From a virus, in the IMG/VR virus record IMGVR_UViG_3300042332_000393, positions 1 to 33,415 of that record: a DNA stretch of 33,415 nt, one strand, 5' to 3'. Position 1 is the stretch's first letter. Every line of letters begins with the position of its first letter. Shown here piece after piece: positions 1 to 33,415 of the stretch. Position numbers and translations under genes: made by a program. The notes under the pieces were generated by a model. That model saw nothing but the letters and a program-made list of their open reading frames with translations, did no database searches and was not told the DNA's origin.

Positions 1-98
1 TAGCCGCCGCTGGTTGTGCATCCTGTCCACAGCCAGCAGCCGGATATAGCCTCCGGCGACACGTGAGACATGAACCGTTCTGTCGTGTCGCGTCGCAT
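1..98 (-). CDS. HNH homing endonuclease, N-terminal fragment (runs off left edge)
   Basis: Reading leftward from an ATG at 98 gives an open frame to the window edge: about 32 residues beginning MRRDTTERFMSHVSPEA and containing GCWLWTG followed by TSGG. That GCWLWTG block is the usual N-terminal signature of phage HNH endonucleases of the HNH_3 type; the equivalent block in the HNH gene at 26407-26946 reads GCSIWHG. The start lies one base after the recT stop (TGACATG), so the gene is translationally linked to the recombination operon. A second in-frame ATG at 71 is possible. The nuclease core (His-Asn-His and zinc cysteines) would lie outside the window, so activity cannot be judged. Confidence 0.6.
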   Translation of the reverse strand, partial: MRRDTTERFMSHVSPEAISGCWLWTGCTTSGG

Positions 99-99
99 G

Positions 100-954
100 T
101 CAGATCGGCGAGTCGTGGTCGTCATGCGGCGGGGCCGGCGGCTCGGCGCTGGGCATATCAATCACGCCATCATCATCCACCGGCGGTGGCGCTTGCTCGG
201 CCACGCGCTGCAGGCGGCTCGGGCGCTTCGGTGCTGGCGCCAGGCCGGCGGTGTCATCGACTGCATCCTGCTGGGCCTGGCTCACGGTGGCTGCTGGCTG
301 CTCGGGGGGCATGAACAGATCGTCGTCCTCGGCCAGCGCGCCGTCGAGATCCGTGCTCAGGGGTAGGCGCTTTGCCAGGCGGCGGATCGCAGTCTTGCGG
401 GCCATCTCGTCCCACCAGGTGACCCAGGGGCCGCTGGACTTGGAGCGGCTCACGTTGCGCACCTGCTCGACCTGCTTTTTCGACAGGATCTCGACGTAGG
501 CTGCGCCGTCCTTCATCTTGGCCACGGCATACACGCCGACGATCTCGCCACGGTCGCCGAACCAGTCTGGCTCGTGGGCCGGCACCAGGTCGATGCCGGG
601 GCGGTACGTGAACTTGTCGGCCTTGTAGACGATCTGCGCGTCGATCGACGCCAGCTCGCCTGAGTTGCGCACCAGCTTCAACACACCGCCGAGCATGGGC
701 ATGAACTGGCACTTGCCGCCGAACGTGACGATGGCGCCCTCGCGGCCGTCAGGCAGCAGGCCCATCTGGGCGGCGCGCGTGGCAGCTGCGAACAGCGTGC
801 GACGGTCGGCGTTCATCAGGTCGGGGTTGGTTTGCACCGCGGTCAGGGTGGTGCGCACGAAGCGCTCGACCGGGATGTGGGCGGGCAGGGCGGCCTTGAA
901 CTGGGGGGCCATCTTCTCGATGGCGGGGCGGATTTCTGCGAGGGCGGTGCTCAT
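100..954 (-). CDS. recT: RecT-family single-strand DNA annealing protein
   Basis: This 284-residue protein looks like a full-length RecT recombinase: it binds single-stranded DNA and anneals or invades complementary strands in Red-type recombination. Its N-terminal half carries the RecT-like pattern (ALPAHIPVERFVR, then DLMNADRRTLFAA, then AAQMGLLPDGREGAIV), and a central block (MPMLGGVLKLVRNSGEL) is also typical. The C-terminal ~70 residues are acidic and proline/alanine rich, a likely disordered tail. The ATG at 954 overlaps the stop of the upstream exonuclease gene by four bases (ATGA), which fits the usual exonuclease-plus-annealase partnership. The family call is from sequence recognition. 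Confidence 0.93.
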   Translation of the reverse strand: MSTALAEIRPAIEKMAPQFKAALPAHIPVERFVRTTLTAVQTNPDLMNADRRTLFAAATRAAQMGLLPDGREGAIVTFGGKCQFMPMLGGVLKLVRNSGELASIDAQIVYKADKFTYRPGIDLVPAHEPDWFGDRGEIVGVYAVAKMKDGAAYVEILSKKQVEQVRNVSRSKSSGPWVTWWDEMARKTAIRRLAKRLPLSTDLDGALAEDDDLFMPPEQPAATVSQAQQDAVDDTAGLAPAPKRPSRLQRVAEQAPPPVDDDGVIDMPSAEPPAPPHDDHDSPI

Positions 955-1904
955 TTCGTGGCTTCCTTGGTGGTGGTGATGCGAAGGTTACGGAAGCCGC
1001 GGCGGCCCCCGTAGGCTTGGCCGATCATCTCGGCGGTGATGACAGTCGGCGGCACGTCGGCCTGCAGGCTGGCGGAGATCTTGAATCCGGTGCCGAGCAC
1101 CTTTTCGGCGTCGCCGATGGCCTCCAGCAGTTTGGCCTTGAGGATTTTCTTGTGCTCCTCGGCGGCATCGGCATCGGCGGCGGCCGATTTGTAATCCCGC
1201 ACCAGTGCAGCGATTGCCGCATCACCCGAGGCGTCAAGGATTTTGCCAGGCTGGGCGTACTGGTTCAGCCGGATCACGGCATCGGCATCGTCGGGCATGA
1301 CCGGGGCAGGCTCTTGACCGCCCTCAATGCTGCGCCAGAACTCGGCGACACGGCTGCGAATGGCGCGGATCACATCCTCGTCGCGTTCGCGCTCGATGAT
1401 CTGGAACCGGTTGCCGGCAATGAACGCGCCGATATAGGCACGCTTCAATCCGCTGACGGCCATCTGGTGCTGCACCTGCATCTCGATGTGCTCGGGCGCC
1501 TCGATCGTGCCGTCGTCGTGTTCGAGCCACCCGTCGCGGAAGGCCAGATAATCGACGTTCTTGATCTCCAGGTGCGCCGGCTCGTCGCCGAGCACGAGGT
1601 AGTCGAACGAGCTGCCGAGGCGCAGATCCGGGTCGCGCCAGTAGGTTTTCAGCGGCTCGACCTTCCAGCCCATTTCCTCGGCGATGCCTTCGGCGATGGC
1701 TGCCTCCAGTCGGTTGCCCCACTTCATGCGCTCGTTTTGCTTGAACTCGGGCACGTGGCCGGATTTCTTGCGATGCCACAGATCGAAGTGCGTCACGTAG
1801 GGCGACATGCCGAACAGCGCGGCCGACTCGGTGCTGGTCACGTCCTGGGTGCGCAGCTGGAGCCAGTGCTGCTGATCGCGGGGGGTGATGATTTCGGTGG
1901 CCAC
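951..1904 (-). CDS. YqaJ-type recombination exonuclease
   Basis: This 317-residue protein belongs to the YqaJ/lambda-exonuclease fold (PD-(D/E)XK superfamily), which resects double-strand ends for RecT. Visible motifs are WGNRLE (residues 62-67), the catalytic acid in SSFDY (Asp101) and LEIK (Glu113 and Lys115), then the helix EHIEMQVQHQMAV, whose glutamines are family-typical. I choose the GTG at 1904 because a perfect AGGAGG (forward 1912-1917) sits seven bases upstream; the frame stays open to 1970 but without a comparable ribosome site. It is the first gene of the leftward operon and overlaps recT by four bases. The C-terminal third is helical and alanine/lysine rich. Confidence 0.92.
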   Translation of the reverse strand: MATEIITPRDQQHWLQLRTQDVTSTESAALFGMSPYVTHFDLWHRKKSGHVPEFKQNERMKWGNRLEAAIAEGIAEEMGWKVEPLKTYWRDPDLRLGSSFDYLVLGDEPAHLEIKNVDYLAFRDGWLEHDDGTIEAPEHIEMQVQHQMAVSGLKRAYIGAFIAGNRFQIIERERDEDVIRAIRSRVAEFWRSIEGGQEPAPVMPDDADAVIRLNQYAQPGKILDASGDAAIAALVRDYKSAAADADAAEEHKKILKAKLLEAIGDAEKVLGTGFKISASLQADVPPTVITAEMIGQAYGGRRGFRNLRITTTKEATK

Positions 1905-1935
1905 TGAGTGCCCTCCTGTCGTTGTGATGAATGGA

Positions 1936-1964
1936 ATTCTGCACCGTCGTTTAGAAAACCGCAA
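1936..1964 (-). promoter_or_regulatory. Candidate sigma70 promoter of the exonuclease-recT operon
   Basis: On the minus strand TTGCGG (1964-1959), a 17-base spacer and CAGAAT (1941-1936) lie about 30 bases upstream of the AGGAGG and GTG start of the exonuclease gene. The box lies between that gene and the terminator at 1980-2013, so the operon would not depend on read-through from the repressor. Confidence 0.5.
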
Positions 1965-1979
1965 CACCATACGGACGGG

Positions 1980-2013
1980 AAAAACCCGCGTAGCGCGGCT
2001 ACAACGGGTTTTT
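1980..2013. terminator. Bidirectional rho-independent terminator
   Basis: AAAAACCCG (1980-1988) pairs perfectly with CGGGTTTTT (2005-2013). An inner stem GTAGC/GCTAC (1990-1994 with 1998-2002) closes a three-base loop. The A-run and T-run flank the stem symmetrically, so it can end transcription in both directions. It lies four bases beyond the repressor stop and separates the repressor transcript from the recombination operon. Confidence 0.9.
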
Positions 2014-2016
2014 GGG

Positions 2017-2607
2017 CTACGGCTGGATCAGCAGCACCGGCGCCGCCCACTCAAGATCTGCGGCGCGCACGTCCACCGCCGGGCCGGCCAGATCCCACCG
2101 CCCACGCTGGCGCGAGCGTGACGGCGCGGCCAGGTAGATCACCCCACCGCGCAGTCGGCACCACGACAGCCGGCCCACGGACTCGGCCTGCACCCCGTTA
2201 GGCGCCGTGCCCTGGCCGTACAGAATCCAGCCGTCCATATGGGCGAGCGGAGATCCTGCAGTGCGGCACTGCGCCGCCGTGATGTCGACAGCCAGGCCGG
2301 CGCCCGGGTGAGGGAGCGTGTCGCCATCGTTCTGCCAGTGAAACTCGGCGGCGCCATCGACCCAGCCGACGATCGGGATGCGCTCGCCCTGGCTGGCGAT
2401 CCGAACCCCTGCGGCCTCCAGCACGTCGTCAGCAGGCACGCCCAGCAGCCGGGCCAGCTCTGCGGCCTCGGTGATCTTCATCTCGCGTTTCCCCCTGAAC
2501 ATGAGGGAGACGGCGGCGGCATCCAGACCCATGAGCCTTGCCAGCCCACGCTGCGACAGCTGGCGGTCGGCAAGGCGATCCCTGAACCACTTGGTATCGA
2601 CTGACAT
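2017..2607 (-). CDS. CI-like phage repressor (HTH plus degenerate C-terminal domain)
   Basis: This 196-residue protein is the likely lysogeny repressor. Residues ~1-65 form a CI/Cro-type helix-turn-helix (LSQRGLARLMGLDAAAVSLM). The C-terminal half resembles the beta-rich domain of S24-like phage repressors (MDGWILYGQG and then LEWAAPVLLIQP) but shows neither a GDSM-type serine motif nor an obvious catalytic lysine; the position where VVK-like motifs normally occur reads IYLAAP. Self-cleavage in the SOS response is therefore doubtful (inference). I choose the ATG at 2607 over an upstream in-frame start because CGGAG (forward 2616-2620) is eight bases upstream. It is transcribed divergently from the Cro-like gene and ends at a strong terminator. 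Confidence 0.85.
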   Translation of the reverse strand: MSVDTKWFRDRLADRQLSQRGLARLMGLDAAAVSLMFRGKREMKITEAAELARLLGVPADDVLEAAGVRIASQGERIPIVGWVDGAAEFHWQNDGDTLPHPGAGLAVDITAAQCRTAGSPLAHMDGWILYGQGTAPNGVQAESVGRLSWCRLRGGVIYLAAPSRSRQRGRWDLAGPAVDVRAADLEWAAPVLLIQP

Positions 2608-2632
2608 GCGGGCGACTCCGGGTTTCTCCCGG

Positions 2633-2661
2633 TTACTACCGCGCCGGTGCTGGCATTGCAA
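2633..2661 (-). promoter_or_regulatory. Candidate repressor promoter
   Basis: On the minus strand TTGCAA (2661-2656), 17 bases, then TAGTAA (2638-2633). Transcription would start near 2626, giving a leader of about 20 bases that contains the CGGAG ribosome site. The -35 hexamer is self-complementary and is also the -35 of the rightward promoter. Confidence 0.5.
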
Positions 2662-2684
2662 GCGCGTTGAGATTCCCGCATAAT
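2656..2684 (+). promoter_or_regulatory. Candidate rightward early promoter
   Basis: TTGCAA (2656-2661), a 17-base spacer and CATAAT (2679-2684) make a strong sigma70-like promoter reading into the Cro-like gene and the helicase. The -10 overlaps the operator-like decamer GATTCCCGCA at 2671-2680, so a bound repressor would block it. Confidence 0.65.
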
Positions 2685-2724
2685 TGCGAAATCCTCACCA
2701 TGCGGGCGATTCCCGCAACTCATC

Positions 2725-2985
2725 ATGACCCCCGCAGACATCGTGATCTCTCGTTTCGGTGGCGTTCGCCCTTTGGCGCGCCTGTTGGGCAAAGACCCGT
2801 CCACGATCCACCGCTGGAAGCAGCCGGCGGAAAAAGGCGGCCTCGACGGCCGTGTGCCGTCAGCAGTTCAGCGTCGGCTGCTCGAACTGGCGCGCGAGCA
2901 TGGCGTGGCTTTGACGCCTGCCGACCTGGTGCTGGGCAATAACTTTGTAGGTGTTGCACAAGGGTTAAGCAGGGGCGCGGCGTGA
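2725..2985 (+). CDS. Cro-like HTH regulator
   Basis: This 86-residue protein has one DNA-binding domain at its N-terminus: RFGGVRPLARLLGKDPSTIHRW (about residues 10-31) reads as a Cro/YdaS-type helix-turn-helix. It is the first rightward gene after the divergent switch and by position is the lytic regulator opposing the repressor. The ATG at 2725 has no good Shine-Dalgarno sequence, so expression may be weak. Its stop overlaps the helicase GTG by four bases. An alternative role is a CII-like activator, but size and position favour Cro. Confidence 0.75.
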   Translation: MTPADIVISRFGGVRPLARLLGKDPSTIHRWKQPAEKGGLDGRVPSAVQRRLLELAREHGVALTPADLVLGNNFVGVAQGLSRGAA

Positions 2986-4364
2986 CCCTCCGCCCCCGCC
3001 AACTCAAGGCGATCGAGGATCTGCGCGCCGCCTACCGGGCCGGCCACCGCAGCCCGATCCTGTGCGCCGCCACGGGTTTCGGCAAAAGCCACACCGCCGT
3101 GGCCATGATCCAGTCGGCCGTTTCCAAGGGCCTGCGCGTCTGGTTTGTCGCCCACCTGCGCGAGCTGCTGATCGACGCCTCCAAGCGCCTGACCGGCGCC
3201 AAGATCCCGCACGGGTGGATCGCGGCCGGCGCGCTGGGCGACCGTCGCAAGCCCGTGCAGGTGGCCATGGTGCAGACACTGGTGCGGCGCCTGGATCGCT
3301 ACGAGCCGCCCGACCTGATCATCATCGACGAGGCGCACCTGGCCGTGGCGAAGTCCTACCAGGACGTGCTGGCCTGGGCGCCCGACGCCAAGCGCCTGCT
3401 GCTGACGGCGACGCCGACCCGGCTGGACGGCCGCGGCATGGGCGAGGTGGCCGACATCATCATCCCGACCTGCAGCACGCAGGATCTGATCGACGAGGGC
3501 CTGCTGGCGCCGATCCGATACTACGCCCCCGACGCGCCCGACATGACCGGCGTTCGGACCACCGCGGGCGAGTTCAACGGCGCCGACGTGCGGGCCTTGA
3601 TGGATAAGCCCAAGATAACGGGCTCAGCCGTGGCGCACTACCGCAAGCTGGCGCACGGCCGGCCGGCCATCGCATTCTGCGTGAGCATCGAACATGCGCA
3701 TCACGTATGCGCAGAGTTTCAAGCCGCAGGCTACCGCGCCGCCGCCATCTCGGGCGACTCCGACCAGGTGGAGCGCGATGCTGCGCTGAAGGGATTGCAG
3801 GCCGGCCAGTTGGACGTGGTGTGCAACTGCGCGCTGTGGGTCGCTGGCGTCGACGCGCCGGCGGTGTCCTGCATCATCCTGCTGGCGCCCACTCAGTCGG
3901 TGACAAAGTACCTGCAGTCGGTCGGCCGGGGCCTGCGCACGCACCCGGGAAAACCCGACTGCATCGTGCTCGACCACGCTGGCAACATCGCCCGCCATGG
4001 CCACCCCTGCGAGCCGCGCGAGTGGACGCTGGATGGCGCCGAGCGGAAGAAGGCCGCCCAGAAATCCGAGGTGCCGGTGAAAACCTGCCCGGATTGCTTC
4101 GCCGTGGTGCACTCGGCCGCGACGCATTGCAGCTGCGGCCACTGTTTTGCGCCGGCTGCACGGGTGATCGAGCAGGTCGACGGCGAGCTGCAGGAGATCG
4201 ACCCGAGCGTGGTGCGGCAGCAGGCGCGTCGGGAGCAGGGGAGGGCGCAGACCGAGGCTGACCTGGTGGCGCTGGGTCGGGCGCGCGGGATGAAGCGCCC
4301 GGAATTGTGGGCCCGGCACGTGATGCGGGCGCGGATGGCGAAGGAACAGAGAAAGGCAGTATGA
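2982..4364 (+). CDS. SF2 DEAD/DEAH-box helicase
   Basis: This 460-residue protein is a superfamily 2 ATP-dependent helicase. It shows the Q-like entry LRPRQLKAIEDL (residues 3-14), Walker A ATGFGKS (30-36), DEAH (116-119), motif III LTATPTRLDG, and the C-terminal helicase motifs VAGVDAPAV and QSVGRGLRTHPGK. A zinc-binding module near the C-terminus contains CPDC and CSCGHC. Such enzymes in phages probably assist replication or recombination by unwinding DNA; the exact substrate is unknown. It starts with a GTG overlapping the Cro-like stop, and its own stop overlaps the methyltransferase ATG, so the three genes are co-translated. Confidence 0.92.
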   Translation: MTLRPRQLKAIEDLRAAYRAGHRSPILCAATGFGKSHTAVAMIQSAVSKGLRVWFVAHLRELLIDASKRLTGAKIPHGWIAAGALGDRRKPVQVAMVQTLVRRLDRYEPPDLIIIDEAHLAVAKSYQDVLAWAPDAKRLLLTATPTRLDGRGMGEVADIIIPTCSTQDLIDEGLLAPIRYYAPDAPDMTGVRTTAGEFNGADVRALMDKPKITGSAVAHYRKLAHGRPAIAFCVSIEHAHHVCAEFQAAGYRAAAISGDSDQVERDAALKGLQAGQLDVVCNCALWVAGVDAPAVSCIILLAPTQSVTKYLQSVGRGLRTHPGKPDCIVLDHAGNIARHGHPCEPREWTLDGAERKKAAQKSEVPVKTCPDCFAVVHSAATHCSCGHCFAPAARVIEQVDGELQEIDPSVVRQQARREQGRAQTEADLVALGRARGMKRPELWARHVMRARMAKEQRKAV

Positions 4365-5248
4365 ACCGTATCGAATTTGGCGACTGCCGCGAAACCATGC
4401 GCCGCTGGGCGGCCGATGGTGTGCGCGTTCAGACTTGCGTGACCAGCCCGCCCTACTTTGGCCTTCGCGACTATGGGCACCCGGGCCAGATCGGCCTGGA
4501 GCAAACGCCCGAGCAGTACATCGCCGCGATGGTCGAGGTGTTTCGATGCGTGCGCGACGTGCTGGCCGCCGATGGGACGCTGTGGCTGAACATCGGAGAC
4601 AGTTACGGAGCCGGTAAGCAGCAGCTCGGCATCCCTTGGCGCGTTGCGCTGGCGTTGCAATCGGACGGATGGGTGCTTCGCCAGGACATCATCTGGCACA
4701 AGCCGAACCCAATGCCCGAGTCGGTACGCGACCGCTGCACCAAGGCGCATGAGTACATCTTCCTTTTGAGCAAGTCGGAGCGATACTTTTTCGACAGCGA
4801 GGCGATGAAGGAGCCGGCCGTCAGCGAGAAGCCTGCCGGTAACAAGCGCCACAAGTACGCCGACGCCTACGCGGCCAGCGAGGGCGAAGAGCATCGGACC
4901 AAGGCCGGGCTGCTGGCGCTGACGGGTGTGGAGTGGGAGAAGCGCAACCGCCGCAGCGTCTGGACAGTTGCCACCCGCCCCTACAAGGGCGCGCACTTCG
5001 CCACGTTCCCGCCAGCCCTGATCGAGCCCTGCGTGCTGGCTGGCAGCCGGCCCGGCGACATTGTGCTGGACCCATTCATGGGCAGCGGCACCACGGCGGC
5101 GGTGGCCCTGCGGCATGGCCGCCAGTACCTCGGCTGCGAGTTAAACCCGGAGTACGGGCCGTTGCAGGAGCAGCGCATTTCGCTTGTTCAGACTGATGCG
5201 ATAACCACAATGCAACGAGACCTTTTCACAACGGAGTTACGGACGTGA
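4361..5248 (+). CDS. DNA methyltransferase (beta-class amino methylase, N4-cytosine or N6-adenine)
   Basis: This 295-residue enzyme transfers a methyl group from S-adenosylmethionine to DNA. The catalytic motif TSPPY is at residues 28-32 and the SAM-binding motif DPFMGSGTT at 237-245, near the C-terminus. That order is the beta-class arrangement. The serine form (SPPY rather than DPPY) is more often seen in N4-cytosine enzymes, so that target is favoured but not certain. There is no restriction endonuclease beside it, so it is an orphan methylase, probably protecting phage DNA or regulating. The ATG at 4361 overlaps the helicase stop. Confidence 0.92.
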   Translation: MNRIEFGDCRETMRRWAADGVRVQTCVTSPPYFGLRDYGHPGQIGLEQTPEQYIAAMVEVFRCVRDVLAADGTLWLNIGDSYGAGKQQLGIPWRVALALQSDGWVLRQDIIWHKPNPMPESVRDRCTKAHEYIFLLSKSERYFFDSEAMKEPAVSEKPAGNKRHKYADAYAASEGEEHRTKAGLLALTGVEWEKRNRRSVWTVATRPYKGAHFATFPPALIEPCVLAGSRPGDIVLDPFMGSGTTAAVALRHGRQYLGCELNPEYGPLQEQRISLVQTDAITTMQRDLFTTELRT

Positions 5249-5370
5249 ACCACGACGACACCGACAACGGCGCCGAGGCCGTGGGCCTGGCCATCGTGCT
5301 GACCGTGCAGGGCATTGCGTGGCTGACCATCGGTCTGGCCGCCGGCTGGCTGCTGTGGGGCAAGGCGTGA
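5245..5370 (+). CDS. Single-membrane-segment miniprotein, 41 aa
   Basis: A GTG at 5245 overlaps the methyltransferase stop by four bases and has GGAG (5233-5236) upstream. The product begins VNHDDTDNGAEA, then has one hydrophobic helix from about residue 13 to 37 ending in WLLWGKA. The acidic N-terminus and short positive C-terminus suggest N-out topology. Its stop overlaps the next gene's GTG. No family is recognised. The unbroken chain of overlaps argues it is real. Confidence 0.6.
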   Translation: MNHDDTDNGAEAVGLAIVLTVQGIAWLTIGLAAGWLLWGKA

Positions 5371-5672
5371 CGGAGGGTTGCCTAGGCTGCAACCGGCTCG
5401 AAAACGACGACGAGTGCCGCACGCTGATCGACGGTCGCGTCGTGTGCTCGCACTGTCCCGACTGGCGCGACGAGTGCCAGGCCCGGGCGATTTTGCAGAT
5501 GCCCAAGGAGCGGCGACGGGCGTTCCTGTTCGGCGAGTACGAGCCAGACGACAAGGGCGTCAAGCGCCTGAAAACGAAGGGCCTGCAGCAGATCCACGGC
5601 GAGGCGTCGGCCAAGCGGGTGGCGGATCTGGTGCGGCGGGTGTGGGAACACGGCCGGGCTGGCCGCGATTAG
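5367..5672 (+). CDS. Small cysteine-rich protein, probable zinc finger
   Basis: This 101-residue protein starts at a GTG overlapping the previous stop. Its N-terminal third has CLGC (5-8), Cys17, CSHC (27-30) and Cys37, spacing suited to one or two zinc sites. It is followed by the charged helix PKERRRAFLFGEYE and a helical, basic C-terminus. Similar small cysteine-rich proteins occur in phage early regions, but I cannot name a function. DNA or protein binding is inferred from the zinc-finger look. Confidence 0.7.
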   Translation: MTEGCLGCNRLENDDECRTLIDGRVVCSHCPDWRDECQARAILQMPKERRRAFLFGEYEPDDKGVKRLKTKGLQQIHGEASAKRVADLVRRVWEHGRAGRD

Positions 5673-5685
5673 GGTTTGTCCCTAG

Positions 5686-5714
5686 TGCGCAGTGAGAAAA
5701 GCGCAAGACATAAT
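5686..5714 (+). promoter_or_regulatory. Weak candidate promoter before the second early gene set
   Basis: A good -10, CATAAT (5709-5714), lies in the only sizeable gap of this gene run. Seventeen bases upstream is TGCGCA (5686-5691), a poor -35. It precedes the well-supported ribosome site of the gene at 5745. Confidence 0.3.
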
Positions 5715-5744
5715 GCGTTCACCGCAACACGAAAGGACGACGAA

Positions 5745-6041
5745 ATGAGCGACACAAACACTCTGAACCTTGGCGAGATCTTCACCCACGTGTTCCGCAC
5801 CGGCCGCTGGGACAGCAAAAACAGAGAGGTGCTGTACGTCCGCGGCCACCGCGAGGAGCTGTCCACGGGCAAGTGCTACGCCTGGGTGCAGAACGCCCGC
5901 CGCGTCAAGGGCGAGGTGGTCGAGTTCGGCGTGCCGCAGCGCTCCAAGCTGTTCCCCAGCACCGAGGCCGCCCTGCGCTGGACGCTGCAGACCGCAAACG
6001 AGCGCACCTCGAAACTGGCTCGCGCTGGGAGTGAAGCATGA
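5745..6041 (+). CDS. Hypothetical early protein, 98 aa
   Basis: I choose the ATG at 5745 because AAAGGA lies about eight bases upstream; the longer frame from 5676 would need a TTG. The protein reads as a small globular domain, with LYVRGHREELSTGKCYAWVQ and a later helix STEAALRWTLQTANE. It has no membrane segment and few cysteines. No family is recognised. It overlaps the next gene by four bases (ATGA). Confidence 0.7.
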   Translation: MSDTNTLNLGEIFTHVFRTGRWDSKNREVLYVRGHREELSTGKCYAWVQNARRVKGEVVEFGVPQRSKLFPSTEAALRWTLQTANERTSKLARAGSEA

Positions 6042-6337
6042 GCGCCCCCGAAACCTACCAAGAAGCCCTCCGCGAGCAGGCCGACACTCTCTTGGCCGAC
6101 CTCACGATCTGGCCCGACGAGCGCATCGACGTCGAGACGTTCACGGACATTCTGGGCGCCGACTGCATGGGCGCCGATCCGGTCGAAGCCGTGCCGCAGA
6201 TCCGCGAGATCACCGCCGAGGATTTCACCGGCATCGCGGCGCCTCGCCTGCTGGCCATCGCCCTCGACGCCGGCCAGCCCAACCGCACCCGCTGCATCGC
6301 GTTGGACGTGCTGCGCGAGCGCTATCTGGGGGCCTGA
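6038..6337 (+). CDS. Hypothetical early protein, 99 aa, acidic
   Basis: The ATG at 6038 overlaps the stop of the preceding gene. The product is acidic and probably mostly helical (QEALREQADTLLADL near the start, PRLLAIALDAG later). No motif, membrane segment or named family is seen. It belongs to the same translationally coupled set of small genes. Confidence 0.65.
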   Translation: MSAPETYQEALREQADTLLADLTIWPDERIDVETFTDILGADCMGADPVEAVPQIREITAEDFTGIAAPRLLAIALDAGQPNRTRCIALDVLRERYLGA

Positions 6338-6338
6338 C

Positions 6339-6635
6339 ATGCGCGACGATTTCGAACCCTGGCACCTCCCCCACATGGGGGATCGGGCCAACGACGCAGC
6401 CGAGTGCTGCACCCATAACTGCAACCAAGGGCGCAACTGCCCACGACGAATTATGAAACCATCGCACATGCAAACCCCCCGAACCCTGAACGAGTGCACG
6501 TTCACGCCCGGCTACGTGTCGTCGGATTTCCACGAGGACCGCCTGACCACGTTGGGCCACATGGCCGTGACGATCTGCGGGCTGGCCATCATCGTCGTGA
6601 TCGCGGCCGTCGAGATCGTGGGGTGGCTGTCATGA
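6339..6635 (+). CDS. Small protein with C-terminal membrane helix, 98 aa
   Basis: It starts at the ATG at 6339, two bases after the previous stop. The N-terminal half has three closely spaced cysteines (CCTHNC) and a fourth in GRNC, a possible metal site. Residues ~74-97 form a hydrophobic helix (MAVTICGLAIIVVIAAVEIV). Internal ATGs, for example at 6453, could start a shorter form. The C-terminal anchor suggests an inner-membrane protein facing the cytoplasm. Its stop overlaps the next gene, which has the same architecture. Confidence 0.55.
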   Translation: MRDDFEPWHLPHMGDRANDAAECCTHNCNQGRNCPRRIMKPSHMQTPRTLNECTFTPGYVSSDFHEDRLTTLGHMAVTICGLAIIVVIAAVEIVGWLS

Positions 6636-6889
6636 GCGACAAGAAGCAATGGCGCCGCAACACCCTGAGCACGAAGCCCGGCACGCGCCACGAGGAATCG
6701 CGCTGGACCGACACCAGTTTCGGCGACGAGTCGGCCCGGCGTGACCTGCCGCCGATCAAGCCGCCGGCCGGGTGGAAGCCAAGCGTCGACGACATCAACG
6801 GCGACGACACGGCGATGATCAAGCTGCTGGTCATCTCGGTGGCGCTGATCTGCGTGATCGTGGCGGTGGCGTTTTGGGGTGTTCTGTGA
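6632..6889 (+). CDS. Small tail-anchored membrane protein, 85 aa
   Basis: The ATG at 6632 overlaps the preceding stop. The N-terminal ~62 residues are hydrophilic and basic (KKQWRRN...), then a single hydrophobic segment (LLVISVALICVIVAVAFWGV) ends the protein. Together with its neighbour it makes a tandem pair of tail-anchored proteins, which could act in superinfection exclusion or membrane anchoring of replication; that is inference only. Confidence 0.6.
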   Translation: MSDKKQWRRNTLSTKPGTRHEESRWTDTSFGDESARRDLPPIKPPAGWKPSVDDINGDDTAMIKLLVISVALICVIVAVAFWGVL

Positions 6890-7419
6890 GCCGCTACGCC
6901 ACCATCACCCGGCCCATGTCGGCCGTGCTCGACTACCTGCGACCGCGCACGGTCGAGGAGGGCGACTGCCTGATCTGGCGCCAGCTGCTGGATCGCAACC
7001 ACCAGCCCAAGGCGACCATTGGCCTGGTGTATTCGGCTAACGTGCGGCGCTGGATCTTGACCTGCAAGCACGGCGACCTCGGGAAGAAAGTCGCCACCAC
7101 CACGTGCGGCGTGCGAGGCTGCGTGAACCCGGCGCACCTGGTGGCCGTGACGAACCAGGAGGCTATCCGAGCGGCGGCAAAGCGCGGCGTGCACGCGCAC
7201 CCCGAGGCTGTCGCCAACCGCACAAGGGCGCAGCGTGCTCGGGCGAAGCTGGCCGGCCGGCGCGACGAGATCCTGGCGCTGCGCCATGTCGGGATGACCT
7301 ACGCGCAGATCGCGGAGGTGATCGGGTGCCACCAGTCGGCGATCGGGAACATTTGCCGCGGGCGTTTTCACGCGCCGATCGTGGCCGGTGCGTCGGTGTT
7401 CACGTGGCGGCCCACCTGA
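6886..7419 (+). CDS. HNH-like endonuclease with C-terminal helix-turn-helix
   Basis: I choose the GTG at 6886, which overlaps the previous stop (GTGA), giving 177 residues; the longer frame from 6772 is out-of-phase shadow sequence. A zinc/HNH core is visible at C74, C79, N81 and H84 (CGVRGCVNPAHL). Residues ~127-165 form a helix-turn-helix (MTYAQIAEVIGCHQSAIGNI) that could give site preference. The layout matches phage HNH proteins that carry a DNA-recognition module. It may be a homing enzyme, or a regulator that has kept the fold. The first HNH histidine is not obvious. Confidence 0.65.
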   Translation: MSRYATITRPMSAVLDYLRPRTVEEGDCLIWRQLLDRNHQPKATIGLVYSANVRRWILTCKHGDLGKKVATTTCGVRGCVNPAHLVAVTNQEAIRAAAKRGVHAHPEAVANRTRAQRARAKLAGRRDEILALRHVGMTYAQIAEVIGCHQSAIGNICRGRFHAPIVAGASVFTWRPT

Positions 7420-7430
7420 GGGACGGCGGC

Positions 7431-7634
7431 ATGATGTCCTGCCCCCACTGCCGCAGCCCAGAGCACCACCGCGTGCTCGAAACCAGGGCCAGCCCCCACG
7501 GCGTGCGCCGGCGCCATCGCTGCCGCACCTGCAAGCTGACGTTCGTCACGTACAACGGGACGGTGGCACTGCCTGCAGGGCGGGGGCCGACGGCTGTCGC
7601 GGCGGCTATCGTCAAGGCTATCATGGCCGCGTGA
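7431..7634 (+). CDS. NrdR-like zinc-ribbon protein, 67 aa
   Basis: Start at the ATG at 7431 (a second ATG follows at 7434). The product carries CPHC near the N-terminus and CRTC about 30 residues later, with an arginine-rich stretch between (GVRRRHRC), like the zinc ribbon of NrdR regulators but without the ATP-cone domain. It is too short to be NrdR itself. A DNA-binding transcription factor such as the Ogr/Delta type is possible. It overlaps the nuclease gene that follows. Confidence 0.65.
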   Translation: MMSCPHCRSPEHHRVLETRASPHGVRRRHRCRTCKLTFVTYNGTVALPAGRGPTAVAAAIVKAIMAA

Positions 7635-7951
7635 CTGAATCCGACCTCATGCGCTCGATCATGGTAGCCCTGTCGCAAGACGGGCATTTCGTGGCGCGCG
7701 CTAACGTGGGGCTGTTCTTCACCGCTGACGGGCGGCCTGTGAAAACCGGGCTGCCCGTTGGTTTTTCTGACCTGTTCGGGCACCGGGCCGGCGACTGCAA
7801 GGCGTTCTACCTGGAGGTCAAGACCCCCAAGGGTCGGCCTACCGACCAGCAGCTGGCATTCATCGCCGCGATGCAGAAGCGCGGCGCCATCGCCGCCGTC
7901 GTGCGCAGTGTGGACGAGGCGCGACAAGTGCTGGAAAACCCGTTGCGATAA
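7631..7951 (+). CDS. VRR-NUC domain nuclease
   Basis: This 106-residue protein, from a GTG overlapping the previous stop, is a stand-alone VRR-NUC domain of the PD-(D/E)XK superfamily. The catalytic set is visible: GFSDLFG (Asp47), then LEVK (Glu62, Lys64) and the downstream glutamine in DQQLAF. Such phage nucleases are thought to act on branched or flap DNA, similar to Holliday-junction enzymes. It probably processes replication or recombination intermediates alongside the exonuclease and RecT; that role is inferred. Confidence 0.9.
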   Translation: MTESDLMRSIMVALSQDGHFVARANVGLFFTADGRPVKTGLPVGFSDLFGHRAGDCKAFYLEVKTPKGRPTDQQLAFIAAMQKRGAIAAVVRSVDEARQVLENPLR

Positions 7952-7973
7952 CCGCATCGGATGGTGCTACCAT
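7943..7973 (+). promoter_or_regulatory. Candidate extended -10 promoter
   Basis: TTGCGA (7943-7948) and TACCAT (7968-7973) are 19 bases apart, with TG two bases before the -10. The downstream half overlaps a short inverted repeat GATGGT/ACCATC. It precedes the gene at 8007. The long spacer makes it uncertain. Confidence 0.3.
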
Positions 7974-8006
7974 CGAATTCCGATTCACCACTGCACCACT
8001 GCACCA

Positions 8007-8237
8007 ATGGCATACGACAACACGAACACGGGCATGCTGGCCCGCAATGACCGCAAGGAAAAGGACACCCACCCCGACTATCGGGGCACTCTGAACGTCG
8101 ATGGCGTCGAGTACTGGCTGTCCGGGTGGCTCAAGGAAGGCAAGGCCGGCGGCAAGATGGAAGGCAAGAAGTTTTTTAGCCTGTCCGTCGAGCGCAAGCA
8201 GCAGCAGCCGTCTGCCGGCGGCGACACCCCGTTCTGA
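8007..8237 (+). CDS. Small DUF736/SSB-like protein, 76 aa
   Basis: Starting at the ATG at 8007, the protein reads NTGMLARNDRKEK, then DYRGTLNVDGVEYWLSGW and GKKFFSLSVERK, a pattern of short beta strands like small phage proteins related to DUF736 and to OB-fold single-strand binding proteins. It ends GGDTPF, resembling the acidic-aromatic tip (DDIPF) by which SSB recruits partners. It sits just upstream of the primase-helicase. A single-strand binding or replication-accessory role is plausible but unproven. No strong Shine-Dalgarno sequence is seen. Confidence 0.6.
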   Translation: MAYDNTNTGMLARNDRKEKDTHPDYRGTLNVDGVEYWLSGWLKEGKAGGKMEGKKFFSLSVERKQQQPSAGGDTPF

Positions 8238-8288
8238 TCCCATCAACCTGTCCCGCCTGGATGCGTCCGGTCGGGTCTAGGAGCCAAC

Positions 8289-8501
8289 GTGAACCCATGC
8301 AAACACTTGAATCGGCGCTACACCCGCCGCGTTTTTTCTAATGGCAGCACGCATATCTGCGTGCAGTGCCTCGACTGCCTGAACGTCGTCAAGCTGCCAG
8401 AGCACGGCGATCGGCCGTTCCTGCGCCTCGACGAAGTGCCGTTCGATCAGAAGATCCACCAGTGGATCGACCCCTCGCAAGTGCAGGGGGAGCTGATCTG
8501 A
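8289..8501 (+). CDS. Small zinc-finger-like protein, 70 aa
   Basis: A GTG start at 8289 has AGGAG (8279-8283) about six bases upstream. Cysteines at Cys4 and at Cys24, Cys27 and Cys30 (CVQCLDC), with His6 and His22, suggest a zinc site. The C-terminal part is polar. Its stop overlaps the primase start (TGATG), so it is probably co-translated with the replication protein and may be an accessory. No family is recognised. Confidence 0.65.
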   Translation: MNPCKHLNRRYTRRVFSNGSTHICVQCLDCLNVVKLPEHGDRPFLRLDEVPFDQKIHQWIDPSQVQGELI

Positions 8502-10786
8502 TGGCCGCCGTGAACAACACCCAAAACACCCCAAGCACCGCCGCCTACGCCTCGGCCTACTGCCGCCGCTATGGCATCGCCATCGTGCCGCTGCCACCTC
8601 GCACCAAGCGCCCGCTGGCCAACAACTGGGGCAACGAGGTGATCACCGACGCGGCGGCCGCCGCCGAGTTTTTCACCAAGCACCCCGACTGGAACATGGG
8701 CGCCGCGCTGGGCCCGTCTGGCCTGTGCTCGCTGGACGTTGACGACCTCGACGCCACCGCCGAGATCTTCGCCGAGTTCGGGTGGAACCTGGAGGAGCTG
8801 CGCGCCAACTACCCGACGATTCAGGGCCGGCCCGGCGGCATGCGCATCATGTTCCGCGTTCCGGCCGGCGTCGCGCTCGCCTACCACGCGCTGACCTGGC
8901 CCAAGAAATCAGGCGCCGGCCGCATGACCGTGTTTGAACTGCGCGCCGCGCAGGACCAGCAGCGCCAGGACGTGCTGCCGCCGTCGATCCATCCTGACAC
9001 GGGCGAGCCCTACCAGTGGCTGACGAAGCCCAACGGCACGATCCCCGAGCCGCCCGACTTCCTGCTGCAGATCTGGAAGAACTGGGACGCGCTCAAGCCG
9101 CAGATGCAGGCCGTGTGCCCATGGGCACCACGCCAGGAGCCGCCAAAGCCCGCACGCCAGGCCGCGCCCCGCGAGGGCGCCAGCGTGATCGACACCTACA
9201 ACGCCTCGACCAGCATCGAGCAGGCCCTGAGCCGCTACGGCTACAAGCAGCAGGGCAAGCGCTGGCTGTCGCCTCACTCGGGAACCGGGCTGCCTGGCGT
9301 GTCGGTGTTCGACGATAACCGCTGCTGGATTCACCACGCCAGTGACCCGCTGTGCAGCGACGAGTCGGGCCAGCCCGTCGGGCCGTTCGACCTGTTCCAG
9401 CACTACGAGCACGGCGGCGACATGCGCAAGGCCGTGCGCACCGCAGCCGAGTCGCTAGGCATGCAGCGCCAGCTGGCCCCGACGCCTGCCCGCCCGCCGG
9501 CCATCGACCCGGAAACCGGCGAGATTCTGGCGGCTGCGCCCGTGCCCGCCGGCACGATGCCGCGCTATCTGGCCGTGCAGCAGTGGGGCCTGGAGGCCAC
9601 CGACAAGGGCGTGCCCCACGCCAGCGTGGCCAACGTCGTGCGCGTGCTGAGCATGGACGAGAACCTGGCGCAGAAAATCTGGTTCGACGAGTTCCTCGAT
9701 CGGATCTGCACCGTGTGGCCGACCGGCGAGGTGCGCGAGTGGACGGATGCCGACGACGTGCGCCTGCAGGTCTACATCCAGGAAACGCTGGGCATGCCCA
9801 AGCTCGGCAAGCAGGCCGTGCAGGACGCCGTGACGCTGGTGGCCCGCATGGATACGCGAAACGAAGCCAAGGCGTACCTCGATGGCCTGCAGTGGGATGG
9901 CGTCGAGCGCCTGCCCCATTTCTTCCCCGACTGCTTCGGCACCGACGACACCGAATACACCCGGGCCGTGGGCCTGAGTTTCTGGCTGTCGATCGTCGCT
10001 CGCGTCACGCGCCCCGGCTGCAAGGTCGACACGATGGTGGTTCTGGAGGGCCTGCAAGGCGCCGGGAAATCCCGCGCGCTGTCGATCATCGGCGGGAAGT
10101 GGTTCACCGAGGCCACGCAGGCGCCGACCGACAAGGATTTCTACATGAACCTGGCCGGCAAGATGCTGGTCGAGATCGGCGAGATGGACGCCTTCAACCG
10201 CGCCGAGGTGACCAAGGTCAAGCAGGTGATCACCTGCCAGGTCGACCGCTACCGGGCCCCGTATGAGCGCCGGGCTGCTGACCATCCGCGCCGCTGCGTG
10301 TTCGCCGGCACCACCAACCGCGACGACTGGAACAAGGACGAAACCGGCGCCCGCCGCTTCCTCCCGCTGACCGTGATGTCGGTGAACCATGACGCGATCC
10401 AGGCCCAGCGCGACCAGTTTTTTGCCGAGGCCGTGGCGCGCCTGAACCGCGGCGAGAACTGGTGGACGCTGCCGGTCGAGGCCACGCTGGAGCAGCAGGA
10501 GGCCCGCCGCGATGTCGACGAGCTGGAGGCCACGATGGCCGAGTGGCTGCTGGGCCGCAGCGTCATCACGATCAAGGAGATCATGGACAACCTCATGAAA
10601 CTGCCACTGGATCGGCAGGATCGGATGATGCAGCTGCGCATCAGCAAGGCCCTGCGGGTGCTTGGATGGGATCGCCGAACCGAGCGCGACGGGTCCGTGG
10701 TGCGAAAAGTCTGGCGCAAAAAATCGCCCGCGGGCTCTCACGCAGTGTCGCAAACTTCTCAACACGATGACGATGTTCCCTACTAG
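8501..10786 (+). CDS. Prim-Pol / VapE-type primase-helicase
   Basis: At 761 residues this is the main replication protein. Residues ~10-200 form a bifunctional primase-polymerase domain with acidic catalytic residues DVDD (79-82) and PPSIH (160-164). A middle linker is followed by a virulence-associated E (VapE-like) helicase domain from ~residue 420, with Walker A GLQGAGKS (517-524), MLVEIGEMDAF as the Walker B region, and FAGTTNRDDW as a sensor-like block. It would prime and unwind DNA at the phage origin. The ATG at 8501 overlaps the previous stop. The adjacent downstream repeat cluster is a natural candidate target. The last ~30 residues are polar and probably disordered. Confidence 0.9.
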   Translation: MAAVNNTQNTPSTAAYASAYCRRYGIAIVPLPPRTKRPLANNWGNEVITDAAAAAEFFTKHPDWNMGAALGPSGLCSLDVDDLDATAEIFAEFGWNLEELRANYPTIQGRPGGMRIMFRVPAGVALAYHALTWPKKSGAGRMTVFELRAAQDQQRQDVLPPSIHPDTGEPYQWLTKPNGTIPEPPDFLLQIWKNWDALKPQMQAVCPWAPRQEPPKPARQAAPREGASVIDTYNASTSIEQALSRYGYKQQGKRWLSPHSGTGLPGVSVFDDNRCWIHHASDPLCSDESGQPVGPFDLFQHYEHGGDMRKAVRTAAESLGMQRQLAPTPARPPAIDPETGEILAAAPVPAGTMPRYLAVQQWGLEATDKGVPHASVANVVRVLSMDENLAQKIWFDEFLDRICTVWPTGEVREWTDADDVRLQVYIQETLGMPKLGKQAVQDAVTLVARMDTRNEAKAYLDGLQWDGVERLPHFFPDCFGTDDTEYTRAVGLSFWLSIVARVTRPGCKVDTMVVLEGLQGAGKSRALSIIGGKWFTEATQAPTDKDFYMNLAGKMLVEIGEMDAFNRAEVTKVKQVITCQVDRYRAPYERRAADHPRRCVFAGTTNRDDWNKDETGARRFLPLTVMSVNHDAIQAQRDQFFAEAVARLNRGENWWTLPVEATLEQQEARRDVDELEATMAEWLLGRSVITIKEIMDNLMKLPLDRQDRMMQLRISKALRVLGWDRRTERDGSVVRKVWRKKSPAGSHAVSQTSQHDDDVPY

Positions 10787-10787
10787 A

Positions 10788-10960
10788 AGGGAAACACTGG
10801 CGCAAGGGTAACGCGCTAAGTCCTTGATTTATAAGGGCGTAACCGTTGTTACCCTTGTTACCCTTAGTCTAGAGATAAATACTAGTTAAATAGGCTGTAA
10901 TACATATATAGGTCTTTTATAGAACGGTCCGGTTACTGGTTACGAGGGAAACACGGTAAC
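10788..10960. repeat. Iteron-like repeat cluster in an AT-rich spacer; candidate replication origin
   Basis: GTTACCCTT occurs as an exact tandem pair (10848-10856 and 10857-10865) and once in reverse (10804-10812). A variant with two extra bases is at 10833-10843. GGTTAC is repeated at 10931-10936 and 10938-10943, with GGTAAC at 10955-10960. AGGGAAACAC at 10788-10797 and 10945-10954 brackets the cluster. Between the repeat groups, 10866-10925 is strikingly AT-rich for this genome and could melt easily. The spacer from 10787 to 11022 holds no convincing gene apart from these repeats and a promoter. Confidence 0.6.
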
Positions 10961-10983
10961 AGCCGGCCGGCCTCGCCTGATCG

Positions 10984-11012
10984 TTGCGAAAACCACACCA
11001 ACCCTGTAGCAT
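10984..11012 (+). promoter_or_regulatory. Candidate promoter for the packaging and head operon
   Basis: TTGCGA (10984-10989), a 17-base spacer and TAGCAT (11007-11012) make a reasonable sigma70-like promoter just before the small gene at 11023 and the terminase genes. Confidence 0.5.
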
Positions 11013-11022
11013 CCACACCACC

Positions 11023-11127
11023 ATGGAATTCTTCCTCGACCTCCTGACCGTTGTGATCCTCATCGCCTGGTGCGCCACGTTCCCGGCGATCGTCGACCGC
11101 GTGTGCAAGGCCCTCGGGTTTCGCTGA
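11023..11127 (+). CDS. Membrane miniprotein, 34 aa
   Basis: An ATG at 11023 opens a 34-residue frame that is largely hydrophobic (FFLDLLTVVILIAWCATF) and ends VDRVCKALGFR. It stops two bases before the terminase small subunit ATG and directly follows a promoter-like sequence. There is no clear ribosome site, so translation is uncertain. It could be a real single-pass membrane peptide or simply a leader frame for the terminase gene. Confidence 0.4.
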   Translation: MEFFLDLLTVVILIAWCATFPAIVDRVCKALGFR

Positions 11128-11129
11128 GC

Positions 11130-11600
11130 ATGCCTCGCAAGAAACTCCCCGCTGCCGAGATCGTCGACGTGACGCCCCGCGTTCGCACGAAGCGCACGCC
11201 TGAGATCGTCGAGGCGATCATCGAGGCTGTCAGCAGCGGCACCACGCTGGTCGACGCCTGCAAGCAGCAGGGCATTGGTGTTTCGACTTGGTACGACTGG
11301 TGCGAGGCGGACGCCGCTCTTTCCGGGCGCATCGCGCGTGCGCGCGTGGCAGGCCACGACATCATCGCCAGCGACGCGCTGCGCATCGTCGACGAGATGC
11401 CGCCTCAGACCATGAACGGCGGCACTGACTCCGGGTTCGTGGCCTGGCAGAAGAACCGCGTGTGGGCTCGCATGCAGCTCCTGGCCAAGTGGGACCCCAA
11501 GCGCTACGGCGAGAAGATCCAGGCCGAACACACCGGCGCCAACGGCGGCCCGATCCAGATCATCAGCGGTATTGACCGTGGCGACGCCGCAGCGGATTGA
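11130..11600 (+). CDS. Terminase small subunit
   Basis: This 156-residue protein probably recognises the packaging site on phage DNA and loads the large subunit. After a basic N-terminus it has a helix-turn-helix-like segment (TTLVDACKQQGIGVSTWYDW), then a helical oligomerisation region with HDIIASDALRIVDE and VWARMQLLAKWDPKRYGEK, as in small terminase subunits of this phage type. The ATG at 11130 lies two bases after the preceding small frame. Its end overlaps the large subunit gene by 23 bases, the usual partner arrangement. Confidence 0.88.
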   Translation: MPRKKLPAAEIVDVTPRVRTKRTPEIVEAIIEAVSSGTTLVDACKQQGIGVSTWYDWCEADAALSGRIARARVAGHDIIASDALRIVDEMPPQTMNGGTDSGFVAWQKNRVWARMQLLAKWDPKRYGEKIQAEHTGANGGPIQIISGIDRGDAAAD

Positions 11601-12888
11601 CCTGGGCTACAAGCCCCGGCCGTGGCAGAACGAGTGCCACCGCAAGCGCAAGCGCTTCACCGTGCTGGCGCTGCACCGGCGGGCCGGCAAGACCGAGCTG
11701 GCGCTGGCCGAGCTTATCGACGCAGCCCTGCGCACGACCGTCGACCTGCCGCTGTACTTCTACGTTGCCCCGTACCTCAAGCAGGCCAAGGCCATTGCCT
11801 GGGCCCGCCTCAAGCAGCGCCTGGAGCCCCTGCGCATCGCCGGGCTGGTCGAGATCAACGAGTCCGAGCTGTACGTGCGGATATTGCACAACGGGGCGCT
11901 GATACGGGTCTATGGCGGCGACAACCCCGACGCGATGCGCGGCGTGCGCCTCGATGGCGTTGTGATCGACGAGGTGGCGCAGATCAAGCCCGAGGTATGG
12001 GACGACATCCTGCAGCCGGCCCTGTCCGACCGTAAGGGCTGGGCCCTGTTCATTGGCACCCCGAGCGGCATCAACCTGTTCTCGGCCCTGTTCTTCAAGG
12101 CCCTGGCCGACGCCAGCGGCGCCTGGTGGGGCAGTCGCTACACCGTGTTCGACACGAACGCGCTGGACCCCGATGAAGTCGCGCGCCTGCGCGCCGACAT
12201 GAACGAAACCTCGTTCGCCCGCGAGTACCTGTGCGACTTCGCGGCGGCCGGCGACGACCAGCTCATCAGCCTGAACGAGGTCGAGGAGGCGAGCCGTCGC
12301 GTGCTGGCCGACCAGGATTTCCGGTTCGCGCCCGTCACCATCGGCGTGGACCCGGCCCGGTTCGGCGACGACAGGAGCGTGATCGTCGTGCGGCAGGGGC
12401 TTAAGATGCTGCCACCGCAGTCGTTCCGCGGCGTGGACAACATGACCCTGGCCGACCACATCGCGCACGCCATCGAGGTGCACAAGCCCTCGGCCGTGTT
12501 CTGCGACGCAGGCAACGGCAGCGGCGTGATCGACCGCCTGCGCCAGCTGCGCTACCGCGTGACCGAGGTGCATTTCGGCGGGCAGGCCCGCGACCAGCGG
12601 TTCCTGAACAAGCGCGCCGAGATGTGGTTCGCCGTCCGCGACTGGCTGCGGGCAGGGGGCTCGATCCCCAACGACCAGGCCCTGAAGATGGACCTGTCGG
12701 CGCCGACCTACAAGTTCAACGCGGCGGGCAAGATCCAGCTCGAAAGCAAGGACGAGATCAAGAAACGCGGCATGCCGAGCCCGGACATCGCGGACGCGCT
12801 GGCCGTCACGTTCGCCACGCCTGTTCGCGTTTTGCCCCCGGGTGGGGCAGAATCGCGTGCCATCACCGAGTATTCGATTTTCAGTTGA
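11578..12888 (+). CDS. Terminase large subunit (ATPase and nuclease)
   Basis: This 436-residue motor protein pumps DNA into the capsid and cuts it. The ATPase shows Walker A HRRAGKT (33-39) and Walker B VVIDE (acidic pair at 131-132). The RNase H-like nuclease shows GVDPARFGDD (Asp258), a second acid in VFCDAGNGSG, and a third in PDIADALAV near the C-terminus. Length and motifs are complete. I favour the GTG at 11578; a TTG at 11572 would add two residues. It overlaps the small subunit gene, so expression is coupled. Confidence 0.93.
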   Translation: MATPQRIDLGYKPRPWQNECHRKRKRFTVLALHRRAGKTELALAELIDAALRTTVDLPLYFYVAPYLKQAKAIAWARLKQRLEPLRIAGLVEINESELYVRILHNGALIRVYGGDNPDAMRGVRLDGVVIDEVAQIKPEVWDDILQPALSDRKGWALFIGTPSGINLFSALFFKALADASGAWWGSRYTVFDTNALDPDEVARLRADMNETSFAREYLCDFAAAGDDQLISLNEVEEASRRVLADQDFRFAPVTIGVDPARFGDDRSVIVVRQGLKMLPPQSFRGVDNMTLADHIAHAIEVHKPSAVFCDAGNGSGVIDRLRQLRYRVTEVHFGGQARDQRFLNKRAEMWFAVRDWLRAGGSIPNDQALKMDLSAPTYKFNAAGKIQLESKDEIKKRGMPSPDIADALAVTFATPVRVLPPGGAESRAITEYSIFS

Positions 12889-12895
12889 GGGAACC

Positions 12896-13093
12896 ATGGG
12901 CGGACTGTTCAGACCGAAAATGCCAGCCATGCCGGCGCCAGTGCCGACGCCGACCGTGAACCAGGAGATCGTCGACCGCAGCGTCGGTGACATCCTGCGC
13001 CGCCGTCGTGGAGCCCGCGCAACGCAGACCGGCGCCGCCGAGCTGGGCACGACCGCCGGCTCCGTGGCCGCCAAGCAACTCCTGGGGCAGTAA
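12896..13093 (+). CDS. Small head-region protein, 65 aa
   Basis: The ATG at 12896 follows the terminase stop by seven bases with a GAGGGA ribosome site. The protein starts with methionine/proline-rich sequence (MPAMPAPVPTPT) and then a basic stretch ILRRRRGARATQTGAAELG, and is likely flexible. Short proteins of this kind sit between terminase and portal in related podoviruses; their role is unknown. It is close to the portal gene (3-base gap), so it is co-expressed with head genes. Confidence 0.65.
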   Translation: MGGLFRPKMPAMPAPVPTPTVNQEIVDRSVGDILRRRRGARATQTGAAELGTTAGSVAAKQLLGQ

Positions 13094-13096
13094 GCC

Positions 13097-14752
13097 ATGG
13101 CCGACAGCCGCGCCGCCGACATCCTGCAGATGCAGGCCCGCCTGCAGACCCAGCGGGAACACTTTGAGAAGGTGTGGGAGGAGATCGCCGAGCGCGTCGC
13201 CCCACGCAAGGCGGAGTTCCGTCGGCGCAACGCGGCGCAGACCACCAAGGGCAAGCAGCGCACCGAGAAGATGTTCGACGCGGTGCCGAGCCTGGCGCTC
13301 GACCGTTTCGCGTCGGCGTTTCACTCGCTGGTCACGCCCCGCAACCAGCAGTGGCACAAGCTCAAGGCGACCGACGACAACCTGGCCGACGACCCCGAGG
13401 TGACGCGCTACCTCGACGAGGTGAACAAGCGCCTGTTCGCGGCCCGCTATGCAGCGAACTTCGACAACCAGGTGCACGAGTGCTACTACGACGCGGGCGC
13501 TTTCGGGAACATGGCGCTGTTCATCGGCGACCGCCCGGGGCAGGGCCTGATCTACCGCACCGTGCCCGTCGACCAGCTGTTCTTCGCCGAGAACGAGCAC
13601 GGCGTCGTCGACCTCGTGCATCGCTGCTGGTGGATGTCGGCCCGAGCGGCCTACAAGAAATGGGGCGAGAAGCTGCCGCGCCACATCCAGCACGCGGCCG
13701 AGCGCACGCCTGAGGCCGAGTACCAGTTCCTGCACTGCGTCAAGCCGCGCGATGACCTCGACGTTCGTCGCCTCGACTACAAGGGCATGCCGTTCGCCTC
13801 GTACTACGTCAGCGTGGACGGGAACGCGATCATCGAGGAGGGCGGGTTCCAGACCTTCCCCTATGCGGTGGGCCGCTATGCCGTGACCTCGGGCGAGATC
13901 TACGGGCGCAGCCCCGTGATGACCGTGCTGCCCGACATCAAGATGCTGAACGAGATGAACCGCACGACCATCCAGGCCGCGCAGCTCGCCGTTCTGCCGC
14001 CCATGCTAGCGCACCGCGACGGCATCCTCGACGCCATCCGCCTGACGCCCGCGGCGATCAACTACGGCGGCGTCGACGACCAGGGCCGGCAACTGATCCA
14101 GCCGCTCAAGCTCGGCGAGAACCTGCCCGTGTCCATCGAGCTGATGGACCAGAAACGCAAGATCGTGCAGGACGCGCTGTGGAACACCCTGTTCCAGATC
14201 CTCGTGGACAACCCCAGCATGACCGCCACCGAGGCCATGCTGCGCGCTCAGGAGAAGGGCGCCCTGCTGGCCCCGACTGCCAGCCGCACCGAGTCCGAGT
14301 TCCTGAACCCGATGATCAGCCGCGAGCTGCAGATCCTGGAGGACGCCGGCGTGCTGCCCGAGCGCCCCGAGGCCCTGTCGCAGTCTGGCCTGCTGGAGAT
14401 CGAGTACACCAGCCCGCTGGAGCGCGCCCGCCGCGCTGAGGACGGCGTGGCCATCCTGCGCTCGGTCGAGCAGCTTGCCCCGCTGGCGCAGGTGCTGGGC
14501 CCGGCGGCCTACAAGCGCGTCAACATCGACGAGGCGGCCAAGGTGATCTTCGAGGTCAACGGCGTGCCGTCCAAGGTGCTCTACACCGACGACGAGATGG
14601 CCGAGATCGACGCAGCCGGCGAGGAGCAGGCGCAGATGCAGCAACTTCTGCAGGCCGCGCCCGTGGCCGCCTCGGCCGCCAAAGACCTCGCCCAGGCCCA
14701 AGCCCTTGCGCAGGGTTCGCCGAACACTCCCGCGATCCTCTCTCAGCCATGA
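13097..14752 (+). CDS. Portal (T7-type head-tail connector)
   Basis: At 551 residues it matches the T7 gp8-like head-tail connecting protein family, a dodecameric ring at the capsid vertex through which DNA passes. It begins with a helical domain (HFEKVWEEIAERVAPRKAEF) and the conserved region DRFASAFHSLVTPRNQQWHKL, has the internal motif EIYGRSPVMTVLPDIKMLN, and ends with an alanine/glutamine-rich tail. Position between terminase and scaffold agrees. The ATG at 13097 is three bases after the previous stop. Confidence 0.93.
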   Translation: MADSRAADILQMQARLQTQREHFEKVWEEIAERVAPRKAEFRRRNAAQTTKGKQRTEKMFDAVPSLALDRFASAFHSLVTPRNQQWHKLKATDDNLADDPEVTRYLDEVNKRLFAARYAANFDNQVHECYYDAGAFGNMALFIGDRPGQGLIYRTVPVDQLFFAENEHGVVDLVHRCWWMSARAAYKKWGEKLPRHIQHAAERTPEAEYQFLHCVKPRDDLDVRRLDYKGMPFASYYVSVDGNAIIEEGGFQTFPYAVGRYAVTSGEIYGRSPVMTVLPDIKMLNEMNRTTIQAAQLAVLPPMLAHRDGILDAIRLTPAAINYGGVDDQGRQLIQPLKLGENLPVSIELMDQKRKIVQDALWNTLFQILVDNPSMTATEAMLRAQEKGALLAPTASRTESEFLNPMISRELQILEDAGVLPERPEALSQSGLLEIEYTSPLERARRAEDGVAILRSVEQLAPLAQVLGPAAYKRVNIDEAAKVIFEVNGVPSKVLYTDDEMAEIDAAGEEQAQMQQLLQAAPVAASAAKDLAQAQALAQGSPNTPAILSQP

Positions 14753-14762
14753 CGGCCGAGCC

Positions 14763-14924
14763 ATGATCGTGCCCGTCGAGGCCACCATCGAGCCCGTCAT
14801 GGACATGCCGGGCCATTGGATCGCCGTCGCTGACGACATGCCGCACATCATCGGCGTGGGTCACGACGAGGACGAGGCGACAGCGGACCTCATGCAGCAG
14901 CTCATGCAGATCCCATTTCACTGA
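14763..14924 (+). CDS. Small acidic protein, 53 aa
   Basis: ATG at 14763; the product includes PGHWIAVADDMPHIIGVGHDEDEATADL. It looks like a small alpha/beta fold, perhaps HicB-like or a hypothetical phage head-operon protein. There is no motif that assigns a role. Its stop overlaps the start of the next gene by one base (TGATG), and it lies ten bases after the portal stop. Confidence 0.55.
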   Translation: MIVPVEATIEPVMDMPGHWIAVADDMPHIIGVGHDEDEATADLMQQLMQIPFH

Positions 14925-15214
14925 TGGACTCACCCGTAGACCTGGCGATCCGCCTGTGGAACCTGCGCGAGTCCTGCCGCGCGCTGTTCGGCGGCCGGGC
15001 GACTTCGAGGCAGGCAAAGCCCATCCTCGACGAGCTGCGCGAGTTCTGCCGCGCCGACACGTCCTGCGTCGTGATTGGCCGCGACGGCCGCGTCGACACG
15101 CACGCCACGGCGGTGGCCGAGGGCCGGCGCGAAGTGTGGTTGAAAATCACGCAGATCCTGAATCTGACCGACGAGCAGATCAACGCCCTGAAAGGCCATG
15201 ACCATGACGACTGA
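14924..15214 (+). CDS. Bbp19-like protein
   Basis: This 96-residue protein resembles the Bbp19 family of BPP-1-like phages, found between portal and scaffold. It has RLWNLRESCRALFGG near the start, a middle block with HATAVAEGRREVW, and the C-terminal helix LKITQILNLTDEQINAL. It is probably small, helical and associated with head assembly; the biochemical role is not known to me. The ATG at 14924 overlaps the previous stop and its end overlaps the scaffold gene by 17 bases. Confidence 0.65.
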   Translation: MDSPVDLAIRLWNLRESCRALFGGRATSRQAKPILDELREFCRADTSCVVIGRDGRVDTHATAVAEGRREVWLKITQILNLTDEQINALKGHDHDD

Positions 15215-15923
15215 AACCCTCCCCGCGAGCGCCGCCGATCTGGTTGGCACGCCTGCCCCTGCTGCTGCCCCGGCGCCTGCTGCGCCCGAGGCTGCCGCCC
15301 CCGCTGCCGCGCCGGCTCCTGCCGCTGCGCCCGAGGCAACCACCGAGGCCGCCGCCGAACCCGGCATCAAGCTGCCCGGCAAGGACGCCACGCCCGAGGA
15401 CTGGGCCGCGTTCTACAAGTCCATCGGCGCGCCAGAGACGGCCGACGCCTACCAGCTGCCCGTGCCCGAGGGCGACGATGGCGCGTTCGCCAAGACCGCG
15501 GCCGAGTGGTTCAAGGACGCCGGCGTGCTGCCGCAGCAGGCCGAGAAGCTGGCCGGCAAGTGGAACGAGTTCGTGTCCGCGCAGATCGCCGAGTCCGAGA
15601 AGGCCGAGTCCGATCGCATCGCCGCCCTGAACGCCAAGAACACGGCCGAGAAAGCCGAGCTGACGAACGAGTGGGGCGCCAAGGCCACCGAGAACATCGA
15701 GTTCGCCAAGCGCGCGGCCCTGCAGTTCTTCCCCAAGGAGAACGCGGCCGGCGTGATCTCGGCGATCGAGGGCGTGCTGGGCTACAAGGCCACGATCCAG
15801 ATGCTGCACAACATCGGCAAGGGCCTGGGCGAGCACGACGCCACGGCGGGCATGGGTGCGCAGACTGGCGGCATGCCGGCCAAGAGCCTGGCCGAACGCA
15901 TGTTCAAGAACATGCCCAACTGA
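15198..15923 (+). CDS. Capsid scaffolding/assembly protein
   Basis: The 241-residue product has a long disordered alanine/proline N-terminus (residues ~15-55), then KDATPEDWAAFYKSIGAPE and a long charged helix region rich in Lys/Glu/Ala (AESEKAESDRIAALNAKN). This pattern and the position just upstream of the major capsid gene are typical of podovirus scaffolding proteins, which guide procapsid formation and leave or are ejected. Start could be the ATG at 15198 or 15204. Its stop overlaps the next ATG by one base. Confidence 0.82.
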   Translation: MTMTTETLPASAADLVGTPAPAAAPAPAAPEAAAPAAAPAPAAAPEATTEAAAEPGIKLPGKDATPEDWAAFYKSIGAPETADAYQLPVPEGDDGAFAKTAAEWFKDAGVLPQQAEKLAGKWNEFVSAQIAESEKAESDRIAALNAKNTAEKAELTNEWGAKATENIEFAKRAALQFFPKENAAGVISAIEGVLGYKATIQMLHNIGKGLGEHDATAGMGAQTGGMPAKSLAERMFKNMPN

Positions 15924-16156
15924 TGACCGAGCCTACAAGCAGCCCCATGAGCGAAGCCATCAACCATCCCAGGCACTACAACAGCCACCCCAGCGGCGTG
16001 GAGTGCATCCAGGTGACCGAACACATGGGCTTCAACCTCGGCAACGCGGTGAAGTACATCTGGCGCGCGGACCTGAAAAACGACGCTATCGAGGACCTGC
16101 GCAAGGCGCGCTGGTACATCGACCGGGAGCTGCAGCGGCGCGGCGCTGGCCGTTGA
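15923..16156 (+). CDS. DUF3310 family protein
   Basis: The 77-residue protein contains HPRHYNSHPSGVECIQVTEH, then LGNAVKYIWRADLKND and DLRKARWYIDRE, the hallmark of DUF3310 phage proteins (sometimes called nucleotide-kinase-like). It normally lies among early or metabolic genes, so finding it between scaffold and major capsid is unusual. It is translated from an ATG that overlaps the scaffold stop. Its function is unknown. Confidence 0.85.
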   Translation: MTEPTSSPMSEAINHPRHYNSHPSGVECIQVTEHMGFNLGNAVKYIWRADLKNDAIEDLRKARWYIDRELQRRGAGR

Positions 16157-16162
16157 GATTTC

Positions 16163-16227
16163 CTGTGGTATTGACGCCACAGTCGCATCGGGACCACAAT
16201 GCGCCCACTGGTGTGGTAATCACACCA
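16163..16227. other. Two hairpins upstream of the major capsid gene
   Basis: CTGTGG (16163-16168) pairs with CCACAG (16177-16182), and TGGTGTG (16209-16215) pairs with CACACCA (16221-16227) around a five-base loop. Neither is followed by a T-run, so they are not obvious terminators. They may be leader structures of the capsid message, or protein sites. Confidence 0.4.
16171..16200 (+). promoter_or_regulatory. Candidate major capsid gene promoter
   Basis: TTGACG (16171-16176), 18 bases and CACAAT (16195-16200) lie about 55 bases upstream of the capsid ATG, which has a GGAGG ribosome site (16247-16251). The -35 falls within the first hairpin. Confidence 0.45.
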
Positions 16228-16255
16228 CGTTTCTGAAATCCACACCGGAGGTTGC

Positions 16256-17275
16256 ATGGCAACGATTGGCTTTAATGCCCTGACGCTCACCGACTGGGCC
16301 AAACGGGTCGACCCGAGCGGCGACGGCATTTCGCCTGTCGTCGAATTGCTGAACCAGTCCAATGAAATCCTGATGGACATGCCGTGGGTCGAGGGCAACC
16401 TGCCCACCGGCCACCGCACCACGGTGCGCACCGGCCTGCCCAGCGTCGCCTGGCGCAAGCTGAACTACGGCGTCGCGCAGTCCAAGTCGACCACCGTCAC
16501 CGTGGACGACGCCTGCGGCATGCTGGAAGCCTTCGGCCAGGTCGACAAGGACCTCGCCGAGCTGAACGGCACCACCGCAGCGTTCCGCCTGTCGGAGTCC
16601 ATGGCCTTCATCGAGGCCATGAACCAGACCATGGCCACCACGCTGTTCTACGGCGACAGCGAGCAGAACCCCGAGCGCTTCCTCGGCCTGGCCCCGCGCT
16701 ACTCGACGATCTCTGGCGCCACCAACGGCCAGAACATCCTGTCGGCTGGCACCGTGACCGGCGGCGACGGCACCTCGATCTGGCTGCTGGGCTGGGGCGA
16801 GAACACCGTGCACGGCATCTTCCCCAAGGGGTCGACCGCCGGCCTGCAGCACGAGGATCTCGGCCTCGACACCGTGACCGACGCCGTGGGCGGCAAGTAC
16901 CGCGCCTACCTGGACCGCTACCAGTGGAAGTGCGGCCTGGCCCTGCGCGACTGGCGCTACGTGGTTCGCGGCGCGAACATCGACGTGAGCGCCCTGGTGG
17001 CCGACACCGCCGGCACGACCGTGCGCATCATCGAACTGATGAGCCGCATGATCGACCGCATCCCCAACTTCGGCGGCTGCCGCCCGACGTTCTACATGAA
17101 CCGCACCGTGTTCTCGATGCTGCGCGTCCATGCCCTGAACCGCTCGGCCAACGCGCTGGGTCTGGAGCAGGCGATGGACCAGTTCGGCAACCCGATCCGC
17201 GGCGGCCTGAGCTTCCTCGGCATCCCCATCCGCCGCGTTGACGCGATCACCAACTCCGAGGCGCAGATCAGCTAA
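16256..17275 (+). CDS. Major capsid protein
   Basis: This 339-residue protein is the major head subunit, probably with the HK97 fold as in BPP-1. Evidence is position (after scaffold, before the Bbp16-type cement gene), size, a strong ribosome site and its own candidate promoter. The sequence has typical capsid stretches such as TLTDWAKRVDPSGDG, NLPTGHRTTVRTGLPS and the C-terminal IPIRRVDAITNSEA. No cleaved N-terminal delta domain is obvious, consistent with a separate scaffold. Family assignment rests on context plus general resemblance. Confidence 0.88.
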   Translation: MATIGFNALTLTDWAKRVDPSGDGISPVVELLNQSNEILMDMPWVEGNLPTGHRTTVRTGLPSVAWRKLNYGVAQSKSTTVTVDDACGMLEAFGQVDKDLAELNGTTAAFRLSESMAFIEAMNQTMATTLFYGDSEQNPERFLGLAPRYSTISGATNGQNILSAGTVTGGDGTSIWLLGWGENTVHGIFPKGSTAGLQHEDLGLDTVTDAVGGKYRAYLDRYQWKCGLALRDWRYVVRGANIDVSALVADTAGTTVRIIELMSRMIDRIPNFGGCRPTFYMNRTVFSMLRVHALNRSANALGLEQAMDQFGNPIRGGLSFLGIPIRRVDAITNSEAQIS

Positions 17276-17280
17276 TCGGC

Positions 17281-17302
17281 GGGGGCTCCGGCCCCCTTCC
17301 TT
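17281..17302 (+). terminator. Weak terminator-like hairpin after the capsid gene
   Basis: GGGGGC (17281-17286) pairs with GCCCCC (17291-17296) around TCCG, followed by TTCCTT. The tail is only partly T-rich, so it may attenuate rather than stop transcription. Confidence 0.5.
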
Positions 17303-17316
17303 GAAAGGAAAGCATC

Positions 17317-17754
17317 ATGGCAATTCTCGACCGCGAAAACGCGTTCAGCCAGTCGCAGGCCCTGACGGGCACGTCGCTGGTTCCCTCCACCGATATCATT
17401 GACTTGTCGTCCATTCGCCAGGTTGGCGCAGGCAACGGCGAGCCGATCCTTCAGGTGAACTTCGAGGCGGCGCCCGGCGGCACCACGCCGACGATGACCC
17501 TGGCCCTGCAGACTGACGACAACGCCGCGTTCAGCTCGGCCACAACGGTTATCACTTACCTGAGCGCCGTCGCCGCTTCCGCCTTCGGCGCGTCGACCCA
17601 GTACCAGTTCCCGCTGCCGCGCACTGGTTTGGAGCGTTTCATTCGCGTGGCCTACACGATGGGCGGCACCTCGCCGACCTCCACCGTGTCGGCTCATCTC
17701 GTGGTTGATGCGCAAGACGACGTGAAGTACCCCGGCGGATTCACGGTGGTCTAA
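17317..17754 (+). CDS. Bbp16-type capsid cement protein
   Basis: This 145-residue protein begins DRENAFSQSQALTGTS and continues STDIIDL, which I recognise as the Bbp16 capsid cement family of BPP-1-like phages. The rest is beta-rich (PILQVNFEAAPG, TMTLALQTDDNAAF), consistent with a jelly-roll that sits on and stabilises the capsid. It follows the major capsid gene directly, has GAAAGGAAAG upstream of its ATG, and is of the usual length. Confidence 0.85.
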   Translation: MAILDRENAFSQSQALTGTSLVPSTDIIDLSSIRQVGAGNGEPILQVNFEAAPGGTTPTMTLALQTDDNAAFSSATTVITYLSAVAASAFGASTQYQFPLPRTGLERFIRVAYTMGGTSPTSTVSAHLVVDAQDDVKYPGGFTVV

Positions 17755-17949
17755 GTGAAACAGCGCGCCCTGACCCCGGGCGTGCTGTCGAACCCCTACC
17801 GCTTCGTCGAGGCGGGCGAGGAGTTTGAGCACGAGACGGCGATGAAATGGGCCGTGCCGGTCGACCAGCCGGCCGTCGAGAAACCTGCAGGCAAGCGCAA
17901 GCGAGCCGAACAGGCTGAACCGGCGGGCTCCGAGGCCGACCCGATCTAA
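17755..17949 (+). CDS. Small basic hypothetical protein, 64 aa
   Basis: A GTG at 17755 directly follows the cement stop with no spacer. The product reads QRALTPGVLSNPYRFVEAGEEF and ends in a lysine/alanine-rich, probably disordered tail (KPAGKRKRAEQ). It is followed at once by a strong terminator, so it is the last gene of the head transcript. Function unknown. Confidence 0.6.
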   Translation: MKQRALTPGVLSNPYRFVEAGEEFEHETAMKWAVPVDQPAVEKPAGKRKRAEQAEPAGSEADPI

Positions 17950-17952
17950 CAG

Positions 17953-17974
17953 GCCGCCTCCGGGCGGCTTTTTT
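17953..17974 (+). terminator. Rho-independent terminator at end of head operon
   Basis: GCCGCC (17953-17958) and GGCGGC (17963-17968) form a perfect stem with a four-base loop, followed by TTTTTT (17969-17974). It lies just after the small gene at 17755 and before the ribosome site of the gene at 17988. Confidence 0.9.
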
Positions 17975-17987
17975 CCAGGAGGCCCGA

Positions 17988-18332
17988 GTGGCAACGATTC
18001 AACCCACCATGACGGTGATCCCGGGCGGCAAGGCCCGGCTGTACCAGTGGTCGCTTGGCGTCGGTGACGACGGCGCGCCTGTCGAGGCTGTCGAGTTCGC
18101 TGATCGTTCCGTGCAGGTCGCCGGCACGTTTGGCGGCGCGTCCGTCGTGATCGAGGGCAGCAACGACTCGACGAACTACGGCACGCTGACCGATCCGCAG
18201 GGCAACGACCTGTCAGTTACTACGGCCAAAGTCGAGATGATTACCGAGGTCACCCGCCTGATCCGCCCGCGCATCGTCGCCGGCTCTGGCACGGCAGTGA
18301 CCGTTTCCCTGATTGCGAGGTTCACGGCATGA
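17988..18332 (+). CDS. Structural protein, 114 aa
   Basis: A GTG start has AGGAGG (17976-17981) six bases upstream. The product is beta-rich (ARLYQWSLGVGDDG, then ASVVIEGSNDSTNYGTL) and resembles small beta-sandwich phage structural proteins. It is encoded right after a terminator, so it needs read-through or another promoter. It overlaps the next gene by four bases. Probably a minor head or tail decoration protein; not assigned to a named family. Confidence 0.65.
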   Translation: MATIQPTMTVIPGGKARLYQWSLGVGDDGAPVEAVEFADRSVQVAGTFGGASVVIEGSNDSTNYGTLTDPQGNDLSVTTAKVEMITEVTRLIRPRIVAGSGTAVTVSLIARFTA

Positions 18333-18802
18333 GCGACTTCCTGAAAGCAGCTGATGACGCCCGCCGCTTGCTGCGCGGCTTTAAGGCATTCGAGGAGGTC
18401 GCAGCCGCCCTCGAAATGGCCGGCATCGCCCAGCAGACCAAGGCCGAGGCCGAGTCGAAACTGGCGTTCCTGTTGACCAAGATCGAGACCGCCAAGGTCG
18501 AGGCCGAGGAGCAGGCCGGCAAGAACGCCGAGACGGTCGCGGCCGCCAGCAAGCGCGCCGAGGAGATCGTCGCCGCCGCCGGCGCCAAGGCCGTGGCCAT
18601 CGTGGCCGACGCGCAGACCAAGGCCGCCAACGAGACGCAGAAAGCCGTCGCCGACCGCAAGGCCGCCGAGGACGCCCGCGCGGCCGCGTTCGCCGAGGCC
18701 GCCGAGGTGATGACCAAGCGCGACGCGCTGCTGGCCGAGGTGAGCGATCTGGAGAAGCGCGTCGATAAGGCCCGCGCCTACCTGGCCAAGCTGGCGGGCT
18801 GA
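18329..18802 (+). CDS. Coiled-coil protein, 157 aa
   Basis: The ATG overlaps the previous stop. Almost the whole protein is alanine/glutamate/lysine rich and predicted to be helical and coiled (for example KAEAESKLAFLLTKIETAKVE, then KAANETQKAVADRKAA). Such proteins in phage structural blocks can be chaperones or fibre-like linkers. The composition is too simple to place it in a family. It lies in a run of structural genes. Confidence 0.65.
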   Translation: MSDFLKAADDARRLLRGFKAFEEVAAALEMAGIAQQTKAEAESKLAFLLTKIETAKVEAEEQAGKNAETVAAASKRAEEIVAAAGAKAVAIVADAQTKAANETQKAVADRKAAEDARAAAFAEAAEVMTKRDALLAEVSDLEKRVDKARAYLAKLAG

Positions 18803-18804
18803 CG

Positions 18805-19206
18805 ATGCCGAATGCGCTGTATCCGAAATGGAAGGAGGCGCTGCTGCAAAACAGCGCCAACAGCGCCCTGACGGGCACGGTTCGGGCGGCGCTCGTCGAC
18901 ACCGGCACATACACCTACAGCGCCGCGCATGAGTTCCTGACCTCGCTCACCGGCGTGGTTGGCACGGCGCAGACCATCGGCGCGACTAAGACCTACACCA
19001 ACGGGGTGTTTGACGGCGGCGACGTGACGTTCACCGCCGTGACCGGCAGCACCGCCGAGGCGCTGGTTCTCTACATCGACACCGGGACCGCCGGCACGTC
19101 GCGCCTGGTGGCCTTCATCGACACCGGAGTCACCGGGCTGCCCGTCACACCCAACGGTGGCGACATCACCGTGACCTGGAACGCCTCGGGCATCTTCGCC
19201 CTCTGA
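18805..19206 (+). CDS. Phage structural protein, 133 aa
   Basis: The sequence MPNALYPKWKEALLQNSAN followed by a threonine/glycine-rich beta protein (AALVDTGTYTYSAAHEFL, TYTNGVFDGGDVTFTAV) is a recurring type in tailed-phage structural operons. It is likely a virion or decoration protein, but I know no demonstrated role. It starts two bases after the previous stop and is followed by another structural gene. Confidence 0.65.
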   Translation: MPNALYPKWKEALLQNSANSALTGTVRAALVDTGTYTYSAAHEFLTSLTGVVGTAQTIGATKTYTNGVFDGGDVTFTAVTGSTAEALVLYIDTGTAGTSRLVAFIDTGVTGLPVTPNGGDITVTWNASGIFAL

Positions 19207-19216
19207 CTGGAGACTC

Positions 19217-19822
19217 ATGACCCCCGCCCAGCTCACGGCGCTCCGCGCCAAGGTTTTCGCCAGTGCCGACCCGCAGATCGTGGCGGCCATCGCTGCCCGC
19301 GATGTCAATGCGCTGGTCGCGCGCCTCAACTCCGCCAATGGCGAGCAGGGATGGCGCACGGACGCGCCTGTCAACGCGATTCTCGACGCGATCACGTGGT
19401 CGAGCTACACCCCAAGCGACACGATCCAGAACAGCGACACCGACCCGGTGCTGACCGTCCGCGTGGGTCGCTTGCTGACGATCCAGACCAAGCAGATGAA
19501 CCTGCAGCTCATGCTGCAAGGCCGCGACCGCCTGGACTGTTCGCGCCCCAACGTGCGCGGTGGCCTGCGCGATGCCGTCATCCAAGTGCCCAGCGGCAGC
19601 AACGGCGCCAACACCGCTCCCGGCGGCACGAACGCGGCGACCGTCCTGGCGCAGTGCGTCCGTCCTATCACGGTGGCCGAGTCGCTTCTGGCGGCCAACG
19701 CGCAGGCCAGCGACACCACGGGCGCCACGAGCGCCCGCGTGCTGACGTTCGAGGGCGAGGTCTACGGCAACGAGGGCACCGCCATCCTGTTCAACGACGA
19801 CGGCACGCCGTACACCCCCTGA
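19217..19822 (+). CDS. Hypothetical structural-block protein, 201 aa
   Basis: Starts MTPAQLTALRAKVFA; the N-terminal half is helical (ADPQIVAAIAARDVNALVARL) and the middle contains VRVGRLLTIQTKQMNLQLML and QGRDRLDCSRPN. The C-terminus is beta-like. Related proteins occur in phage head-tail regions, but no function is known to me. It has a ribosome site (GGAG) shortly before the ATG at 19217. Confidence 0.65.
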   Translation: MTPAQLTALRAKVFASADPQIVAAIAARDVNALVARLNSANGEQGWRTDAPVNAILDAITWSSYTPSDTIQNSDTDPVLTVRVGRLLTIQTKQMNLQLMLQGRDRLDCSRPNVRGGLRDAVIQVPSGSNGANTAPGGTNAATVLAQCVRPITVAESLLAANAQASDTTGATSARVLTFEGEVYGNEGTAILFNDDGTPYTP

Positions 19823-19831
19823 GGCTGACCC

Positions 19832-20236
19832 ATGGCCGCCACGACGACGACCCTCACCCCGGCCACGCTGGTCGCCGCAAGCACCAGCAACGGCGCGGGC
19901 TCGACCACGCGAGGCACGCGCGACATGCGGACCAAGCACGGGGGTCTGCTGACGGCCAAGATCACCAACGGGGGCACGGGGCCGACGGCGCAATGCACGG
20001 CCACCGTGCTGATCGCCCACAACAGCGGGACCACGCCGACAGCTGGAAGCGAGGGCGCCGACTGGAAAACCTACGCCGTGCTCGGCGGTGGCGGCACGAC
20101 GGCCAGCGCCGTGACCACGTTCAGCCTGGTCGTGCCGCCCTGCTGCCACGTCGAGGTGGAGTTCACCGGCAACACGGGCCAGGCGGTCACGGTCGAGTCG
20201 TTCATCACCGACTACACCGACCTGCAGACGGTTTGA
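19832..20236 (+). CDS. Small beta-rich structural protein, 134 aa
   Basis: The product is serine/threonine/glycine rich (MAATTTTLTPATLVAAS; KHGGLLTAKITNGGTGPTA) and ends FITDYTDLQTV, consistent with a beta sandwich. It starts ten bases after the preceding stop. Its place beside the lectin-like gene suggests a decoration or tail-associated protein. Confidence 0.6.
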   Translation: MAATTTTLTPATLVAASTSNGAGSTTRGTRDMRTKHGGLLTAKITNGGTGPTAQCTATVLIAHNSGTTPTAGSEGADWKTYAVLGGGGTTASAVTTFSLVVPPCCHVEVEFTGNTGQAVTVESFITDYTDLQTV

Positions 20237-20237
20237 C

Positions 20238-21341
20238 ATGCGGTGGCTGCCTGGATCACTGGCGACCCAAACAAGGCAGGTCGCCGGGCTGACGGTCAAC
20301 CGCAGCAGCCCCCTGGCGCGTGAGCTGTTGTTTGCGTCGGCGGGCCCGGTGCAGCATGGCCGCCCCAGCGCAGCGATCCGCGACGGGCTGGGTTGGGCGT
20401 CGAACACCGCGTCGTTCCAGCCCGGCATCTCGTTCCCGACCGGCTACAACCCGGCCGGCATGACCGCCCTGTCGGTTGGCATCATCAACGGCACGGCCAA
20501 CTCGGCAAACCAGCAAGCGGGCATCCGCGTCTCGTCGTCGCCATCGTCCAACTCGTTTGCGCTGGGCGCTCGGCTGATCGACTTTGCCGCCAACGGTCAG
20601 TCGTCCTTCTCGGTGCAGTACAGCGACTTCTCGGCGCAGACCGTCGGGCCTATCTCGCACGGCGTCTCGACAAGCGGCGGGCGCCTGGCCATGGGCCTGA
20701 CCTGGCGGCGCAACACGACCGCGGGGCTGCGCGCCTTCGTCAACGGCGCCGTGGTTGGCTCGGCCAACTCGTCGAACCTCTCGCTGTTCCCCAGTTCCAT
20801 GGCGGTGGACGTTCACGTCGCCACGGGCGGCACCAACTGCCAGGGCTACCTGACGGCGTTCAACGCGCTGTGGGCGCGGGCGCTGACCGACGAGGAAATG
20901 CGCGCCCTGAGCGACAACCCGTGGCAGCTGTTCGCCCCGACGCCTCGCCCGCTGTGGGCGCCGTCCGTCGCGTCCGTCACGATCTACCGGCCAGGCTCCG
21001 ACATCTCTGTCGGCGGGTGGACGGCCACCGGCGCCGCCTCGCTGTTCGACGCGATCAACGAGGTGAGCGCGAGCGACACGGACTACATCACCGGGCCGGA
21101 TCTCTCGACGCCGACGGTCCTGGGGCTCACGGCGTCCATGCCGGCCGGCAACTACACCGTTCGCGTCCGTTCTTCTTACACTGGCGGCTCCGGCCAGGTC
21201 CGCGTGCGGTTCCTGAACACCAGCAACGTGGATGTCGGCGGCACTGCCTGGCAGGCCGTCACTGGCACGCTGACCACCTACACCCTGTCGGCCACCACCA
21301 CGGGCACGGCTGACCGCTTCCGAATTGAGGTGCAACCATGA
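20238..21341 (+). CDS. LamG-like lectin-fold structural protein
   Basis: This 367-residue protein starts one base after the previous stop. Residues ~20-235 look like a concanavalin/LamG-type beta sandwich: ARELLFASAG at the front and the closing signature ALTDEEMRALSDNPWQLF at about residues 214-231. A second, threonine-rich beta domain (NYTVRVRSSYTGGSGQVRVR) fills the C-terminus. LamG domains bind glycans, so the protein may attach the virion to carbohydrate or mucus; that is inference. It overlaps the next gene by four bases (ATGA). Confidence 0.7.
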   Translation: MRWLPGSLATQTRQVAGLTVNRSSPLARELLFASAGPVQHGRPSAAIRDGLGWASNTASFQPGISFPTGYNPAGMTALSVGIINGTANSANQQAGIRVSSSPSSNSFALGARLIDFAANGQSSFSVQYSDFSAQTVGPISHGVSTSGGRLAMGLTWRRNTTAGLRAFVNGAVVGSANSSNLSLFPSSMAVDVHVATGGTNCQGYLTAFNALWARALTDEEMRALSDNPWQLFAPTPRPLWAPSVASVTIYRPGSDISVGGWTATGAASLFDAINEVSASDTDYITGPDLSTPTVLGLTASMPAGNYTVRVRSSYTGGSGQVRVRFLNTSNVDVGGTAWQAVTGTLTTYTLSATTTGTADRFRIEVQP

Positions 21342-23104
21342 CCGCAGCAACGACGACCCTGAACCTTGGCACCGGCGGCGACAAGATGCTGACCGACACG
21401 CTCACCACGGTAGACGGCGCCGCCGCCCCGACCGATGCGCGAGCCCAGGTCACAAAGCTGGCCTGGGGCACGGCCAGCACCGCCAACATGGTCAGCGACA
21501 CGCGACCGCTGCCCACCGCCGTCGTCGGTTCAAACGGGCAGGAGGCGGGCGTCACGCAGTACGGCTACCTGCGCGTCACGCAAGAGCCGTCGTCGCTGTT
21601 CACCGAAGCGTTCGACACGCTCGACACGACCAACCGCTGGACGACCAAGCTGTCGACGGGCACGGCTGCGGTGTCTGCCGGCGTGCTCGCCATCAGCTCC
21701 AGCACGACAGCATCGGCCTATGGCGGGCTTTCGACGCAGGCCACGTTCAACCCCAACGGGCTGAACTTCATCGCGCTGGGCTGCACGCTGATCATCCCGA
21801 CCTGGACGCGGGCCAACACCAAGCGGTTCTGGGGATGGGGCTCCGTGCCGACGACGCCGACGACGGCGATCCCGGTCACCAACGGCGCGGGTTTTGAGAT
21901 CGACGACGCTGGCAACTTCCTCGCCGTGGTCTACGAGAGCACGGTCAGAACCCAGGCGATCAACATCAACACGGCCAAGGTTCCAGACGGCCAGCCGTTC
22001 TACAGCGCCATCGCGCGGCGCGCCGACCGCATCGACTACTACGTCAACGACACGCTGGTCCCGGCCGCCACGGTTCTCATCCCGACGCTGGATATCTCGA
22101 CGCTGCCGGCGTACATGATCGCCGTGAACGCTGCGACGGCGCCAGCCGCTGCGGCCACGATGAACATTACGGCCTTCGGCATCGCAGACACTGGGCAGAA
22201 CGCGCAGAGCATCAAAGACCCCACCAACCCCTTCTGGCAGGCTGCCGTCACCAAGCCATCGACGGCAGTGGCGGCTGCGCAGTCGGCGCTGGCTGTTGCC
22301 CTGCACCCGACCAGCGCGTTGAACGGCCAGAGCGCCACGGGCGCGGCGGTGGCGGGCAACCCGGTTCGCATCGCAGGCTCGGACGGCACCAACACCCGCA
22401 ACATCCTCACGGACTCCGCCGGCCTGCTGCTGTCGCCCCTGCCCATGCCGCAGATCGTTCAGGATGTGGCGTCTGCCGCACTGACGACGACCACGACGAC
22501 CGCCGCGTTCACGCCAACGCATGGCCTGTCGTTCCAGGTGGTGATCCCGGTCACCGTAGCCACCGGCACCACGCCGACGCTGGATGTGGGCGTGGAGATC
22601 TCGGACGACAGCGGCACGAACTGGGTGCGCGTCTACGATTTCCCGCGCATCACGGCGACGGGCATCTATCGCTCCCCCATGCTGAGCCTGCGCGGCAACC
22701 GCGTGCGCTATGTCCAGACCGTGACGGGCACCACGCCATCGTTCACCCGCTCGGTGCAGCGCCTGCAATCGAGCGCCATAGTTCCGCGGATCGCGCAGAT
22801 CGTCGACCGCACCATCACGCTGACCACGCTCAACAGCAACACCCCCAGCCTGAACGTGCAGGGCTGCACCAACGCGCAACTGGTCGTCAACATCGGCGCT
22901 GCCACCACGCCGCCGACGCTGCAACTCCAAGGCTCGGACGACAACGGCGCGAGTTGGTACGCCGTTGGCGCCACGCTGGCGGCAGTGGCGAGCAGCACCG
23001 TTCAACTGACGGTCAACAACGTCAACTCGCAGCTCCTGCGGGCAACAGTTACGGCAGCCGGCAGCACCGTCACGCCGGGCTACGTGCTGGTCAAGGGCTT
23101 CTAA
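21338..23104 (+). CDS. Large beta-rich virion protein, 588 aa
   Basis: The protein begins MTAATTTLNLGTGGDKMLTD and alternates Thr/Ala-rich linkers with beta domains. Around residues 90-280 is a jelly-roll-like domain (FDTLDTTNRWTTKL; GFEIDDAGNFLAVVYE; DRIDYYVNDTLV) that resembles lectin-like sandwiches. The C-terminal half has a repeated layout with SPMLSLRGNRVRYVQTV and LNVQGCTNAQLVVNIG. It is probably a head fibre, decoration or tail appendage. It is translationally coupled to the LamG gene. Confidence 0.65.
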   Translation: MTAATTTLNLGTGGDKMLTDTLTTVDGAAAPTDARAQVTKLAWGTASTANMVSDTRPLPTAVVGSNGQEAGVTQYGYLRVTQEPSSLFTEAFDTLDTTNRWTTKLSTGTAAVSAGVLAISSSTTASAYGGLSTQATFNPNGLNFIALGCTLIIPTWTRANTKRFWGWGSVPTTPTTAIPVTNGAGFEIDDAGNFLAVVYESTVRTQAININTAKVPDGQPFYSAIARRADRIDYYVNDTLVPAATVLIPTLDISTLPAYMIAVNAATAPAAAATMNITAFGIADTGQNAQSIKDPTNPFWQAAVTKPSTAVAAAQSALAVALHPTSALNGQSATGAAVAGNPVRIAGSDGTNTRNILTDSAGLLLSPLPMPQIVQDVASAALTTTTTTAAFTPTHGLSFQVVIPVTVATGTTPTLDVGVEISDDSGTNWVRVYDFPRITATGIYRSPMLSLRGNRVRYVQTVTGTTPSFTRSVQRLQSSAIVPRIAQIVDRTITLTTLNSNTPSLNVQGCTNAQLVVNIGAATTPPTLQLQGSDDNGASWYAVGATLAAVASSTVQLTVNNVNSQLLRATVTAAGSTVTPGYVLVKGF

Positions 23105-23116
23105 GAACGCGCCGCC

Positions 23117-23464
23117 ATGATTCTCTGGACGCTCAACCTCGACCCGCAGGGGGCCGTCCGGGTTTCGTGGCTGGAGGTCGAGCCGTCGGCGGGCGGGGGA
23201 ACCCAGGCGCTGACGCCCGCGCTGTTCACAAACAGCGCCACGTTCTACACGCACGCCGTCACGCCTGGCGCCGTCGTGCTGCTGCCCGGGTTGTTTACCA
23301 ACAGCTCGGCGTTCTACGGGCCGGCGGTCACTGTCGGCGCCGTCACGCTGCTGCCGGGCCTGTTCACCAACAGCGCCACGTTCTACGGGCCGACCGTGAC
23401 GGGTGGCATTCCTGGCCTGAACCCGACCGGCCTTGCCGTCCTGCTGCGCCGTCGCCGGCGTTAA
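23117..23464 (+). CDS. Repeat-containing structural protein, 115 aa
   Basis: The C-terminal two-thirds is built of a 23-residue repeat starting LFTNSATFY (residues 36, 59 and 82; about 69 bases each from 23222), each with VT, GAV and a LLPG end. The repeats look like short beta hairpins forming a stacked spine. Similar LFTN-type repeats are widespread in phage decoration genes. The protein ends with four arginines in a row. It is the last gene before the tail tube promoter. Confidence 0.65.
   Translation: MILWTLNLDPQGAVRVSWLEVEPSAGGGTQALTPALFTNSATFYTHAVTPGAVVLLPGLFTNSSAFYGPAVTVGAVTLLPGLFTNSATFYGPTVTGGIPGLNPTGLAVLLRRRRR
23222..23401 (+). repeat. 69-base tandem repeats coding LFTNSATFY units
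   Basis: Two full 69-base units (23222-23290 and 23291-23359) and a partial third encode near-identical 23-residue blocks inside the gene at 23117. Codons differ between copies, so selection appears to preserve protein sequence more than DNA. Confidence 0.7.
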
Positions 23465-23466
23465 TC

Positions 23467-23497
23467 CGTTGTGATTCCACAACGCCGTCGCTAGAAT
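23467..23497 (+). promoter_or_regulatory. Candidate promoter for the tail genes, with overlapping palindrome
   Basis: TTGTGA (23469-23474), 17 bases and TAGAAT (23492-23497) make a good sigma70-like promoter before tail tubular A. The perfect inverted repeat CGTTGTG-ATTC-CACAACG (23467-23484) covers the -35, so a regulator could bind there. Confidence 0.55.
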
Positions 23498-23525
23498 CGC
23501 ATCACCCCCTTGATGCGAGGCTGCC

Positions 23526-24173
23526 ATGGCGAGCCAGGTTTCTATCGTCAATCGCGCCCTGGTGAAACTGGGCGAGTCCACCGTGCTGCTGCTCACGGAC
23601 AACGTGAAGCAGGCCCGCACCATGGCCGCGATCTTCGACGACACCCGGGACGCCGAGCTGCGCGCCAATCGCTGGAAATTCGCCATCAAGCGCGCCCAGC
23701 TGTCGGCGCTCGTCGACGCCCCGGCGTTCGGCTACAGCCAGCAGTACGAGCTGCCAGACGACTATCTGGCCATGGTGCAGGTCGGCGAGTTCTACCTGCG
23801 CACCGGCATGAAGCAGCGCGCACCCTGGTCGATCGAGGGGCGGCGCCTGCTGACCGATATGTCGGCCCCGCTTTCCATCCGCTACGTCAGCCGGGTGACC
23901 GACACGTCGCAGTTCGACGCGCTGTTCGTCGACGCGCTGGCCTGCCGCCTCGCCATGGAAGCCTGCGAGGCGCTTACCCAGTCCGACACCAAGTTCCAGC
24001 GCCTGGCCGCCATGCGCAAGGAGTCGCTCGACCAGGCCCTGCGCGTGGACGCCATCGAGAACCCGCCCGACGAGCTGCCCGACGGCACGTGGCTGGAAAG
24101 CCGCACGGGCCTGTCGGTGCGCATCGGCAGCCCTGACGGCGGCCTGTGGCCCTCCGGCGTCGAGGTGCTCTGA
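23526..24173 (+). CDS. Tail tubular protein A (T7 gp11-like)
   Basis: This 215-residue protein is the adaptor joining portal to tail nozzle. It starts QVSIVNRALVKLGES and contains the family pattern ARTMAAIFDDTRDAELRANRW (about residues 29-49), then YELPDDYL. Length agrees with gp11-like proteins (~200). It sits directly upstream of tail tubular B, whose ATG overlaps its stop by one base. It has its own candidate promoter. Confidence 0.9.
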   Translation: MASQVSIVNRALVKLGESTVLLLTDNVKQARTMAAIFDDTRDAELRANRWKFAIKRAQLSALVDAPAFGYSQQYELPDDYLAMVQVGEFYLRTGMKQRAPWSIEGRRLLTDMSAPLSIRYVSRVTDTSQFDALFVDALACRLAMEACEALTQSDTKFQRLAAMRKESLDQALRVDAIENPPDELPDGTWLESRTGLSVRIGSPDGGLWPSGVEVL

Positions 24174-26404
24174 TGGGGAAGGCCAGCCCAATCCTCGGGA
24201 ACCTGAACGCGGGCGAGTTCTCGCCCATGCTCGACGGGCGCGTCGACTACGCGAAGTACCCGAACGCCGCCAGCCGCCTCGAAAACTTCATCCCCACGGT
24301 GCAGGGCCCGCACGTGCGCCGGGCCGGCACGCGCTTCGTGGCCGAGGTGAAAAACTCCGCCGCCGGGCGCCCGCTGCTGCACGTGTTCGAGTACAGCGTC
24401 GACCAGGCTTACCAGGTCGAGTTCGGCAACTTCTACGCCCGGTTCTACACGTGGGACGCCGTGACCAAGGTGCGCGGCCGTCTGGAGGTCGCAGGCGTTC
24501 CCGTCGAGGTGGTGACCCCTTACGCGATCGGCGACCTCTACAACGCCGACGGCACGCCGCGGCTTCGTTTTGCGCAGTCGGGCGACTTCCTCTACATCGC
24601 CCACCCGTCCTACCAGCAGCGCATCCTGCAGCGCACCAGCGCGACCTCGTTCACCCTGACCACGTTCGAAGGCAAGGGCGGCCCCTGGAAGTCGCTGAAC
24701 GACACGGCCATCACGGTTTACGCCAGCGCCGAGACGGGGACCGGCATCACGCTCACGGCGTCGTCGGCCATCTTCCAGGCCGGCCACGTCGGCGCGCTGT
24801 TCTACCTTGAGTCCAAGGACGTGAACGCAATCCCTGCTTGGGAACCTGGCCACACTGTGGTGCTCGGCGAGCGCGCAAGATCCGACGGCAAAACATACGA
24901 GGCCCTGAACGCAGCAAAGACTGGCGTCAATCGCCCAGTGCACACAGAAGGCGCCTTGTACGACGGAAACCCCACAAGCGTGCAGTGGCAGTACCGCGAC
25001 GCCGGCTATGGCTACGTGAAAATCACCGGGTTCACCTCCAGCACGGTGGTGACCGCCGACGTGATCGACCGGCTGCCCTCGCAGGTGGTCGGCGCCGGCA
25101 ACCCGACGACGCGCTGGGCCCATGCCGCATGGTCGGCCGTCGAGGGCTGGCCGTCGCAGGTGGCGTTCTTCCGCGAGCGCATGTGGTGGGCCCGCGGCCA
25201 GGAAGTCTGGGCCAGCGTGTCGGCCGATTTCACCGACTACGCGCCGCGCACGTTCAACACCGTCACGGCCGACGCCGGGTTCACGGTGCAGATCAACTCG
25301 GGCAAGATCAACGCCGTGCAGTGGCTGGCGCCCGACCGCGACCTGCTGGTCGGCACGGCCGGCAGCGAGTTCGCCATCGGCGAGCTGACCAACGGCGAGC
25401 CGCTCGGGCCCAACAACCGGCGCTCGAAGCTGGCCAGCGAGTTCGGGTCGAAGGCCATCCCGCCGATCAAGAACGGCCGCTCGTCGCTGTTTATCCAGCG
25501 CTCTGGCCTGGTGGCGCGCGAGACGTTCTACGAGTTCGCTGGCGACGGCTACGAGTCCACGGAAACCACGGTCGAGGCCGAGCACATTACCCGCACCGGC
25601 CTGGTCGACATGGTGTTCGCACCCGAGCCGACGCCCGTGGTGTGGTGTATTCGCAACGATGGCCTGCTGATCGGGTTCACCTGGAACAACGAGCAGAAGG
25701 TTCGCGGCTGGCACCGGCACCCGATCGGCGGGAACGGCGTCGTCGAATCCATCTCGGTGATGCAGGCCGCCGAGGGCGACCGTCACGAACTCTGGATGAT
25801 CGTGCGCCGGGTGATCAACGGCGTGACGAAACGGTACGTCGAGTACATGGAACGCCCCTGGCGCGAAGGCGATACCCAGGCGTCGCAGTTCTACGTCGAC
25901 TCGGGCCTGACCTACAGCGGCGCGGCTGCCACCACGATCTCGGGGCTCGGCCACCTGGAGGGGCAGACCGTCGACGTGCTGACCGATGGCGCGCCGCACC
26001 CGCAGCGCGTGGTGACGGGTGGCCAGATCACCCTGCAGCGCGCGGCGTCCGTGGTGCAGGTCGGCCTGCCGTGCCCGTGCGTCTACCGCTCGATGCGCAT
26101 GGACGTGGGCGCGGCTGACGGCACGGCGCAGGGCAAGACCAAGCGCATTCACAAGGCCGTGCTGCGCTTCCTGAACACGGGCGGCGGCAGCTACGGCGGC
26201 AGCGAGAACGCGCTTGACGACCTGCAGTTCCGCACCGCAGCCGACCCCATGGGCGCGCCCGTGCCGCTCTACACGGGCGACAAGGTGGTGAGCTGGCCAG
26301 ACGGCTACACGACCGACGCGTACATGATTTACACGAATGATCAGCCTACTGCTGTGACTCTGGTAGCATTGATGCCCCAGATACACACAATGGATCAGAG
26401 GTAA
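24173..26404 (+). CDS. Tail tubular protein B (T7 gp12-like nozzle)
   Basis: This 743-residue protein begins GKASPILGNLNAGEFSPMLDGR, RVDYAKYPNAASRLENF and VQGPHVRRAGTRFV, the standard start of T7 gp12-type nozzle proteins; the C-terminal part also has YPHP-type surface features. I choose the ATG at 24173 over an in-frame start at 24146 because the conserved N-terminus begins there. Residues ~220-285 (GKTYEALNAAKTG, then WQYRDAGYGYVKIT) look like an inserted carbohydrate-binding-like module with less GC-rich codons. The 3' end from about 26325 is unusually AT-rich beside the HNH gene. Confidence 0.9.
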   Translation: MGKASPILGNLNAGEFSPMLDGRVDYAKYPNAASRLENFIPTVQGPHVRRAGTRFVAEVKNSAAGRPLLHVFEYSVDQAYQVEFGNFYARFYTWDAVTKVRGRLEVAGVPVEVVTPYAIGDLYNADGTPRLRFAQSGDFLYIAHPSYQQRILQRTSATSFTLTTFEGKGGPWKSLNDTAITVYASAETGTGITLTASSAIFQAGHVGALFYLESKDVNAIPAWEPGHTVVLGERARSDGKTYEALNAAKTGVNRPVHTEGALYDGNPTSVQWQYRDAGYGYVKITGFTSSTVVTADVIDRLPSQVVGAGNPTTRWAHAAWSAVEGWPSQVAFFRERMWWARGQEVWASVSADFTDYAPRTFNTVTADAGFTVQINSGKINAVQWLAPDRDLLVGTAGSEFAIGELTNGEPLGPNNRRSKLASEFGSKAIPPIKNGRSSLFIQRSGLVARETFYEFAGDGYESTETTVEAEHITRTGLVDMVFAPEPTPVVWCIRNDGLLIGFTWNNEQKVRGWHRHPIGGNGVVESISVMQAAEGDRHELWMIVRRVINGVTKRYVEYMERPWREGDTQASQFYVDSGLTYSGAAATTISGLGHLEGQTVDVLTDGAPHPQRVVTGGQITLQRAASVVQVGLPCPCVYRSMRMDVGAADGTAQGKTKRIHKAVLRFLNTGGGSYGGSENALDDLQFRTAADPMGAPVPLYTGDKVVSWPDGYTTDAYMIYTNDQPTAVTLVALMPQIHTMDQR
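26364..26369 (+). promoter_or_regulatory. Possible extended -10 box before the HNH gene
   Basis: TGGTAGCAT within the end of tail tubular B contains TAGCAT (26364-26369) with TG upstream. The hexamer matches the -10 at 11007. No convincing -35 is seen. It could drive the HNH gene separately. Confidence 0.25.
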
Positions 26405-26406
26405 TC

Positions 26407-26946
26407 ATGAGCCGCCAAACAAGCCAGGAAGCAAAGAGCCAGCGAATTCGATTGAGCGACGATGAGTTGCTTGCTCGCGTCCATGCCAAACTGTCGCTAA
26501 ATAGCAACGGGTGCTCTATATGGCATGGCGGAATTGGCCGTGGCGGCTACGGGCTTGTGTGGAACGGGGTTAGGAACATGGCTGTTCACCGGGCCGTGTA
26601 CGAGGCGACGCACAAAGTTCGCCTTACTCGCTGGCAGTTTGTTTGCCATGCATGCGATGTGCCGGCCTGCGCAAACATCAATCACTTGTGGCTCGGAACG
26701 CCAAAAGAAAACACGGCCGACATGGACAAAAAAGGTCGTCGGATCATCACTGAGAAGAACCGCGCAGTTCTTGCAAACAAGCCCGCGAAGGGGAGCGCCA
26801 ACAACATGGCGAAGCTTTCTGACGCCCAGGTCAATGAGATTCTGACATCACCTATTGCGGCAAAAGAAATTGCGCAAAAGTTCGGAGTCACAAGGAACCA
26901 CGTCTACAAGATCCGCAACGGCTGGCGGTGGAGCCACGCCCGATGA
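26407..26946 (+). CDS. HNH homing endonuclease with HTH tail
   Basis: This 179-residue free-standing homing endonuclease has GCSIWHG (35-41), AVHRAVYE (His61), CHAC (80-83), ACANINHLWLGT (second cysteine 88, His93) and KENTADMDKKGR, a full HNH_3-type active site. Residues ~135-175 are a helix-turn-helix (KEIAQKFGVTRNHVYKIRNG) for target choice. It is much less GC-rich than its neighbours, a sign of recent transfer. It sits two bases after tail tubular B and overlaps the gp13-like gene by four bases, leaving the operon intact. It presumably cuts phages lacking it so that it spreads. Confidence 0.9.
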   Translation: MSRQTSQEAKSQRIRLSDDELLARVHAKLSLNSNGCSIWHGGIGRGGYGLVWNGVRNMAVHRAVYEATHKVRLTRWQFVCHACDVPACANINHLWLGTPKENTADMDKKGRRIITEKNRAVLANKPAKGSANNMAKLSDAQVNEILTSPIAAKEIAQKFGVTRNHVYKIRNGWRWSHAR

Positions 26947-27374
26947 TCGTCACCGCCTTTCGCCCCGTGCACCTCGCCCGGCTTCGTCTGCAGCCGGCGC
27001 AGGCCGCCCTGTCGGCCGAGTTCCTGAAACCCGGCTACACCGACATGCTGCGCGCCGGCGGGCCGTGTTTCACCGCGCTGGCTGACGGCGAGGTGATCGC
27101 CTGCGCCGGCGTAGCCGAGGTCTGGCAGGGCAGGGCGCTGGCGTGGGCGCTGATCAGCGATGCGGCCGGCCGGCACATGATCGCGCTGCATCGCGCCGTG
27201 GCGGGGTTCCTGACGCAAGCCCCGTATCGGAGAATCGAGGCCACGGTCGACGCCGGGTTCGACGCTGCCCACCGCTGGATCAGGCTGCTGGGGTTCCAAT
27301 GCGAAACCCCCGACGGCATGCGGCAGTACAACCCGAACGGCGGCGACGCCTTCCTGTATTCGAGGACCAAATAA
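26943..27374 (+). CDS. T7 gp13-like internal virion/acetyltransferase-fold protein
   Basis: The 143-residue product resembles the phage gp13 (DUF2833) family: MIVTAFRPVHLARLRLQPAQ, then CFTALADGEVIACAGV, ALAWALISDAAGRHM and a C-terminus with RWIRLLGFQCETPDGM. The strand-helix layout is GNAT-like, but enzyme activity is doubtful. In T7, gp13 is needed to assemble infective particles. I take the ATG at 26943, overlapping the HNH stop, with a GGTGGAG ribosome site inside the HNH end. Its stop overlaps the next start. Confidence 0.75.
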   Translation: MIVTAFRPVHLARLRLQPAQAALSAEFLKPGYTDMLRAGGPCFTALADGEVIACAGVAEVWQGRALAWALISDAAGRHMIALHRAVAGFLTQAPYRRIEATVDAGFDAAHRWIRLLGFQCETPDGMRQYNPNGGDAFLYSRTK

Positions 27375-27886
27375 TGGCAATGCTTGCACCCTTCGCCCTG
27401 CCGCTCATGGCGGCATCTGCCGGCATCAGCGCTGTCGGCGCGATCCGCTCCGGCAACATGCAGAAGGCCGCGGCCGATCGTGAGGCGCTGGGCCTGCAGC
27501 AGGCGGCCGATCAGGCGATGGCTGACGGCATGGCCGAGGACGATCGTTTCCGCACGCAGACGCGCCAGGCGATCGGCGCGCAACTGGCGTCCAGCGCCGA
27601 GGCCGGCGCCGGTCTGAACGAGGACCAGCTGCGCCAGTCTATCTACGACGCAGAGCTGGATTCGGCGGCGATCCGCTACGGCGTGTCGAACAAGGCCCGC
27701 GCGATGCGTGACCAGGCCGTGGTTGGCCGCTGGCAGGGACGGCAGGCGCGCACGGCGGGCTACCTGAACGCGGCCGGCACCCTGCTGAACGCGGGCGCGA
27801 CGGCGGGCATGTACGGCATGAAGGGCGGCAAAACCGGCGGCAGCGGTGGCGGCTTGGCTGGAGACGGTCGCGGATCTGGCGGCTGA
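27374..27886 (+). CDS. Internal virion protein (gp14-like)
   Basis: The 170-residue product begins with a hydrophobic segment (LAPFALPLMAASAGISAVGA) and continues as alanine-rich helix (KAAADREALGLQQAADQAMA; KARAMRDQAVVGRWQGRQAR), then a glycine-rich tail. This matches T7 gp14-type ejected core proteins that enter the outer membrane. It starts at an ATG overlapping the previous stop (TAATG) and precedes the transglycosylase gene, the same order as gp14-gp15-gp16. Confidence 0.75.
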   Translation: MAMLAPFALPLMAASAGISAVGAIRSGNMQKAAADREALGLQQAADQAMADGMAEDDRFRTQTRQAIGAQLASSAEAGAGLNEDQLRQSIYDAELDSAAIRYGVSNKARAMRDQAVVGRWQGRQARTAGYLNAAGTLLNAGATAGMYGMKGGKTGGSGGGLAGDGRGSGG

Positions 27887-27899
27887 ACAAGGAAAACAC

Positions 27900-30491
27900 A
27901 TGGCAACGATCCCGGTCTACCAGCGCCGCGTGGCGCAAGATGGCGGCGCACCCGTCACCCGCGTGAGCGGCGCCGACCCCATTGGCAACGCCCTGCAGGG
28001 CATCGGCCAGGTGGGTATGCGCGCATCCGAGGGCTTGATGGCCGAGAACCTTCGGCAGCAGGAGGAGGCGCGACGCAAGGCCGAGAAGGAGGCCGAGGAT
28101 CTGGCCGCGGTGCAGGTGTCGAACCTGCTGTCGCAGGCTGACGTTTTTTGGCAACAGCGCGAGGACGAGCGACGCCGCGGCTGGAAGGTCGGCGACCCCG
28201 ACATGCGCGAGAGCATCGGCAAGGAGTTCGACGATTGGGTCGGGAAGTCCAAGGGCCAGCTCAGCACGCCCGCGGCGCAGAAGTATTTTCTGCAGCACGC
28301 GGCCGGCATGCGCGCCAAGCTGCAAACCGGCGCCTACTCGTTCCAGCGCAAAGCCGAGTTCGAGAAGCTGGACGCCGAGACGAAGGCGGCCGAGGACGCC
28401 GACGAGATTAACGTCGCGGCCAACTGGAGCGACGAGAAGGCGGTGAACGCCATCATCGCCCGCCGCGCCGAGACGATCATGGCCCGCACCGACCTGGGCG
28501 AGGGCGACAAGGTAAAGGAGGTCACCCGACTTACCCGGCGCATGACCCTCGCCCGCGAGCGCGCCTACGTCGAGAACGACCCCGCCGGCTGGCTGCGCAT
28601 GAACGGCAGCCGCCGCGCAGCACCCGGCACGCCGACGGGCGAGGCCCCGTTCGAGTCGCTGTTCGCGGCCGTCGTCGGCCAGGAGTCTGGCGGCGTGCAC
28701 ACCACGAAGGACGGCGGCCTGCTGACCTCGCCCGCCGGCGCGCAGGGCGTGACGCAGGTGATGCCCAAGACCGGCACCGACCCTGGCTATGGCGTGAAGC
28801 CGCTGCAGAACCAGAGCCGCGAGGAGTACCTGCGTTTCGGCCGCGACTACCTGCAGGCCATGATCAAGGAGTTCGACGGCGACCAGGCCAAGGCGTTGGC
28901 CGCATACAACGCCGGCCCTGGCCGTGTGATGGACGCCGTGCGCTCCAAGGGCGCCGACTGGCTGTCGGTGATGCCGCAGGAAACCAAGGACTACGTGGCC
29001 AAGATCGGCGGCAAGGTGGGCATGCAGCCCGCAGCCGAGCCGCAGCCCGGCGAGGTGGATCTGCAGCCCAAGGGCATGGCCGCGCGCCTCGACCCCGACA
29101 GCGTGTACCAGCTCCGCAACCTGGCCGAAACCCGCGTCAGCCAGGCCACCGCTCAACTGCGCGCCGAGGGCCAGCGCCTGGTGACCGACCTCATGGCTGG
29201 CCACAAGGACGGCAAGATCGAGGCCCAGCCGCTTGGCCGCGAGTATTTCGACCGGGCGTTCGGCGCCGAGGGCGACCGGCTGTACCGCGACTATCAGGAG
29301 TCGCGCGTCATGGGCGCCGACATCGCCTCGTACAAGGCCAAGCCCGTCGACCAGATCGCTGCCGAAATCACGGCCAGCGAGCCGCAGCCGGGCGAGGGCT
29401 ACGCTGCAGCCGACGCGCGCCAGTCTGCCCGCAAGCAAGCCGCGGCCCAAGTGTTGCAGCAGCGCAACGCTGACCCGGTGAGCTACGCAACTTCGACGAG
29501 CCCGCGCGCGGCCGCACTGGCGCAGCAGCTCCAGACCGAGAACGACCCAGCTCGCCGCGCCGCCCTGAACGCGCAGTTTATCGAGGCGAACCTGGCCGAG
29601 CAGCAGCGCCTCGGCGTGCAGAACCAGCGCGTGCTGACGCCGGCTCAGGCTGACCGCTGGCAGACCATGGCCATGAGCCTGCAGCGTCCCGAGGACTCGG
29701 CGAACCTGATCGCCACGCTCGAAACCGAGTACGGCAAGTTTTTTCCGCGCGTGTTCAGCGAGCTGGCGCGCGAAGGCAAGATTTCTGGCGAGTTGCTGGT
29801 GATCCCGAACCTGCCGTCGCAGGCGGCGCGCTTAGCCGTTTCTCGACTGGCTCGGGTCAAGGAGTCGGAGCTGGCTGCAGCCGTGGCGCCTGATCAGGTC
29901 AAGGCTGTCAAAGATGCGGTCACTGGCGTGATGGAGGAGTACGCGCGAACTGTGCCAGTCATCAACACGCAGTCGATTGGGTCAATCAACAGCTACGAAA
30001 CGCTCATGCGCAAGTTCGCACTGGAGCAGGTCAAGGACGGCGCATCGGTGAGTGACGCCCGCAAGCGCGCGACCTCTTTGCTGTTCGGCCACTACGAGTT
30101 TCAGGACACCGTGCGAGTACCCAAGGGCGTGGACTACAGCGCCAGCAAGCGGGCCATGAACTTGCTGCTGCGCGATCTGCAATCTGTGGATGTGCTCCCC
30201 GACGAAATGGGCGCCCGCAAGCCTGACGAAGCGCGCAAGTACTACACCGACATCGTGAAATCGCGCCCGCTGTGGCACACGACCGACGACGACGAGGGCG
30301 TGCAGCTGTTCGTCGTGCGCGAGAACGGCACCAAGGCCCCGGTCACCGTGGGCGGGAAGCCCGTGCGCAAGACGTGGATTGAGTTGCAGGCGATGGCCGC
30401 CTCCAAGCGCAAAGCCGACAACGCGGCCGCGATTTACAACGACACCCTGCCGCTGGGCCGTCAGCCTGGCCGAGCCGGCGGCGAGTTCTAA
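27900..30491 (+). CDS. Internal virion protein with lytic transglycosylase domain
   Basis: At 863 residues, this is a large ejected protein. Residues ~1-200 are charged helices; residues ~250-370 hold a soluble lytic transglycosylase domain: catalytic Glu in GQESGG (Glu262), SPAGAQGVTQVMPKTG, and ALAAYNAGPGRV. It would cleave peptidoglycan to let DNA pass. The C-terminal ~450 residues are long helices. I choose the ATG at 27900 after AAGGAAA; the in-frame start at 27846 lies inside the previous gene. It combines in one protein functions that T7 places in gp15 and gp16. Confidence 0.9.
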   Translation: MATIPVYQRRVAQDGGAPVTRVSGADPIGNALQGIGQVGMRASEGLMAENLRQQEEARRKAEKEAEDLAAVQVSNLLSQADVFWQQREDERRRGWKVGDPDMRESIGKEFDDWVGKSKGQLSTPAAQKYFLQHAAGMRAKLQTGAYSFQRKAEFEKLDAETKAAEDADEINVAANWSDEKAVNAIIARRAETIMARTDLGEGDKVKEVTRLTRRMTLARERAYVENDPAGWLRMNGSRRAAPGTPTGEAPFESLFAAVVGQESGGVHTTKDGGLLTSPAGAQGVTQVMPKTGTDPGYGVKPLQNQSREEYLRFGRDYLQAMIKEFDGDQAKALAAYNAGPGRVMDAVRSKGADWLSVMPQETKDYVAKIGGKVGMQPAAEPQPGEVDLQPKGMAARLDPDSVYQLRNLAETRVSQATAQLRAEGQRLVTDLMAGHKDGKIEAQPLGREYFDRAFGAEGDRLYRDYQESRVMGADIASYKAKPVDQIAAEITASEPQPGEGYAAADARQSARKQAAAQVLQQRNADPVSYATSTSPRAAALAQQLQTENDPARRAALNAQFIEANLAEQQRLGVQNQRVLTPAQADRWQTMAMSLQRPEDSANLIATLETEYGKFFPRVFSELAREGKISGELLVIPNLPSQAARLAVSRLARVKESELAAAVAPDQVKAVKDAVTGVMEEYARTVPVINTQSIGSINSYETLMRKFALEQVKDGASVSDARKRATSLLFGHYEFQDTVRVPKGVDYSASKRAMNLLLRDLQSVDVLPDEMGARKPDEARKYYTDIVKSRPLWHTTDDDEGVQLFVVRENGTKAPVTVGGKPVRKTWIELQAMAASKRKADNAAAIYNDTLPLGRQPGRAGGEF

Positions 30492-30517
30492 GCCAGAATC
30501 CCGCCACGGAGAACCCC

Positions 30518-33415
30518 ATGCCCCAGTACCTCGGCACAGACGACTCGCTTACCAGCGTTAGCACCCTGCAAGACTTTGCCCCGACCGGCTGGCAGAAAAT
30601 GAACGCCGCCGTGCGCGAGGCGTGGCTGGAGTCTTACGGGCCGGTCGGCCTTGACTACCTGCGCAGCGTGAATGCCGACGACAAGCGCAAGATCACGGCG
30701 GCCGAGGCCGAGTCGATGCGCATGGGCATCGGCGGCGGCGCCCGGGTTTCGATCAAGCCCAAGGACAACGAGTACACCGCAGGGCAGTGGACGACGATCC
30801 TAGAGCGCCAGCGCGAGCTGGCCGCCATCAAAGACGTGCGCGAGCGTACCCCTTGGGAGCTTGGGTCTGTGCTGCGCGGCGGCGCGATGTTTGGCGCCGG
30901 CATCGTGGACCCGATCAACCTCGCCACGGCGTTCGTGCCATGGACGAAAAGTGTCAGCGCATTGCGCAGCGTGCGCGCAGCCGCGGCTTCCGAGTCTTTC
31001 CTGACCCGCACGGGCGCCCGGGCCATCTTGGGCGGGGCCGACGCCGGCATCTCGACGGCCGTGCTGGAGCCGCTTTTCTACGCTGGCCGGCAAGCCCTTG
31101 GCGACGACTACACGGCCATGGACTCCCTGGCCAACATCGCGTTCGGCACGGCGTTCGGCGGCGGCCTGCACGTAATCGGCGGCAGCGTTGGCGATGCGTT
31201 CTCTGGCCGGTTCCGTCGCGCTGCGCCCGCTGTCGAGGCCCCGCCGATGGCCGAGACGGGCGCCCTGAACGACACCCCGACCGTGGTCGATATGGCGCCG
31301 GTGCGCACCATTACGCCCGAGGCCGAGCGCGTTGGCATGCCAGAGGTGAAGGGCGAACCCGAGGCCCGCATCGAGAACGTGCCCGAGAAGGTGCAGAAGG
31401 CTGTCGACGAGCAGATCGCCAAGATCCAGCAAGCCGGCGAGAACGCTGCAGCCCGGGCTGTCGATGCTGCGCCCGCGAGCGCTGCGCCGACCCCCGACAC
31501 GCTGCTGACGATCCCGGCGCCGGGCAAGCGCAACGACCTGCTGGCTGCCATCAAGCGGGCAGGGGGCATCTCGACCGCGCTGGCCCGCGAGGCGACCGGC
31601 GAGAACGGCATGCGTCTGAACCGCTCGCTGCCCGGCCTGGTGCGCAAGGAGGGCGGCCTGCTGCAGTACGACCAGGCTGCGCAGCTTCTGGCCGACGACG
31701 GGTTTCTGACGCCCGGCATCGACCCGCTGAGCTACGAAGCCGCAGCCGAGGCCGAGGATCTGATCAGCCGCGCCTTGAACGGCGAGCGCATCCTGCGCTG
31801 GGAGGATCGGATGGCCGAGGACATGGCCGCCCGTGACATGGCTGCGCTCGACCCGGCGCCGGCCACCGACGTGATGCAATCGGTCGACCCCGAAACCCGC
31901 GAGGCCACCCTGCGCGCCGCCGTGGCGCAAGCCGCTGACGGCCGCGCCGTGGACGTTGAGCCGATCGTCGGCCTGGACGAGTCGCTGGGCACGCACACGA
32001 TCGACGACGTGGCAGGCGCTGCCGACCGGAATTTCGCGCCCGAGTCGCAGCCGCTGGCCGACTTCGAGGTGTCGCGCGCTGTGGACGAGCGCAACGCCGC
32101 AGCCCCGAAATGGGATTTGCTGGAAGCCGCCGACCAGGCGCTGATCGAGGCCGATGCGCTGCTGGCTGATACGGTGATGGCGGGGGATGAGGCGTATAAG
32201 TACAGCCGGCAAAAAGCGTTCCATGGCACGCCGCATCGAGGGATTGCGAAATTCTCGACCGACAAGATCGGCACGGGGGAGGGCGCGCAGGCTTACGGGT
32301 GGGGGTTGTACTTTGCGTCGATGCGCGACATTGCTGAACACTACCGCCGAAAGCTGACCGGAGTTGACGGAAAACCAATCCAAATCGACGACAGTGGACT
32401 TATCCCTCGCCAGATTGGCTCATCTGTTGTTGACGCATTGGATCGTGTAGATCGTGAAATCACGATCCGAAAAACAAACATTGAGAACGCAAAAGACAAC
32501 CCGGACGTAATTTCGCCGGATCAAGTCAAACGATGGGAGGCTGAGTTGCGCGCCTACGAGGCCCGGCGCGTTGAAATCGACCAGGCTGGCCAACTCTACC
32601 AAGTCGAAATCCCCACCGACGACACCATGCTGCTGTGGGACAAGCCGCTTAGTGAGCAGCCGGAGGGGGTGAGGAAGGCGATTCTGGCGACGCAGTGGAT
32701 CGGCGCAAGTGAGCCGGGCTTGATGCAGATGACGGGTGAAAAGCTCTATCACGCCATGTCGCGGCGCGACGGATCTCGCATCTTTATCGGCGATGACAAG
32801 TTCACCAGCAATTACTTGGCCGGCCTCGGCATCAAGGGCATCAAATACCTCGACGGCACCAGCCGCGGCGCAGGCGACGGCTCGTTTAACTACGTGGTTT
32901 TCAGTGGCGACGACGTATCAATCACCGCCACCTACTACAGCCGAGGCATCACCGGCCAACCCGCCGCCGACCTACTAAACGACGCCATCCGCACCGCCTT
33001 CGGCGACTCCACCGACGCCCTGCTCGCATCTGGCCGCGTCAAGATCGTCGCATCAGTAACCGACATCCCCGACGGCCCGCACCCCGGCGATGTGAAGGCC
33101 GCAACCGCGCCCGATGGCACGGTCTACATCGTGGCCGACAACGTGAGCCCCGCCGAAGCCAAGGGCATGCTGCTGCATGAGGTCGGCGTGCACGTAGGCA
33201 TGGAGGCCATGGTCGGGCCCGAGGTGTTCGGCTCGCTGCTGGCCGAGCTTGATGCCGCCATCCTGGCCGGCGAGTCATGGGCGCAGAAAGCCCGCGCAGC
33301 CGTGCCTGCTGACACGCCGGCCTATCTGGTGCACGAGGAGCAGCTGGCCTATCTGGTGCAGAACGCGCCCGAGCTGCCGATCGTGCAGCGGATCATCGCG
33401 GCGGTGCGCGCCTGG
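30518..33415 (+). CDS. Giant polyvalent virion protein: ADP-ribosyltransferase-like and zincin-like domains (partial, right edge)
   Basis: The frame runs from the ATG at 30518 (GGAG upstream) to the window end without a stop, at least 966 residues. Residues ~110-230 are glycine/alanine-rich and hydrophobic (GGAMFGAGIVDPINL; LANIAFGTAFGGGLHVIGG), like membrane-active ejected proteins. Residues ~326-435 include IKRAGGIST, GLVRKEGG and DQAAQLLADDGF, an unnamed polyvalent-protein module. From residue 568, FHGTPHRGIAKF, IGTGEGAQAYGWGLYFA and the later NYVVF fit phage ART-PolyVal ADP-ribosyltransferases. HEVGVH (887-892) with the downstream EEQLAYL is a zincin-like metallopeptidase, its histidines one residue further apart than canonical HExxH. 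Function is inferred: injection with the genome to modify host proteins. Confidence 0.85.
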   Translation, partial: MPQYLGTDDSLTSVSTLQDFAPTGWQKMNAAVREAWLESYGPVGLDYLRSVNADDKRKITAAEAESMRMGIGGGARVSIKPKDNEYTAGQWTTILERQRELAAIKDVRERTPWELGSVLRGGAMFGAGIVDPINLATAFVPWTKSVSALRSVRAAAASESFLTRTGARAILGGADAGISTAVLEPLFYAGRQALGDDYTAMDSLANIAFGTAFGGGLHVIGGSVGDAFSGRFRRAAPAVEAPPMAETGALNDTPTVVDMAPVRTITPEAERVGMPEVKGEPEARIENVPEKVQKAVDEQIAKIQQAGENAAARAVDAAPASAAPTPDTLLTIPAPGKRNDLLAAIKRAGGISTALAREATGENGMRLNRSLPGLVRKEGGLLQYDQAAQLLADDGFLTPGIDPLSYEAAAEAEDLISRALNGERILRWEDRMAEDMAARDMAALDPAPATDVMQSVDPETREATLRAAVAQAADGRAVDVEPIVGLDESLGTHTIDDVAGAADRNFAPESQPLADFEVSRAVDERNAAAPKWDLLEAADQALIEADALLADTVMAGDEAYKYSRQKAFHGTPHRGIAKFSTDKIGTGEGAQAYGWGLYFASMRDIAEHYRRKLTGVDGKPIQIDDSGLIPRQIGSSVVDALDRVDREITIRKTNIENAKDNPDVISPDQVKRWEAELRAYEARRVEIDQAGQLYQVEIPTDDTMLLWDKPLSEQPEGVRKAILATQWIGASEPGLMQMTGEKLYHAMSRRDGSRIFIGDDKFTSNYLAGLGIKGIKYLDGTSRGAGDGSFNYVVFSGDDVSITATYYSRGITGQPAADLLNDAIRTAFGDSTDALLASGRVKIVASVTDIPDGPHPGDVKAATAPDGTVYIVADNVSPAEAKGMLLHEVGVHVGMEAMVGPEVFGSLLAELDAAILAGESWAQKARAAVPADTPAYLVHEEQLAYLVQNAPELPIVQRIIAAVRAW

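Follow-up and report, generated by a model that had tools for sequence, protein, structure and literature searches.

The last gene of the window (the whole 33,415-nucleotide stretch of viral DNA analysed here) probably codes for the final ejection protein of a short-tailed phage, in which two ejection-protein genes have been fused with effector cargo, to be delivered at infection. It is a polyvalent protein, with an ADP-ribosyltransferase (ART) domain and a zincin-like metallopeptidase in one chain, and with ParB, PBECR5 and ART domains in its relatives. Record IMGVR_UViG_3300042332_000393 is 33415 bases in full, and this giant gene, on the plus strand, is truncated by the contig end: from an ATG at 30518, shortly preceded by GGAG, 966 codons are open and stop-free up to 33415. 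Complete relatives of the 966 aa visible here are 1850-2914 aa long and, judging from them, the conserved C-terminal virion module of ~890 aa that the window gene lacks would lie beyond the contig.

Upstream of this gene, and on the same strand, are genes for a tail tubular protein (phrog_394, 23526-24173), a tail nozzle protein (phrog_376 / Phage_nozzle, 24146-26404), an internal virion protein (phrog_418, 27143-27886) and an ejection-type protein with an SLT transglycosylase domain (27846-30491), the latter in the position of epsilon15 gp15 and BPP-1 Bbp11. The transglycosylase, internal virion protein and nozzle genes were confirmed here; an earlier sequence-only reading had placed the giant gene after the transglycosylase in a virion operon. 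A gene for an HNH endonuclease (26407-26946) sits between the nozzle and internal virion protein genes and is likely a homing-type insertion within the operon; leaving it aside, the gene order in the window is that of epsilon15 gp11-gp17 and BPP-1 bbp14-bbp10. The operon had also been called BPP-1-like, which holds for its order, BPP-1/epsilon15-like, but does not extend to the gene itself, in which no homology to Bbp10 is detectable: whole-gene homology was considered and rejected, with no match of any frame module by HMM or profile comparison. L002 (BK063671.1, 4540-10464) also shares the operon order of the window, including a giant ART gene that contains an HExxH motif, and its recorded host is Methanomicrobiales; an archaeal host for an operon of this type would be unexpected.

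Relatives were collected by scanning with the ART-zincin part of the protein, which brought in 80 loci, while the full-length window protein as query returned none; the same gene at the same place of the operon was found at about 20 loci in all, including those from a later scan. Comparison of these loci defined a frame in which four modules (N, hinge, zincin and C) are conserved, with three slots of variable content, the frame modules being ~40-78% identical across the about 20 syntenic loci. In the window, the N module (aa 1-245, 30518-31252) has homologues that are genes of their own in virion operons, for instance Ab31 ORF15 (phrog_3003), and is followed by slot 1 (aa 246-448, 31253-31861) in a version of ~200 aa, the hinge (aa 449-565, 31862-32212), which terminates in KYSR, slot 2 (aa 565-806, 32210-32935), occupied by an ART of the ART-PolyVal type, and the zincin (aa 817-966, 32966-33415), all on the plus strand. 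What had been described as a polyvalent-type module ahead of the ART is in fact a variable slot plus a conserved hinge.

More distant relatives carry the N module in a gene of its own, of ~560-680 codons (930 in L113), followed by a gene of ~840-885 codons for the C module. Such separate, adjacent N and C genes were found in Pseudomonas phage Ab31, where they are the neighbouring virion genes ORF15 and ORF16, and in L107, L111-L119, L122 and L132; the only relative that one scan of genome contigs yielded was of the split type, in Marinobacterium jannaschii. Matches of the N module are with Ab31 ORF15 and, at a weak level, with 'internal virion proteins' of Pelagibacter, and the C module of the complete relatives matches Ab31 ORF16 (E 8e-254), the virion structural protein family phrog_684 (E 5e-186) and epsilon15 gp17 (E 8e-47), as well as SPN1S and Pelagibacter internal virion proteins. 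Since N and C are separate virion genes in the split relatives, the window gene looks like a fusion, and the origin of the family that these comparisons most likely point to is the joining of two ejection-protein genes, with zincin and cargo put between them; we infer that the direction was fusion and not splitting. L082 (9212-13700), where the N module runs directly into an ART and C has its own gene, may represent an intermediate stage of the fusion.

The ART domain proposed from sequence alone has been borne out by family matches in the alignment, invariant residues and the comparison of its AlphaFold2 model with models of PolyVal ARTs. The Pfam family ART-PolyVal matched the whole window protein with E 4e-4, PF18760 (ART-PolyVal) gave the isolated domain 24.2 bits, short of the curated cut-off (31.2), and matches to this family were obtained for 26 of the 28 aligned ART sequences. 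Invariant positions across this alignment are the H and G of FHG and the Y of GLYFA, with H569 and Y598 among them, and the GIKGIKYLD block and most of the GTGEGAQAYG block are conserved. The model, which is confident (mean pLDDT 84), places H569 in strand 1 (model residues 3-10) and Y598 in strand 2 (36-39), and its matches among predicted viral models (best E 2e-18) include several named ART-PolyVal. No solved ART in the PDB was matched in the fold search, a result probably due to the dominance of a helical insert (model residues 76-127) in this comparison; PDB sequence matches of the ART profile were rejected, as they look like coiled-coil matches to the same insert. The third catalytic residue is uncertain, because the window domain has FSGDD (aa 795-799) where most relatives have FDD, at the strand-5 Asp position. 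FSGDD is common to the closest ARTs, located in other phages (L017-L020, L023, L028-L031).

The zincin-like domain, an HEXXXH variant, had been proposed from HEVGVH and a downstream EEQLAYL, and the conservation of these motifs and the predicted order of the fold support it. Among 19 sequences HEVGVH (aa 887-892, with H887, E888 and H892) is invariant and EEQLAYL (940-946) nearly so, with the EE pair, E940/E941, invariant. The model (mean pLDDT 83) shows helix, three strands, HEXXXH helix and Glu helix in the expected order, with HEVGVH and EE in predicted helices 72-93 and 129-143; zincins are among the top ranks when it is compared with the PDB, at a best E of 0.8 that is not significant, and PDB sequence searches with the N, C, ART and zincin profiles gave nothing credible. 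Iyer et al. (2017) list the HEXXXH form in a group of polyvalent proteins (PMC5512222). The zincin is present in every complete fused member of the family, also in those with slot 2 empty (L007, L016).

The content of the slots varies widely. Slot 1 holds a DdrB-ParB domain in L007, L012, L021, L033 and L008, where the slot is ~390-440 aa long, and in the window it is a shorter segment in which no domain could be named. Slot 2 is empty (9-17 aa) in L007, L016, L106 and L099, and holds a PBECR5 nuclease in L012, a ParB_N-like domain, below the cut-off, in L033, and ART-PolyVal domains in L009, L011, L014 and L021, besides the ART of the window; other domains occupy it at further loci, and the labels GNATx, LPD and miniART given to L013, L022, L027, L024 and L015 are readings of the sequence and not database matches. 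Slot 3, downstream of the zincin, is occupied by ART-PolyVal or unknown domains at some loci and is short at others. In L008 (7954-9858), L010 (8120-10180), L025 (8384-10195) and L091 (6647-8968), slot 2 is filled by a much larger ART-like segment of 600-770 aa; two or three colinear pieces of it match the ART profile, and it has Q for the first catalytic His (WQGT), so that these are possibly altered or inactive ARTs. A large slot-2 cargo with an FPTIADRTAAG-like stretch and no Pfam match is shared by L013 (7316-10030), L022 (8165-10105) and L027 (8096-10033).

The cargo of slot 2 does not follow the tree of the frame and is exchanged. When slot-2 labels were placed on a tree built from the N, hinge and zincin modules, 13 changes were required, versus 13.8 for shuffled labels, and 67 of the 200 shuffles were as low as the observed value. 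Close frame pairs with different cargo are L021/L025, with near-identical frames, L015/L016, L022/L024 and the window with L007. In the latter, a sister locus, YSRQQAYHGTQHRG is followed directly by the zincin start (GDQAAELLDSALRKAFG), i.e. about the first ten residues of an ART with the remainder gone, and this remnant is a deletion scar. In the window, GC content over the ART is 57%, versus 68-71% in the flanking frame, with GC3 falling too, and it is among the lowest 1% of equal-length windows of the contig (9 of 1308, the windows overlapping).

Nearly every junction in the family is marked by a tripeptide, [FY][SA]R, which occurs 110 times in 22 family sequences, versus 40 expected from composition. 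All of the 19 sequences have it where the hinge ends and 18 of 19 where C begins, and in 14 of the 16 filled slots it lies a short distance ahead of the zincin, with a density at junctions of 3-8 per 100 aa, versus 0.02-0.11 within the interiors of N, hinge, C, slot 1 and slot 2. In the window, YSR brackets the ART exactly, at aa 562-564 (32201-32209) ahead of it and at aa 807-809 (32936-32944) at the boundary with the zincin, both on the plus strand. The junction serine is encoded by AGC as well as by TCN codons, which indicates a constraint on the protein and disfavours an origin of the tripeptide in recombination at the DNA level. A set of 39 other ART polyvalent proteins shows no enrichment (47 occurrences versus 49 expected), and the R form is absent in the zincin relatives from other frames, so a motif general to polyvalent proteins is not supported for that form. 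Several zincin relatives in other frames have KYSV or RYSV ~10 residues before the zincin, and the looser [KR][FY]S is enriched in nine zincin relatives (16 versus 7 expected, some rows being near copies). The [FY][SA]R junctions are candidate sites for processing by the zincin, the rival reading being that they are conserved frame edges.

Altogether, we favour a model in which an N-type gene and a neighbouring epsilon15 gp17-type gene would have been fused, with effector cargo inserted between them. The protein would be packed in the capsid with the other internal proteins and threaded through portal and nozzle, helping to build the channel, and the cargo would enter the host cytoplasm before any phage gene is expressed; there, the slot-2 ART of the window most likely ADP-ribosylates a host protein, and this cargo may be freed through cleavage of the chain by the embedded HEXXXH zincin, at the [FY][SA]R junctions. 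We infer the activity and target of the ART, as well as the cleavage by the zincin and its sites. Packaging and ejection are suggested by homology: the window itself shows the N module and the operon order, and the C module is present only in relatives. Delivery with the DNA, as suggested by the sequence-only reading, is in this way well supported by the homologies of N and C and by the ejection-protein operon; no record of virion proteomics or biochemistry was found for any member of the family. A further step, that the protein is a podophage polyprotein with standard cargo ports, whose own zincin cuts the [FY][SA]R junctions and frees both the channel-forming ends and the effectors, is tentative and in our opinion rather doubtful; that the N4 virion RNA polymerase has a zincin and is packaged unprocessed (PMC5512222) counts against a cleavage step.

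The gene could also be an ordinary polyvalent protein, in which ART and zincin are accreted effectors, the zincin attacks host proteins and the junctions are linker maintained by homology of the frame, a reading to be taken seriously even if we lean against it. ART and zincin were described together by Iyer et al. (2017), who considered several roles for the zincin, including attack on host proteins (PMC5512222), and giant ART+zincin genes with other frames are found in operons that share this nozzle gene. An ART-bearing gene was found at eleven other loci with the nozzle gene of the window, nine of them with HExxH in the same chain (two of the nine being near-copies). The combination of domains that had been highlighted as deserving study in this genome is therefore recurrent, and already reported. 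The lack of generality of the tripeptide across polyvalent proteins is also in keeping with an ordinary polyvalent protein. However, the zincin is invariant in complete fused members, even with slot 2 empty, whereas effectors vary, and the same tripeptide is placed at three to four non-homologous joints, both of which count against this reading.

Doubts could also be raised about whether the ART is functional or a decayed or inactive passenger, retained as a spacer or in the process of being lost. The replacement of FDD by FSGDD at the strand-5 acid, the loss of nearly the whole ART in L007 and the Q in place of the first His in the ART-like slots of L008, L010, L025 and L091 would fit with this, but it seems unlikely for the window, where the His, the Tyr and the GTGEGAQAYG and GIKGIKYLD blocks are fully kept in an open frame and FSGDD is also present in the closest relatives in other phages. 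Much less probable still is a late-expressed host-takeover factor, absent from the virion and merely located in the virion operon: direct proteomics were not found, which leaves room for it, but the N and C modules are by homology proteins of virion operons and occupy the positions that the final two ejection-type genes have in the operon.

If the preferred reading of a fused, cargo-bearing ejection protein is true, the family would show the way in which exchangeable proteins are loaded into the injection apparatus of a virus, at sites that can be read in the sequence. It would also give the zincin-processing proposal of 2017 a direct test with named candidate sites, and the about 20 cargo variants on one carrier constitute a natural collection to be compared against host defences.

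Among known systems, BPP-1 Bbp10 resembles the window gene in being the product of a giant gene after the transglycosylase gene and in having a zincin-like motif, HESGH; because of this motif, bbp10 (L135, 3188-9346) may itself encode a polyvalent protein. A crystallin beta/gamma motif protein of Podoviridae sp. ctlpi2, named like Bbp10, matches the ART model. Epsilon15 gp17 and Ab31 ORF15 and ORF16 share homologous modules after the transglycosylase, the N match being to Ab31 only, with none in epsilon15. However, the Ab31 proteins are encoded by two genes without a zincin or cargo of the window type, while the window family is fused, with several hundred to more than 1500 aa extra in between. 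Epsilon15 gene numbers in a review of ejection proteins (PMC8954989) do not match the sizes in the current record, and its table was not relied on. The N4 virion RNA polymerase, gp50, is likewise giant and ejected; its N-terminus likely spans the membrane, and the chain also contains an enzyme, an HExxH domain and a large C-terminal part that is helical (PMC12633501). It differs in that its cargo is an RNA polymerase and it is packaged unprocessed. The packaging of ARTs in phage heads has been recognised as a theme (PMC9503650), and T4 Alt is also an ART delivered from the head at infection, but it belongs to the R-S-E clade, outside the polyvalent proteins (PMC5512222). A close parallel is with the polyvalent proteins of Iyer et al. 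(2017), for which injection was predicted and zincin-mediated release proposed and which, as the window family, combine an H-Y-D ART, an HEXXXH zincin and DdrB-ParB and PBECR domains (PMC5512222); the window family differs in that its cargo occupies fixed slots within two fused podophage ejection proteins, where a tripeptide recurs at the junctions. No description of the fused frame or of the junction motif was found in the literature and, as far as we could find, injected polyvalent proteins with ART and zincin were known, whereas the fused ejection-protein carrier, the fixed slots with measured exchange of cargo and the junction motif are new.
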